Shown here: positions 1 to 48,130 of the stretch, piece after piece
How the letters are laid out: each line of letters starts with the position of its first letter
Position numbering within the stretch: position 1 is the first letter of the stretch
Virus record (IMG/VR): IMGVR_UViG_3300047476_001133
Span: 1 to 48,130 of that record
Strand: one strand, 5' to 3'
DNA from: a virus
Length of the DNA: 48,130 bases
Made by a program: the position numbers and the translations under genes
The notes under the pieces: generated by a model
What the model was told of the DNA's origin: nothing
Databases searched by the model: none
What the model saw: the letters and a program-made list of their open reading frames with translations, nothing else

Positions 1-24
1 CAATTGCTGGCTGCCCGATAGTAG

Positions 25-56
25 CCACGGTGGGGAGCTACGCTCCTAGGCCGTGG
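25..56. repeat. two-tier hairpin
   Basis: CCACGG at 25-30 pairs with CCGTGG at 51-56, and inside it GGAGC at 34-38 pairs with GCTCC at 42-46 around a three-base loop. No T-run follows on either strand, so it is not a typical intrinsic terminator. It may be an RNA structure or a protein-binding palindrome. Confidence 0.6.
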
Positions 57-184
57 AAACAATGCTTGGTATATGCTGTGGTAGATGATAGAAAGATGCT
101 TAGAGGATGGCAGAACAATGCTAAGAAATGTGAGGATGATGTGACTGCAATCACACGGAATAAATATTTTTTATTTTTCTTGTA

Positions 185-226
185 ATGTTTTTGTTAAAAA
201 CATGATATTAGTATATGCCAGTATAC
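185..226. repeat. two adjacent AT-rich inverted repeats
   Basis: ATGTTTTT at 185-192 is repeated inverted at 196-203 (8 of 8 pairs, 3-base loop). GTATA at 211-215 pairs with TATAC at 222-226. These may be operator-like sites or promoter-proximal structure for the rightward packaging genes; the function is inferred from position only. Confidence 0.45.
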
Positions 227-391
227 AAAAACATAGTAACACAGTATAGAGCGTGCGAAGCCGCTCCCCCTAAGCGTGCAAATGTTTAAGTATTAATAAT
301 AATAATATTAATAAAGCAATTGTTAAGGGAATGTTTAGGGAAGGGTAAGGAGGATGAAAAAGGATGAAGAGTCTCTTACACATGGTGGGTT

Positions 392-568
392 ATGTCTGGT
401 AAAGGTAGTGGCCGAAGGCCCCAATACATCTCCGATGAAGAGATGAGGAAGAGGTGGGAAATGTCTTTCCCCTCAAAGAAAAAGGAAACAGTGAATGTCA
501 ATGACGAACATGCCAGCCAGTCCCCAGAGGGAAAGGCCCTTGACGGAGATGCAACAAAGGTTCCTTGA
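392..568 (+). CDS. small basic protein preceding the terminase
   Basis: A 58-codon reading frame begins at ATG 392 with GGTGGG just upstream and ends at TGA 566. It overlaps the small terminase gene by about 70 bases in another frame. The product is hydrophilic and starts MSGKGSGRRP, then has a charged stretch with EEMRKRWEMSF and KKKE. Short proteins with a similar MS-G-K/S-G-RP start are common next to terminase genes in T7-like and phiEco32-like phages; this comparison is from memory, not a search. No function is known. The long overlap with the next gene lowers confidence. Confidence 0.5.
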   Translation: MSGKGSGRRPQYISDEEMRKRWEMSFPSKKKETVNVNDEHASQSPEGKALDGDATKVP

Positions 569-887
569 CCTCATCGAAGAATACAATGGTGACCTTGTTG
601 CAGCGGCAAGGGCAGCTGGTTATAAGCAGCCGTACAGAGCTGTGAAGGAAATGAGGAAGGAAATTGCAGAGGTTGCTGAAAGTGTTCTTGCAGGACACTC
701 AGTTAATGCAGCCATCGCTGTAGTGAAGATAATGAATAGCAAAGAGGGTGTAGTGCAGGCTGAGCAGAAGCTCAAAGCAGCCTCTGTCATTCTTGACAGG
801 ACCAACCCCAAAACCGAGAGACTTGATGTCTCGCATGAAGGGAAGGGTGGTATCTTCATCCTCCCAATGAAAAGGGAAGAAGACTAG
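495..887 (+). CDS. terS: terminase small subunit
   Basis: This 130-residue protein would recognise the phage DNA and load the large terminase during packaging. Residues 18-60 read as a DNA-binding helix-turn-helix region of the Terminase_2 type (QQRFLDLIEEYNGDLVAAAR, then AAGYKQPYRAV). A longer helix with NAAIAVVKI follows, and then LKAASVILDRTNPKTERLDV, a pattern typical of small terminases. An AAGGAAA ribosome site precedes ATG 495. The stop TAG overlaps the GTG start of the large subunit (TAGTG), which indicates coupled translation. Gene order and length both fit; the assignment is from family resemblance. Confidence 0.8.
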   Translation: MSMTNMPASPQRERPLTEMQQRFLDLIEEYNGDLVAAARAAGYKQPYRAVKEMRKEIAEVAESVLAGHSVNAAIAVVKIMNSKEGVVQAEQKLKAASVILDRTNPKTERLDVSHEGKGGIFILPMKREED

Positions 888-2830
888 TGGAAGGTTATAT
901 CAAAGCCACCCCAAGGCTTAAGTGGGGGTATGAACTTGCCCCTGATGCTGAAGGAATGATGAGGCCCATAGCTGGGCACATTGAGGCTTTGAACAAGGCT
1001 ATTGATGGCATCCTTGAGAAGAGGTTGTCTCTGCAGGAAGGTGTTGATTACATCTTCTCCGTAACAGGAGAGAAGCTTAGCAGAGAAGGTCTTCGTCGTG
1101 CCGTAGCCGAAAGGGACAAGGGTGTCCTCCCCTCAGACTCAAAAGTAAAAGATTGGGAAGTCAATCCCGATAACTATGAAAGAAACGAAGATGGCAGCTT
1201 CGTCCTAAGAACCAACGGCATTCCCGTCAGGAAACGTAGACAAGCCCGTGGTGGTTATAGGCAAGGTGCTGAAGCAAAAGCAAAGCGTGCCGTCCGTTCT
1301 AGCATCAACAAGAAGAAGAAAGACGTAGAACGTCTCCAAGCAAAATTAGAGAGGCAGAAAAGCCTCCTTAACAAAAAGAAGGAAGCTGCTCAGAGGTTGG
1401 ATGCCGGGGATGGCGTGGCCAATAAGACCCCCGCCATCATCTCTGAGGAGCACCTTCAATCCCTTCCACAGGCTGTGGTGACCAACCTAGAAGACGGTAC
1501 CACTCCTGTGGCATTTAGGCCACATCCTGGGCCGCAGACAGACTTCTTGGCGGCAGCTGAGAAGGACGTATTGTACGGGGGTGCTGCAGGTGGTGGTAAG
1601 TCATACGCCATGCTTGTAGACCCTCTTCGTTATGTACACGAGAAAGAGCACCGCTTCCTCATTCTGCGTAAGACGCTGGGTGAATTGGATGAACTTATAG
1701 ATAAGTCACGGGAGCTATACCCATTAGCATTCCCTGGTGCTGAGTACAAAGAAAGCAAGAAGACATGGATATTTCCTTCAGGTGCCAAAGGGTACTTCGG
1801 CTATCTTGAGAAAGATAGTGACGTGTACCAGTACCAAGGTAAGGCATATTCATGGATAGGGTTTGATGAGATTACGCACTTGGCCACAAGCTTTGCTTGG
1901 GACTACTTGCGTTCCCGTCTCAGAACAACCAACCCAAGAATTAAAACCTACATGCGTTGCACTTCCAACCCTGGTGGCCCTGGCCACGCATGGGTGAAGA
2001 AGCGGTATGTAGACCCTGCACCGTATGGGCAGACGTTTGTTGGAGAGGATGGGGTGAGCAGGAAGTTCATCCCCGCTAAGCTGTCAGACAACCCGACTCT
2101 TGCCAGTGATGGTGAGTACGAACGCATGCTGAAGTCCATGGACCCAGTACAGCGTCAAAGGTTGTTGGAGGGCGACTGGGACATCATCGAGGGCGCTGCC
2201 TTCCCTGAGTTCATGCCTCACATCCACGTCATACAGCCCTTCGAAATACCTGTGCATTGGGAACGTGTCAAGGCAATTGACTATGGCTATCGAGCCCCGT
2301 CATGCTGTCTTTGGGCAGCAGTTGACCCAGACGATGGTACCATTATTTTCTACAGGGAGTTGTACGCTAAGGGGCTCACAGGGAAGGCCCTAGGAGAGGC
2401 TATGCACCAAGCAGAGTCTCAGGAGATGCGTGAGATAATGGGTGTGCTGGACGGTGCTTCCTGGAACACTACAGGGTCTACAGGGCCTACAGTAGGTGAG
2501 GAGCTTCTCAGGTCTGGTCACAAGCTGCGCAGAGCAGACAAGAACAGAAAGGCTGGCAAGATACAAATACATGAAAGGTTGAAGATCAGGGAGAATGGTA
2601 AGCCTAAGATGCTCATCTTCTCAAACTGTGTCAACTGGATAAAGCAGCTGCAAGTGATACCACTCGACAAGAATGACAACGAGGATGTGGACACCACAGC
2701 TGAGGACCACGCATACGACGCTGGCAGGTATTTGCTTATGAGCAGGCCGCCAATGGAAGATGTGTATACTAGGATGGCGAGATATAAAGCCGACCGTCAC
2801 ATCATTTACGATGAAGAGTTTGGGTATTAA
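887..2830 (+). CDS. terL: terminase large subunit (packaging ATPase and nuclease)
   Basis: This 647-residue protein is the DNA-packaging motor. The ATPase has Walker A GGAAGGGKS at about residue 231 and Walker B YSWIGFDEITH near 325. The C-terminal RNase H-like nuclease begins with IDYGYRAPS near 465 and carries further acidic residues (DGAS; EDHAYDAGRY near 614). The N-terminal 200 residues precede the ATPase: a helical segment with a helix-turn-helix look (SLQEGVDYIFSVTGEKLSR), then a lysine-rich coiled coil, making the protein about 150 residues longer than common large terminases. The start is GTG 887, overlapping the small-subunit stop. The portal gene follows after two bases. Confidence 0.93.
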   Translation: MEGYIKATPRLKWGYELAPDAEGMMRPIAGHIEALNKAIDGILEKRLSLQEGVDYIFSVTGEKLSREGLRRAVAERDKGVLPSDSKVKDWEVNPDNYERNEDGSFVLRTNGIPVRKRRQARGGYRQGAEAKAKRAVRSSINKKKKDVERLQAKLERQKSLLNKKKEAAQRLDAGDGVANKTPAIISEEHLQSLPQAVVTNLEDGTTPVAFRPHPGPQTDFLAAAEKDVLYGGAAGGGKSYAMLVDPLRYVHEKEHRFLILRKTLGELDELIDKSRELYPLAFPGAEYKESKKTWIFPSGAKGYFGYLEKDSDVYQYQGKAYSWIGFDEITHLATSFAWDYLRSRLRTTNPRIKTYMRCTSNPGGPGHAWVKKRYVDPAPYGQTFVGEDGVSRKFIPAKLSDNPTLASDGEYERMLKSMDPVQRQRLLEGDWDIIEGAAFPEFMPHIHVIQPFEIPVHWERVKAIDYGYRAPSCCLWAAVDPDDGTIIFYRELYAKGLTGKALGEAMHQAESQEMREIMGVLDGASWNTTGSTGPTVGEELLRSGHKLRRADKNRKAGKIQIHERLKIRENGKPKMLIFSNCVNWIKQLQVIPLDKNDNEDVDTTAEDHAYDAGRYLLMSRPPMEDVYTRMARYKADRHIIYDEEFGY

Positions 2831-2832
2831 AC

Positions 2833-4983
2833 ATGGCGAATGCGAACTACCTGGCTGAACCTATCCAGCCCACAGCAGACAAGCTGGACGAGACCGAAGT
2901 CTCTGCACTTGTAGGGATTATTAAAGATAGGTATCAGCAGGCCTCCACCGCAAAAGACCCTCACGAACGTAGGATGGTAGAAGCTTACCAGAACTACCGT
3001 GGCGTGTATGGCAAAGATGTCAAATTCCGTAAGAGCGAAAAGAGCAGAGTCTTCGTTAAGGCGACAAAGACCAAAGTTCTTGCAGGCTACGGCCAGATAA
3101 TCGACATCATCTTTGGTGGCAACTCCTTCCCCATTGGGGTGAGGGAGACGGAAGTGCCAGAGGGAGCAGACAAGTATGCACATTTGTCTACGCAGCCCAC
3201 AGCAAATGTCCCAGAAATGGCAGAAGAGGATACGCCCGACATACCCTACAACGTGGGGTATGCGGGCGACGGCAAAGAACTCGGCGCAGGGACCACGTTT
3301 GGCTCGCTTCGCTCGCTCTTTCGCGGCAAAAAAAGCAAGAAAGAAGAGGTTCTCACCACCGGGCCTGCCCCTTCCCCGGAAGTTGTGCAGGTAAGTCCGG
3401 CAAAAGAAGCCGCCGAGAACATGCAAAAGCTCATTCACGACCAGTTGGAAGAGTCCAGCAGCGTCACTGAGGTGAGCAATGCAGTGTTTGAGCAGGTTTT
3501 GCTGGGCACTGGTGTGATTAAAGGCCCTTTCACCTATGTTAAAACGCTTAACAAATGGGTGAAGAACGAAGAAACTGGTGAGCGAGAGTACAAACCTGTG
3601 CAGGTTAAGGTACCTCGTATAGAATTTGTGAGTGTTTGGGACGCATACCCTGACCCAAATGCCACTTGCAAAGAAGATATGCTGTGGTTTATCCACAGAC
3701 ACAAGTTTAATGAGAGCCAGATGCGTGGTTTGATGAGGATGCCGCTGTTTAACAGCGAGGCAATCGTCTCCGCGTTGAAGGAAGGCCCCAATTATGTAAA
3801 ACAATCTTTTGAGAACGACCTCCACTCCTCTAAAGAAGAGGGCAGTGGGAAGAATTTCTCAGACAGGTATGAGGTTTTGGAATATTGGGGTTGTATGGGG
3901 GTGGAACAAGCCAAGCAAGTTGGCTTGAACGTGCCAGAAGGTGCAGGAGAGCTAGCCGAGATACAGATTAATGCCTGGATTTGTGGCAATATCCTGTTGA
4001 GGGTAGCAGTAAACCCCTTCACCCCGGCCAGAATCCCCTACCACATATTTAATTACGAGAAAAACCCCTATAGCATCTTCGGGATTGGTGTGCCAGAGAA
4101 CATGGCAGACAGTCAGAAGGTAATGAATGGCCATGCCAGGATGGCAATTGACAACTTGGCTCTGGCTGGTGGGATGGTTTTCGATATTGATGAAGGCGCC
4201 CTTGTCCCAGGGCAAGACATGGAGATTTACAACGGTAAAATCTTCAGAAGGTTGTCCGGCCAACCGGGCCAGTCTGTGTATGCACTGAAATTCCCCAACA
4301 CTGCCAACGAGAACATGATGATGTTCGATAAGTTTAGGCAGTTGGCGGATGAGTCCACAGGTTTGCCAAGTTATAGCCACGGACAGACAGGTGTTCAGAG
4401 CATGACAAGGACGGCCTCCGGCATGTCTATGCTGCTCGGAGCCGCAAGCCTTAACATAAAGACCGTGATAAGCAATCTTGACAACCAGTTGTTCAGGCCG
4501 TTGGGCCAAGACTTCTTCTTCTGGAATATGCAATACCATGAAGGGGAGTTGCCTATAGAGGGCGACCTGGAGGTCAGGGCTATGGGCACATCCAGTCTGA
4601 TGCAGAAAGAAGTTAGGAGCCAGAGGCTCATAATGTTCCTGCAGACAGCGATGGGGTTGCCGGCAGTTGCTCCTTATGTGAGGGCAACACACATCATCAC
4701 AGAGTTGGCCAAGTCACTTGACCTCGACCCGGTGGAAGTTATCAACTCCCCAGAAGAGGCACAGCTTGCCGCTGCAATCATAGGTGCTCAACGTGGACAA
4801 ATCCCTGGCGAAGAGGCTAATCCCCTTGGTCAAAGACCCCCTGGTATGGGCGGCCCTGGAGGAATACCTCCTGGTGCTCCGAACCCAGGCGTTACAGGAA
4901 CTGGAGACGGGAATATCGGAACAGGGCCTGTACCGCGCCCAGGGGAAGCTGAGTTCTCTAAGGATGTTGGAGGCCCTGCCTAA
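2833..4983 (+). CDS. portal protein
   Basis: This 716-residue protein would form the dodecameric head-tail vertex through which DNA is packaged. It sits between the large terminase and the scaffold. The body (residues about 30-640) looks like a podovirus portal, including the typical QKVMNGHARMAID and QTGVQSMTRTASGMSML stretches. Residues about 115-200 form a low-complexity, charged insertion (GKKSKKEEV, then Pro-rich). The last 75 residues are Gly/Pro-rich and probably disordered; that tail shares its DNA with an overlapping gene in the next frame. Start ATG 2833 follows the TerL stop by two bases, with only a weak ribosome site, so translational coupling is likely. Confidence 0.88.
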   Translation: MANANYLAEPIQPTADKLDETEVSALVGIIKDRYQQASTAKDPHERRMVEAYQNYRGVYGKDVKFRKSEKSRVFVKATKTKVLAGYGQIIDIIFGGNSFPIGVRETEVPEGADKYAHLSTQPTANVPEMAEEDTPDIPYNVGYAGDGKELGAGTTFGSLRSLFRGKKSKKEEVLTTGPAPSPEVVQVSPAKEAAENMQKLIHDQLEESSSVTEVSNAVFEQVLLGTGVIKGPFTYVKTLNKWVKNEETGEREYKPVQVKVPRIEFVSVWDAYPDPNATCKEDMLWFIHRHKFNESQMRGLMRMPLFNSEAIVSALKEGPNYVKQSFENDLHSSKEEGSGKNFSDRYEVLEYWGCMGVEQAKQVGLNVPEGAGELAEIQINAWICGNILLRVAVNPFTPARIPYHIFNYEKNPYSIFGIGVPENMADSQKVMNGHARMAIDNLALAGGMVFDIDEGALVPGQDMEIYNGKIFRRLSGQPGQSVYALKFPNTANENMMMFDKFRQLADESTGLPSYSHGQTGVQSMTRTASGMSMLLGAASLNIKTVISNLDNQLFRPLGQDFFFWNMQYHEGELPIEGDLEVRAMGTSSLMQKEVRSQRLIMFLQTAMGLPAVAPYVRATHIITELAKSLDLDPVEVINSPEEAQLAAAIIGAQRGQIPGEEANPLGQRPPGMGGPGGIPPGAPNPGVTGTGDGNIGTGPVPRPGEAEFSKDVGGPA

Positions 4984-5026
4984 GACAGTAGGGAGGGCAG
5001 TACGTGAACCCACCGATGAAGACTGA
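4784..5026 (+). CDS. small conserved-looking head-region protein, overprinted on portal 3' end
   Basis: An 80-residue frame starts at GTG 4784 inside the portal gene (+1 frame) and runs to 5026, so about 200 bases code for two proteins. Unlike the Gly/Pro-rich portal tail, this product looks like a folded helical protein. KDPLVWAALEEYLLV is followed by RTQALQELETG, then YRAQGKLSSLRMLEALP. That pattern (a K-DP-W-ALEEYL helix, then YRxQGxLxxLxxLLxLP) matches small proteins found between portal and scaffold in many podoviruses, as far as I recall the family. Function unknown. It also overlaps the start of the next gene by 23 bases. No strong ribosome site is visible before GTG 4784. Confidence 0.62.
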   Translation: MLNVDKSLAKRLIPLVKDPLVWAALEEYLLVLRTQALQELETGISEQGLYRAQGKLSSLRMLEALPKTVGRAVREPTDED

Positions 5027-5417
5027 TGCCCAGGTGGAGGTAGATGCGGTGGAGAGCCTCATCTCCTCCACTCTGCAGCCACAACAGATACAACATTTAC
5101 AAGCAGCTTTGCAAGCAGACCCAGCACTATCTGAGATAGTGGATGCCCTGCTTGTAGCTGCCACAGAGTTTAGTGGAGACGGGCCTGTGGAAGGCCCAGG
5201 TACCGGCTTGTCTGACGACATCCCTGCCCGTCTCTCGGATGGAGAATTTGTGTTCTCTGCCAAAGCCACCGCCGTCATAGGCGTAGATGTTCTCCAGCAA
5301 ATGATGGAGGAAGCAGAGGCGATGGCAGATGCACCGCAAACACAACAAGTAGCCCCCAAAGTTGCCGACGGGCAACGGGCCACCTCCTTGTTGGAAAGAA
5401 ACCCTCAGACCCTCTGA
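5004..5417 (+). CDS. hypothetical virion-region protein with SDGEFVFSAKA motif
   Basis: This 137-residue acidic protein starts at GTG 5004, six bases after a clear GGGAGGG ribosome site. Residues 1-65 are helical and glutamine/alanine-rich. Residues 68-90 contain GPGTGLSDDIPARLSDGEFV followed by FSAKAT. This short motif recurs in phage virion proteins, where it often sits in tape-measure or internal proteins; its role is unknown. The C-terminus is Gln/Ala-rich. It lies between the overprinted gene and the scaffold, so a role in head assembly is inferred from position only. Confidence 0.7.
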   Translation: MNPPMKTDAQVEVDAVESLISSTLQPQQIQHLQAALQADPALSEIVDALLVAATEFSGDGPVEGPGTGLSDDIPARLSDGEFVFSAKATAVIGVDVLQQMMEEAEAMADAPQTQQVAPKVADGQRATSLLERNPQTL

Positions 5418-5501
5418 GATAAAAACAACTCTTAGGCCACCTTGTACAACTTGCCCCTTCTTGGGCCACCAAGTATGAGAACAAGCCCAGCGGAGAAACT
5501 A

Positions 5502-6371
5502 ATGACTGACCTTGATACTTCGATTGACAATTCCAATCCGTACAACCAGAACAAGCCTTGGCACAAAGATGGCGGTGAAGCAACTGTAGACAACGCTAAC
5601 ACCCTCTTTGTACCAAAGAGACCTGCCCAAAAAGCCAAAGATACTAAAGTCGAGAACACAGAAGGCGACGACGTTGGCTCGCAAGGAACAGGTACTGGTC
5701 CGCACGATTTTGAAAAGAGATGGAAAGATCTTAAAGCCCATCATGACAAGACGGTTAGAGAACTACGAGAACAACTCAACACCAAAGGTTCTGCGGTAGG
5801 CGACACAGCCACTAAGACACCGCCTAAGACCAAGGAAGAGTTGGAACAACTCCGACAGAAAGACCCAGCTGCTTTTGAAGCAATGAAGTCTATCGCACAA
5901 CTTATCGCCCTTGAGGAAACAAGCGAGGTGAAAGCCAAGCTTAGTGACATTGAGAAGCGTGAGTTGGAGCTGGCCAAAGAGAGGGCCATGTCCGAGGTAG
6001 CTAAAGCCCACCCTGATATTGAAGAACTCCGCAACGACGATGATTTTCACATGTGGGCGGAGAGCCAACCCCAAGAGATACAGGATTGGATTTACAACAA
6101 CCCGACAAACAGTCAACTGGCAATAAAGGCAATCAACCTTTTCAAGTTGGAAACAGGAAAAGCATCCAAGGGGTCGTCTTCTGAAAAAGCCCCCTCCAAG
6201 ACCGCAACAAACGGGGCAGACAGCCTTGTATCTTCCAAGACAGCCGGGGATAACGCCCCTGTCCAAGGTAAGGTATGGTCGAGGGAGGAAATTAAAAGAC
6301 TCTCGATGGACGAATATGACCGACTCGAAAAAGAAATCGACAAAGCTATTCGTGAAGGGAGGGTTATTTAA
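5502..6371 (+). CDS. capsid scaffold protein
   Basis: This 289-residue, highly charged, helical protein lies directly upstream of the major capsid gene, the usual place for the scaffold. The N-terminal 90 residues are polar and disordered-looking. Residues about 90-190 form a long Glu/Lys-rich coiled coil (KTKEELEQLRQK; LSDIEKRELELAKERAMSEV). The C-terminal 40 residues are basic and helical (EIKRLSMDEYDRLEKEID), as in scaffolds that bind coat protein. ATG 5502 is preferred because GGAGAAA precedes it; in-frame starts at 5442 and 5475 have no good ribosome site. No protease domain is present. Confidence 0.8.
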   Translation: MTDLDTSIDNSNPYNQNKPWHKDGGEATVDNANTLFVPKRPAQKAKDTKVENTEGDDVGSQGTGTGPHDFEKRWKDLKAHHDKTVRELREQLNTKGSAVGDTATKTPPKTKEELEQLRQKDPAAFEAMKSIAQLIALEETSEVKAKLSDIEKRELELAKERAMSEVAKAHPDIEELRNDDDFHMWAESQPQEIQDWIYNNPTNSQLAIKAINLFKLETGKASKGSSSEKAPSKTATNGADSLVSSKTAGDNAPVQGKVWSREEIKRLSMDEYDRLEKEIDKAIREGRVI

Positions 6372-6392
6372 CAATTCATAAGGAAATAAAGA

Positions 6393-7379
6393 ATGGCCAA
6401 TTTTCAAGAAGGTAGTTCACCGACGCTGTCGAACTTTGATACTGGCGTTTCCGGCCAGACCAATGCGTTCTTCCTGCCTGAGGTGTACTCCAAGAAGATT
6501 CAAAACTTCTTCCGTAAAGCTTCTGTTGTAGAAGCGATTACGAACACCGACTACACCGGCGAGATCAGTGCATTCGGCGACAGTGTGAACATCATCAAAG
6601 AGCCGACCATCACCACCTACGCATACACCCGTGGTGCAGATACCACGCAGACTATGCTGACCGACCAAGAGCTGGTGCTGGTGGTAGACCAGGCTCGTGC
6701 GTTTAAGTTCATCGTGGACGACATCGAGAAGAAGATGTCCCACGTTAACTTCGCGTCCGTGGCAACCTCCTCAGCTGCATACGCACTGAAGGATAACATG
6801 GACTCAGCCATCCTGACCTACATGAGTGCCAACGCATCCACCAGCAACCCCGACCTCGTAGTCGGTGCTGACGATGCAACTGCAGGCACACTGGCAGACC
6901 TGGATGCTGGCGCAACTGAAGCTGTGTTCATCGGCTTTGGTACTGGCAAGTCCGACCCAGTGGATGTGCTGGCCCGTGCCGCACGACTTCTGGACGACCA
7001 GAACGTGCCGGAAGAAGGTCGTTGGTTCGTGGCATCCCCTCTGTTCTATGAGGTGTTGTCTGAATCCTCAAGCAAGCTTCTGTCTGTAGACTACAACGCT
7101 GGTGCCGGTTCTATCCGCAACGGCCTTGTGTCCAGCGGCATGCTGCGTGGCTTCACCATGTACAAGTCCAACAACATGCCGACAGGCACCAATGCGAAGA
7201 TTGCTCTGGCAGGTCACATCTCTGCTGTAGCCACTGCGCAAACGCTGTTGAGTGTTGAGACCCTGCGTGACCCGAGTTCTTTCGGCGACATCGTACGTGG
7301 TCTGCATGTGTATGGCAGGAAGGTTCTGAGGCCTGAAGCCTTGGTGAAAATCTTCTGGAACACATCTACTGACTCGTAA
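6393..7379 (+). CDS. major capsid protein (HK97-type fold expected)
   Basis: This 328-residue protein follows the scaffold and has a strong AAGGAAATAAAG ribosome site. The sequence reads as a podovirus coat protein: N-terminal SNFDTGVSGQTNAFFLPEVY, then a segment rich in NTDYTGEISAFGDSVNI, then a central helix (LVVDQARAFKFIVDDIEKK), and a C-terminal SSFGDIVRGLHVYGRKVLRP strand region. Codon use is more GC-rich and optimised than in its neighbours (frequent GTG, CTG, ACC), consistent with very high expression. A hairpin terminator follows within 15 bases of the stop. The fold is assumed from family knowledge, not shown directly. Confidence 0.9.
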   Translation: MANFQEGSSPTLSNFDTGVSGQTNAFFLPEVYSKKIQNFFRKASVVEAITNTDYTGEISAFGDSVNIIKEPTITTYAYTRGADTTQTMLTDQELVLVVDQARAFKFIVDDIEKKMSHVNFASVATSSAAYALKDNMDSAILTYMSANASTSNPDLVVGADDATAGTLADLDAGATEAVFIGFGTGKSDPVDVLARAARLLDDQNVPEEGRWFVASPLFYEVLSESSSKLLSVDYNAGAGSIRNGLVSSGMLRGFTMYKSNNMPTGTNAKIALAGHISAVATAQTLLSVETLRDPSSFGDIVRGLHVYGRKVLRPEALVKIFWNTSTDS

Positions 7380-7385
7380 GGTCTA

Positions 7386-7420
7386 GGGGGAGGGGGCGAA
7401 AGCCCCCTTCTTCCTCTTTA
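7386..7420 (+). terminator. hairpin terminator after the capsid gene
   Basis: GGGGGC at 7392-7397 pairs with GCCCCC at 7402-7407 around a GAAA tetraloop. The stem extends outward through A-T and G-T pairs, and a T/C-rich run (TTCTTCCTCTTT) follows. It would stop or attenuate transcription between the abundant capsid message and the tail genes. Confidence 0.75.
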
Positions 7421-7429
7421 AGGAAGGAT

Positions 7430-8197
7430 ATGAGCACAACATACCTGCAGGCAGTCAATGACATATTGACAGAAACAAACGAAGTGCAACTCACGTCCTC
7501 CACATTTTCGAGTGCAGTTGGGGTGCAGGCGTTTGTAAAGAACGCGGTTAATAGGGCATACCTAGAGATATGCTCACACAACAAAGAGTGGCCTTTTCTG
7601 GCCGCAGCAGAGGGGAACGCCAATGACCCTTTCGCTGGCAACCTTTACAGAGAAGTGACTGCCGGTACTAGGTGGACGCTGCTCAAGACTGGCAGTACAT
7701 CAGTCGCCACAGACTACGGTAAGGTAGACTGGGATAGTTTCTTTATCACCACAGAGGGCGTGGCTGGCGCAACAGAGCCTTACGAATATAGGAACCTCCC
7801 TTTCATCACATTCGATGACTGGGTGGCAAGGTATAGGGAGAAAGAGGCAGCAGACGCTGGCGGAGAGCAGCAGTATGGCGAACCGGCTAGGGTAATAGTT
7901 AGCCAAGATGGTAGGTATTTTGGCCTATCCCCTCTGCCCAACAAGACCTACAGGGTGTATTTCACAGCATGGGTTAGGCCCACAAGGTTGTCAGCCCACG
8001 GTGACGTGCTGCTCATCCCGGATGAGTACACGCATGTCTTGTATGACAAGGCAAGGTATTACATACACCAGTTTAAAGAGAATGAGATGCAGGCAAACCT
8101 TGCTCGTACCGACTACAGGCAAGGTGAAAGGAAGATGTCCATAGACCTTACAGGAACCAACATGTCCTACATGAGGGACGATAGAATTGGAGGATAA
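7430..8197 (+). CDS. head-tail adaptor / tubular protein A-like
   Basis: This 255-residue protein begins at ATG 7430 after an AAGGAAGG ribosome site. Its place right after the capsid gene and its overall pattern fit the head-to-tail adaptor that sits under the portal (T7 gp11 type). It has an N-terminal helical stretch ending VKNAVNRAYLEICSHNKEWPF and a middle beta domain. A C-terminal helix follows (DEYTHVLYDKARYYIHQFKE, then a repeated basic-Tyr pattern DYRQGERKM). These are family-level resemblances without a single diagnostic motif. The next gene starts two bases after its stop. Confidence 0.62.
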   Translation: MSTTYLQAVNDILTETNEVQLTSSTFSSAVGVQAFVKNAVNRAYLEICSHNKEWPFLAAAEGNANDPFAGNLYREVTAGTRWTLLKTGSTSVATDYGKVDWDSFFITTEGVAGATEPYEYRNLPFITFDDWVARYREKEAADAGGEQQYGEPARVIVSQDGRYFGLSPLPNKTYRVYFTAWVRPTRLSAHGDVLLIPDEYTHVLYDKARYYIHQFKENEMQANLARTDYRQGERKMSIDLTGTNMSYMRDDRIGG

Positions 8198-8199
8198 CC

Positions 8200-9804
8200 G
8201 TGGCTCGTTCACAACCAGTCTACGCTTCCTGTAACGGGGGCCTCGCCCTTAACTCAAACAAGTTCGATCTTCTCAACTCTCCAGGTGCGGCCTTGAGGCT
8301 GCGCAACTACGAAGTCAGCCTTAAAGGCGGCTACCGTAGGATAAACGGTTATGAGAAGTTCGGTGGAGTGTCGGCCACCCGCCCGGGTGGAGCCAACCCA
8401 ATCCTAGGGGTGCACCCATACGCCCTTGGGGTTGTAGTTGTAGTAGACGATGACATCTACTACGGGGAAGATGGGATTAACTGGATACAGGTTAATAAAG
8501 ATACAACACACACTGGTGTAGTTGAGTCAGGCCTGGCAGCGCTGACAACCCTCACTAGGGCTTCCCAAGGGCAGGCACAGTTTGTGTTGGCCAAAGGTAC
8601 TATAGATCATGCCACAAACCCCTATGGGACGTTGGAGATTGCTACAGGCCCAAACAAGGTTGCCCATTTTCACATAAATGGTACTGGGAGTGGTAGGACT
8701 TTTCACTATACAGAGATTGCTACGCCAGTAGCAGGTAAGTGGCTGGATGTTTGCGAGAAGCACTTGTGCGTAGTGGACACAACCAACGCCCCCAACACTG
8801 TGTACTACAGCAAGACTAACGACTTTGATGACTTCACTGGCACCGGGTCTGGTAGCGTAACTTTGCCGGAGGCAATCACCGGCATAAAGACTTTCCGTGA
8901 CAGTTTGTATATCTTTGGTGAGACCAGCATACATAAGTTGGTGAATATTAACGACGCCCTCACCGTGGCTGTGGTTAGTGTGACAAACAACCTGGGCTGT
9001 GCTGACGGCTACTCTATACAAGAGATTGGTGGTGACCTCATCTTCCTGTCCAATGATGGGTTTAGGTCGGTGGCAGCAACAGAAAGAATTGACGACGTAG
9101 ACTTGAGTTCTGTGGGTAAGGGCATCAGCCCCCTGGTTAAGTTTGTCCTGGATGAGAAATCTTCCTACACTATAAGTAGTGTGGCCATACGTGGCAAGAA
9201 CCAGTACAGGATGTTCTATTCGGATGGGGCTTCAGTGGAGCACGGCTTCTGCGGTACCCTAGTCACTGGCCAAGACGGCTCTCGTGGATTTCAGTGGTCT
9301 GAGCTTCGCAACATAGGGGTTCGGTCGATAGGGTCATACTACGACAGTAACGAGGAAGAGGTTATATACCACGGCTCAGAAGATGGGTGGGTATACCTAC
9401 ACGACGTCGGGAATAGTTTTGATGGCGAGGACATAGAGGCGGAGTGGCAATCGCCAGACTCCCACTTTGGAGACCTGGGGGTTCGGAAGACGTTACACTA
9501 CTTCAATCTAGCCCTCACCAACGAAGGTCAAGTGGACCTATCAATGCAGGTTGTTTTTGACTTTGCAGATAGGCAGACAACACAACCACCCCCTGTGGCC
9601 ATCTCCATAACCGGAGCCCCTGCAATCTTTGGTGTTGCAGAGTTTGGGGCTGCAGACTTCGGTGACGTGTCCTCCCCACTCAGGCGTACTCCTTTGCAAG
9701 GCAGTGGGCATAGTATGTCCTTCAAGTTCTACAGCAAAGGCCAACTCCCTCCACATACAATACACGGGTATCATGTAGAAATAATGCCCTCCGGAAGGAA
9801 ATAA
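8200..9804 (+). CDS. tail nozzle / beta-propeller tail hub protein
   Basis: This 534-residue protein starts at GTG 8200 with GGAGGATAA upstream. The sequence is almost all beta strands with repeated short blades, for example GVHPYALGVVVVVDDDIYYG, LTVAVVSVTNNLGCADGYS and GDLIFLSNDGFRSV. A WQSPDSHFGDLGVRKTLHYF block near residue 420 is characteristic, as I recall, of podovirus tail nozzle or stabilisation proteins (P22 gp10 / T7 gp12 analogues). It would extend the tail tube and hold the fibres. The order adaptor, nozzle, fibre supports this. Confidence 0.65.
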   Translation: MARSQPVYASCNGGLALNSNKFDLLNSPGAALRLRNYEVSLKGGYRRINGYEKFGGVSATRPGGANPILGVHPYALGVVVVVDDDIYYGEDGINWIQVNKDTTHTGVVESGLAALTTLTRASQGQAQFVLAKGTIDHATNPYGTLEIATGPNKVAHFHINGTGSGRTFHYTEIATPVAGKWLDVCEKHLCVVDTTNAPNTVYYSKTNDFDDFTGTGSGSVTLPEAITGIKTFRDSLYIFGETSIHKLVNINDALTVAVVSVTNNLGCADGYSIQEIGGDLIFLSNDGFRSVAATERIDDVDLSSVGKGISPLVKFVLDEKSSYTISSVAIRGKNQYRMFYSDGASVEHGFCGTLVTGQDGSRGFQWSELRNIGVRSIGSYYDSNEEEVIYHGSEDGWVYLHDVGNSFDGEDIEAEWQSPDSHFGDLGVRKTLHYFNLALTNEGQVDLSMQVVFDFADRQTTQPPPVAISITGAPAIFGVAEFGAADFGDVSSPLRRTPLQGSGHSMSFKFYSKGQLPPHTIHGYHVEIMPSGRK

Positions 9805-9805
9805 T

Positions 9806-10621
9806 ATGGCAGGATACACAAGACAAAGTGTGTTTACTGATGGGGATGACATCACTGCTGGTTTGTTCAATGATGAATACAACCAGACAGAGGCTGCTTT
9901 CAACGCCTCCACAGGGCATAAACACGACGGCACCACAGGCGAAGGTGCCCCAGTACCACTAATCTCCAGCCCAGACGGGCTGAACAAAGTTGTGGTGAAC
10001 AACACAGACAACTCCGTTGAGCTGTTTGTTGATGTAAGCTCTTCCGCTGTAAAGCAGTTGGTGTTTAAAGACGGTGTAATAGAGCCAGCTACGGACGATG
10101 ACATAGACCTGGGGTCTTCCTCTAAGAAGTTTAAAGACCTGTACATCGACGGCGTGGTGTACGCGGACTCCATCAATGGCTACACCATTGGCACAAACGT
10201 GCAGGCTTATGATGCAGGGCTGCAGTCTATCTCTGGGCTGACAACCTCTGCCGACAAGATGATATACACCACGGCCTCTGACACCTACGCCGTCACCGAC
10301 CTCACCAGCTTCGCCAGAACAATTCTAGACGACGCCGATGCGGCCACTGCTAGGACTACCTTAGGCGGCGGGGCCACTGGCTCTTCACTCTTTACTGCAG
10401 CAACAGCAGCAACAGCCAGGTCAACGCTCGGCGCGACAACAGTGGGTGGTAACGTATTCACGCTTACAAACCCAAGTGCCGTTACGTTCCTCAGACTAAA
10501 TGCTGACAATACGGTAACAGCTTTGTCCGCAGCAGACTTCAGGGTGGCAATAGGTGCTACAGCCACAGCAAACGTAGCTGTGCTTAACTCCTCAGGCAGT
10601 TCTTTCTTCGTGAACACATAA
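9806..10621 (+). CDS. tail fibre protein
   Basis: This 271-residue protein has the N-terminal virion-binding look of podovirus fibres: TDGDDITAGLFNDEYNQTEAAF, GHKHDGTTGEGAPVPL within residues 14-50. Residues about 85-120 contain DIDLGSSSKKFKDLYIDGVV, a shaft motif common in fibres. The C-terminal 120 residues carry repeats of the form DADAATARTTLG and AATAATARSTLG, typical of phage fibre shafts. It ends without a receptor-binding or chaperone domain; receptor recognition may therefore be done by the proteins that follow. Confidence 0.75.
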   Translation: MAGYTRQSVFTDGDDITAGLFNDEYNQTEAAFNASTGHKHDGTTGEGAPVPLISSPDGLNKVVVNNTDNSVELFVDVSSSAVKQLVFKDGVIEPATDDDIDLGSSSKKFKDLYIDGVVYADSINGYTIGTNVQAYDAGLQSISGLTTSADKMIYTTASDTYAVTDLTSFARTILDDADAATARTTLGGGATGSSLFTAATAATARSTLGATTVGGNVFTLTNPSAVTFLRLNADNTVTALSAADFRVAIGATATANVAVLNSSGSSFFVNT

Positions 10622-10631
10622 TAGGTGAACC

Positions 10632-11183
10632 ATGGAACCAACAGAAGTTCTAACACAGTTCCGGACAAGGGTTGTCCGAGACAGCATTACAAGGCCTGCG
10701 GACACCACAGCATACTCTGCTGGAGATGTGATTAGCGAGGCAACTACCAACGACCACTACACCTTTGGTGCGGCTGGCACTTCAGCCCTCAACGATACTA
10801 AGCTGGCTAGGGCTGAGGTGGGCACCGGTACAATCAACAAAGCCACCCTTTACAGCTCTGCCAACCAAGCCACTAAGCTTGATGCTGAGTTGTGGTTGTT
10901 TACCTCGGACATTACAGAAGTAGCCGACAACTCTGCCTTTGCACCCTCCGATGCAGAAGTGCTGACGCTGGTTGACATCATCTCTTTTCCTACTACAGGT
11001 TGGAAAATCGGTAACGCCACTGCAGGTGCTGGGGGCAACGCAGTGTGTGTTGTGGTTAATATAGACAGGCCCTATAAAACTGGTACTTCCGGTATTCTGT
11101 ACGGCCAGTTGGTGGCCCGGAATGGTTACACACCAGTGTCCGGTGAAGTGTTCACTGTCGATCTTACAGTGACCCAAGACTAA
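10632..11183 (+). CDS. tail-region beta-sandwich protein
   Basis: This 183-residue protein is rich in beta strands and small residues, with ITRPADTTAYSAGDVISEA near the N-terminus, LDAELWLFTSDITEVADNSA in the middle, and YGQLVARNGYTPVSGEVFTV at the end. Proteins with this pattern occur beside tail fibres in several phage groups; I recognise the type but not a name. The stop codon overlaps the next ATG (TAATG). It may be a virion decoration or fibre-associated protein, inferred from position. Confidence 0.6.
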   Translation: MEPTEVLTQFRTRVVRDSITRPADTTAYSAGDVISEATTNDHYTFGAAGTSALNDTKLARAEVGTGTINKATLYSSANQATKLDAELWLFTSDITEVADNSAFAPSDAEVLTLVDIISFPTTGWKIGNATAGAGGNAVCVVVNIDRPYKTGTSGILYGQLVARNGYTPVSGEVFTVDLTVTQD

Positions 11184-11398
11184 TGTTTAGCAGATTCCGG
11201 CGATATATCTCTCTGGCCAAGAGGGAGGAAGGTGCTGGAGGGGGTCCTTATGACAACCTGCTTAGCACCTCCGCAAGAGATTCGGATAGCAACAGCCACA
11301 CTGTCAGTAATGTTGTGTTGGCCTCAGGATACCACCCATTAATAGTTGTTGCCACAGTGTTAGACAAAGACGGCAACAGTTTTACAATCTTCAGTTAA
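11183..11398 (+). CDS. small hypothetical tail-region protein
   Basis: A 71-residue protein starting at ATG 11183, overlapping the preceding stop. It has a basic N-terminus (SRFRRYISLAKREE), a Gly/Ser-rich middle and a hydrophobic beta end (YHPLIVVATVLDKDGNSFTI). Nothing diagnostic is visible. Tight coupling to both neighbours suggests it is a small tail-associated protein. Confidence 0.55.
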   Translation: MFSRFRRYISLAKREEGAGGGPYDNLLSTSARDSDSNSHTVSNVVLASGYHPLIVVATVLDKDGNSFTIFS

Positions 11399-11407
11399 GG
11401 AGGCCTA

Positions 11408-13363
11408 ATGGCTACTTACGAACTAATAGGTCTTGACGAAGCTACGCCAAGGCTCTTGGCCCCTACAGCCAACGATACAGGGTCTATCGTAGGCTCCTTG
11501 GCTGTATCTAAGGATATATCAGATGCCAGGGGCCTTCTGCGGCACCAGTTTGGGGCCCTGCGACAAGCTATACGTGTGGCAATTACAGCGGCCTCCAGCG
11601 GCAGCAACGGGATTCAGGCGCTGGACAATGCCAATCTGGACATGGGCACAAACAGCTTCACGCCATGGGTGCGGAAGCGTATAACTACTACACGCCCCAG
11701 CGCAAATGAGATTTTGTACCACAAGCACGATGGCACCAACGGCGTCATCATCACGCTGCTGACCACTGGAATCCTCAGGCTTACCCTGAATGGGCTCACA
11801 TACGACAGTACCGTGGCATTGACGTCAGCTACAAACGTGGCTCCGCTGATTCAAATTCCTGTTGCACGCGAGACCGCGTCTGTCGCTGGCAGCGTGACTT
11901 TTGTGGTTGATGGGGTGCAGCTTGGGAGTGCTGTGGTTATCGCAGCTCATGGCGACTTGACCACTGAACGCATCAGCAACGGTGACTTTGTGGCGTCTCC
12001 TGGGGCGTGGGTAAACGCCAGTGTTGGTACCGGGAATGCCGTGATAGGCGGTGGCAGTGCTGTAATTACCGGGACGGACTCACCGAACCGCGGAGCCATG
12101 CAACAAGACTTAGTAGGTATTGTTGCTGGTGATGTAATTGAAGTAGTGCTTACCGGAACGGTAGCGTCCGGAGTATGGAGAATGGGTGCTACAGCAATTG
12201 ACACAGCACCAAATGGTGTAATTGCCACAGGAGTTTCCACGGCGCGTTTTGTGGCGACTGGAGCAACCCCCAGAATTTATATCTGGCATGTTGCCGGGGC
12301 CGGTGCTAGTGCCACTTTCACGGCCTGCTCAGTCAAGAAGGTAGCTTCAGTTAACAACGCCGTCCCGCTCTACGTACTCGGCACCAGCACCACCCGCACA
12401 GAAGGCGACTTCTATGAGGCGGGCCTGTACAACCGCGCTCTGACTGTGGCCGAGTGCCTGCGTCATGCGGTGATGGGGCCAGCGCCGCAAGATATAGCAA
12501 CCGGTAGTGCAATTCCGAACCAGACCATATTGTCTAGTTGGACGTGGAGCAACTTTGGTGGGGGCTCGGGGTTTGAGACATTCACAACCTCAGGCAGTGA
12601 TATCACCAGCGCCATCAACACGAGCGGCCTTGGTATCGCCAGTGCTGCTTACACCAGCGTCTTCCACAAGCGATACCGTATCCGCATGAATCTGACTGTC
12701 AACTCTGGCACCGTGGAGTTGAAGTGGAACTCCACTACTGACTTGTCATCCGGGGGGCAGCAGATTGGGGTATATACATCGGCCAACGATGGTGAACTTG
12801 AGATCGAGTTCGTTTGCCTCGGCTCCTACACGCGGCTTGGGTTCTACAGCAACGGTAGCAGCAACTTCTCCGTGACAGGGTTCACCTTGCAGCTGATCGG
12901 GGTTGTAGCCAACTGGAACGCCGAAGATGCGCAGTCCAACACGGGCCAAGTGTTGGACAAATCTGGGAATAAAAACCACGCCCTTCTGCCAGCTAGTGGG
13001 GCTACTGTAATTGGAGCATCCCCCGACCGCCGTCGCCAAGTACGTTGGACTAATACTTGGTCAGGCACGCACGAGCTGCAATATATCGGCGGGGTAGACC
13101 AAGCCATACTGCCCAGCAATGCTTACATCGAGTCTATCGTCGGTACGGTCTCTGGCGCCACTGTAGAAGACATTATCATCGGCGATGGCTCTGATACAGA
13201 CAGGTATGTTACAATCACCACTGGGTTGGCCGCCGGCACTAGTTCGTTTACCCTGGCCAACCGCACTACAGACGGCACAAACCTCAAACTGACTGTTGAC
13301 CCGGATGCGAACGCTACCATGTCCATCGCTTGGGTTATTACCTACTATACTTTGGAGGGTTAA
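11408..13363 (+). CDS. large tail protein with lectin-like and carbohydrate-binding-like modules
   Basis: This 651-residue protein starts at ATG 11408 after a strong AAGGAGG. Residues 65-200 look like a concanavalin/LamG-type beta sandwich (EILYHKHDGTNGVIITLL; a second block with DGVQLGSAVVIA). Residues 200-310 begin ERISNGDFVASPGAW, the usual opening of a CBM4/9-like carbohydrate-binding module. A second similar module lies near 370-500, and a LamG-like opening (NWNAEDAQSNTGQVLDKSGN) near 505. No catalytic motif is evident. It is the best candidate for the host-receptor or capsule-binding protein. Base composition is somewhat richer in GC than the preceding fibre gene, as often seen in exchanged receptor-binding genes. 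Confidence 0.65.
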   Translation: MATYELIGLDEATPRLLAPTANDTGSIVGSLAVSKDISDARGLLRHQFGALRQAIRVAITAASSGSNGIQALDNANLDMGTNSFTPWVRKRITTTRPSANEILYHKHDGTNGVIITLLTTGILRLTLNGLTYDSTVALTSATNVAPLIQIPVARETASVAGSVTFVVDGVQLGSAVVIAAHGDLTTERISNGDFVASPGAWVNASVGTGNAVIGGGSAVITGTDSPNRGAMQQDLVGIVAGDVIEVVLTGTVASGVWRMGATAIDTAPNGVIATGVSTARFVATGATPRIYIWHVAGAGASATFTACSVKKVASVNNAVPLYVLGTSTTRTEGDFYEAGLYNRALTVAECLRHAVMGPAPQDIATGSAIPNQTILSSWTWSNFGGGSGFETFTTSGSDITSAINTSGLGIASAAYTSVFHKRYRIRMNLTVNSGTVELKWNSTTDLSSGGQQIGVYTSANDGELEIEFVCLGSYTRLGFYSNGSSNFSVTGFTLQLIGVVANWNAEDAQSNTGQVLDKSGNKNHALLPASGATVIGASPDRRRQVRWTNTWSGTHELQYIGGVDQAILPSNAYIESIVGTVSGATVEDIIIGDGSDTDRYVTITTGLAAGTSSFTLANRTTDGTNLKLTVDPDANATMSIAWVITYYTLEG

Positions 13364-13364
13364 G

Positions 13365-13595
13365 ATGGCCTCGCTAGTAATTGATACGGGTGTGGCAACA
13401 CACCCACAGATAAGCATAGACACTCTTGATCTCCGTAATGGTGTGATAGGTTTCCGTTGGGTTGGCGGTGTGTACACAGGGGATTGTGCGGAACCTTTCG
13501 TACTGTCCATTGCTGAGCATGGCGACAAGACAGTTGCTGAGGTGGTAGCTTCCATCACAGCAGAGATGGTGTCAAAACTGCCCCTTTCCGAGTGA
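13365..13595 (+). CDS. small hypothetical protein after the receptor-binding gene
   Basis: A 76-residue protein starting at ATG 13365 just after the preceding stop, with TTGGAGGG upstream; a longer in-frame start inside the previous gene is less likely. It begins ASLVIDTGVATHPQISIDTL and ends with a helix (ADVVASITAEMVSKL-like, here TVAEVVASITAEMV). It is probably a single small beta-alpha domain. No function can be assigned; the position suggests a tail accessory protein. Confidence 0.6.
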   Translation: MASLVIDTGVATHPQISIDTLDLRNGVIGFRWVGGVYTGDCAEPFVLSIAEHGDKTVAEVVASITAEMVSKLPLSE

Positions 13596-13611
13596 CATAT
13601 AGGTGGTATAA

Positions 13612-15846
13612 ATGGCATACACTGCCCAGGACGTAGCCGCTTTTATTGCAGCCAATCCGCAAATGTCTCCAGACGAGATATTGCAAACAGCTATCAAGGC
13701 AGGGGTGAGTGCCCAGGACTTGTATGCTGGTATTAACGTGGACGGTGGCAGGTTCCAAGGGGCCACGTTTGACCAAGTTGCCAAGGCTTATGAAGGCTCC
13801 TCTCCCGTAATAGGGGGAGGCAGCCCCGCTGTGGCACAGCCTGAACCTACACCAACACAAACTCCTGTGGGCACTCAACCTACACCCACTACAGCTCCTG
13901 TAACTACAACCCCTGTGCAACCTACGACTACGCAACAACAGCCAGTTGTTAAACCCCTTGTGGTTGATTATGGACTGCCTCCGGCCTTGACTTTGTCTCC
14001 AGGGGCAACCACTGTCCCCACCACCTCCACTGGCCAAGATTTGGCTAGGATGGAGGAGGCCAAAGTTATGCTAGGGGCTGGGGCCAGAGGCCAGTTTGAA
14101 CTCACCCCAACCCTTACAGGGACAGCACAACCTACAAACCTTGACGGCACTATAACTGGCCAGCAAGATGTTGTGCAGATTGGCGAGCCTGCTAAGGTGG
14201 AGGTGACCCCAACACAACAAGCCCCTGTCATCACTGCTCAACAAGCAGGTGTGCAGCAGGCGGTGGCTCCAGCAATTGCACCTCCGGCCTTAGTCACTGA
14301 CGTTGCCCAAGTGGCAGCACAGGCACCAACCACTGCCGCACAAGGCGCTGTGAGTGAGCAGGCAATTGCTCAGCCGGTGGCTACACCCACCCTGTCTACA
14401 GGTGCAACAGCACAGGCTCAGACAGTGGAGGCTCTCCCTGGCTCTACAGTGGAAGCTGCCGTAGGGCAGATGACCCCTGAAGCCTTTGCAGAGGCCGCCA
14501 AGGTGGCTGGGCTTGAGGCCGCTAGGGTTGATAGGGCTAAGACACAACTTCGCAAGGCGGGCCTCACAGAGGCTCAGATAGCGGCCTTTGCCAACAACCC
14601 TGCAGCTCTGGAGATGGAACTCTCCAACTTCACAGAAGAGCAGAGGGGGTTGATAGGCGGTCTGCCCACTGAAGCCTTGGTCAGTGCCCAGTTGGATGCT
14701 CTGTTGCAGGGTATTGAGACTGGAGAAACACCAGCTTGGGCAAGGCCTGCTGTAGCTGCTGTGGAACAGATGCTGGTAAGGCGAGGGATGGATGCCTCCA
14801 CTGTTGGCAGAGATGCTTTGGTGGATGCAATTATTCAATCCGCTATGCCACTGGCTCAGCAGAATGCACAAGCCATCCAGCAGAGTATAGCTCAACAGAA
14901 GAACTTCGAGCAGCAGGCCGCTATAACAGAGGCCCAGTTCAAGCAACAAACTAATCTGCAGAACGCACAAGCTGTGTTCAACCTCAACCTAGCCAACCTC
15001 TCTAACGAGCAACAGGCTAGGGTGGCTAACGCACAGTTCGTCCAGACAATGAGTCTGACCAATGCCAATAACAAACAGCAGGCTGCAATGCAGAACGCTG
15101 TGGCACTGGCCCAGCTTGACCTGGCCACTCTGGATGCAAACACTAAACTTGCTGCACAGAATGCCCAAGCTTTCCTGCAGATGGATCTCACCAACCTGAG
15201 CAACAAGCAACAAGCAATGTTGCTGGACACTCAGTTTGAACAACAAAGGTTGCTGTCTAATCAGGCAGCCACCAACGCAGCTAAGCAGTTTAACGCAGCT
15301 TCACAACAGCAGGCCGACCAGTTCATGGCCTCTCTCGCTGCCAACATTTCTCAGTTTAACGCTACGCAGTATAACGCCATGCAACAGTTTAATGCTGTTG
15401 AGGCCAATAAAACTGCAGCTATAAACGCTGGTAATACCATTGCTGTTGACCAGTTCAACACACAACTCATGGCTCAGGTGGATCAGTTCAATGCCCAGCA
15501 AGAGTTGATGATAGAGCAGTGGAATGCAGCTAACAGGCAGGCCATTGAGCAGAGCAACGTGCAGTGGAGGAGACAAGCCAACACTGCGGATACAGCTGCA
15601 CAGAATGCTGTGAACCAACAGAACGTACAAAATGCTTTCAATATGAGCCTGCAAGCTCAAGCCGCTTTGTGGCAAGAGTTGAGGGACAGGGCGACGTTCG
15701 ATCTACAGGCATACGAAAACAGGCAGGACAGGGAGGCTCAGTTGTACGCCTCCGCCATTGGCAATGAGAGTGCGGCTGGCAGAAACTATGATGCCACCAC
15801 ACACCTTGTCAATCTTGCTAAATCATTCTTTGGGGGTACAAGTTAA
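13612..15846 (+). CDS. internal virion protein, Ala/Gln-rich coiled coil
   Basis: This 744-residue protein has an N-terminal 60-residue domain (TAQDVAAFIAANPQMSPDEI), then a Pro/Thr/Gln linker of about 200 residues. From about residue 270 there is a long helical region, with a run from 420 to 700 of imperfect repeats built on N-A-Q and Q-F-N (for example NLSNEQQARVANAQF, NLSNKQQAMLLDTQF, DQFNTQLMAQVDQFNAQQ). Such proteins sit in the ejection-protein block of podoviruses and probably form part of the core or trans-envelope channel. It overlaps the next ATG by one base (TTAATGG region). Role inferred from context and composition. Confidence 0.65.
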   Translation: MAYTAQDVAAFIAANPQMSPDEILQTAIKAGVSAQDLYAGINVDGGRFQGATFDQVAKAYEGSSPVIGGGSPAVAQPEPTPTQTPVGTQPTPTTAPVTTTPVQPTTTQQQPVVKPLVVDYGLPPALTLSPGATTVPTTSTGQDLARMEEAKVMLGAGARGQFELTPTLTGTAQPTNLDGTITGQQDVVQIGEPAKVEVTPTQQAPVITAQQAGVQQAVAPAIAPPALVTDVAQVAAQAPTTAAQGAVSEQAIAQPVATPTLSTGATAQAQTVEALPGSTVEAAVGQMTPEAFAEAAKVAGLEAARVDRAKTQLRKAGLTEAQIAAFANNPAALEMELSNFTEEQRGLIGGLPTEALVSAQLDALLQGIETGETPAWARPAVAAVEQMLVRRGMDASTVGRDALVDAIIQSAMPLAQQNAQAIQQSIAQQKNFEQQAAITEAQFKQQTNLQNAQAVFNLNLANLSNEQQARVANAQFVQTMSLTNANNKQQAAMQNAVALAQLDLATLDANTKLAAQNAQAFLQMDLTNLSNKQQAMLLDTQFEQQRLLSNQAATNAAKQFNAASQQQADQFMASLAANISQFNATQYNAMQQFNAVEANKTAAINAGNTIAVDQFNTQLMAQVDQFNAQQELMIEQWNAANRQAIEQSNVQWRRQANTADTAAQNAVNQQNVQNAFNMSLQAQAALWQELRDRATFDLQAYENRQDREAQLYASAIGNESAAGRNYDATTHLVNLAKSFFGGTS

Positions 15847-16841
15847 TGGGTTTTCTCTCGAAGGCTTGGAAAGGTATTAAAGATACTTTCAAGTCTATTG
15901 GTAAGGAGATCAAACGTGCCGCCGGTAAGGTTGGCAAGTTTATGGACAAGATAGGGGTGGTCGGACAGATTGCCCTTATGTTCGTCCTTCCGGGTATTGG
16001 AGGTGCCCTAGCCAAAGGCCTTGGTGCTGGGGTAGGGGCCATGGCTGGCTCCTCCTCAGCTATAGTCTCTGGTGTGGGTAAGATACTTCAGACGGCTGGT
16101 AAGTTTGCTAGCACTGTAGGCAACGCCTACAAGACAGTGAGCAATGGCATCAGCAGCTTTGTCTCCAATGTGGGCAAAGGTGTAATTAACCAAGTTGCTT
16201 CCTTCGCTGGTAAGTCCACTCCGCTTATCGCCAACTCCCCTGCTACGGTAGGGGAAGGCTTCAAAGCTTTTATGAGTGGTGTGGCGGACGATGTGTCTAA
16301 CATCACCTCGCCCTTCAGGCAGGTGGCTAACACAGTTGAGGTGGGTGTGTCGAAGGCGTATGAATCAAGCCTCGGCCTTGACGACCCCGATACGTTTGAA
16401 GTGGCTAAGCCTTTCCAGTCTGCCGCTGAGGACTTTAGGTTCTACGAAGTCCCTAAGGAAAACATCTCCACTATTGTGGATAGTGAACGCAAAGGGTTTA
16501 ACAAGTTCCTCTCTGACGTAGGTTCGTACGCCACAACTGCAGTTAAGCAACTGCCCGGCAAAGCTATAGATACAGTGGCAGGTAGGGTGACTGAAGGTGT
16601 TGGCATGAGGGCTGCTCAGAAACTTGGCCTCGCGTCAGAGCCTCAGTACACCGTACAGAATGTTTCTAATGTGGTGCCGCAGTTCAACTCGGCCCCCATC
16701 CAAAGCAGGTATGAGGCTTCAGGTATTAACTATGGTGCAACACCTAACAGCCGTATCGAGTTCTTTGCTGCTAACCTGCCCCAATACGGTGACTTTGGCA
16801 GGACAGCTTTTAATAACTTTGCTTCTATAAGGACTGTGTAA
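15846..16841 (+). CDS. internal virion protein with glycine-rich hydrophobic segment
   Basis: This 331-residue protein opens with an amphipathic basic helix (KAWKGIKDTFKSIGKEIKRA) followed at residues 38-65 by a hydrophobic Gly/Ala stretch (VGQIALMFVLPGIGGALAKG). This combination is common in podovirus ejection proteins that insert into host membranes. The remainder is polar with alternating helices. It is coupled by one-base overlaps to both neighbours. I assign it to the ejected internal proteins from pattern and position. Confidence 0.62.
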   Translation: MGFLSKAWKGIKDTFKSIGKEIKRAAGKVGKFMDKIGVVGQIALMFVLPGIGGALAKGLGAGVGAMAGSSSAIVSGVGKILQTAGKFASTVGNAYKTVSNGISSFVSNVGKGVINQVASFAGKSTPLIANSPATVGEGFKAFMSGVADDVSNITSPFRQVANTVEVGVSKAYESSLGLDDPDTFEVAKPFQSAAEDFRFYEVPKENISTIVDSERKGFNKFLSDVGSYATTAVKQLPGKAIDTVAGRVTEGVGMRAAQKLGLASEPQYTVQNVSNVVPQFNSAPIQSRYEASGINYGATPNSRIEFFAANLPQYGDFGRTAFNNFASIRTV

Positions 16842-17401
16842 TGGACGAAAGATACCTCAAGCATCAGGGAAAGATGGCAAGGCCAATCCCAGGAATGTCT
16901 CTCACAAATGACCCGGAGTCCCCTGCCCCTTTTGAGGGGCCTCCTGAGTTCACCAAGAAGAAAGACGCCCTTGAGGCTATCTTCAGTGGCCTCATAGAAG
17001 AGACCACCTATACGCAGCTTATAGAGGCCTTGGCCAATGGCATCCCTGTCATCTCAGTTGTACAAGTTTTGCTGTACGAAGGCTTCAAACAAGGGAAGTG
17101 GAACCCAGATTTGTTCCTGCTGTTGATAGAGCCCACAGCCTACATCATCATGGCACTGGCCGAGAGGGCTGGCGTGGACTTCGTTATAGATAACGAAGAC
17201 GATGATGAGGAGGGAGGTGTTGAGTCAGAGCTGAAGAATAAGTTTGAAAAGGTGCAGAAGACCTTGAAGAAGTCTACACCTGGCATGGTGCCTAAAGAGA
17301 TAGAAGAGAAGATAGAGAAGCTTCCCCCGGTGGAAAGTATCTTGGCAAGACCTAAGGCTGCCGAGAAGCCTGTTGCAGATAGTTTGATTACGAGGCCTTA
17401 A
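16841..17401 (+). CDS. internal virion-block protein, helical with acidic stretch
   Basis: This 186-residue protein starts at ATG 16841 (TAATGG overlap). Residues 50-110 are hydrophobic and helical (YTQLIEALANGIPVISVVQV, then LLLIEPTAYIIMALAE), followed by an acidic patch DNEDDDEEGG and a Lys/Glu-rich coil. It resembles small phage proteins encoded among ejection proteins that carry one or two membrane-like helices. No enzymatic motif is visible. Confidence 0.58.
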   Translation: MDERYLKHQGKMARPIPGMSLTNDPESPAPFEGPPEFTKKKDALEAIFSGLIEETTYTQLIEALANGIPVISVVQVLLYEGFKQGKWNPDLFLLLIEPTAYIIMALAERAGVDFVIDNEDDDEEGGVESELKNKFEKVQKTLKKSTPGMVPKEIEEKIEKLPPVESILARPKAAEKPVADSLITRP

Positions 17402-17402
17402 T

Positions 17403-18737
17403 ATGGCAGACATTAAAGAGCTTGGAGAGTCGCTGCTTACCCGACAGCAAACTCGAAACGACAGGCAATACAAAGAGTCTAAAAGAGAGGCTTATAAGAT
17501 TGCCATTGCGGAGGCGGGCATAGGCCTTGTCAACACACACCTCCGCAACAAGGCAACAGAATTCCTCACAAGCGAGCCTGTATTGGCCCAGAAGGCTAAG
17601 TACAGGGCAGCAGTAACACAGGCTGAAAGAATCTCTGCCATGCAGCAGCAGATAGAAGAGGCTGGTAAAAGCCCTGAAGAGTGGTTCCTTGAGAACCGCT
17701 ACATGCCTGTAATGGAAGAGCAATACAAAGCACAGTACGGCACGCAGTTCGTTCCTGAGTCTTACCTCCCCCTGCTTCGAGAGAAGGCCATGGAGCTTTC
17801 AGCTCAAGAAGCCGAGGGTTTCAAAGAGGCGGTGAGGGTAGCCCAGTCCATCCCTGACATGGAAACTGCTATGGCTCAGGTGAATTCCATTGTAGTCCCT
17901 CCGACAAATGCTGGGCAGGGGTTGCTGAGGAAAGTTAAAGGTTTGTTCCAAGGCAAGTCTGAAGAAGACTTCAGGCAGGAAAGCTTGGCTAGGTTGGAGA
18001 GTGAAGGTGCTTTTGTTAACGAGTCTGTAAGAGATGCCTTCAATAAAGTAAACAGGCTTCAGGGCTACGACCAAGCAGTTAACTTTGTTAAATCTTTGAA
18101 CACTTCTGGGTTTGAGCCAAATGACAAAGTAGAAGCCAAGGTAGATATAGTACCTGACCCCGCTGGAACAGGCTGGGGAATTTTCACCATCACCACAACC
18201 ACTGATTCCCGTGGCAACACCATCGACCAGAAGGTGACACAAGAAAGGATTGATGGGGTGCTTAAGCCAGAGGACGATCAAAAGGTATTCAGGGCAGTGG
18301 TCGAGAAGACTGACTACCCGAAGATGGCAAAAGATATATTGTCTCCTGCAGGACAGTCTTTGTTTGTGGGGAAGCTCAACGAACGTGGGTTGAACTATGT
18401 AGACATTAAAACTCCAGAGGAGTACACTAGGATAAGCCGGGTGTTCCAGGATGTGGTCTCTAACGCAAACAACCTCCGTGACGACATTAGGGCCTCCTCT
18501 ATAGGTGAGTCCATAGGCGCTGCCTTTACTGCGGTTGGACCATTGTTGTCTGACATGGTGAGTACGATGAGGGAAGAGGGTTATGTAGAGAGCGAGATAA
18601 TGCAGGAGTTGCTGGACAAAGTATCTTCCGCAGTGGACTCAATCCCGCAACTCAGGCCAGAGGCTGTTGATACCCCCACAACCATCTACCCCACGCAGCA
18701 GAATGGTAACGAACCCACCAGTTGGTTTGATCTTTAA
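17403..18737 (+). CDS. internal virion protein, helical
   Basis: This 444-residue protein is mainly helical and charged, with no recognised catalytic motif. The N-terminal 200 residues form coils (QAEGFKEAVRVAQSIPDMET). A beta-like section lies near 240-290 (GWGIFTITTTTDSRGNTIDQ), and the last 100 residues are helical with a polar tail. Start ATG 17403 comes two bases after the previous stop with GAGG seven bases upstream. It sits between two other internal-protein genes, so it is probably part of the core or ejection machinery. Confidence 0.6.
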   Translation: MADIKELGESLLTRQQTRNDRQYKESKREAYKIAIAEAGIGLVNTHLRNKATEFLTSEPVLAQKAKYRAAVTQAERISAMQQQIEEAGKSPEEWFLENRYMPVMEEQYKAQYGTQFVPESYLPLLREKAMELSAQEAEGFKEAVRVAQSIPDMETAMAQVNSIVVPPTNAGQGLLRKVKGLFQGKSEEDFRQESLARLESEGAFVNESVRDAFNKVNRLQGYDQAVNFVKSLNTSGFEPNDKVEAKVDIVPDPAGTGWGIFTITTTTDSRGNTIDQKVTQERIDGVLKPEDDQKVFRAVVEKTDYPKMAKDILSPAGQSLFVGKLNERGLNYVDIKTPEEYTRISRVFQDVVSNANNLRDDIRASSIGESIGAAFTAVGPLLSDMVSTMREEGYVESEIMQELLDKVSSAVDSIPQLRPEAVDTPTTIYPTQQNGNEPTSWFDL

Positions 18738-18745
18738 TTTAAGGA

Positions 18746-21700
18746 ATGGATATGGACGTAAGACTCCCTAACGGCAGGATTATTAAGGATGTACCTGAAG
18801 GAACTTCTAAAGACGAGGTGAGGAGGAAGGCTGTAGCGGCTGGCCTTATTGCCGACTCTGATTTTCCTAGGGAGTCTACGCCCACACCCATTCGTGATGA
18901 AGGGTATAGGTTTTACCAGAATACTCCACAACCACCGGCCCCGGAACAAGGGCCTGTGGCCAGGGAGAGCGTGCCCTCCGAGCAAAGCGTAGAGCCTTAC
19001 ACAGAACCCACCATGCTGGAAAGGGCGAGGGGCAAGGTTAGTGCAATAGCCAACGAGGCCCGTCGTTCCGTATACGGTGGTGCAATCACCCCTGCGGTAC
19101 AAAGCCTGCTGTCCCTCAACAACGCTGTTAGGGACACACTTGGGTTTGAGGCCACTCCAGAAGAAAAAGGCAAGCAACAAGCTTTGGTGGCTGCTGGTCT
19201 GTCTATCATCACTGCAGACACAACCCGCAAGAACTCTTTCATCTCTATGAACGACCAAGGTCAAGTAGAGTATGACAGGCCAGAAACTTTCGTAGGCACC
19301 ATTGCCCCCTATGTAGTGGCGGTGCCTGCAGGATTTTCTTGGGTGGCAGGCTCCACACTTCTGAAGGGACTTAGCGCTGCCTCACGAATTACTATAGCGT
19401 CTGTGGCATCAGATGTTGGGGTTAACCAACTAATCACTGACCCACACGCTGACAACCTTATAGACGTCCTTGAGGATATGTTCCCAGGGGACTCAGGGTT
19501 GAAGACACTTACTGCCTACCTCTCCACTGAAGAGGAAGACCCAGAGGTTGTGAGAAGGATAAAGATGGCTGGGCAAGATGCCCTGCTGTCTAGCATGTTT
19601 GCTGGCTCTGCCACTTTGTACGGCATGCTTCGTAGGATTAATACCCCCGAGGCAAAGAAAGCTCTTGATCAAGGTGTGGCCAAGCTTGTGCAGAATGAGA
19701 AAGGCGAGCTTGTGTACCGCATGGTACGTGAGATAAAAGAAGATGCCAGGAAGGTTGTAGAGCCTGTGCTGGAGAATGGCAGGCCTGTGTACAGGGACGG
19801 TCGTCCTGTTGTACAGCAGGTGAAGGATGAGAATGGCAACCCGTTGTGGAGGTCTTACCAAAGGCCTGACGGAGCAACCGTCTGGAACTCTTATGAGGGT
19901 GAGGTTGCTAACCCTGCCGGGGCAACCCCTGCCCGTGGCACTACGTCACTCACCTTGGCCGACGACGAGCTTAGGCAAATAGAGCAGCAGACTGGCTCTA
20001 CCTTCTCTGGTGCTTGGAACCGGTTGTGGAATCAGACCTTCACAAGCCGTGGCTATTGGACTAAGACTTTGTTCGACATGTCGCAGAAATCACAGTCTGA
20101 GCAAAGGGCCCTCATTAGTGAAGCCAGCCATGTCGCCACAAGGTTGAACACCTCTATTGATCGTATGGCTAGGCAGCTTGCATCCACCTCCGGTGGTAGC
20201 GTAGAAGACGCTACAAACACCCTGATGGAGAAAGTGCATAAAGCCTTCACCTCTGGGAACAGGACTGATATTGCAGCTCTGCCGGATGATGTAAGAACTG
20301 AAGTGGTCACAGCAAGGGCCATGATAGACGGCCTCACACAGAGGATGATTGACAGCCCTGCTGTGTATGAGGAATTTAAGAAGACGTTGATTGACGGTCA
20401 AGGCAAGTATCTTCGCAGAAGTTATGAGGCCTACACCAATCCGTCCTATGTCCCCAGCCCCACTGCAAGATCAGAGGCTGTAGACTTTTTGACTAATGAG
20501 AACATGGCACAGGGCATGCCGTTTGAGGAAGCTGCCAAGCTTGCTGAAGGTAGGGTTGTTGCCCTGCTAGAGAGGGACGGTAGGGGCCTTGATGCCTACA
20601 TCAACGACGCTGTGAAGGTGAACACCTCTGTGTTCTCCCAACGTAAAGATGTACCTGAGGAGCTAAGGAAGCTGCTCGGAGAGATTGTGAATCCTGGCGA
20701 CAATGTCATTCAGAGTGCTAGGAAGCTTGTAGGCTTCGTGCAAGCTGACCAATTCTCCAGAGACTTGCTTGAGGTTGGCGATGGTAAGTTCTTGTTTGAC
20801 TCTCCGCAAGGTATCTACACCACCCCCATCACTGGCACCAACACCATCCTTGATGTGGTTGAGCAAGGCACCGAGGCAGCAATGCCGGGGCAAGCCCTTG
20901 GTCGTGGCAGGTATACAACTCCCGAGATGGCTAGGGCAATATCTGGCACACAAGTGTCTTTTGTCAGCCCTTCTGCCGATGACATTTTCAGCAAGGGGTT
21001 GAGGGCATTCATAGGCTGGAAGGGTATGTCCCAGTCAGCCAAGACAATTTACAGCCACACTACACACTTCAAGAACCTGCTCGGTGCGACAATGATGAGG
21101 GCAGCAAATGGTAGCAACCCTGTTGGGTCAGCCACCAAAGCTTGGAGGGCAGTGTCTAACGAGATTGGTGGTGGCGTAGATGCCGCTGCCCAGAAGGTGT
21201 ATGAAGACTACCTAAGGCTTGGTATCATCAACACTGACGTCCGACTTGGCGACATCTCGGAGATGATGAAAACCGCCCTTGACAACCCTAATGGGTTGGG
21301 CGATTGGTTCGTGAGGAAGGCTGACGAATTCAACTCCACTGTTGGTAAGGTTGCCGACACAGCCGTGAACACACCTCGCGCTGTGTACATGGGCACTGAC
21401 GACTTCTTTAAAATAGGGGAGTTCGAGGATTACTACGCCACGTTGAAGGAAGCCTTCCCCAACGAGCCTGACGAGGTGCTGAGGCAACGAGCGGCCAAGG
21501 TGGTAAGGGATGTATTACCTAACTACGATTTGGTCCCTAACGCGATTAAGCAGCTTCGTACGCTGCCTTTTGGTAACTTCGTGGGATTCCCCTCAGAAGT
21601 CGTCCGTACTTCCAACAACATTATCAAGCTTGGGTTTGAAGAACTTTCTTCTGGCAACCCTGTCCTGTATGCCCGTGGGCTTAGGAGGCTTACGGCCTTC

Positions 21701-23038
21701 ACGGCTTTTGGTGGTGCAGGAACAGAGGGGTTGTCTGACCTGACTAAAACCTTGGCAGGCCTGTCCTCCCCTGAGGAGCAAAGGGCTGTTGATGTCATCT
21801 CTCGCACACCATGGTCACAGGACCCCACCGTGTTTGTTGTCAGGGATGCAGAGACTGGGGAATTGTACAAGGCAGACACCAACTCTCTTGACCCCTACGA
21901 CTTCTTCAGGGCGCCAGCCAAGGCTGCGCTGAGGCAGGTACAAGAAGGGACAATGACCAAGCAAGAGTTGGATGTGATGCTGATGGAGTCTAGTGCAGCT
22001 TTCTTTTCTGCTGCGCTAAAACCTTTTCTCAGCGAAGCCATTGTAACAGAGGCTTTGATTAACGCATGGGTTGGCTTATCTTCTGAGAGTGGGGAGACTA
22101 GGTCCGGGTCAAGTTTGTCTTCCTACGGTATGTCCGGTGCAGACTCTACTGCCTCTACCATAGGGTTGTTCTGGGAGACAATAGAGCCAGGGTTTGTTAC
22201 TAGCGCTAGAAGGTTTGCCGACGCCTATTTAAACAAATACGAAAGGTACACAGGGTTGCCTACCGACCCACAACTGGCTGCGATTAACCAATTAGGGTTG
22301 ACTTGGGGTAAGTTGTCCTTAGACAAACACATAGAGTTTGTTGCAGGGGATTACCTTGGCGTAGTTGAAAACTCCGTCACCTTGGGGGTGGACTACCGGT
22401 CAACACCAGAGGACATCATCTCTAGGTATGTGAATATCAACAAAGACAGGTACGAGGCCCAACGCATTCTGTACGAACAGACGGAAGCGGCTAACGTACT
22501 AGGCCTTGACACCCTAAAGATTAGGAACATTCTGGAAGACAGGGGGCTGGACAAGGAGACGGTCTGGGGCATAGCCACTGGTCAGTTCTACCCCACCCCT
22601 ATCTCCGATGACACTTTGTCTAAGATACGAGATCAGGTGTATGCTGAGGGCAACAACCATTCAATGTCCTATGAACAGCTTGTCTCTGAACTGAGACGGA
22701 CTAGGGCTTCTATAGAAAACAACAGCCTGATGACCTTTGAGGATACCACTCCTTGGAGGAAGCCTAGTGAGGAAGGGGAGGCTCTTCTTAAGGAAGGCCC
22801 CATCACCAGGTTGCTGAAGGCTAGGGGTGGGGTGGTGAGGGTGCCTAATGCACCTGCCCTCCCCTCCACTAGAAGGGACAAGTACACTGGCCTGCCTTAT
22901 GATGTGCAGGCTGGCGGTAGTTACGTCGAGGAAGACCCGTTGGCTAGGCTGTTTGGTAGGAGGGGGTTTGCTGGCGGTGGTTTAGTCACAGGCAGGGCCT
23001 TGGCAGCCTGCAACAAAGTTCTTGGAGGTGGTGTATGA
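18746..23038 (+). CDS. very large internal virion (ejection) protein
   Basis: At 1430 residues this is the largest product in the window, comparable in size and place to T7 gp16-like proteins. The N-terminus has the short DVRLPNGRIIKDVPEGTSKD module found in several phage injection proteins. Residues 75-250 include membrane-like patches (YVVAVPAGFSWVAGSTLLKG). The middle is helical, and residues 740-960 contain KTIYSHTTHFKNLLGATMM and FKIGEFEDYYATLKEAFPNE. No lytic transglycosylase or protease motif was recognised. The C-terminus is Gly-rich (GRRGFAGGGLV). It probably enters the cell with the DNA and helps draw it in. Confidence 0.72.
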   Translation: MDMDVRLPNGRIIKDVPEGTSKDEVRRKAVAAGLIADSDFPRESTPTPIRDEGYRFYQNTPQPPAPEQGPVARESVPSEQSVEPYTEPTMLERARGKVSAIANEARRSVYGGAITPAVQSLLSLNNAVRDTLGFEATPEEKGKQQALVAAGLSIITADTTRKNSFISMNDQGQVEYDRPETFVGTIAPYVVAVPAGFSWVAGSTLLKGLSAASRITIASVASDVGVNQLITDPHADNLIDVLEDMFPGDSGLKTLTAYLSTEEEDPEVVRRIKMAGQDALLSSMFAGSATLYGMLRRINTPEAKKALDQGVAKLVQNEKGELVYRMVREIKEDARKVVEPVLENGRPVYRDGRPVVQQVKDENGNPLWRSYQRPDGATVWNSYEGEVANPAGATPARGTTSLTLADDELRQIEQQTGSTFSGAWNRLWNQTFTSRGYWTKTLFDMSQKSQSEQRALISEASHVATRLNTSIDRMARQLASTSGGSVEDATNTLMEKVHKAFTSGNRTDIAALPDDVRTEVVTARAMIDGLTQRMIDSPAVYEEFKKTLIDGQGKYLRRSYEAYTNPSYVPSPTARSEAVDFLTNENMAQGMPFEEAAKLAEGRVVALLERDGRGLDAYINDAVKVNTSVFSQRKDVPEELRKLLGEIVNPGDNVIQSARKLVGFVQADQFSRDLLEVGDGKFLFDSPQGIYTTPITGTNTILDVVEQGTEAAMPGQALGRGRYTTPEMARAISGTQVSFVSPSADDIFSKGLRAFIGWKGMSQSAKTIYSHTTHFKNLLGATMMRAANGSNPVGSATKAWRAVSNEIGGGVDAAAQKVYEDYLRLGIINTDVRLGDISEMMKTALDNPNGLGDWFVRKADEFNSTVGKVADTAVNTPRAVYMGTDDFFKIGEFEDYYATLKEAFPNEPDEVLRQRAAKVVRDVLPNYDLVPNAIKQLRTLPFGNFVGFPSEVVRTSNNIIKLGFEELSSGNPVLYARGLRRLTAFTAFGGAGTEGLSDLTKTLAGLSSPEEQRAVDVISRTPWSQDPTVFVVRDAETGELYKADTNSLDPYDFFRAPAKAALRQVQEGTMTKQELDVMLMESSAAFFSAALKPFLSEAIVTEALINAWVGLSSESGETRSGSSLSSYGMSGADSTASTIGLFWETIEPGFVTSARRFADAYLNKYERYTGLPTDPQLAAINQLGLTWGKLSLDKHIEFVAGDYLGVVENSVTLGVDYRSTPEDIISRYVNINKDRYEAQRILYEQTEAANVLGLDTLKIRNILEDRGLDKETVWGIATGQFYPTPISDDTLSKIRDQVYAEGNNHSMSYEQLVSELRRTRASIENNSLMTFEDTTPWRKPSEEGEALLKEGPITRLLKARGGVVRVPNAPALPSTRRDKYTGLPYDVQAGGSYVEEDPLARLFGRRGFAGGGLVTGRALAACNKVLGGGV

Positions 23039-23400
23039 AGTTCTTGGAAGATGCCTTAATTGCAATTAGCCGTACCCACCCACACCTGGCATTGCTTGTT
23101 GTGGTTATAATCACAGGTGTGATAGGGTATAGCTATAGGGTGTTTGCCGAGGATGTTGAGCTGAAGAGGTTGGAGAATAAACATGATACTGAGTTCTCCT
23201 ATCTCAGCAGGAAGATAGACTACGGCTTCACCGAACTGAAGTTGAAGAATGTGGAGGGGCAAATATTCACACTGGAGAGGGCTGCCCAATCTGGTGACGG
23301 GTTCTCCCCCAGAGATGCCGAAAGGTTGAGTGAGCTGCGTTCGGAGCTTGGCTCTCTGGTACGTGAGATTGGTCAGATAGAGAGTGGGAATACTTTATGA
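23035..23400 (+). CDS. small membrane protein of the lysis block (possible inner-membrane spanin or holin-like)
   Basis: A 121-residue protein with one clear transmembrane helix at residues 18-37 (LALLVVVIITGVIGYSYRVF) and a long periplasmic or cytoplasmic coiled coil after it (DVELKRLENKHDTEF; EIGQIESGNTL at the end). It overlaps the ejection-protein stop (ATGA) and the endolysin start. Position directly before the endolysin suggests a lysis role. One N-terminal membrane helix plus coiled coil fits an inner-membrane spanin; a holin is less likely because only one membrane span is present. Confidence 0.58.
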   Translation: MKFLEDALIAISRTHPHLALLVVVIITGVIGYSYRVFAEDVELKRLENKHDTEFSYLSRKIDYGFTELKLKNVEGQIFTLERAAQSGDGFSPRDAERLSELRSELGSLVREIGQIESGNTL

Positions 23401-23900
23401 GTGACAAGTACGACGAGGTTATACAGAAGGCTGTGCAGAAGTATCTGCCAGGGTATGATTGGAGGTTGTATAAAGCTCAGCTGTGGCAAGAGTCAAAGCT
23501 CAACCCCACAGCAGTGTCCCCTGCTGGGGCTGTGGGGGTGGCTCAGTTCACCCCCATGGCTTGGGCTGACTGGGCTGAGAAAGCTGGGTATGATGGTATA
23601 GATAGAACCAACCCTGAGGCCTCCATCTACACAGGGGCCTGCTACATGGCTGGACTTATCAAGCAGTGGAAAGCACCCAGGCCTGACATAGACAGGTGGT
23701 GCTTGGCTATGGCTAGCTACAATGCTGGCCTTGGTCACATCCTCAAGGCGCAGAAGTTGTCTGGGGACAAGCCAATGTATGCTGACATCATTAGGTATTT
23801 GCAGGATGTCACTGGTCCTAGGAACAGCAAAGAGACTAAGGACTACGTGAGGAACATCCTCAACTACTGGAACATGCAAGTGGTGGAGGGTGGCTTGTGA
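23397..23900 (+). CDS. endolysin, lytic transglycosylase (SLT domain)
   Basis: This 167-residue enzyme would cleave the glycan strands of peptidoglycan. The SLT fold signature is clear: LWQESKLNPTAVSPAGAVGV with catalytic Glu in WQES at about residue 31, followed by AQFTP, and ASYNAGLGHI near residue 104. No signal peptide or membrane anchor is present, so release through the membrane by a holin is expected. It is coupled to both neighbours by four-base overlaps. A virion-associated role is possible but the lysis-block context favours endolysin. Confidence 0.88.
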   Translation: MSDKYDEVIQKAVQKYLPGYDWRLYKAQLWQESKLNPTAVSPAGAVGVAQFTPMAWADWAEKAGYDGIDRTNPEASIYTGACYMAGLIKQWKAPRPDIDRWCLAMASYNAGLGHILKAQKLSGDKPMYADIIRYLQDVTGPRNSKETKDYVRNILNYWNMQVVEGGL

Positions 23901-24355
23901 TTGTCTTCTATAAGAACATTAAGTATATGTTGGCTGAACCAGCCACACATAAACTCCACGAGAACATCACAATACGTCATGCCTACGAGAATGAGTTCTT
24001 CTCTGTAGACCCAGAGACTAGGGTGGTGACGGCAAAGAGGTGGTGTGCTTGGGACGGGGCTACGAGCTTCCCTGACTTCAAGTGGATATTGGAGGGAAGT
24101 TTGTGGCATGACATCCTACACTGGCTGATAGCCAAGGGGGTGATACCTGAGGAAGAGAATGATTTGATTGACAAAGAGCTGGCTCATATTATCAAAGAGC
24201 TTGGTGGCCCATCGGCCAGAGGGAAGATAAAAGAAATACTACTCTCGTTCAGGGCTAGGTATGTGCAGCTTGGTACAAACACTGCAGATGAAAAGGTTGG
24301 GAGTGTCATCCCCATATACAAACTAGACCATGGCAAGATGGAGAGGATCAATTGA
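23897..24355 (+). CDS. DUF1353-like protein
   Basis: This 152-residue protein starts at GTG 23897, overlapping the endolysin stop (GTGA). It shows the DUF1353 pattern: a core with WCAWDGATSFPDFKWIL and then SLWHDILHWLIAKGVIPEEE, in which the His-Asp pair and Trp residues are conserved. DUF1353 proteins are frequent in phage lysis and tail regions and their activity is unknown; the H-D arrangement hints at a metal-dependent hydrolase. It is not predicted to be secreted. It is probably an accessory of lysis by context. Confidence 0.72.
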   Translation: MIVFYKNIKYMLAEPATHKLHENITIRHAYENEFFSVDPETRVVTAKRWCAWDGATSFPDFKWILEGSLWHDILHWLIAKGVIPEEENDLIDKELAHIIKELGGPSARGKIKEILLSFRARYVQLGTNTADEKVGSVIPIYKLDHGKMERIN

Positions 24356-24612
24356 AGTATTTTATAATCGGGGTGATAGTGCTTGCCCTGCTTTTGACAG
24401 GGTGTTCGTACAACACCTTGGTTGTGAAAAGGCCGGACGGCACCATAGTGGAAGGCAAGTCGCTGGTGTTCAACAACAGCGAAGAGGTGGTGCTGGAAGG
24501 TAAAGGGGAGGGGTGGGAGTTTAGCTTCTCTAAGATAGGTACTGATGGCACCCCACAAGCAGAGATTGTTTCCGATACTATTACGGAAGCTGTGGGTGTA
24601 ATAATTCCTTAA
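24352..24612 (+). CDS. small lipoprotein of the lysis block (possible outer-membrane spanin)
   Basis: This 86-residue protein starts at TTG 24352, overlapping the previous stop. Residues 1-17 are a lipoprotein signal ending in the lipobox LLTGC, giving a mature N-terminal lipidated cysteine at residue 18. The mature part is short and beta-like (YNTLVVKRPDGTIVEGKSLV). The position at the end of the lysis genes suggests an outer-membrane spanin partner for the gene at 23035, but it lacks the proline-rich look of many such proteins, so this is tentative. Confidence 0.6.
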   Translation: MKYFIIGVIVLALLLTGCSYNTLVVKRPDGTIVEGKSLVFNNSEEVVLEGKGEGWEFSFSKIGTDGTPQAEIVSDTITEAVGVIIP

Positions 24613-24615
24613 TAA

Positions 24616-24657
24616 AAAGAAGCCCCCGAACAGGTGTACTGAACGGGGGCTTTTTAT
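24616..24657. terminator. strong bidirectional hairpin terminator between converging arms
   Basis: AGCCCCCG at 24621-24628 pairs with CGGGGGCT at 24644-24651 around a 15-base loop. A-rich sequence precedes and TTTTTA follows, so the hairpin works on both strands. It separates the rightward late genes (last stop 24612) from the leftward early/middle genes (last stop 24658). Confidence 0.9.
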
Positions 24658-25239
24658 TTACCTAAATCTCTTGTTGCCTAGTACCCAGCATACAAGAGAC
24701 CATCTAGTGCCTTTGGTGACTGGCGTCACTTTGTGCAAGATGTAACTAGGGAATACAATTATCTGTCCTTGATCTTTGGGACATTCCCTTTCAGTCCCGG
24801 CGTTCACTATCAAACTACCCCCTTCATACTCCGAAGGATCGGACAGTTGAATCACTACAGACAGCTTTCTATGAGCTGCTATCCCTGGGCCTATGTCTAG
24901 GTGCCAGTCGTAGTGGTCCCCTTCCTCATACCTCAGAAGCTGGAAGTCTTGATAGATTCCTGCCACATCGAACTCATACCCAAACTGGTTGTACCCAGCC
25001 ACTCGGGAGGATACAAGCTCGTACAACCACTTGCTGTCCTCTCCATGCGGTACTGTGTGTACCGTAGCACTCCTCTTGCTTTTGTCAAGCCTTTCCCCTG
25101 CTACCCTTGCTGGGTCTGCAGGTGTTGTGCTGTACGTGGCAACAAGTTGCTCACATTGCTCTTTGCTAAGCAAGGGGAAGAATGTGGCTGTGGGTAGTTG
25201 TTCTGCTACAGCCGTGTTAAATATTGGCAGCAGCTGCAC
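24658..25239 (-). CDS. 2-oxoglutarate/Fe(II)-dependent oxygenase
   Basis: This roughly 193-residue protein has the double-stranded beta-helix signature of prolyl-4-hydroxylase-type dioxygenases. HYDWHLDIGPG supplies the HxD iron ligands (His-Leu-Asp), FPSYILHKVTPV supplies the distal His, and GTRWSLVCWV the 2-oxoglutarate-binding Arg. It therefore should hydroxylate a protein, amino acid or nucleotide using oxygen and 2-oxoglutarate. GTG 25239 is preferred since AGGGAG lies seven bases upstream; TTG 25245 is too close to it. It is the last gene of the leftward arm, next to the terminator. The substrate is unknown; such enzymes are widespread in marine phages. Confidence 0.85.
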   Translation of the reverse strand: MQLLPIFNTAVAEQLPTATFFPLLSKEQCEQLVATYSTTPADPARVAGERLDKSKRSATVHTVPHGEDSKWLYELVSSRVAGYNQFGYEFDVAGIYQDFQLLRYEEGDHYDWHLDIGPGIAAHRKLSVVIQLSDPSEYEGGSLIVNAGTERECPKDQGQIIVFPSYILHKVTPVTKGTRWSLVCWVLGNKRFR

Positions 25240-25477
25240 GTTCAAACTCCCTGATGGTCAGGCTATCGTCAATCTCTTTCCAGAACCTTGGGTTCTGTCC
25301 GAGTTGCTCGAAAGTAGTACCGCCTACCAACACAACTTTCAGCCCCATGCTAGAGAGGAAATCAACTACATCCTCAACATTCCTAACTGAAGAGGGGTCG
25401 AATTCGAAGCGTCGGATGTTGAAGTCGGCTGGCTCCATCCCATCAAGTGGGTGGTTAGGCTGTTGTTGAGATGTCAT
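25217..25477 (-). CDS. hypothetical protein
   Basis: An 86-residue protein starting at ATG 25477 behind AGGTGA. It is polar with one predicted alpha-beta stretch (VEDVVDFLSSMGLKVVLVGG) and a helical C-terminus (DDSLTIREFERAAAANI). It overlaps both neighbours (about 22 bases each). No motif is recognised. It sits among nucleotide-metabolism genes, which says little about its function. Confidence 0.55.
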   Translation of the reverse strand: MTSQQQPNHPLDGMEPADFNIRRFEFDPSSVRNVEDVVDFLSSMGLKVVLVGGTTFEQLGQNPRFWKEIDDSLTIREFERAAAANI

Positions 25478-25865
25478 AGTTCACCTGTACGTCTGGGGTT
25501 GTTGGGGGTTTCCACTGCTCCAGCAAATCCGCTGAACCACCTGGGGTTGGCCTGTCGTCTACGAAGGTGCCTTTGGCCATGGCGTCGAGCATAAGCCCTA
25601 CATCTGCTGCTATAGCTTTCAGGTGGTGGATGTTACTATCTCTAGTGAAATCCTCCCCATCCCACCAAGCATACAAATGTCTGAGTATAGCTCCCATGTA
25701 AACATGAGCAGCAATGCCAGACTCTCTGAAGTTGTACGCCCCGTATTTCCTAGCTCCGTCAGCCATTGCCTCCGCTGCCCCAATGACAAGAGCAGGGGGG
25801 ACAAGGTGCAGAGGGGTCTTTGTAGCCCCTATGGCAGCTTTTGGGTTGTTTTGTGGATAACTCAA
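25455..25865 (-). CDS. dATP/dGTP diphosphohydrolase N-terminal-type protein (DUF5664)
   Basis: This 136-residue protein carries the family hallmark GARKYGAYNFRESGIAAHVY followed by RHLYAWWDGEDFTRDSNIHH and a final helix LKAIAADVGLMLDAM. The family is a helical, metal-dependent all-alpha nucleotide hydrolase fold related to MazG and is annotated as acting on dATP and dGTP. The start is TTG 25865 with AGGAGG nine bases upstream, overlapping the MazG-like gene stop. It probably shapes the deoxynucleotide pool during phage replication. Confidence 0.75.
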   Translation of the reverse strand: MSYPQNNPKAAIGATKTPLHLVPPALVIGAAEAMADGARKYGAYNFRESGIAAHVYMGAILRHLYAWWDGEDFTRDSNIHHLKAIAADVGLMLDAMAKGTFVDDRPTPGGSADLLEQWKPPTTPDVQVNYDISTTA

Positions 25866-26281
25866 TACCTCTTACCTCCTTGCTCTCTTCGTGCCTCTGG
25901 CGTGTGGTCACGACGTCCTCGGTTGTATGCCAGTTTCTCTTGCAGAGCACCAGCTACATCCAATTGCAGACCGCCTGCCATGTCAAAGATTCGGATGAGG
26001 GCATCGGCCAACTCCACTTCCACACCAGATCGGTGCGGGAGCTTGTCGTCCATCAGCCCTTTTCTATGGGCTTCCAATGCTTCAGACATCTCGGAATGTA
26101 CAAGGGCAATAAGCTCCCCAACATTCCTGTTAATCCTCTGGCCTGTCTCCAAATCTTTCCACCACCGAGAATTCTCTTTGTGACAAACCTCGGTGAGCAG
26201 GGAGGTGGCTTCTACAATATCCATGTCGCAGAAGCTTTCCTCGATCCAATCTCTTTCGTACCCAGCCGCACAACTACTCAT
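25862..26281 (-). CDS. MazG-like nucleotide pyrophosphohydrolase
   Basis: This about 139-residue protein has the MazG-type helical core: a GELIALVHSEMSEALEAHRK helix containing the ExxE metal-binding pair, and later VEVELADALIRIFDMAG with ExxxxD. Such enzymes split (d)NTPs into monophosphate and pyrophosphate. ATG 26281 is chosen over the upstream TTG 26290 because it lies better relative to the preceding gene. It is adjacent to the DUF5664 gene, and an HD phosphohydrolase lies 1 kb upstream. Confidence 0.78.
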   Translation of the reverse strand: MSSCAAGYERDWIEESFCDMDIVEATSLLTEVCHKENSRWWKDLETGQRINRNVGELIALVHSEMSEALEAHRKGLMDDKLPHRSGVEVELADALIRIFDMAGGLQLDVAGALQEKLAYNRGRRDHTPEARREQGGKRY

Positions 26282-26555
26282 AGTCACCAAGCTCCTTTAC
26301 AGAACGGATGGTGAAATCTGGCCTCACCCTCGTCTTCACTGCCTTCTTCAGTTTGTTGTAGAACCAACGGGAGCTGTATGCACTGACAATAACTTTGCCA
26401 TTGGCAGTGACATACTTTTCTTGCTCTTTCTCGAAAGCCTTCACAGAGGCCTTGGTTACTGTTGAGCGCTGGTCTTCCGGGAGCATCTGCTTCAACCATT
26501 CGGCTGCAAGCTCGTAAGACTTGCCCCTCAGAAACTTAGCTGTTCTCGCATTCAA
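26274..26555 (-). CDS. hypothetical basic protein
   Basis: A basic protein of about 93 residues, Lys/Arg-rich throughout (TAKFLRGKSYELAAEWLKQM; RWFYNKLKKAVKTRVRP). TTG 26555 is preferred over TTG 26561 because AAGGAG is then about eight bases upstream. It overlaps both neighbours. The charge suggests nucleic-acid binding but no fold is recognised. Confidence 0.5.
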   Translation of the reverse strand: MNARTAKFLRGKSYELAAEWLKQMLPEDQRSTVTKASVKAFEKEQEKYVTANGKVIVSAYSSRWFYNKLKKAVKTRVRPDFTIRSVKELGDYE

Positions 26556-26775
26556 ATGCAAATCTCCTTACTTCCTCTTTGATGTTGTCTCTGCCGAGTA
26601 CAACACCATCTGTGTTTGTAACCAGAGCTGGGGTGGTATCTATCCCAAGTCCGTCCCTTATTGCCGACCACTCGTCCAGGTCCATAGTGGACACATACTT
26701 ATCATAGCCACTTAGAAGCAACCACGCCTTTATAACCCCAGACTCCCGGCAACCTGCTCTTGTCATTATCTTCAC
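26536..26775 (-). CDS. glutaredoxin-like protein with a single active-site cysteine
   Basis: A protein of about 79 residues with the thioredoxin-fold layout of small phage glutaredoxins: KIMTRAGCRESGVIKAWLL (beta strand, Cys, helix), then DTTPALVTNTDGVVLG, which supplies the cis-Pro loop (TTPAL) and the glutathione-binding region. The usual C-x-x-C is C-R-E-S, leaving one cysteine, so a monothiol mechanism is expected. GTG 26775 has AGGTGG six bases upstream. It may serve as electron donor for a ribonucleotide reductase encoded outside the window or in the host. Confidence 0.65.
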   Translation of the reverse strand: MKIMTRAGCRESGVIKAWLLLSGYDKYVSTMDLDEWSAIRDGLGIDTTPALVTNTDGVVLGRDNIKEEVRRFAFECENS

Positions 26776-27319
26776 TTTCAACCACCTTTTGATTATTGTT
26801 TTTATTTGCAGACAACAACTCCCACCTGGAGAGAAACCTTATTTCAGCCACTGAGTGACTCATAGGGTATACTTCCGGGAGAGTAAAGCTATGCTCTGCC
26901 ACAGGCCCCCAATCTGGGGAGTGGTAGAACAAGGCGTCCTTCTCTGCTTCTCGTATGGCCAAGTCGGCAAGCTTCACCTCTTCAGGTAGGATATAGGGCA
27001 CCCCAAACTTATCGGAGATAACCCTCCAAAACCTATCCTCTATTGCCCTGTAGTCTGGCAACAGTTGCTTGAGCGGTGAACTGACGTCGCCTAAGTATGC
27101 CTCAGTGGCGTCGTGCAACAATGCGGCCAAGGAGTTTTCGGGGCTGACCATTGTTGACATGAGGTAGCTGTGCTGGGCCACTGAGTACGGGAACCGAGAG
27201 GCCCCTGTGTACCTGTTGACCTGGGACAAGTGGTGAGCTATATCCTCGATCAATATAGTACTTGGGTCTGGGTTCAGCAAGTCAACTTTATTTCCAGAAC
27301 TTGTTGTCATCCAAGTCAT
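26702..27319 (-). CDS. HD-domain phosphohydrolase (deoxynucleotidase-like)
   Basis: This 205-residue enzyme has the HD motif set: H in YSVAQHSYLM, HD in LAALLHDATEAYLGDV, and a later D (KLADLAIREAEKDAL). The pattern matches YfbR-type 5'-deoxynucleotidases and phage dNTP hydrolases. ATG 27319 overlaps the stop of the protease gene (ATGA); a longer reading in the same frame would run backwards into that gene and is not credible. With the nearby MazG-like and DUF5664 proteins it forms a nucleotide-pool group. Confidence 0.75.
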   Translation of the reverse strand: MTWMTTSSGNKVDLLNPDPSTILIEDIAHHLSQVNRYTGASRFPYSVAQHSYLMSTMVSPENSLAALLHDATEAYLGDVSSPLKQLLPDYRAIEDRFWRVISDKFGVPYILPEEVKLADLAIREAEKDALFYHSPDWGPVAEHSFTLPEVYPMSHSVAEIRFLSRWELLSANKNNNQKVVESEDNDKSRLPGVWGYKGVVASKWL

Positions 27320-27882
27320 TTGACTTTCCCCTTGGACTTCTTGGCATAGTCCTCTACCCTCTTTCTCGTCTGTGCCCCTGTAAGGAACACAGTACCCCCA
27401 GCAGCAACCTTCTCCAACTCCTTCTTGGTGAGGAAGGGGCCGTAGACAGCTTTGCAAAGATTGTGGTAGACATCCCTAATGTGCAGCAGGCCTTGCTGCT
27501 GGTCAGCCAAGGAACCGGCTGACCCGCCACTAGCATCATGCGCCATCACAGAAGAGAACTCACCTACTTCCATGCCATGTCCTGCAAAGAAAATGAGGCT
27601 GGCCCCTGAGGCTACCTCGCCCTCAGCACAAGTGATTACAGTACCTCTTGTGGCGCTGATGGCGTGGATGATTTGCACTGCTGACCACAACAAGCCGCCA
27701 GGCGAATTGATGTGGAGGTACACAAGGTCAGAGGGCCCACAACTTTTCAGGGTGTGGACCAGTCTGGTGTAGTTGTCTGCCGGACCTATGGGGCCAGACA
27801 GGTAGAAGTGGTACGCCTTGCCTCTGACTTCTTCCACTGGTGTGATGCCTTGATGAATGTGCATATCTTCATACTCTTCCAT
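27316..27882 (-). CDS. ClpP-like serine protease
   Basis: This 188-residue protein shows the ClpP/crotonase-fold layout: YLHINSPGGLLWSAVQIIHA (oxyanion loop SPGG), EVASGASLIFFAGHGM with the likely nucleophile Ser in ASGAS at about residue 99, and SSVMAHDASGGSAGSL with the catalytic His near 121. An Asp is expected further on. It could be a prohead protease, since none was seen in the capsid block, or a regulatory protease acting on host proteins. It lies among replication genes and is coupled by TAATG to the nuclease upstream and by ATGA to the HD gene downstream. Confidence 0.82.
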   Translation of the reverse strand: MEEYEDMHIHQGITPVEEVRGKAYHFYLSGPIGPADNYTRLVHTLKSCGPSDLVYLHINSPGGLLWSAVQIIHAISATRGTVITCAEGEVASGASLIFFAGHGMEVGEFSSVMAHDASGGSAGSLADQQQGLLHIRDVYHNLCKAVYGPFLTKKELEKVAAGGTVFLTGAQTRKRVEDYAKKSKGKVK

Positions 27883-28652
27883 TAGGACGCCACCGCCATG
27901 CCAAGAGACTCCCTCACACTTTTGTCGAGTTCGTTCTTACGCAGCCTACCCCAGCTCCCGCAGGACACACACCTAAACCGCTTGAACTTAGACACACTAG
28001 TCTTGTAGTGTCCGCGGAATTGTATGTGGGTGCCACCACACTTCGGACAAGCAACCTGGTCGCCCTCGTTGTAGATGGCTACGTTAGGATGTTGCGACAT
28101 CCAAGGTCGCAGCTTCAGATACACTTCTTCCAAGGTGATAACATCTTGTATGTTATACACCCTCATTTCCTCCCAAGCCTCTGGGTTGCCCAGCAAGCAT
28201 TGCTTCCACAACTCGAACCCTGGGAACTTCCTACTCTCCATCTTAGGGGAGCAGCCAAGTATCTTGGCCAAATACTCCAAAGAGTTCTGACCAAACTTGA
28301 AGTTCTTCCTGGCTTCCAAGAGTGTATCCACAACTTTGTAGGGGGAGGGTGGCGTAAACCCATGGACCAAAGCCCTTGCGTTAATCACCGGCAGGTCGTG
28401 CTTCTTGGCATTGTGAGCCACCACAATGTCAGCTTCATCTAAGGCCTCAAGTATAGGCTTTATAAGCTTACGCTCATTGCCTTTACGAGACTCAACGTAA
28501 AACACTTCCTCTTCCCCCAACCATTTCCACGAAGCGGACATGAGTTGAGCATGCTCTTTCACTTGTTTGGGGGACACGTTTTCTTGCCAAAACTTCCAGA
28601 CATAGGCTAGAGAAGGTGTGTTCTCAATGTCGATGATTAGTACTCTCGCCAT
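27882..28652 (-). CDS. DnaQ-like 3'-5' exonuclease with zinc ribbon
   Basis: This 256-residue protein has an RNase H-fold exonuclease domain at residues 1-190: VLIIDIENTPS (DxE), IVVAHNAKKHDLPVINARAL (Exo II with Asp), and YNIQDVITLEEVYL with the final Asp. Residues 207-235 carry a CPKCGG ... CVSCG zinc ribbon, then a basic tail. It would process DNA or RNA ends; the RNase_H_2/YprB-like group is the closest family I recognise. It is separate from the polymerase, which has its own proofreading domain. Confidence 0.8.
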   Translation of the reverse strand: MARVLIIDIENTPSLAYVWKFWQENVSPKQVKEHAQLMSASWKWLGEEEVFYVESRKGNERKLIKPILEALDEADIVVAHNAKKHDLPVINARALVHGFTPPSPYKVVDTLLEARKNFKFGQNSLEYLAKILGCSPKMESRKFPGFELWKQCLLGNPEAWEEMRVYNIQDVITLEEVYLKLRPWMSQHPNVAIYNEGDQVACPKCGGTHIQFRGHYKTSVSKFKRFRCVSCGSWGRLRKNELDKSVRESLGMAVAS

Positions 28653-28882
28653 TAGACGCTACCTACCACTTCTCGTCGTACCGTGGTATACCCACGTTGT
28701 TGTATGTCTTTAAGCATTGCAACAGTTTCTGCTGCGCCCGCTTCATCCAGACCTTTCAGGTACAGGCCGGCTGCAGCCAGCCCGCCTTGTGCACCTGCAC
28801 GGAACCACATAGCACACCGGTTCCATGTACGCACTTTCTTATTCTGGATATCTTCAAACGTCAACAGCTTATCTACGCTCAC
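28652..28882 (-). CDS. hypothetical protein
   Basis: A 76-residue protein starting at GTG 28882, overlapping the HNH gene stop (GTGA). It has an N-terminal helix (VDKLLTFEDIQNKKV) and an Ala/Gly-rich middle (FRAGAQGGLAAAGLYLKGLD). No motif is recognised. Sandwiched between two nuclease genes with minimal spacing, it may be an accessory, which is inference only. Confidence 0.55.
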   Translation of the reverse strand: MSVDKLLTFEDIQNKKVRTWNRCAMWFRAGAQGGLAAAGLYLKGLDEAGAAETVAMLKDIQQRGYTTVRREVVGSV

Positions 28883-29280
28883 TTACTTCTCCTTATCTCG
28901 GCTCTTTGTTGGGTCTCTTCCAAGCTCTTCTTTTTGTGGCACTCGCCACACAAAGCTTGGAGATTATCTAGCTCACAGAACATCCTGTCGATACAACTGT
29001 CCCAGCTCTCCCAGCCTGATACTGGGACTATGGGATCAATATGATCGCAGAAAATGTTCTTCACCCTCTTACCTGAACTTGGGTCAATGATGGACACTGG
29101 CACTTCTTGTTGGCAACAAGCGCACATCTTCCATCCCCGCCTAGTTGTAGCGTTCTTCATACAAATCTGTATAGGGGCCCACTTAAGGGTGGCATGCCTC
29201 AACTGATTCTTAATGAAACTTCTAAACTGGGCTTCTGTCCAGGTGCCGTTACATCTTGTCCTCTCTGCTAGCTTTGCCAA
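28879..29280 (-). CDS. HNH endonuclease
   Basis: This 133-residue protein has a beta-beta-alpha metal finger: CACCQQEVPV with two Cys, then IFCDHIDPIVPVSGWES with the catalytic His in DHI, then NLQALCGECHKKKS with the second Cys pair and final His. It may be a free-standing homing endonuclease or a replication/packaging nuclease. The start is TTG 29280, with AGAGGT five to six bases upstream. Confidence 0.85.
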   Translation of the reverse strand: MAKLAERTRCNGTWTEAQFRSFIKNQLRHATLKWAPIQICMKNATTRRGWKMCACCQQEVPVSIIDPSSGKRVKNIFCDHIDPIVPVSGWESWDSCIDRMFCELDNLQALCGECHKKKSLEETQQRAEIRRSK

Positions 29281-29515
29281 TTACAACCTCTTTATTGTTA
29301 TTGTAGACTTCCCACCAGTAGTATAAGAAAACTGCTGACAAGAAAGCCACTCCGAGCTGTCCCGATTGGTAGGAGAGAAAAGCCCAGGCTGGTTGGCCCG
29401 ACATACCAATGATGCCGGCCTTAGCTCTTGTGGACCTGTCGTCGCTACCAACTAGCTTGAGTGCCAGTATCGAAGTCCCCACTACGAGAACTTGCGCTAG
29501 GAAAGCAATGTCCAC
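29249..29515 (-). CDS. small two-span membrane protein
   Basis: An 88-residue protein starting at GTG 29515 directly after the stop of the preceding small gene. Hydrophobic segments lie at about residues 2-22 (FLAQVLVVGTSILALKLVG) and 48-67 (LGVAFLSAVFLYYWWEVY), with a basic C-terminus. It overlaps the HNH start by 32 bases. It could block superinfection or form a second holin; no family is recognised. Confidence 0.55.
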   Translation of the reverse strand: MDIAFLAQVLVVGTSILALKLVGSDDRSTRAKAGIIGMSGQPAWAFLSYQSGQLGVAFLSAVFLYYWWEVYNNNKEVVIGKASREDKM

Positions 29516-29677
29516 TTAGACAAAAGCCGCTGAGAAGAACAGTACGGAGTTTGCTGTGAAAACAAACAACGCCAGTTTTGCAAAGAACTTATCCTCGTCC
29601 GAAGCATTTTCGTCTTGGTACAGCTCTCTTGTCTCTTCGACTACACTGGCTAGGAGGCCTGTATTTATCAGGCCCAT
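29516..29677 (-). CDS. very small membrane protein
   Basis: A 53-codon frame from ATG 29677 (or an ATT start at 29698 close to an AGAGGTGA ribosome site) to TAA 29516. It has a hydrophobic start (MGLINTGLLASVV), a charged middle (EETRELYQDENASDEDK) and a second hydrophobic helix (LALFVFTANSVLFFSAAFV). It ends exactly before the GTG of the next membrane protein, so the two are probably translated together. The start is uncertain because the good ribosome site does not match an ATG. Confidence 0.5.
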   Translation of the reverse strand: MGLINTGLLASVVEETRELYQDENASDEDKFFAKLALFVFTANSVLFFSAAFV

Positions 29678-29701
29678 TATGATGTACGATACAGTAATAA
29701 C

Positions 29702-30580
29702 TCACCTCTCGTCATACATGACGTAAGATATTGGATTGTTGTTTTCGTCGAGGGCCCTGCACATCCAGAGCAAAGTTGCTTGCTCTTTGAAGTAGTCCCT
29801 CCAGTTATCGCCTAGCTTTTTCTTGTACAACTCTGTGGTCGCCAAGAAAAGCTCTTCCTCACTCGTGCACCCAGACAATGTCTTGTAGGCCAGCACTGGC
29901 CCACCTCCTGGTAACCCAGGTACATTATCCACCCTATCGCCCATGATGGTTTGAGCATAGAAGAATTTAAGACCGCCCCCAGACAGTTTACCTTTGCCAT
30001 TGAGTTCAATGTAGCCAAGCTCGTCTATAAGCTTTGGCCCAAACTGTGGTTGTCCGCCCAACACCCAGCCAAAATGCCAGCCGGGGGTAATCCTCAAATC
30101 TTTGTCCCTACTGCAGATGACAGTGGTGTATTCAGGACTACCAGTGGTCTGATCTATGCTCATCAAATCATCAGCCTCCATCCCTACCGCAATCTTTGTC
30201 TCACAGTGAGCCAGCATATAGCTCATAAGATTGAGGTAGTGGAATGGTTTCTCTTCTTTTCTCCCACCTTTGTACTCCAAGGTGGTGCCAACACTGGCCC
30301 TAAAATTAGGTGCCCATTGTATGGCCTCCTCTCCCCTGGCCAACCTATGCTTGTTGGCCATCTTGAGGAGGGACTCACTCGCAGTGAGGTAGAAAGTCGG
30401 AGGCTCTGTTGCCTCCGTCTCTCCAAGTATCTCCTTAACCTTTTGCTCAAACAAATCGACGCAACTGTCGAAGCTGTTTATTTGCACGATACCATCTTCG
30501 TCCTTTCGTTGGACACCGAAGGCTACCTCGTAGGTTAGGAGGTCACCATCTATAAGAGGCTTCACCCTCCCAGTAAGCAT
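29702..30580 (-). CDS. 5'-3' exonuclease (T7 gp6-like, FEN/PIN fold)
   Basis: This 292-residue nuclease would remove RNA primers and degrade host DNA. It has the FEN1-type metal site: VKPLIDGDLLTYEVA (Asp), GMEADDLMSID (ADD), ICSRDKDLRI (RDKDL) and GDRVDNVPGLPG (GDxxDNxPG, helix-hairpin-helix). ATG 30580 overlaps the SSB stop as TAATG and is preferred to an in-frame TTG at 30592. It lies next to SSB and polymerase, a T7-type arrangement. Confidence 0.9.
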   Translation of the reverse strand: MLTGRVKPLIDGDLLTYEVAFGVQRKDEDGIVQINSFDSCVDLFEQKVKEILGETEATEPPTFYLTASESLLKMANKHRLARGEEAIQWAPNFRASVGTTLEYKGGRKEEKPFHYLNLMSYMLAHCETKIAVGMEADDLMSIDQTTGSPEYTTVICSRDKDLRITPGWHFGWVLGGQPQFGPKLIDELGYIELNGKGKLSGGGLKFFYAQTIMGDRVDNVPGLPGGGPVLAYKTLSGCTSEEELFLATTELYKKKLGDNWRDYFKEQATLLWMCRALDENNNPISYVMYDER

Positions 30581-31278
30581 TAATCCCGCCAATCTTCCTC
30601 GCCCTCTCCATCGCCGTCGTCATCATCAGGCTTGGGTGTCTTGAGGGCGGTCTTTGCGGGAGTTGCTCCTGACAAAGCCTTCTGCAGAGCAGACCCCTGG
30701 AACTCCAGATTACTCTTGATAATCTCTTGGAGAAACTCAGGCAAAGAGTTGAACACCTCAATGTCCGGCTCGTCTACCAGGAATACGACAGGTTTGTTCA
30801 CCAACGGGGCCAACTTCTCCGCATCTTTTGGACGGATGGGGGAGACGCTACCTACGTTGTTGTACACCTTACCTGCATTTTTACCTTTGCCTGCGTTGTG
30901 CACGACATTGACAACACACGGCTGGCCAATAAGCTGGGAGAAGTCCCCATCGAATTTGTCTGTTGGGTCAATAGCCTTGTAGCGGAGAGTGGACTTGGCC
31001 TTCTCTGCTTTGAGGTTCTTGAGCGGCAGACGTTCGGAAAGCCAACGCGGCTTGTCTTCTTGGACATTACCCTCCTCGTCTACACAGAACTCGTCTGTGA
31101 GTTCGTAGGTGAGGTTGATCTCACGGGCTGGCGGCTTCTCTTCGCCTTGGTAACTCTGGGGCTGCAGACCCAAGTCAATTACCTGAACAACACGAGCAGG
31201 GCAACCACCAACATCAATGAGCGGTTGCTCAATACGATTGCCACCTGATGATGGAACTTTCTTAGCATTCAAACCCAA
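30580..31278 (-). CDS. single-stranded DNA-binding protein (T7 gp2.5-like)
   Basis: This 232-residue protein has an OB-fold-like beta region (residues 20-170, with PCVVNVVHNAGKGKNAGKVY) and a Lys/Pro linker ending in an acidic tail (DDDDGDGEGEEDWRD). The acidic, aromatic C-terminus is the hallmark of SSBs that contact polymerase and helicase. The start is TTG 31278, with AGGAGG seven bases upstream. The position beside exonuclease and polymerase supports the call. Confidence 0.8.
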   Translation of the reverse strand: MGLNAKKVPSSGGNRIEQPLIDVGGCPARVVQVIDLGLQPQSYQGEEKPPAREINLTYELTDEFCVDEEGNVQEDKPRWLSERLPLKNLKAEKAKSTLRYKAIDPTDKFDGDFSQLIGQPCVVNVVHNAGKGKNAGKVYNNVGSVSPIRPKDAEKLAPLVNKPVVFLVDEPDIEVFNSLPEFLQEIIKSNLEFQGSALQKALSGATPAKTALKTPKPDDDDGDGEGEEDWRD

Positions 31279-31279
31279 C

Positions 31280-31459
31280 TTAAATCCTCCTTTCCAATGT
31301 GAGTGTATAACCTTGCTGCTTGGCTATAATGGTCAACCAAGACACAGTTTCTGTCAAGCCAATCTCTGACACGATACCTTGAACTACCACACTAGGCGGA
31401 ACATCCGCTATAGTGTTTTCTATTTGCTCTACCAAAAGTTTGGTAAGACCTTTAGACAT
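31280..31459 (-). CDS. small hypothetical protein between polymerase and SSB
   Basis: A 59-residue product, ATG 31459 to TAA 31280, fills the gap between the polymerase and SSB genes. The sequence is helical with no unusual composition (VEQIENTIADVPPSVVVQGI; SWLTIIAKQQGYTLTLERR). The SSB ribosome site lies within its last codons, so the two are coupled. No function is recognised. Confidence 0.6.
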   Translation of the reverse strand: MSKGLTKLLVEQIENTIADVPPSVVVQGIVSEIGLTETVSWLTIIAKQQGYTLTLERRI

Positions 31460-31472
31460 TTACTCTACCCTC

Positions 31473-33341
31473 TTAGTGGATGCTAGCATACGAATCTCCA
31501 TACTGAGTGTCGATGTCCAACTCTCTATTAAGTTTCAGCTCTTTATTCGTGTCATTAATTGCCCTCTTAAGCAGGTTTGTTACTCTCTCTCTAATACCCT
31601 TCTTATGACACAACACCACCTCATCGTGGAACTGTGCCGTAAGTTGCGGCCTTATTTTTGTAAAATGCCTCACCCAGGTGTCGAAACAATATACACCTGT
31701 ACCTTGGCACAAGGTTGAGAACCTGTCTTTCTCGGCCCTCAAACTGTACCAGAACCTACTCACAGGGTTGTACAACCACTTCATACCCCTGACTGTTTTT
31801 ACTTTACAATCCTCCGCGACTTTCTTCACAGCCCAGTTACGTTTCCAATATGTTTCTACCAGCTTGTCTCCCTCTTGCTTAGGAACACCAGCCGCTATCG
31901 CAACTCGTGGGCCACCTGCACCGTATACACAAGCATAGTTCACTGTCTTGTAGACATGTCGTATGGGTTTGATACGCTTGCGGACTGCCTCAACACCATC
32001 TTTATACTGCTGTGCCTCTTCTGCAGTTATGGCCCCTGCGCTGACCGCAAGGTCAAGATGTGGGTCAAAGTCTGGGGCCATTTGCTCTCTCACATAGTCT
32101 GGGTCGTATGCCCAGATGTAGTGTTGCTTGCACCTGTCTTCGAGTGAAGACATGTCTGATCCACAAAGCTCATACCCTTCCGGGGCTATGAGGCACCCAC
32201 GGATAAGCTCCCCGTAGGGTTTGTCTACACCTGGTAGGTTGACAACAACTGAATGTTTGAATCTCAGTGTGTTGGTAAGACCTTGTATCTCGGCTTTGAT
32301 GTAGCCATCCTCATCCACATTTTCAAGGAACCCGCTGAGAATGGATAGTCTGTGAGTCAACACAGACAGACCTTCCAGCACCTCTAGCCCAGGGGCTTTT
32401 TTGAACAAGGCGGCGACACTTTTAGTTACACCAACTTCGCCAGGGGTTTGTTTGTTGATCTGCGGAATCTTACGCACTGTGCCGTCTTCTTCCCGCACAT
32501 ACTTAAACTCGTCAGGCTCCCACCCAAGAGAGTACAACCACTTCTTTATCTGGTCCGAAGAGCTGGGATTGCCCGGACTGTGTCCAGTGATAACCTCAAC
32601 AACACCTGTGAAATCTTGCGGCAGGCCGCGGTCCTCAAGAAGGTCGAACCAAGCTTGTCCGTGAGAGGAGAAAGACCCGTCTTGTTTGAAAGGCTTTTTA
32701 GGCCTAGTCTTCTTAACCACCGTAGGTACTGGCGGCATGATAGAAGTAAGCAAGGCGATCTTCTCTTCCTTCTCCTTAGACAACTCCTCCCTGCCCTGCT
32801 CAGCCCTTCTCACGTCGAGCAGCCACCGAGACCTTTCCTGCTCTTTGGCACACCACATCTTGAAGGAGATGTAGCTGACAAACCTGAGCACTTCCTCCTC
32901 ATCGCCGTATATAGCCATGAGGTGTTTGTACTGCTCTTCCCAGAGACGTGTGTTTATCTCCACATCTCTGTTGCACCGAGCCATGTACTCCTCAAGCGAC
33001 AGATTTTCCCAGTCGTCTATCTCCTTCTTGAGCATGCCATACTCAACACCATAAGACTCTAGCCCATGTCTGTGCCTATCAGGTTGGAGGTACCAACTAA
33101 GCGCTAGGGTGTCTATAAGTCTTGTGGGGTCTACAACAACACCTGCCAATCTTTCAAGCACAGGTATGTCAAACCTTGTGATGTTGTGACCCACCCAGTA
33201 ACAATCTTCCCCGGAAAAGAACAACCTCATGTTCTTGTAAGAGGAGGTGCTCCTAGGCTTCCCGTTATACATGGCGGACAGGCAGTGTATTTTGGTGGGC
33301 TTAAGTCCGTCCGCCTCTATGTCAAAGACCTTAACCTTCAC
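31473..33341 (-). CDS. DNA polymerase, PolA family (T7-type) with proofreading domain
   Basis: This 622-residue replicative polymerase has an intact 3'-5' exonuclease (VFDIEADGLKP, GHNITRFDIPVL, NRDVEINTRLW). The palm and fingers motifs are clear: motif A CGSDMSSLEDRC near 396, motif B KTVNYACVYGAGG near 470, and motif C AQFHDEVVLC near 575 with the HDE catalytic pair. The start is GTG 33341. It is shorter than T7 gp5 (704 residues) but no core motif is missing. No processivity factor besides host thioredoxin can be suggested from the window. Confidence 0.93.
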   Translation of the reverse strand: MKVKVFDIEADGLKPTKIHCLSAMYNGKPRSTSSYKNMRLFFSGEDCYWVGHNITRFDIPVLERLAGVVVDPTRLIDTLALSWYLQPDRHRHGLESYGVEYGMLKKEIDDWENLSLEEYMARCNRDVEINTRLWEEQYKHLMAIYGDEEEVLRFVSYISFKMWCAKEQERSRWLLDVRRAEQGREELSKEKEEKIALLTSIMPPVPTVVKKTRPKKPFKQDGSFSSHGQAWFDLLEDRGLPQDFTGVVEVITGHSPGNPSSSDQIKKWLYSLGWEPDEFKYVREEDGTVRKIPQINKQTPGEVGVTKSVAALFKKAPGLEVLEGLSVLTHRLSILSGFLENVDEDGYIKAEIQGLTNTLRFKHSVVVNLPGVDKPYGELIRGCLIAPEGYELCGSDMSSLEDRCKQHYIWAYDPDYVREQMAPDFDPHLDLAVSAGAITAEEAQQYKDGVEAVRKRIKPIRHVYKTVNYACVYGAGGPRVAIAAGVPKQEGDKLVETYWKRNWAVKKVAEDCKVKTVRGMKWLYNPVSRFWYSLRAEKDRFSTLCQGTGVYCFDTWVRHFTKIRPQLTAQFHDEVVLCHKKGIRERVTNLLKRAINDTNKELKLNRELDIDTQYGDSYASIH

Positions 33342-33353
33342 TTATGCCTCTTA

Positions 33354-33545
33354 TTAGATGCCTTTGTACCTGTGGTGGTTGAGAAGGAACTTCATATAAT
33401 TCCTTCCAAACCCGAATTCGGAAAGTGCTTTGTCATACTTAAGACCAAAAGAGGTGTGCACTTTTCTATGGTGGTTCATAGAGACACTGCCCCTGCCAAG
33501 ACTTTTAAGCGCCATGGCCAAGCAAACTGAGTTGTCTTTTTTCAT
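33354..33545 (-). CDS. small protein, possible divergent member of the KGxR-motif family
   Basis: A 63-residue basic protein starting at ATG 33545 (ATGA overlap with the gene before it). SVCLAMALKSLGRGSV near its start resembles the A-x-x-M-x-x-K-G-x-R signature of the neighbouring small proteins in degenerate form. The rest is rich in His, Lys and Tyr (MNHHRKVHTSF; FGFGRNYMKFLLNHHRY). It is immediately upstream of the polymerase. Family membership is tentative. Confidence 0.5.
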   Translation of the reverse strand: MKKDNSVCLAMALKSLGRGSVSMNHHRKVHTSFGLKYDKALSEFGFGRNYMKFLLNHHRYKGI

Positions 33546-33820
33546 ACCTTCCCCCTAAAGTGGGCTATCATATCTTTTCTAAAACCTCCAAAAGTTTTTC
33601 TGATGTTCCGGTAAGAGGCTAAAATACCTGATTCGTCGGTGCGGAATAGGTCAAGACGTAGGTTTGATCGGAAAAACCCACGAGAGTGTACATAATGAAG
33701 GCGAATACTATTGCTTCTTTCAACCCCTTTCTCCGAGACCCACTTCCTGCTTGGACAAGACTTCATTCTCATATACTCCCGGACAACGAACTTGTCTAAA
33801 CTTAAATTTCTGGTTGTCAT
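33542..33820 (-). CDS. small basic protein, possible divergent member of the KGxR-motif family
   Basis: A 92-residue, strongly basic protein. ATG 33820 overlaps the upstream stop (ATGA), so it is preferred over a longer frame. DKFVVREYMRMKSCPSRKWV has a methionine-basic pattern like the family signature but lacks K-G. The rest is Arg/Ser/Phe-rich (SRGFFRSNLRLDLFRTD). No function is recognised. Confidence 0.5.
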   Translation of the reverse strand: MTTRNLSLDKFVVREYMRMKSCPSRKWVSEKGVERSNSIRLHYVHSRGFFRSNLRLDLFRTDESGILASYRNIRKTFGGFRKDMIAHFRGKV

Positions 33821-34041
33821 AAATACTCCTCCCAAAACCGTGACACTCTTAACAACCCTGAGTAACATTCTCTACCTAGTCGTGGGTACAGATTAACGTC
33901 CAAGTTTGTGTCTGTAGAAGCCGGCCACGTCCTGCTTACATAGACGCTATGTTCCAAAGGCAAATCCCCTATTGTTTTGGCCCTAGACCTAATACCCTTT
34001 GTAAACATGCCGATACTAACAATATTACTTTTTGTTGGCAT
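33817..34041 (-). CDS. small KGxR-motif family protein
   Basis: A 74-residue protein from ATG 34041, with AAGAGGG upstream. The signature SNIVSIGMFTKGIRSRAK lies at residues 5-22 and a Trp-centred motif (VSRTWPAST) follows about 20 residues later, as in other members. It overlaps the sigma-factor stop by 17 bases. The family is described in the findings; its role is unknown. Confidence 0.65.
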   Translation of the reverse strand: MPTKSNIVSIGMFTKGIRSRAKTIGDLPLEHSVYVSRTWPASTDTNLDVNLYPRLGRECYSGLLRVSRFWEEYL

Positions 34042-34528
34042 ACAGCCCTCTTACCTCTTGCTGGAACCTGTGCACCAGCACCCTGATGTTAGTGACCGTG
34101 AGGCTTGTAATCTTCGCAATGTCTGACGGAGGAAGCCCCTCAAAGTAATAGAGGGCGAGGCATGTCCTGGCGTCTACATTTTCTGTAGAGAGCAGGAGTT
34201 GTTTAATTTGGTCTGCAAACACACAATTGTCTTGTTGCCCTTCCCGAGGTTGCTCCATCAAATCCTCGTCGTTCACAATGCAAGCCCCTTTGAGTTGCTC
34301 CGCCCTTAGATGTGAGCGCAGGCAATTGGCAAGGATGGCGGGAAACCAAAGATCAAAACTGCCCTTGGCTGCACTGAAAGACTTGAAGTGTTTCAAGCTC
34401 CGGTAGTAGGCCTCCTGTACAACATCTTCCGCATTATGCCACCCTCCCGCTTTCCTCTCCATAGATTTGCACAGAGATTCAAAATTGTTTTTGTAGTGCT
34501 TGACGACAGTATCATTCCTTACATCCAT
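34025..34528 (-). CDS. ECF-like sigma factor
   Basis: This 167-residue protein has the two-domain layout of small sigma factors. Region 2 lies at residues about 10-80 (AEDVVQEAYYRSLKHFKSFS and then FDLWFPAILANCLRSHLR), and region 4 at about 115-160 (TCLALYYFEGLPPSDIAKIT followed by LTVTNIRVLVHRFQQEV, a helix-turn-helix). It would redirect host RNA polymerase to phage promoters, as the sigma factor of phiEco32 does for late genes. No phage RNA polymerase was seen in the window. ATG 34528 has GGAGG five bases upstream. It lies inside the array of small KGxR proteins. Confidence 0.85.
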   Translation of the reverse strand: MDVRNDTVVKHYKNNFESLCKSMERKAGGWHNAEDVVQEAYYRSLKHFKSFSAAKGSFDLWFPAILANCLRSHLRAEQLKGACIVNDEDLMEQPREGQQDNCVFADQIKQLLLSTENVDARTCLALYYFEGLPPSDIAKITSLTVTNIRVLVHRFQQEVRGLYANKK

Positions 34529-34811
34529 ACAAACCTCCACTGGAGATGTCTTTAATAATGGCCCAGAGAATTTTTGGGTACTTTTCGAACGGGATTGTGT
34601 TGGCTATGACCCATGCAACAAACCACAACTCTGGGCAAAGAATGTCTTTGAAATGTCTTTTGAAAAAGAAGCACTCGTGGTACCGGACAATGTAGTTTTC
34701 TCTTCCGTCTATCAAGTCATAGCACTCACAATAGTCATCTCTTTTACCTTTGACCTGCATGACCTTCGAGACTGATTCTTGGTTAACCCCGATAATACGC
34801 AGTGTACGCAT
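34512..34811 (-). CDS. KGxR-motif family protein with C-terminal extension
   Basis: A 99-residue protein from ATG 34811. SVSKVMQVKGKRDDYCECYD at residues 12-31 carries the family signature (V-M-x-V-K-G-K-R). The C-terminal half is aromatic (CPELWFVAWVIANTIPFEKY), unlike its neighbours. A longer frame reaching into the upstream gene is rejected as shadow. It overlaps the sigma-factor start by 17 bases. Confidence 0.6.
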   Translation of the reverse strand: MRTLRIIGVNQESVSKVMQVKGKRDDYCECYDLIDGRENYIVRYHECFFFKRHFKDILCPELWFVAWVIANTIPFEKYPKILWAIIKDISSGGLYGCKE

Positions 34812-35028
34812 TGGGCGACCCCACCAACCTCTTCTCAACATATTCGCAAAGGTGGGGGAGGAAGACACCCACCATATCTGCACCTCCTTTTAAGCCTAAA
34901 CCATGTTTGGCCGCAAAGTCCCTGTCTTCGTCAGTGTAATTGGCCACTTTGGCTACATTTTCATTGTATCTAATGTACGTATTTCTCCTACCTTTCGCCA
35001 TCATTGAAAGAGCTAAAAGGTATTTCAT
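34783..35028 (-). CDS. small KGxR-motif family protein
   Basis: An 81-residue protein from ATG 35028 (ATGA overlap). LALSMMAKGRRNTYIRYNEN at residues 5-24 is one of the clearest copies of the signature. It is followed by an acidic helix (YTDEDRDFAAKHGLGLKGGA) and a C-terminal helix. No known domain. It is co-translated with both neighbours. Confidence 0.65.
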   Translation of the reverse strand: MKYLLALSMMAKGRRNTYIRYNENVAKVANYTDEDRDFAAKHGLGLKGGADMVGVFLPHLCEYVEKRLVGSPNAYTAYYRG

Positions 35029-35219
35029 TGGAACACCTCTTTATGTATAGACAACACCAAGTAGGGGACTTGGTCTAACCTGGCAATTGCATTGGAGAGA
35101 AGGGTGCTTTCTTCTTTTGACCAAGTGGGGTGTAGATTGTCGTGACCTGTAAGAGATTCTCTTCTTCTACCTTTGGTAGACATGATAATTTGGGCACAAT
35201 ACCTTAAAGAGCGGGACAT
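35025..35219 (-). CDS. small KGxR-motif family protein
   Basis: A 64-residue protein from ATG 35219. RYCAQIIMSTKGRRRESLTG at residues 6-25 holds the signature, then HDNLHPTWSKEEST provides the later Trp/His motif shared with several members. The remainder is a short helix. Its end overlaps the next start by four bases. Confidence 0.65.
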   Translation of the reverse strand: MSRSLRYCAQIIMSTKGRRRESLTGHDNLHPTWSKEESTLLSNAIARLDQVPYLVLSIHKEVFQ

Positions 35220-35434
35220 GACAACTCCATCCCCCGCTGCCTGGCGACCTCTTTAAACAGCAATTTGAGCTGCTCTCTTACCCTGTAATCCGTTCTTATG
35301 CAACGGATAAGCAGCCTCCTCTCTGAATCCTCTAAACAAGGGCTCCAGGAATCGCCCCTCCCCTTATCTGGGGTTCTAATCCCTACGGACCTGGTACCTT
35401 TGGAAAACATCCCAATAGCTACTGCCACTCTCAT
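35204..35434 (-). CDS. small KGxR-motif family protein
   Basis: A 76-residue protein from ATG 35434. VAVAIGMFSKGTRSVGIRTP at residues 3-22 holds the signature, close to that of the member at 33817 (IGMFTKG). A Trp motif (GDSWSPCLEDSE) and a basic helix (RVREQLKLLFKEVARQRG) follow. It lies eight bases after the helicase-primase stop in the direction of transcription. Confidence 0.65.
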   Translation of the reverse strand: MRVAVAIGMFSKGTRSVGIRTPDKGRGDSWSPCLEDSERRLLIRCIRTDYRVREQLKLLFKEVARQRGMELSCPAL

Positions 35435-35442
35435 AGACCCTC

Positions 35443-37119
35443 CTATTCATACACCGTATTAAACAAACCTGTTGTGTTATCCCAATAAAGCGGGTACCTA
35501 CCTGCGTTACCAAACTCTCTGTCTTCTAGCAGGACGAGGTGCCTGAGGTTCCTTTGTTCTATGGGCAAGTCAGGGTCTCTGTTACCCTCAAGACCAAACA
35601 TGAGGTTACAAGACCGAGCCATAGCTCGGCTGCCAGCAAACTGGTTGCTCTCCACTTTGCCGCCCCTCTCATGCGGAGGTCCTGCGTCAGGGTTCCTGAG
35701 GTGGCAGAAGATGAACATCACTACATCGAGGTCAAGGGCCAAGGCCGATAAGTCCTGGGCTATCTCCTGCAGCTTAGTATTCTGGTCGGCTGAGTTCATA
35801 CCATTGACGAGGTTGGTGATTGGGTCTATGAAAATGGACTTACAACCAGCATTCGCCGCGGCATAAATGTCCTGCTTAAGTGTTTCGAAACCAAGGTGTT
35901 GGTAGAGATTGAGCATGGCTAGGTTGTGCTTAAGCAACTTACCTGCCTCCTCATAAGCCTCGGTGTCGAACGGCTTGTCAGGGTCATGGAAGAACTTGCC
36001 AGTGAGCTTGCCCGCAACCCTTTTGTAGGTCATCACATTGGCTTGTTCTGGTTTGGCCATCAACACTTTCCACCCATGTTCTTTGATGAAATGTGCACCC
36101 AAACAGTCTACAATCTCGCTCTTGCCCATCTTAGGGGCAGCCCCTATGTAGATAGTCTCACCAAGTCTAATGCCCTTGGTGGCCTCATCTACGTGCGGCC
36201 AGGGCCAAGAGAAGCCACGCACTGCTGGTTTCTTCGCGGCTTCGTGAACAGACTCGCCCCATACAATCCTTGTATTCTTAGCTTCCTCCCCCCTGAACAT
36301 GGCAGCGGAGAAGGCTGCCTTACCCTTGCCGTTGAGAAGACAGTCGTTGGCATCTTTGTCAGGCAAGGTAATCACCTTCACCCCAGGGAAGACTTTACAA
36401 ACTTCTTCCGTTGCCTCTCTGCCAGCTTTGTCATCATCAAAACACAAGCTTATATCTTGCAGCTTGAAGTGCTTGCGAATGGTGGGCATGAGTCTGCTGA
36501 GATCTCTCTTGGCAGAAGCTGCCCCGTTCGGTATAGAGCACACAGCGGGCAGCATCTCTTTGTATTGTTCTTTGGTATAGTTGAGCAGTATCTTCACCAA
36601 AGCAGGGGCATCAAACTCTCCCTCCACTATGATAAGCCTCTTAGCCCCAGAGGCTTTTGCCTGCTCCCAACCAAATAAATCAACCTCGTTGTCCACGCCG
36701 ACAGACCAAACCTTGCCGCTGGGGAGGTGCTTCACTTTGTACTTGACAACCTCCCCCTCTTTTGTGTAAGGGAAGTATGCAAAGGCAGGGGTTGTGCCAT
36801 CCTCCTCACTCACCCCCACTTTTATACCGAACACACCAAGCATCTTGGAGGACAACTTCCTTGATGGCAGGTCGAGCGAGGGAAGCGAGGAGATAAACTC
36901 CATCTCACCCAAAACCTCCTCTTTGGATTTCTTGGGTTTGACACTGAGCTTTGGCAAGTCTTTCAACGTCTTGCCCTCACCCAAAGGGTCAGCCACATAA
37001 GTTTTGCAAACGAAACAAAACCCACTCAGGCTGCCGTCTTCGTTCTCGAAGACTTGCAACCCATCGCTGCTGTTGCACTTCTCTGTTTGATGTGGAAGTT
37101 TACAAACGCAACTACTCAA
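35443..37119 (-). CDS. replicative helicase-primase (T7 gp4-like)
   Basis: This 558-residue protein combines primase and helicase. An N-terminal zinc-binding region has four cysteines (CVCKLPH ... CNSS; FCFVCKTY). The Toprim primase has RLIIVEGEFDAPAL near 170 and CFDDDKAGREA near 233. The RecA-like helicase has Walker A GAAPKMGKSEIVD near 326, Walker B SIFIDPITNLV near 430, and motif H4 with KVESNQFAGSRAMARS near 490. The start is TTG 37119, overlapping the amidoligase stop (TTGA). It would unwind the fork and prime synthesis for the polymerase at 31473. Confidence 0.92.
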   Translation of the reverse strand: MSSCVCKLPHQTEKCNSSDGLQVFENEDGSLSGFCFVCKTYVADPLGEGKTLKDLPKLSVKPKKSKEEVLGEMEFISSLPSLDLPSRKLSSKMLGVFGIKVGVSEEDGTTPAFAYFPYTKEGEVVKYKVKHLPSGKVWSVGVDNEVDLFGWEQAKASGAKRLIIVEGEFDAPALVKILLNYTKEQYKEMLPAVCSIPNGAASAKRDLSRLMPTIRKHFKLQDISLCFDDDKAGREATEEVCKVFPGVKVITLPDKDANDCLLNGKGKAAFSAAMFRGEEAKNTRIVWGESVHEAAKKPAVRGFSWPWPHVDEATKGIRLGETIYIGAAPKMGKSEIVDCLGAHFIKEHGWKVLMAKPEQANVMTYKRVAGKLTGKFFHDPDKPFDTEAYEEAGKLLKHNLAMLNLYQHLGFETLKQDIYAAANAGCKSIFIDPITNLVNGMNSADQNTKLQEIAQDLSALALDLDVVMFIFCHLRNPDAGPPHERGGKVESNQFAGSRAMARSCNLMFGLEGNRDPDLPIEQRNLRHLVLLEDREFGNAGRYPLYWDNTTGLFNTVYE

Positions 37120-38156
37120 AACCTGTCCCTCACAGTGGCTCTGGCTATATCACGCACCGCTCCCATTACACCCATATTTGCCTCCATCATGGCCGGGGTC
37201 AATGTCCGCCAAGTAGGGTCGGGGACGACGTTCGGTCCCGAGGCCTCAACTTCCAAATCTTTCTCCCCGTCAAACTCCAACGGGTCTGGGCAGACAGTGA
37301 ACTCACCTTTCTTGAAGGGGTTGGTAGAGCCAAGGCTGGCCAGGGCTGCCCAATCCTCGACGGCGTAGGCAACATCCTGAGCGCAACGCATGCCTTTGAA
37401 CAACAATGATGCCCCGTCTTCCTTGGGGAATATTTCTTCGTAACCATCAGCCCCAAAAATTTTCTTCACAAAAACTTCAGAAGACAGGTGGGAGAAATCT
37501 TCCACTACGCTGATGGGGGTGGGGTAAGAGAGGCTGGCCGACCTCAGGTTCAGCAGCAAAGCCACCCAACGAGCGACTGCCTTAAGGTCTCTCGTCCCCC
37601 TCATTGAGCGAAACTCAAGACTCCCATGCTCAACAACAGCCTTCACGTTAACGGAAGCATACCTCAAATCATCGTCGTAAAAGATTTCATGGAAGCGCCT
37701 TGTCCTGGCAGCTTTGCCAAGCCTGTGCAGCAGGTACTCTGCGTCGGAAGCTCGAAGGCAGAACAGGTTTCCTTCCCTTGTGGGACCACACCACCGAACA
37801 AGCAAATGCTCAAACACAAGGTAGAGGGTGATAAAGGTGTACAGCTGACACATGTTCATGCTTTGTACGTTGACGTGTACATGTACACCAGCCCTTATCG
37901 ACTCGTCCACCGTAGACCCAACGGATTCGTACTTGCTGTCGAGGTACTTCAGAGCTTTCATGGCATCCTCCCTTGACATAGGTCTGGCAAGGACATACTC
38001 AATGGCTTCGTCAGCCTTCAAACTCCCATCCCTTGTCATAACCCATATCTTGGCATCAGTCTTGGGCAAATTCCTGCCCTCCACCTCCACCTCGATACCG
38101 ACCTCTCCGTCCGTAAGCTTATCCGCAGGGAGTTTTAAAACATCACTTACTCTCAT
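37116..38156 (-). CDS. amidoligase (glutamine-synthetase-fold COOH-NH2 ligase)
   Basis: This 346-residue enzyme has the layout of the amidoligase family: GEVGIEVEVEGRNLP (paired acidic metal ligands), a DGSL turn, RAGVHVHVNVQSMNM (the conserved His pair), and YASVNVKAVVEHGSLEFRSM ending in RGT (nucleotide-binding arginine). The fold is that of glutamine synthetase, and the enzymes join a carboxylate to an amine with ATP. ATG 38156 has AGGAGAG upstream. It is the last gene of the peptide-ligase cluster and overlaps the helicase-primase start. The substrate is unknown. Confidence 0.82.
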   Translation of the reverse strand: MRVSDVLKLPADKLTDGEVGIEVEVEGRNLPKTDAKIWVMTRDGSLKADEAIEYVLARPMSREDAMKALKYLDSKYESVGSTVDESIRAGVHVHVNVQSMNMCQLYTFITLYLVFEHLLVRWCGPTREGNLFCLRASDAEYLLHRLGKAARTRRFHEIFYDDDLRYASVNVKAVVEHGSLEFRSMRGTRDLKAVARWVALLLNLRSASLSYPTPISVVEDFSHLSSEVFVKKIFGADGYEEIFPKEDGASLLFKGMRCAQDVAYAVEDWAALASLGSTNPFKKGEFTVCPDPLEFDGEKDLEVEASGPNVVPDPTWRTLTPAMMEANMGVMGAVRDIARATVRDRF

Positions 38157-38706
38157 TAAGACTCTCCTTCAAACTTTCCTCAAGGTACTTAAACTTACCG
38201 TCGAGGGTGGGGGTGTTGTCAACCAAACGTCCTACAACAACACCTTTGTGGGAGACCTTCCCCTTACTTGAAAGGCACCAATTGCGATGCCATGCACAAG
38301 AGTCACGACCTTTCTTACGAACCTCCGAGAGGCAGTATTGAAAGGAGGGGAACATACCACGTATGGTGTTGGCTATATACACCCAAGAACTGTTGCCAAA
38401 CCTTATAGGTCCAGCAACAGTGGTGACATTGGAGGGCCTGGTACCTTGTTTCCAATCTCTCCTCTTAGGCATCCGCATAAAATACGAGGCACAGTTTTTG
38501 AAGTTCACATACCCCAGGCTGAGGGGACTAACCTCCAAAGCTGCCAAAGGTACCCTGATAGCCTTGTTTGAGACCAGGTCTGTAGCAGTGGCAATACCTG
38601 ACGAGCTGACTCCAGCAACAAACACTGGAGTATTGTTGTAGAGAACTACAGAATCTTTGAGCCTGGTGTCTGCGTACTCAAACTCCTTCCCGTAGAAGTC
38701 ACCCAT
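38143..38706 (-). CDS. unrecognised protein of the peptide-ligase cluster
   Basis: A 187-residue protein from ATG 38706, just after the stop of the preceding ligase; a longer frame is less likely. It has a beta-rich middle (SVVLYNNTPVFVAGVSSSGI; LGYVNFKNCASYFMRMPKRR) and a basic C-terminal half with CAWHRNWCLSSKGKVSH. No catalytic motif is evident. Placed between two different COOH-NH2 ligases, it could be the modified substrate, a carrier or a partner; this is inferred from context. Confidence 0.6.
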   Translation of the reverse strand: MGDFYGKEFEYADTRLKDSVVLYNNTPVFVAGVSSSGIATATDLVSNKAIRVPLAALEVSPLSLGYVNFKNCASYFMRMPKRRDWKQGTRPSNVTTVAGPIRFGNSSWVYIANTIRGMFPSFQYCLSEVRKKGRDSCAWHRNWCLSSKGKVSHKGVVVGRLVDNTPTLDGKFKYLEESLKESLNESK

Positions 38707-38707
38707 G

Positions 38708-39565
38708 TCATGCACCCACAGCCCTGACGGGTGGGAGAGGAAGTTCAAGACCAATCTTGGTGACGACTTTCACTTCCCGGATGTCTTCGATTGTCGGCCT
38801 GGGTTTGGCAAAATCCTCGTCGATAACAATCCTGGCGTACTCCTTGTACAAATCGTACTTGTCATCTCCTTTGAACAACGCCTCGAAGGCGTCCTTGGCC
38901 CTGTCAAAAACCCAAGCCATCATCTCAGGATTGTTCACCCACACATTGGAAGGAGTGCGGTACTCGACGCCGTAGGGTTTGACCCTGTAGGCACCGGCCT
39001 TGCCGTACATAGTACGTCGTGTGGGGTCGGGGTCGCAAAGAAGAAGCGGCAGGCCCAGGTAGAAGTCGAGTTGTCGTGCCATCATGCGACAGGCTTCGAT
39101 GTGACCGGGGTCATCAGGTGCCATGCCCTTGGTCCAGCCAAGGTGGATGTGGCCTGCAGCTGTGCGGAAGTCGCGGGCACCGTCAGGCCGGGGGTTGGCC
39201 TCGCCAGTGTAGGCGTTGAAGTCGGGGTCGCACCCAAGCTCCTTGGCCTCTGGAGGTACCTCTGCCCAAGTCTCGGCATCGAAGGTGGCGACAGGCTGGA
39301 ACTTGAGTTCCACATCCTTGGGGAGCATAGAGGAGAGGGTGGAGATCACACTCGTGACGTGGTCAACAAACTGCTCACGAGTTGAGGCGGGGTCAATGTT
39401 GAATTCGGCAGCCATGCCGTCAACTTGTACAGCCCCTTTGTCTACCTTGTGTGGGGCAGACTTTGTGCCGGGAATAATCCCGTGCGCAGAAACAAACTTC
39501 TTTTTCTTCTTGTGAAAAAGAAAACCTTCCGGATCACAACCAATGGTAAGTGGCAGTATTTCCAT
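38708..39565 (-). CDS. phiEco32-like COOH-NH2 ligase, type 2
   Basis: This 285-residue enzyme is a glutamine-synthetase-fold ligase of the phage type. LTIGCDPEGFLFHKKKKKF at the N-terminus has the acidic metal site; AVQVDGMAAEFNIDPAS supplies a second; GHIHLGWTKG has the conserved His pair; and GKAGAYRVKPYGVEYRTPS carries the ATP-binding Arg/Tyr stretch. ATG 39565 has GGAGG eight bases upstream and follows the amidotransferase stop by a single base. The family (PF14395-type, as I recall) was named from phiEco32. The middle of the gene is notably GC-rich. Confidence 0.85.
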   Translation of the reverse strand: MEILPLTIGCDPEGFLFHKKKKKFVSAHGIIPGTKSAPHKVDKGAVQVDGMAAEFNIDPASTREQFVDHVTSVISTLSSMLPKDVELKFQPVATFDAETWAEVPPEAKELGCDPDFNAYTGEANPRPDGARDFRTAAGHIHLGWTKGMAPDDPGHIEACRMMARQLDFYLGLPLLLCDPDPTRRTMYGKAGAYRVKPYGVEYRTPSNVWVNNPEMMAWVFDRAKDAFEALFKGDDKYDLYKEYARIVIDEDFAKPRPTIEDIREVKVVTKIGLELPLPPVRAVGA

Positions 39566-39566
39566 G

Positions 39567-41033
39567 CTAACAACCTCCGTGCTTTGCTGAACTGTTTGAG
39601 TGTGTGATGTATTGCTTGGCAATGTCTGTGTTCGTACAATCTGGGCAGATGTATTCCTTATCGTCATACACCCATACTATGGAGGCAGCGTCTTCGGGAT
39701 GAGCTGTCATCCCACAGACACCACAACCTTGGCTGGTTGCGACAATAAAGTCTTCCTTGCACATCTTATGTCCACGACTTCCTACTGGGTATAGGACTTC
39801 GTCATCTTCGTCCCCATCTTCGTCTGAAAGGTCGCGGACGTTGAGTGTGTTAAGGCCCTTATCCACAACTATAGAGCGAAGGTCTACCAACAAGTACCGA
39901 GGTTTTTCTGAGACCTTTTTGATCTTACCACGGAACCTGAGTCCCACATGGGCTAACAACTTCCAGTCAACAGAGTGTTTCTTGGGGAAGAGGTAGACTG
40001 GGATAGAGGTGTTGCCAACAATTTGAGCTTCAATGCGGCCATTCTCTGCCCCAACAGAGTCGAATATCACCTTCACGATAGTGAATGTAATATACTCTCC
40101 AGCACCATACTTGCCCAACTTTTTACCGGCTGGTTGCTGCTGGGGTTGCTGCTGCTGGGGCTGTTGCTGTGGGGACGGCAAGACCTTTTGCTGTTGGTTG
40201 GCCGGTGGGTTGTAAACCTCTTGGAACTTCTTCCTGCGGAACCCATTGTAGCCATCATACTCTTCGAACTGATCTCCCCAAGTACTTCTATACCCACCTT
40301 TAAACACTGGAGGCACATACTCCTTGATGATGGAAACCCTTGGTTTCTGGAGAGGCTGGCCTGCAGCCCCGTTGAGGTCGAACACATAATGCATAAGTTC
40401 TGTGAACTGTCGGATTTCCCCGACCTTCATCCCCGCCTTCTGCAGTGCAATGGAAAGCATCCAAGCTTCCGACGCCCAGAAAAGACACTGACCATTCTCC
40501 GAAAGTACAAAGCACAGCGGTCTATCTTTGTTGCGGGCAAAGTTCATTGTCTTGGCTTGCTTGTCCCACCAAGTGAGGGCAAAAGCCCCGTTGATGTTTT
40601 CCAAAGTAGACTTGACATCTTCGGCACTGTTCAAGTGGGAGTACAAACTCTGACTATCCACTTGGTACAAGTGCTTGCTGTCGAAGAAATGCTGGTTGTG
40701 GATGGTGCCGTTATGTGCCCCAATAACCTTGTCAAACTCAAAGGGGTGGGCGTTATCAGCTGTTATGGCACCTCGTGTGGCCCACCTGTTGTGCCCCATC
40801 ACCACTTTGTTAATGCCGGTGAGGGCTGTCTTCCACTCTGGAGCTTCGTAAAGCATCCAAGGGGTACCCAAAGACTTCACTACCTTGGGTTTGAGATACT
40901 CTGTCTCGTTTCTCGGGACTACACACACTCCTGTGGAGTGCGGCCCCCTGCTTGTATCGAGTTCCAAAAGGAATTTAAAAACCCTTTCCTCTTGGACACC
41001 CAACGACCCCATCGCTCCGACTAATCCGCAGAT
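39567..41033 (-). CDS. class II glutamine amidotransferase, apparent AUC start
   Basis: This about 488-residue enzyme would release ammonia from glutamine. The Ntn-type catalytic domain shows GHNRWATRGAITADNAHPF and AHNGTIHNQHF. The first in-frame ATG (41012) would leave out the catalytic N-terminal cysteine. Upstream, AAGGAGG is followed by ATC TGC GGA TTA GTC GGA, encoding (M)CGLVG, the expected start. So ATC at 41033-41031 is the likely initiator; no ATG, GTG or TTG occurs in frame beyond it. The C-terminal half has a Gln/Pro linker, a beta domain and a zinc ribbon (CGVCG ... CPDC). It probably feeds ammonia to one of the cluster ligases. Confidence 0.85.
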   Translation of the reverse strand: MCGLVGAMGSLGVQEERVFKFLLELDTSRGPHSTGVCVVPRNETEYLKPKVVKSLGTPWMLYEAPEWKTALTGINKVVMGHNRWATRGAITADNAHPFEFDKVIGAHNGTIHNQHFFDSKHLYQVDSQSLYSHLNSAEDVKSTLENINGAFALTWWDKQAKTMNFARNKDRPLCFVLSENGQCLFWASEAWMLSIALQKAGMKVGEIRQFTELMHYVFDLNGAAGQPLQKPRVSIIKEYVPPVFKGGYRSTWGDQFEEYDGYNGFRRKKFQEVYNPPANQQQKVLPSPQQQPQQQQPQQQPAGKKLGKYGAGEYITFTIVKVIFDSVGAENGRIEAQIVGNTSIPVYLFPKKHSVDWKLLAHVGLRFRGKIKKVSEKPRYLLVDLRSIVVDKGLNTLNVRDLSDEDGDEDDEVLYPVGSRGHKMCKEDFIVATSQGCGVCGMTAHPEDAASIVWVYDDKEYICPDCTNTDIAKQYITHSNSSAKHGGC

Positions 41034-41077
41034 GGTACACCTCCTTACCTATTAAGTTGCTTCAATTAATGTGTGGG

Positions 41078-41422
41078 TTACACCCCGTTAGGGTTGAGCC
41101 TTTTGTACCAGAGCCGTACTCTGGTTTCTGGATGACGCGACTTCTCTGCCCATCGACTTCTTGCAAAACCGGAGGCTCTCAACACCTGCACGGCAAGCTC
41201 TTGCTGGCTGTTGGTGGAGGCCATAACAATGGCGTTACCCTCTCGCCTTGCTCTTTCCACCAATTCATTGATTGCTCTGGTGAGACCAGCCTCGGTGGTG
41301 GTGTCGTGCCCTTGGGCATCCAAGGTCCCGGCCCTTGCGTTGGCGTCAGCGGTTCGAGAGGAGCCGAGACCTACAATCATCTTCATTGTACAGCACCCAG
41401 GTACCTCATGCAATGTTGGCAT
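41078..41422 (-). CDS. short GNAT-like protein (first copy)
   Basis: This 114-residue protein starts at ATG 41422 after AGGAGGTGAGCA. Its C-terminal 50 residues match the end of an acetyltransferase fold: AIVMASTNSQQELAVQVLRA then SGFARSRW and VRLWYKRL (strand, helix, final strand with a GF turn). The N-terminal half (TLDAQGHDTTTEAGLTRAIN) is shorter than the acyl-CoA-binding half of typical GNATs. It may be a degenerate GNAT or half a two-subunit enzyme with the gene at 41588. Confidence 0.55.
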   Translation of the reverse strand: MPTLHEVPGCCTMKMIVGLGSSRTADANARAGTLDAQGHDTTTEAGLTRAINELVERARREGNAIVMASTNSQQELAVQVLRASGFARSRWAEKSRHPETRVRLWYKRLNPNGV

Positions 41423-41591
41423 TGCTCACCTCCTTCTTGTTGAAAGTTTTATCTGCCCCACACACTGTGCACCGGGCCGTTACTTGCTCTGCGGTTTTTG
41501 CTTTCTTGGTCTCGTTAAAGACCCGCACACCGGCCCCGTACTTTTCATCTTGGTACCGGTGCGCTTTACTACACCCACAATTAGCAATCAT
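41406..41591 (-). CDS. small zinc-ribbon protein
   Basis: A 61-residue protein from ATG 41591 (ATGA overlap). Cysteine pairs CGC near residue 5-7 and CTVC near residue 41-44 (CTVCGADKT), with a Lys-rich middle, indicate a zinc ribbon. It lies exactly between the two GNAT-like proteins and overlaps the next gene. It may bridge components of the cluster; function unknown. Confidence 0.6.
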   Translation of the reverse strand: MIANCGCSKAHRYQDEKYGAGVRVFNETKKAKTAEQVTARCTVCGADKTFNKKEVSNANIA

Positions 41592-42001
41592 ACAACCTCC
41601 TTCACTTTTGCTGATTTACGTTTTGGGCAAAGCTCTTTCACAAAAACTTTCACCCCCGTCTTGACAAAATGACTTGATTTTCTGTACATCCAATGCGGGG
41701 TGGAGCTAACAAAACCAAGTTCTTCGAAGATTTCTGCGCACTTTGTTTGCTCTGTGTTAAGGGTAACCATCGCTGCAGAGCACCCATCTCTTTTTGCTAA
41801 AGAGATTAGGCTCTTCACCCTCTTGACTATCTCGTTTTTCACCACTTCTTCCGAGAGTACGGTTTCCAGGTGGAGTATCTTGCCGTCTTTTGGAAGACGG
41901 CCCATACCTGCGATGGCGCAGCAGTTCAACACCCCGAGTAGCTCGTATGGGAGGCTTTCACTGAAAGAGTCAAGTAGCTCTTTTTTCTCACGCGGACTCA
42001 T
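41588..42001 (-). CDS. short GNAT-like protein (second copy)
   Basis: A 137-residue protein from ATG 42001, overlapping the ATP-grasp stop (ATGA). VLNCCAIAGMGRLP and HLETVLSEEVVKNEIVKRVK are followed by GCSAAMVTLNTEQTKCAEIF and ELGFVSSTPHWMYRKS. The strand-helix-strand with E-L-G-F is the usual C-terminal GNAT signature. The acyl-CoA-binding loop (R/Q-x-x-G-x-G/A) is not obvious. Together with the other short GNAT it forms a tandem pair in the cluster. Confidence 0.58.
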   Translation of the reverse strand: MSPREKKELLDSFSESLPYELLGVLNCCAIAGMGRLPKDGKILHLETVLSEEVVKNEIVKRVKSLISLAKRDGCSAAMVTLNTEQTKCAEIFEELGFVSSTPHWMYRKSSHFVKTGVKVFVKELCPKRKSAKVKEVV

Positions 42002-42861
42002 GCCACCACCAACTGTGCATTGTCGCACACCGCAGGGTGGATGAACTTACGGTAACCACCACGATCTTGCACCAATGGGATACGGTCCTTGCCACGAGTG
42101 AGGGCATAGTGCAGACCTTTGGCCATACACTCCTGGCGGTAGGGGCTGGTGAGGGACGGGGCAGAGTTGATCTCCAGCACATAGCAATTGCCCTCACCAT
42201 CAACCATGACATCGACACCACCGAAATCCAGGGTGGAGAGATTGAAGGCTTCAATGGAAGTCTTCACTGCCTTGAGCGGCCAGTCGCCCCAGTCCACGTT
42301 GTCGAAGCGACCGCCACGAGCTACGTTCCAGGCCACGTCTTGGGGATTGCCCGGCGTCTTCTTGGCCACAGCTACGGCACGGCCACTCACCACGAACACA
42401 CGGTACTCAGCAACCTTGTTGATGAGGAGGGAGATGTAGTACTGCGGGTAACGAGCACAGGCTGCGGCGAGTTCTGCTGTAGTGCGGCACACATGGAGGC
42501 GACGACCTTGGGCGTGTCGGTTGGGCCGAACAACAACTGGCGGCATGGTGCCCGGGCCTTCCATCACCCAGTCCTGGAAATTTTGGACACTGAACCAAGT
42601 CTTCGGGCACAAGTTGGCCTCGTTCAAGATACGCCGAAACCCAAGCTTGTCGTTCACTTGGTGGATGGCAGCCGTTGTGTTCAGCACATTGCGGATAGGC
42701 ACCTCAGAGGTGCAGCCCCAGCGGATGAGTGTGTCGTGGCCAGCAGGCACCTGCCTGTCATTCCTGATGACAGTAATAGGACTGCCAAGGGTGTTGATGA
42801 ACCTGCTTACCTCTCGGCAACTGGTGCTGCCAAGCTTACGCCGTCTGAGAAGAATCGTCAT
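41998..42861 (-). CDS. ATP-grasp ligase
   Basis: This 287-residue enzyme should activate a carboxylate as acyl-phosphate and join it to an amine. ATP-grasp features are clear: PPVVVRPNRHAQGRRLHVC (the ATP-binding lysine position carries Arg/Asn), EYRVFVVSGRAVAVAKK, and VDVMVDGEGNCYVLEINSAP with the metal-binding Glu and Asn (ExN). It resembles RimK/glutathione-synthase-like phage enzymes. It overlaps the class I amidotransferase gene by 26 bases. Confidence 0.85.
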   Translation of the reverse strand: MTILLRRRKLGSTSCREVSRFINTLGSPITVIRNDRQVPAGHDTLIRWGCTSEVPIRNVLNTTAAIHQVNDKLGFRRILNEANLCPKTWFSVQNFQDWVMEGPGTMPPVVVRPNRHAQGRRLHVCRTTAELAAACARYPQYYISLLINKVAEYRVFVVSGRAVAVAKKTPGNPQDVAWNVARGGRFDNVDWGDWPLKAVKTSIEAFNLSTLDFGGVDVMVDGEGNCYVLEINSAPSLTSPYRQECMAKGLHYALTRGKDRIPLVQDRGGYRKFIHPAVCDNAQLVVA

Positions 42862-43510
42862 TCACTGTCTCCTGTTGTGGGAAGTATCGGTCGATGAGTT
42901 GGAAGTAGTAGTTGGTGCAGGAAGTGGGGCCAAACTCGGGGTGGAACTGGACGCCGAGGGATTGTGTGGAAGCCCAGTACATAGCTTCAATATCCCCGAA
43001 GCCTACGCCGTGAGTCATCTCTTGGCCGTTCAGCATGAAACGCTTGCGGTGAGATACGTTGGCAAGGGCCACAATTCTGCCGTCAACGCCTGCTGTAGTG
43101 TTGCGTACCATCTGGTGGTGCACAGAAGACACAATGTGTTTCTCTTCTGTCTCCACGTCAATCACCAGGTGGTTGCCTGAAGCATGGCCATCTACGTCTT
43201 GGTAAAGCTTGCAACCGTTAAGGGCTGCAAACAGTTGATGTCCACGGCAGACGCCCAACATCTTTTTCTTACCCACCCAAGCTTGGTACATGTCAACTTC
43301 ATACTCATCCCTTTTAGGTGAAGCATGGGTGGTGGGGTGTTCAGCATCTTTGTACAAAGAGGGGGAGATGTCAGCCCCGCCTGTAAACTGCAGGAATTCC
43401 GCAGCCTCTGGGGTGTTGACTATTTGCCAGCCCCCTTTGTTCCTGAACATGGATTGGAACAAGCTGGCAAAAGCTTGTCCAACGATATATACCTTCCTTA
43501 CTCCAGCCAT
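42836..43510 (-). CDS. class I glutamine amidotransferase-like protein (peptidase C26 type)
   Basis: This 224-residue protein has the Cys-His-Glu triad: LGVCRGHQLF with nucleophile Cys, and GVQFHPEFGP with His and Glu. FTGGADISPSLY matches the oxyanion-side GGxD loop of gamma-glutamyl hydrolases. It could hydrolyse a gamma-glutamyl bond or transfer ammonia. ATG 43510 has AGGAG nine bases upstream. Having both class I and class II amidotransferases in one cluster suggests that one may act as a hydrolase. Confidence 0.85.
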   Translation of the reverse strand: MAGVRKVYIVGQAFASLFQSMFRNKGGWQIVNTPEAAEFLQFTGGADISPSLYKDAEHPTTHASPKRDEYEVDMYQAWVGKKKMLGVCRGHQLFAALNGCKLYQDVDGHASGNHLVIDVETEEKHIVSSVHHQMVRNTTAGVDGRIVALANVSHRKRFMLNGQEMTHGVGFGDIEAMYWASTQSLGVQFHPEFGPTSCTNYYFQLIDRYFPQQETVNDDSSQTA

Positions 43511-44436
43511 TGCTTGCACTCCTCTGCTATCTTCTGTTTCAAAATCTTGTGGTAGAACCCAGCCATCTTGGCTATTGCCACGTCAATAGGTTCGTACTCC
43601 ATCGGGATGTAACTTGCAACCACCTGGGATGCCGGCTTCGGGAAGGGGTTGTTGTACACAGACTTGGCTACAACCTCCTTGCCGTAGAAATCTACAATGA
43701 ACTGCGAGAAGGGTTTCCTGACACTGCTTTCGTAGGTATGCTGCAATGCCTTGGAGATGAACAGCTTGTTCAACCCACGGTAATGCTGGTTGACTGCCCA
43801 TGTGGAGTTTGGGGAGGACGGCTTGTGGTTGAGGAAGTTCGCAAGGGACTCCCAGTCAAAGGCCAGGGGACACACAGGGTGGTGATCTTCTTGAGGGCGA
43901 CACCACTTAATCTTGATACCGCGGTCATCACTGCTGCCTGGGTATACTGTGATCAAATTGGCAAGCAGCATAGCCACATCTTCTTCCACCCCGGCGCTGG
44001 AGAGTCCGGCAAATGTGTAGGCCAAGGCACCGTGCCTCTCCCACATACTTCTGGTGGCGACGCAGGCACCAGCCATAAGATTGCTGGGCACATGTGCTGT
44101 GATCTCGATTGAGTCTTCTGCCACGCATTTCTCAGCGTCTTTGTCCACATAGGCTGTGGCCCAGGGGCTGCGGTTGAGGAGGTAATCAAGGTAGGCCACG
44201 CGTTTTTTGGTATCTTTCACCAACAACCCTTGGCTGTTGATATTCTGGAAGGCGGCTGTAACCACACCTTCTCTGTGGCCAGCAGGAGTGAACGAACTCA
44301 ACCCGCCGTGGCAGGCAGTGTTACCAGACTCAACATAATCTGGGCCTACGGCCACCATCACAAACCTTGACACATTGATTTTGGACAAACTACCAAGCAG
44401 TTTGTCAGCCTTTTCTCGCAGTTGCTTTGTTAGCAT
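43498..44436 (-). CDS. unrecognised 312-residue protein of the peptide-ligase cluster
   Basis: The protein starts at ATG 44436, with GGGAGG upstream. It is alpha/beta in appearance, with FVMVAVGPDYVESGNTACHG near the N-terminus, SNLMAGACVATRSMWERHGA in the middle, and VCPLAFDWESLANFLNHKPS later. The conserved-looking His, Asp and Cys residues could be catalytic, but I do not recognise a family. It is the first large gene of the cluster in transcription order and is coupled to the class I amidotransferase, so it likely acts in the same pathway. Confidence 0.6.
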   Translation of the reverse strand: MLTKQLREKADKLLGSLSKINVSRFVMVAVGPDYVESGNTACHGGLSSFTPAGHREGVVTAAFQNINSQGLLVKDTKKRVAYLDYLLNRSPWATAYVDKDAEKCVAEDSIEITAHVPSNLMAGACVATRSMWERHGALAYTFAGLSSAGVEEDVAMLLANLITVYPGSSDDRGIKIKWCRPQEDHHPVCPLAFDWESLANFLNHKPSSPNSTWAVNQHYRGLNKLFISKALQHTYESSVRKPFSQFIVDFYGKEVVAKSVYNNPFPKPASQVVASYIPMEYEPIDVAIAKMAGFYHKILKQKIAEECKQWLE

Positions 44437-44575
44437 TCTTACCTCCCACAATTGTGCTTCTCACTGCCCAACGAAACTTAGCCTGAGTGGCCACCCCTTC
44501 TGAAACACCTGCTGCTTTCACAAGGGCGCGGGCCATTGTGGGCAGGTTGTCTTGGCTGACTTTCACAACTTTCAT
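44405..44575 (-). CDS. very small basic protein at the head of the peptide-ligase cluster
   Basis: A 56-residue product, ATG 44575 to TGA 44405, behind a strong GGAGGTGG. It is basic and helical (LPTMARALVKAAGVSEGVAT) and ends in a flexible Lys/Asn/Ala tail (NANKATARKG). It overlaps the next start by 32 bases. It could be a peptide substrate or regulator for the ligases, which is speculation; no family is recognised. Confidence 0.55.
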   Translation of the reverse strand: MKVVKVSQDNLPTMARALVKAAGVSEGVATQAKFRWAVRSTIVGGKNANKATARKG

Positions 44576-44590
44576 TTGCCACCTCCTCTA

Positions 44591-44875
44591 TTAAACTTCG
44601 ATCAATAACCTATCAATACTTTGTGCTCTTAATGCTTTTTTGTAACCTTGGTGCGCATACACTAACTTACTATCTTCTATGAACGTCGGAAAAATAGTGT
44701 CCCTAGGGTTGAAGGATATATCCATCAACTCGCGGTGTGAAAAAATAGACAGGCTGGCTGCGTGTGAGGACCAGACCACTGCGCTCGAAATACCAGACGC
44801 CCTGCGCCCTTTCGCCAACATGCAAATTGAGACTGCTGTGCGTAGGCACTTTTGTTTAAAGGTTGGTATCTTCAC
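44591..44875 (-). CDS. small KGxR-motif family protein
   Basis: A 94-residue protein from GTG 44875 (GTGA overlap). RTAVSICMLAKGRRASGISS at residues 12-31 is a clear signature copy, and SAVVWSSHAASL gives the Trp-Ser-Ser-His motif shared with the neighbour. The C-terminus (KKALRAQSIDRLL) resembles the ends of the next two members. It is the last of this second array in transcription order. Confidence 0.65.
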   Translation of the reverse strand: MKIPTFKQKCLRTAVSICMLAKGRRASGISSAVVWSSHAASLSIFSHRELMDISFNPRDTIFPTFIEDSKLVYAHQGYKKALRAQSIDRLLIEV

Positions 44876-45123
44876 AGCTCCTCCTCCAGTAACTCGCTTC
44901 TCAACACTTTGTTATGAGACCCTTGTTCCCGTATTGAATCCCACCCTCCAAAGAACTTATACATAGATGGGAGAAGAGAAGTATCACCTAACTCTTCGTA
45001 CATTTTGTGGGATGACCAAATCACTTTGTCCAGGTCTGACAGCTTACAACCTTTCGTAGTCATCGCGAGACTAACTACCACGCGCAGCCCTATGTTTCTA
45101 ATCTTCTTTGTCAAGTTTCTCAC
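44872..45123 (-). CDS. small KGxR-motif family protein
   Basis: An 83-residue protein from GTG 45123. RVVVSLAMTTKGCKLSDLDK at residues 14-33 has K-G-C-K in place of K-G-x-R, and VIWSSHKMYEEL follows, matching the WSSH of the neighbour. Its end, NKVLRSELLEEEL, parallels NAVLRSEKLDKED of the upstream member. Function unknown. Confidence 0.65.
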   Translation of the reverse strand: MRNLTKKIRNIGLRVVVSLAMTTKGCKLSDLDKVIWSSHKMYEELGDTSLLPSMYKFFGGWDSIREQGSHNKVLRSELLEEEL

Positions 45124-45355
45124 TCCTCAACACTGCGTTAAAAGAGCTAGGTCCCTGTGTCTCATTATACTCTGAGAAAAAATCTGAAAAAAGGTAATCG
45201 AAAATCATCTCACCAGTATTGTAAAATTCATCTTCTATTTTTTTGAAAGGCCATGAGTCTGCCCAACCTATGCAGTCTAAACTTTCTTCTTCATAACCTT
45301 TTGCAACCATGGAAATTTGCACAGCCACTTGCTCTTTTGCTGATTGGTTGTCCAT
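45098..45355 (-). CDS. small KGxR-motif family protein, acidic variant
   Basis: An 85-residue acidic protein from ATG 45355, with AGAGGT upstream. EQVAVQISMVAKGYEEESLD at residues 8-27 has the signature with K-G-Y-E, and CIGWADSWPFKK holds the Trp motif. The C-terminal ending NAVLRSEKL is shared with the next gene. It begins after a gap that may hold a promoter. Confidence 0.62.
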   Translation of the reverse strand: MDNQSAKEQVAVQISMVAKGYEEESLDCIGWADSWPFKKIEDEFYNTGEMIFDYLFSDFFSEYNETQGPSSFNAVLRSEKLDKED

Positions 45356-45430
45356 AAGTACCTCTAAAATATTTTACAAAGGTTGTAATGAAGTGGTTGT
45401 TTAAGTGGTATATAGAATATGCCAGCCCAG
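45356..45430 (-). promoter_or_regulatory. short AT-rich gap, possible leftward promoter
   Basis: This 75-base gap is one of the few in the leftward arm. On the minus strand it contains TATATA preceded by a poor -35 (TTAACT about 14 bases upstream) and an AGAGGT ribosome site near its end. A promoter is possible but spacing is not ideal, so this is a weak call. Confidence 0.25.
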
Positions 45431-45601
45431 TTAAATAATAATATTAATTATATTATTAATTAATATATCTTCTGCAACTTTGAGATTTGCTGGCTTGTTC
45501 TTAATCATACCCAGTGTGAGGTTGACAGCTTTGTTGAAATCTTTTTCATTAAGCAAGTCTTTGTAGTCTTGGGCCAGGAGCAGGAAGGATTCTTTATACA
45601 T
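45431..45601 (-). CDS. very small protein with Asn/Ile-rich tail
   Basis: A 56-residue product, ATG 45601 (overlapping the previous stop TATAA) to TAA 45431. The first 44 residues are an ordinary helical sequence (YKESFLLLAQDYKDLLNEKD; FNKAVNLTLGMIKNKPA). The last dozen are a run of Ile and Asn encoded by AT-repeat DNA (ILINNIINIII). VNLTLGMIKN is only vaguely like the neighbours' signature. No function is recognised. Confidence 0.5.
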   Translation of the reverse strand: MYKESFLLLAQDYKDLLNEKDFNKAVNLTLGMIKNKPANLKVAEDILINNIINIII

Positions 45602-45839
45602 AATATTTCTCAGCTATTCTGCAGACCTCTTTGAGGGATGACTTAGTGTGATTCATTCCTTTTATGTGGCCAAAAAAGTGGAAATATTCATCAGTAAAAA
45701 ACTCCCTTACATAACCTGGGTGTGTATTTTCCCAACCACCCACCCTCGCTATAGTGAGGGATCTGTTCCCTTTGGCAGCCATTACTCTAGCCACAGCACT
45801 CTTGCAAGCAGCGCTCACTGCAGATTGTTTACTGGACAT
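45594..45839 (-). CDS. small KGxR-motif family protein
   Basis: An 81-residue protein; ATG 45839 is preferred to GTG 45848. CKSAVARVMAAKGNRSLTIA at residues 12-31 has the signature (V-M-A-A-K-G-N-R). GGWENTHPGYVREFFTDEYF supplies the Trp-His-Pro motif and an aromatic stretch. It overlaps both neighbours. Confidence 0.65.
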   Translation of the reverse strand: MSSKQSAVSAACKSAVARVMAAKGNRSLTIARVGGWENTHPGYVREFFTDEYFHFFGHIKGMNHTKSSLKEVCRIAEKYYV

Positions 45840-46185
45840 CCACGTCACCTACCACCAATTGTTGCACACTACTCCCAAGCGGCAATGACCCTATCTTTTT
45901 CACCACCTCTTTCTTCTTCAATCCTATCCACAAAACATGGCCGACATCGGGGACATGCACTTTCTTTGCCAGCTTAGACTGCAGCAGGTGGGACAACGCT
46001 CGATGTATTCTGTTCCTGTTTGCCGGCACAACCTTAAGCTTATAGTAAAGCCCGAGGATAATATCGTCAACAGTCATTGGCTCTTCCTCGCTAAGCACGT
46101 ACCTCACTTGAGAAGTGAGCGTCGTTTTCTTTTTGCTGGTGCTCAGCAACGACTTGACTTCAGGTGGTAAAGTATCAGTATCCAC
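45829..46185 (-). CDS. winged-helix-like DNA-binding protein
   Basis: A 118-residue basic protein; GTG 46185 has GGGAG eight bases upstream and is preferred to TTG 46200. Residues 25-90 resemble a winged helix: LTSQVRYVLSEEEPMTVDDI, then NRNRIHRALSHLLQSKLAKK (recognition helix) and HVLWIGLKKK (wing). It could regulate transcription of the leftward arm. The family is not recognised. Confidence 0.5.
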   Translation of the reverse strand: MDTDTLPPEVKSLLSTSKKKTTLTSQVRYVLSEEEPMTVDDIILGLYYKLKVVPANRNRIHRALSHLLQSKLAKKVHVPDVGHVLWIGLKKKEVVKKIGSLPLGSSVQQLVVGDVDVQ

Positions 46186-46203
46186 TTTTGTAACTCCCAA
46201 TAG

Positions 46204-46226
46204 CGATTAAAGCTCCTATGGAGCCG
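46204..46226 (-). terminator. weak hairpin after the secreted protease gene
   Basis: GCTCC at 46212-46216 pairs with GGAGC at 46220-46224. Read on the minus strand the stem is followed by TTTAAT. It lies between the stop of the metzincin-type protease and the next gene, so it may attenuate transcription. The stem is short. Confidence 0.4.
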
Positions 46227-46260
46227 TTACAGACACGTTAGGTAATCACTCTACCCAACC

Positions 46261-47046
46261 CTACTGGCTCACCTCTATTAATTGCCACAGCCCCCCATAG
46301 GGCTTAAGCACAATCTTGTAATTCCCCTCGATACTTCTCACATCTTCTAACCTAACTGCTCCGGAATCAATTGAGTAGTTGGTGCACCTCTCTTCCCCAA
46401 CTTCGCTTGTCCAGTCAACCTTCCAAAAATTATTCCCTTCGTTCCTCAGGAACACTTGCATACCAAGTATGTTAGGTATGTACAAATCATAAGTTGGACT
46501 GACTTCAGCATGGCAGGAAGGCGAGGATGGCAAGTCTTCCTGTGTAGGAAAGTATCGACAATGACTTGGTGCATTGTACATCAAGGTGTGGGCTAGGTCG
46601 TTGTGGCCTTGGCTGCCCATAGCATGGAGGTATTCATGTGTGATTATCAACCCTTCACACCCATCGACTGTTGAGTAAAAGTACAGGGGGTTGAGGGTTA
46701 TGGTGACGTAAGCAATGTTGTTTGTGCCCAAATAGTAATAAGTTCTGGTCACACCTTTAGTAAAGATGGAGAAGTTGTCTAAGAAGTACAACAACTCCCC
46801 CATCTTGTACGTGATTGTACCAACTAATGGGGTGGGCTCCCCTCCCATACTGCCCCCAAAGACAGCGGAAGAGGACGTCCTCTCGTTGTACAACCACACA
46901 GTCCACCGGACTGCCTCGGAGATGCCCTCTGTTTGTATAGTGCTGGAGTCCACATATACAACAGGGGGTTGCGGCCACACAAGGTTGTCTTGCGACAAGC
47001 TAGGTGGCGGGAATAGGAGGAGGAGCAATAGCAAGAGTTTGTACAT
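46261..47046 (-). CDS. secreted metzincin-type zinc metalloprotease
   Basis: This 261-residue protein starts at ATG 47046 with a GAGGA ribosome site. Residues 1-18 are a signal peptide (basic start, long Leu run, then PPPSLS), with a cleavage site predicted before QDNLV. The zinc site is ITHEYLHAMGSQGHND near residue 138: HExxH-xx-G-xx-H, the metzincin consensus. It is followed after about ten residues by TLMYNAP, a plausible Met-turn. Four cysteines in the second half may form disulphides. It should be exported to the periplasm or outside and cleave proteins there. It lies among tRNA genes and small genes of the leftward arm. Confidence 0.78.
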   Translation of the reverse strand: MYKLLLLLLLLFPPPSLSQDNLVWPQPPVVYVDSSTIQTEGISEAVRWTVWLYNERTSSSAVFGGSMGGEPTPLVGTITYKMGELLYFLDNFSIFTKGVTRTYYYLGTNNIAYVTITLNPLYFYSTVDGCEGLIITHEYLHAMGSQGHNDLAHTLMYNAPSHCRYFPTQEDLPSSPSCHAEVSPTYDLYIPNILGMQVFLRNEGNNFWKVDWTSEVGEERCTNYSIDSGAVRLEDVRSIEGNYKIVLKPYGGLWQLIEVSQ

Positions 47047-47066
47047 GGTGTGTCCTCGTTGTGTGG

Positions 47067-47140
47067 TGTCCGCAGCAGGAGTCGAACCTGCGACCTTCCC
47101 CTTAGGAGGGGGACGCTCTATCCTACTGAGCTATGCGGGC
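47067..47140 (-). tRNA. tRNA-Arg (anticodon CCU)
   Basis: A 74-base cloverleaf on the minus strand with anticodon loop CTCCTAA, D-stem GCTC/GAGC, T-arm GCAGG-TTCGACT-CCTGC and an encoded CCA after discriminator A. The acceptor stem has six of seven pairs (one C-A mismatch at the second position). It reads AGG, a codon used heavily in this phage. Confidence 0.88.
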
Positions 47141-47148
47141 TTGTTGGG

Positions 47149-47496
47149 TTACAGAAGAAACCAGTTGGCTGTGAGTATAAGGCAAGTGATGTGTATAGCT
47201 TGGTCAACACCTATTGTGCAAAAGAATTCATGTCGCATTTCTTTCTTCCAGAAGGCTGTCGTTAACCTGCTTGACCAGTAGTCAGTGACGAAGTGTAGAA
47301 AAGCATTCACCAAAATGAAGAGTGCAACTGACGCCAATGGGTATGTGTGTAGAAGAACAAGGAAAGGTAGTGAGTAGATGAGAATGTGGAGCAGGAGGAT
47401 TGGAGTACTGCCACTCTTCCCCTTGGCTACGCGGTCTGTCTGCAGAAAAAAATCTGAGAGTGTGTGTATCCATACCAACAAAACAATAAGGGACAT
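47149..47496 (-). CDS. DUF3307 membrane protein
   Basis: This 115-residue protein starts at ATG 47496 with AAGGAGT upstream. It has four hydrophobic segments and the family pattern: WIHTLSDFFLQTDRVAKGKS near the N-terminus (H-x-x-x-D-F-x-L-Q), then LHILIYSLPFLVLLH and NAFLHFVTDYWSSRL. DUF3307 proteins are small inner-membrane proteins of unknown function found in bacteria and phages. It sits between the tRNA-Arg and tRNA-Met genes. Confidence 0.78.
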   Translation of the reverse strand: MSLIVLLVWIHTLSDFFLQTDRVAKGKSGSTPILLLHILIYSLPFLVLLHTYPLASVALFILVNAFLHFVTDYWSSRLTTAFWKKEMRHEFFCTIGVDQAIHITCLILTANWFLL

Positions 47497-47517
47497 AAGC
47501 TACTCCTTAAAATGTGG

Positions 47518-47591
47518 TGGCCCCCATGGGATTTGAACCCACTGTCTCCCCGTTATGAGCGGGGTGCTTCTACCACTTAAGCTAAAGGGCC
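47518..47591 (-). tRNA. tRNA with anticodon CAU (Met, or Ile if modified)
   Basis: A 74-base cloverleaf on the minus strand: acceptor GGCCCTT/GGGGGCC (seven pairs, two G-U), D-stem GCTT/AAGC, anticodon stem CCCCG/CGGGG around loop CTCATAA, T-arm GTGGG-TTCAAAT-CCCAT, discriminator A and encoded CCA. Sequence alone does not settle elongator Met versus lysidine-modified Ile. Confidence 0.9.
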
Positions 47592-47601
47592 TTGAAAGAA
47601 A

Positions 47602-47648
47602 CCACCCCCGCCACTCACCCATTTACGGTAGTTAAATGAAGGGGGTGG
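47602..47648. repeat. nested inverted repeats between tRNA genes
   Basis: CCACCCCC at 47602-47609 pairs with GGGGGTGG at 47641-47648. Inside, CATTTA at 47620-47625 pairs with TAAATG at 47633-47638. On the minus strand TTTCTTTC follows the outer stem. It could be a terminator or a tRNA-processing signal. Confidence 0.6.
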
Positions 47649-47665
47649 GATGTGCACATCAGGGT

Positions 47666-47730
47666 GTGGGCTGAGTGGAGTCGAACCACTGGCCTACGTA
47701 CTAGAGACTTGGCCTACCCATACAACCCAC
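47666..47730 (-). tRNA. degenerate tRNA-like sequence, possible CUA anticodon
   Basis: On the minus strand a perfect T-arm (AGTGG-TTCGACT-CCACT) is followed by CAGCCCACAC, which pairs with GTGTGGGTTG at the 5' side (ten pairs, one G-U). Between them only about 32 bases remain, too few for a normal D-arm. A loop CTCTAGT would place CUA (amber) as anticodon, but its stem is imperfect, and no encoded CCA follows. It may be a decayed tRNA gene, a minimal tRNA or a tRNA mimic. Confidence 0.35.
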
Positions 47731-47739
47731 ACTCTGATA

Positions 47740-47978
47740 TGCTCTGCTACCCGCAGAAAGGTGCCGGTCTTTCCCGGCTGTCCGTTGGTTCCGCCATTAT
47801 GGATCAGGGATTATATCAACGGCGTAAAACGCTGATACCAACACCCACCGCGTCTACTGTCCTAGACGCCGGAAGCCGCTTCGGCCGCGTAGTCACAACC
47901 CTAGGGCTTCAGCCATTGCCCGCTGTCTTTCCAAGCTGTCACCGGGTTATCGCCGGGGGAACACGGTGCGCCAGACGC
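47740..47978 (-). promoter_or_regulatory. structured noncoding stretch with perfect -10 hexamer
   Basis: No gene is seen in these 239 bases. On the minus strand TATAAT lies at 47815-47810, but the best -35 (TTGGTA) is about 20 bases upstream, so promoter strength is uncertain. Several short perfect stem-loops are present: GCCGG/CCGGC (47763-47778), GCGTCTA/TAGACGC (47850-47869) and GCCG/CGGC (47875-47885). It may be the leader region for the tRNA and small-gene transcript. Confidence 0.4.

Positions 47979-48130
<152 letters not shown>

Follow-up and report, generated by a model that had tools for sequence, protein, structure and literature searches.

Genes for amide-bond-forming enzymes are found directly before the primase-helicase gene in dozens of phages. 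The core of this module comprises a class II glutamine amidotransferase (GATase; GAT2), a phiEco32-type COOH-NH2 ligase (CNL), a protein of about 190 amino acids, an Amidoligase_2 protein (AMD), and an ATP-grasp ligase, with a gene order co-conserved in Zobellviridae, HMO-2011-type, LUZ24-like, and phiEco32-like phages. It has already been named a "peptidoglycan modification cassette", a designation with the status of a hypothesis (PMC5498523, PMC11945000), as is the published role in cell-surface modification (PMC5498523, PMC11945000, PMC10580990). Early expression was reported for phage PSA-HP1 (PMC7082346) and "early gene products" of phage SU10 were detected by mass spectrometry (PMC4281155), observations that concern expression and detection, respectively, rather than function. 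In an evolved LUZ24-like phage, parallel missense mutations arose in the amidoligase and the class II GATase (PMC11450229).

Here, a viral DNA stretch of 48,130 nucleotides (IMG/VR record IMGVR_UViG_3300047476_001133), denoted as the window, is compared with these systems. Its cluster is not new; it is a variant of the module already known from many phages. CNL, Amidoligase_2, ATP-grasp ligase, and class II GATase lie together beside the primase-helicase gene, and a gamma-glutamyl-cleaving enzyme, of the C26 type, is present as well.

Organization of the locus

Eleven minus-strand open reading frames (ORFs) fill positions 37116-44575, with the primase-helicase gene directly after them. The genes and their Pfam and PHROGs matches are as follows:

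35443-37119, minus strand: primase-helicase (phrog_239, E=1e-141), a conserved neighbour outside the module
37116-38156, minus strand: AMD, Amidoligase_2 (glutamine-synthetase/GCS-type ligase; PF12224, E=4e-11; phrog_7469, E=4e-80)
38143-38706, minus strand: U203, core protein of phrog_11055; likely start ATG 38706
38708-39565, minus strand: CNL, phiEco32-type COOH-NH2 ligase (PF14395, E=9e-13; phrog_3815, E=9e-79); likely start ATG 39565
39567-41033, minus strand: GAT2, class II glutamine amidotransferase (PF13522, E=4e-15; phrog_4736); ATC start
41078-41422, minus strand: 114-aa protein (G114; phrog_8299, E=1e-21)
41406-41591, minus strand: 61-aa putative zinc-ribbon protein
41588-42028, minus strand: 146-aa protein, a diverged paralogue of G114 (phrog_8299, E=0.002)
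41998-42861, minus strand: ATP-grasp ligase, RimK-like, "W" subfamily, in the upstream position (PF08443, E=8e-8; phrog_2599)
42836-43510, minus strand: GAT1, class I GATase fold, Peptidase_C26 type (PF07722, E=1e-17); likely start ATG 43510
43498-44436, minus strand: U317, 317-aa protein of phrog_27195; likely start ATG 44436
44405-44575, minus strand: 56-aa orphan protein with a strong Shine-Dalgarno sequence

A preliminary description had listed these eleven genes directly before the primase-helicase, and both the genes and the five enzyme families named in it (amidoligase, COOH-NH2 ligase, ATP-grasp, class II GATase, class I GATase fold) are confirmed. Its picture of a complete eleven-gene pathway is not, since the conserved core consists of five genes plus a gamma-glutamyl-cleaving enzyme; the 114-, 146-, and 61-aa proteins occur sporadically, and the 56-aa protein has a homologue in none of the loci compared. 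No direct DNA relatives of the window were found in the phage collection. Dozens of independent phages have homologues of its genes in corresponding positions, and the module is therefore not a chance arrangement. PADLOC returned no match, hence no link to a defence system is seen.

The ligases

The amide- or peptide-bond chemistry proposed in that description draws support from the protein families, from active-site residues that are invariant, and from a closely conserved gene order. As judged by alignment, all five predicted enzymes retain their active-site residues, those of the ligases included, and the genes are kept together across phages, so that the proposal stands. In AMD, the motifs ExExE, HxH, and ExR are all invariant among 20 homologues (E22, E24, E26, H92, H94, R127, E181, R183). 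CNL shows invariant D45, E47, K69, D83, E88, H173, H175, R217, R228, K230, E235, and R237 in 22 homologues. Both thus contain the acidic metal-site strand and the HxH of GCS/glutamine-synthetase-type enzymes (ExExE/HxH in AMD, DxE/HxH in CNL). Their sequence profiles gave no credible match to a PDB chain; motifs and families predict a GCS/glutamine-synthetase fold for the two ligases. The CNL ORF extends to 39667, and 39565, chosen by homology and the Shine-Dalgarno sequence, is most likely the start. The CNL family was not found in a clearly cellular context among 84,980 species genomes, which suggests a virus-specific role.

The ATP-grasp protein matches the NCBIfam model rimK_fam at E=1e-12, below the curated cut-off of that model, and its lysines and acidic Mg site (D...ExN) are invariant (K72, K168, D217, E230, N232). 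It belongs to a discrete subfamily, W: identity is 52-61% to the proteins of loci L047 to L056 versus 20-29% to other ATP-grasp ligases of the module, and the W type stands upstream in 13 phages, whereas the common type lies downstream. An origin as a xenologue of cellular RimK is unsupported, as a comparison of the W type with the common one gives an alignment at E=3e-28. With the W profile, no RimK chain was retrieved at E<=1e-3, only D-Ala-D-Ala ligases.

The glutaminase and the probable gamma-glutamyl-cleaving enzyme

GAT2 is composed of a glutaminase domain with N-terminal cysteine, followed by a variable C-terminal region that ends in CxxC pairs (CxxC..CxxC). Cys1, R28, R82, N107, G108, and D125 are invariant. 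A fused synthase domain of the SIS, PRT, or AsnB type is absent, with PDB and Pfam matches ending at about residue 200; by these matches, GAT2 is a predicted PurF/GlmS-like glutaminase without a synthase domain of its own. Its start is an ATC at 41033, preceded by a strong Shine-Dalgarno sequence, in place of the ATG at 41012, which is rejected because the catalytic cysteine would be lost. AUU or AUC starts that keep this cysteine at the N-terminus are found in 7 of 62 phages, including the window and phiEco32; the GAT2 of IMG/VR contig L047 likewise begins with ATC.

GAT1 has an invariant triad (C91, H193, E195). Profile comparison with the PDB places C26 proteins (Lin1909, 7d4r, PuuD) first, ahead of CPS/GMPS, and one NCBIfam match is gamma-glutamyl-CDP-amidate hydrolase. 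GAT1 is thus likely a gamma-glutamyl hydrolase of the Peptidase C26 type, as predicted from sequence. It could also be an ordinary ammonia donor, because carbamoyl-phosphate synthase small subunits match too; 7d4r, among the first matches, is annotated as "probable glutamine amidotransferase". The module phages checked over the whole record or sufficient flank carry C26, gamma-glutamyl cyclotransferase (GGCT), or both, the sole whole-record exception being L022, which has neither. Both are rare among phages (GGCT in 148 and GAT1 in 70 of 50,697 records). The window has C26 and, over the whole record, no GGCT. Strict alternation of the two was rejected, since they occur together in CW02, phiM6, and many IMG/VR phages.

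Additional proteins

For two larger proteins that had gone unrecognised, U203 (55 loci) and U317 (27 loci), the only matches are to unnamed phage families (phrog_11055 and phrog_27195, respectively). The 203-aa version of U203 is read from TTG 38754; 38706 is most likely the start, which shortens the protein. Nothing credible was found for U203 in the PDB by sequence. Its AlphaFold model (pLDDT 87, residues 1-15 disordered) suggests an SH3/Tudor/KOW-like small barrel and a C-terminal part without known match. Only the barrel (residues 30-77) shows similarity to Tudor, KOW, and SH3 folds (Z about 6), an arrangement that is widespread, and good matches over the whole fold come from orthologues in module phages. 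U317 has invariant C40, S88, R127, and H183; its model (pLDDT 68, low to medium confidence) has no fold match in the PDB.

The 146-aa and 114-aa proteins are related via phrog_8299 (phmmer E~0.001), a family present in 97 phage records, mostly of LUZ24-like phages; an IMG/VR search with the 114-aa protein found no relatives. An earlier assignment of both as GNAT-like is unsupported because eight homologues, searched at a cut-off as loose as E=5, matched no GNAT family of Pfam. In locus L052, the ATP-grasp gene is immediately followed by a homologue of the 61-aa protein.

Proposed function and alternatives

The best explanation, held at somewhat less than an even chance, is that this variant of the phage amide-ligase module makes, early in infection and within the host cytosol, a gamma-glutamyl or amide-linked product, likeliest on a peptidoglycan precursor. 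Its gamma-glutamyl/amide chemistry is moderately supported, and a cytosolic peptidoglycan precursor is the most likely putative target; none of the findings directly implicates peptidoglycan. Across phages, two GCS-type ligases, a RimK-type ATP-grasp, a glutaminase, and a C26-type hydrolase are kept together, and each has conserved active-site residues. The ATP-grasp and GCS-type ligases would add amino-acid or amine units via amide bonds at alpha- and gamma-carboxyl groups, one of them possibly using ammonia from GAT2. GAT1, or GGCT in other phages, may then strip a gamma-glutamyl group, by analogy with PuuD, BtrG, and gamma-glutamyl-CDP-amidate hydrolase, which serve pathways that employ a gamma-glutamyl handle or protecting group. 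U203, a module-specific core protein, is perhaps a scaffold or acceptor. An altered precursor, as the putative target, might render the infected cell resistant to superinfection.

RimK extends ribosomal protein S6, and the ligases could in a similar manner target proteins, whether small ones of the phage or one of the host, and lengthen or amidate their C-termini. The window ATP-grasp is closest to RimK, and in CVT22, VR7901, Klyazma, Pecta, CW02, phiM6, RHph_N3_13, and several IMG/VR relatives, many of the small proteins whose genes are interspersed among those of the module end in a tag, acidic or of the LENx kind, that is specific to the genome (LENE/LENK/LEND, EENV, EETL, [DE][DE]DI, EDWM/EDYM). 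These tags are kept at the amino-acid level despite synonymous changes. However, they are absent from the small proteins of the window, PA11, LUZ24-like phages, and the first 50 kb of phiEco32, and most of these tag-less phages carry the same module; tag codons also overlap in part with the Shine-Dalgarno sequence of the next gene. Protein modification is regarded as unlikely.

Salvage, in which nitrogen, glutathione, and further gamma-glutamyl compounds are recycled to support phage growth without biosynthesis, would fit the degradation of gamma-glutamyl compounds by GGCT and C26 enzymes and the nitrogen-metabolism role suggested for phage ZRK32 (PMC10945688). It is distinctly unlikely, given that three ATP-consuming ligases, costly for salvage, are always retained alongside and that both GCS-type ligases stand far from the known enzymes whose structures have been solved. 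Quite improbable is a C-terminal protein/peptide-conjugation system in which small phage proteins made by the ribosome are the targets of the ligases, tags mark carriers or substrates, and recurring AUU/AUC or TTG starts keep GAT2 in check; as the window is without tags, the acceptor there would be another protein, e.g. U203. DNA base hypermodification shielding the phage genome is very improbable: amide chemistry and amidotransferases are generally known from some phage DNA-modification pathways (PMC6884629) and the module adjoins replication genes, but RsaI, HpaI, EcoRV, SmaI, and HaeIII cut the DNA of module phage tf, which was also cloned (PMC3517423), DNA of LUZ24-like U17 was sensitive to 11 of 16 enzymes (PMC11945000), and no nucleotide hypermodification gene was found among the window proteins searched.

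Comparison with known systems

Hundreds of phage records, covering many hosts and including marine HMO-2011-type phages, contain the module. With a defined core, a gamma-glutamyl-cleaving partner, two ATP-grasp subfamilies, and a rare glutaminase start, a vague cell-wall idea becomes testable.

The cassette of PSA-HP1/RIO-1, PA11, CW02, and phiEco32 (PMC5498523) shares with the window its gene families and its place before the primase-helicase, and in PA11 and CVT22 the core order GAT1-GAT2-CNL-U203-AMD is identical. Compared with that cassette, the window has its ATP-grasp, of the W type, upstream rather than a common-type one downstream, adds two phrog_8299 paralogues and the zinc-ribbon protein between GAT1 and GAT2, and is without GGCT. 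UFV-P2, tf, and phiEco32 (LUZ24-like/phiEco32 type) also harbor the CNL-U203-AMD block, a class II GATase, and an ATP-grasp; unlike in the window, GAT2 follows AMD, GGCT stands beside the ATP-grasp, and C26 GAT1 is absent.

In cells, gamma-glutamyl handles are used by the Puu (PuuA/PuuD), butirosin (BtrJ/BtrG), and methyl phosphoramidate (Cj1416-1418) pathways. These likewise pair an enzyme that depends on ATP with one of the C26/class I or GGCT type that cleaves the gamma-glutamyl group, but with other enzyme families and gene content than the phage module. The closest arrangement is that of L047 (3300021440_000085) from IMG/VR, with the order U317-GAT1-ATP-grasp (W)-two small phrog_8299-like proteins-GAT2-CNL-U203-AMD-primase. 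It differs from the window by a GGCT gene between GAT1 and the ATP-grasp, and its ATP-grasp is about 60% identical to that of the window.

Gene content of the module

The module is already known, with a published, hypothetical function, and its copy in the window is a new variant; judged by sequence, the module is real and conserved, and its active-site residues are intact. The window is a 48,130-base IMG/VR virus record; its plus strand carries podovirus-type late genes and its minus strand replication genes. All eleven minus-strand ORFs of the preliminary description are present, and the families of five enzymes were borne out: Amidoligase_2, COOH-NH2 ligase, class II glutamine amidotransferase (GAT2), RimK-like ATP-grasp and Peptidase C26/class I amidotransferase-fold protein (GAT1). 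Proteins of 203 aa (U203) and 317 aa (U317) fall into unnamed PHROGs. Two shorter ones, of 114 and 146 aa, are mutual paralogues in phrog_8299; their earlier designation as 'GNAT-like' is unsupported, since neither they nor six relatives matched a GNAT model.

Features of the window:
37116-44575, minus strand: the eleven-gene module
34783-35434 and 44591-45848: seven small paralogous proteins with a common 'M..KG' motif, on both sides of the module
47064-47140 and 47515-47591: tRNA-Arg(cct) and tRNA-Met(cat) genes, close to the right end of the record

Each 'M..KG' paralogue scored above 1000 of 1000 shuffles in leave-one-out profiles, and no relatives of these proteins were found in the other loci.

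Catalytic residues and likely chemistry

The ligases might have lacked active-site residues; the opposite was seen, and all five enzymes keep the expected ones. These are ExExE, HxH and ExR in the amidoligase, DxE, HxH and ExR in the COOH-NH2 ligase, the Lys and D...ExN residues in the ATP-grasp, Cys-His-Glu in GAT1, and Cys1, NG and Asp in GAT2. GAT2 matches PurF and GlmS in the glutaminase domain only, and no synthase domain was found in it, so any ammonia donation must go to another protein. The best matches of GAT1 are C26 proteins, including the gamma-glutamyl-GABA hydrolase PuuD, with carbamoyl-phosphate and GMP synthases ranking lower, and in NCBIfam it matches gamma-glutamyl-CDP-amidate hydrolase. 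A C26 protein, a gamma-glutamyl cyclotransferase (GGCT) or both occur in every whole module-phage record tested except the IMG/VR contig L022 (L015 and L018, fragments ending at the module, are outside this count), and C26 GAT1 and GGCT genes are each rare among phages overall. The pathway would thus appear to include a gamma-glutamyl bond needing cleavage; support for a chemistry that ligates and cleaves gamma-glutamyl/amide bonds is moderate.

Of the core, which further comprises GAT2, both ligases and the ATP-grasp, U203 is the part least understood. Found in 55 loci, it is modeled with confidence (pLDDT 87): a small SH3/Tudor/KOW-like barrel precedes a part for which PDB searches gave no match. 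Among viral structures, its good matches are orthologues from module phages, e.g. CW02 and Vp_R1, with Bjorn and RIO-1 weaker. U317 has invariant Cys, Ser, Arg and His residues, and fold searches detected no match.

Proposed function

The module figures in the literature as a 'peptidoglycan modification cassette' with a possible role in preventing superinfection, with credit to Iyer et al. (2009) and Hardies et al. (2013) (PMC5498523; also PMC11945000, PMC10580990). Peptidoglycan as its target is a published hypothesis and is not established; no biochemical demonstration of the module's product was found in the literature searched. Many restriction enzymes cut the DNA of the module phages tf and U17, which speaks against DNA hypermodification as the function (PMC3517423, PMC11945000). 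During PSA-HP1 infection the module is expressed immediately (PMC7082346). Mass spectrometry of a concentrated preparation of SU10, which is related to phiEco32, detected three proteins listed among the early gene products: an ATP-grasp enzyme, a glutamine amidotransferase and a YtfP-family protein (PMC4281155). When a LUZ24-like phage was put through directed evolution, missense mutations appeared in the amidoligase and class II amidotransferase genes, at differing positions in two evolved phages (PMC11450229).

The ATP-grasp subfamily of the window

The ATP-grasp of the window shares 55-63% identity with its counterparts in ten IMG/VR phages (tblastn range 52-61%) and 20-29% with all module ATP-grasps of the common type. 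A profile built from the window and these ten members, L058 and L059 not being included, scored 13 members at 430-525 bits and every common type at 72 bits or less, which marks the enzyme, at the sequence level, as a discrete subfamily. Both types were never found together in one locus examined. The window's type lies upstream of GAT2 in every case and the common type downstream of the amidoligase, the divergent L022 and L040 excepted; the MAG contig L057 has an upstream ATP-grasp of a third, unassigned type. Since profile comparison finds the two types homologous (E=3e-28) and the subfamily is discrete, what the window holds is a variant module rather than a new one.

Initiation of GAT2

Several gene starts have to be revised. 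GAT2 must start with the catalytic cysteine; for phiEco32 the inferred start is that of the annotated CDS. In the window, no ATG, GTG or TTG lies between the preceding stop and an ATC at 41033, the sole in-frame option, a few bases downstream of AAGGAGG. The starts placeable in 62 module amidotransferases are 47 ATG, 7 TTG, 1 GTG, 5 ATT and 2 ATC, the last two classes belonging to phiEco32, Klebsiella phage KpnP_VR7901 and five phages with the window's ATP-grasp subfamily, the window included.

GAT2 genes with AUU/AUC start:
Window, 41031-41033, minus strand
Compared loci L031, L032 (phiEco32), L047, L052, L054 and L056

A Shine-Dalgarno-like sequence is present in all seven; an ATG, GTG or TTG lies upstream in none of them, a CTG in one. 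Six other genes from the same loci lacked a nearby ordinary start in 0-5 cases each, versus seven for GAT2, in a rough control that is indicative only, having no anchor on a fixed N-terminal residue. Recurrent weak initiation of GAT2 is thus likely real; it may limit the glutaminase or sense initiation conditions.

C-terminal tags in related phages

In Citrovirus phages, the small proteins encoded among the module genes have a C-terminal tag in common that differs by phage: LENE in 17 proteins of CVT22 (L024:26001-43249), LENK in VR7901 (7) and Klyazma (9), and LEND in Pecta (12). Further tags are EENV (CW02), EETL (phiM6) and [DE][DE]DI (RHph_N3_13 and L021, ~14 each); relatives sharing the window's ATP-grasp subfamily carry LEEYM, LED[WY]M or LEDYL.

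Tag-bearing loci:
L024 (CVT22), L031, L077, L046, L033, L035, L038, L021, L051, L053, L054, L056 and L059

Tag codons partially overlap the Shine-Dalgarno sequence of the next gene. Despite this, residues are fixed while codons vary synonymously (Asn AAT/AAC, never AAA/AAG; Ile ATC/ATA/ATT), which argues for protein-level selection. Tetrapeptides 20 residues before the end gave no comparable repetition, and no tags were found in T7, SIO1, PA11, UFV-P2, tf, the first 50 kb of phiEco32 or the window.

Gene order compared with known phages

The COOH-NH2 ligase as tblastn query retrieved 316 phage records. Gene order was compared across 22 IMG/VR loci found in an initial scan, 10 retrieved with the window ATP-grasp as query, 13 MAG contigs and named phages (CVT22, PA11, CW02, UFV-P2, tf, phiEco32, 7-11, phiM6, HP1 and others). 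In some relatives a second COOH-NH2 ligase gene lies beyond the module or is separated from it (L055:6094-6903, L019:7799), and HMO-2011-type and rhizobial module phages (L019, L021, L035, L038) have a second class II amidotransferase gene downstream of the ATP-grasp. Zobellviridae and HMO-2011-type phages show the order [U317]-GAT1-GAT2-COOH-NH2 ligase-U203-amidoligase-ATP-grasp-primase/helicase; phiEco32 and LUZ24-like phages have COOH-NH2 ligase-U203-amidoligase-GAT2-ATP-grasp-GGCT. The window departs from both, its ATP-grasp lying upstream, between GAT1 and GAT2. Its closest relative, L047, differs in turn by a GGCT gene (L047:9585-9974) between those for GAT1 and the ATP-grasp, which the window lacks.
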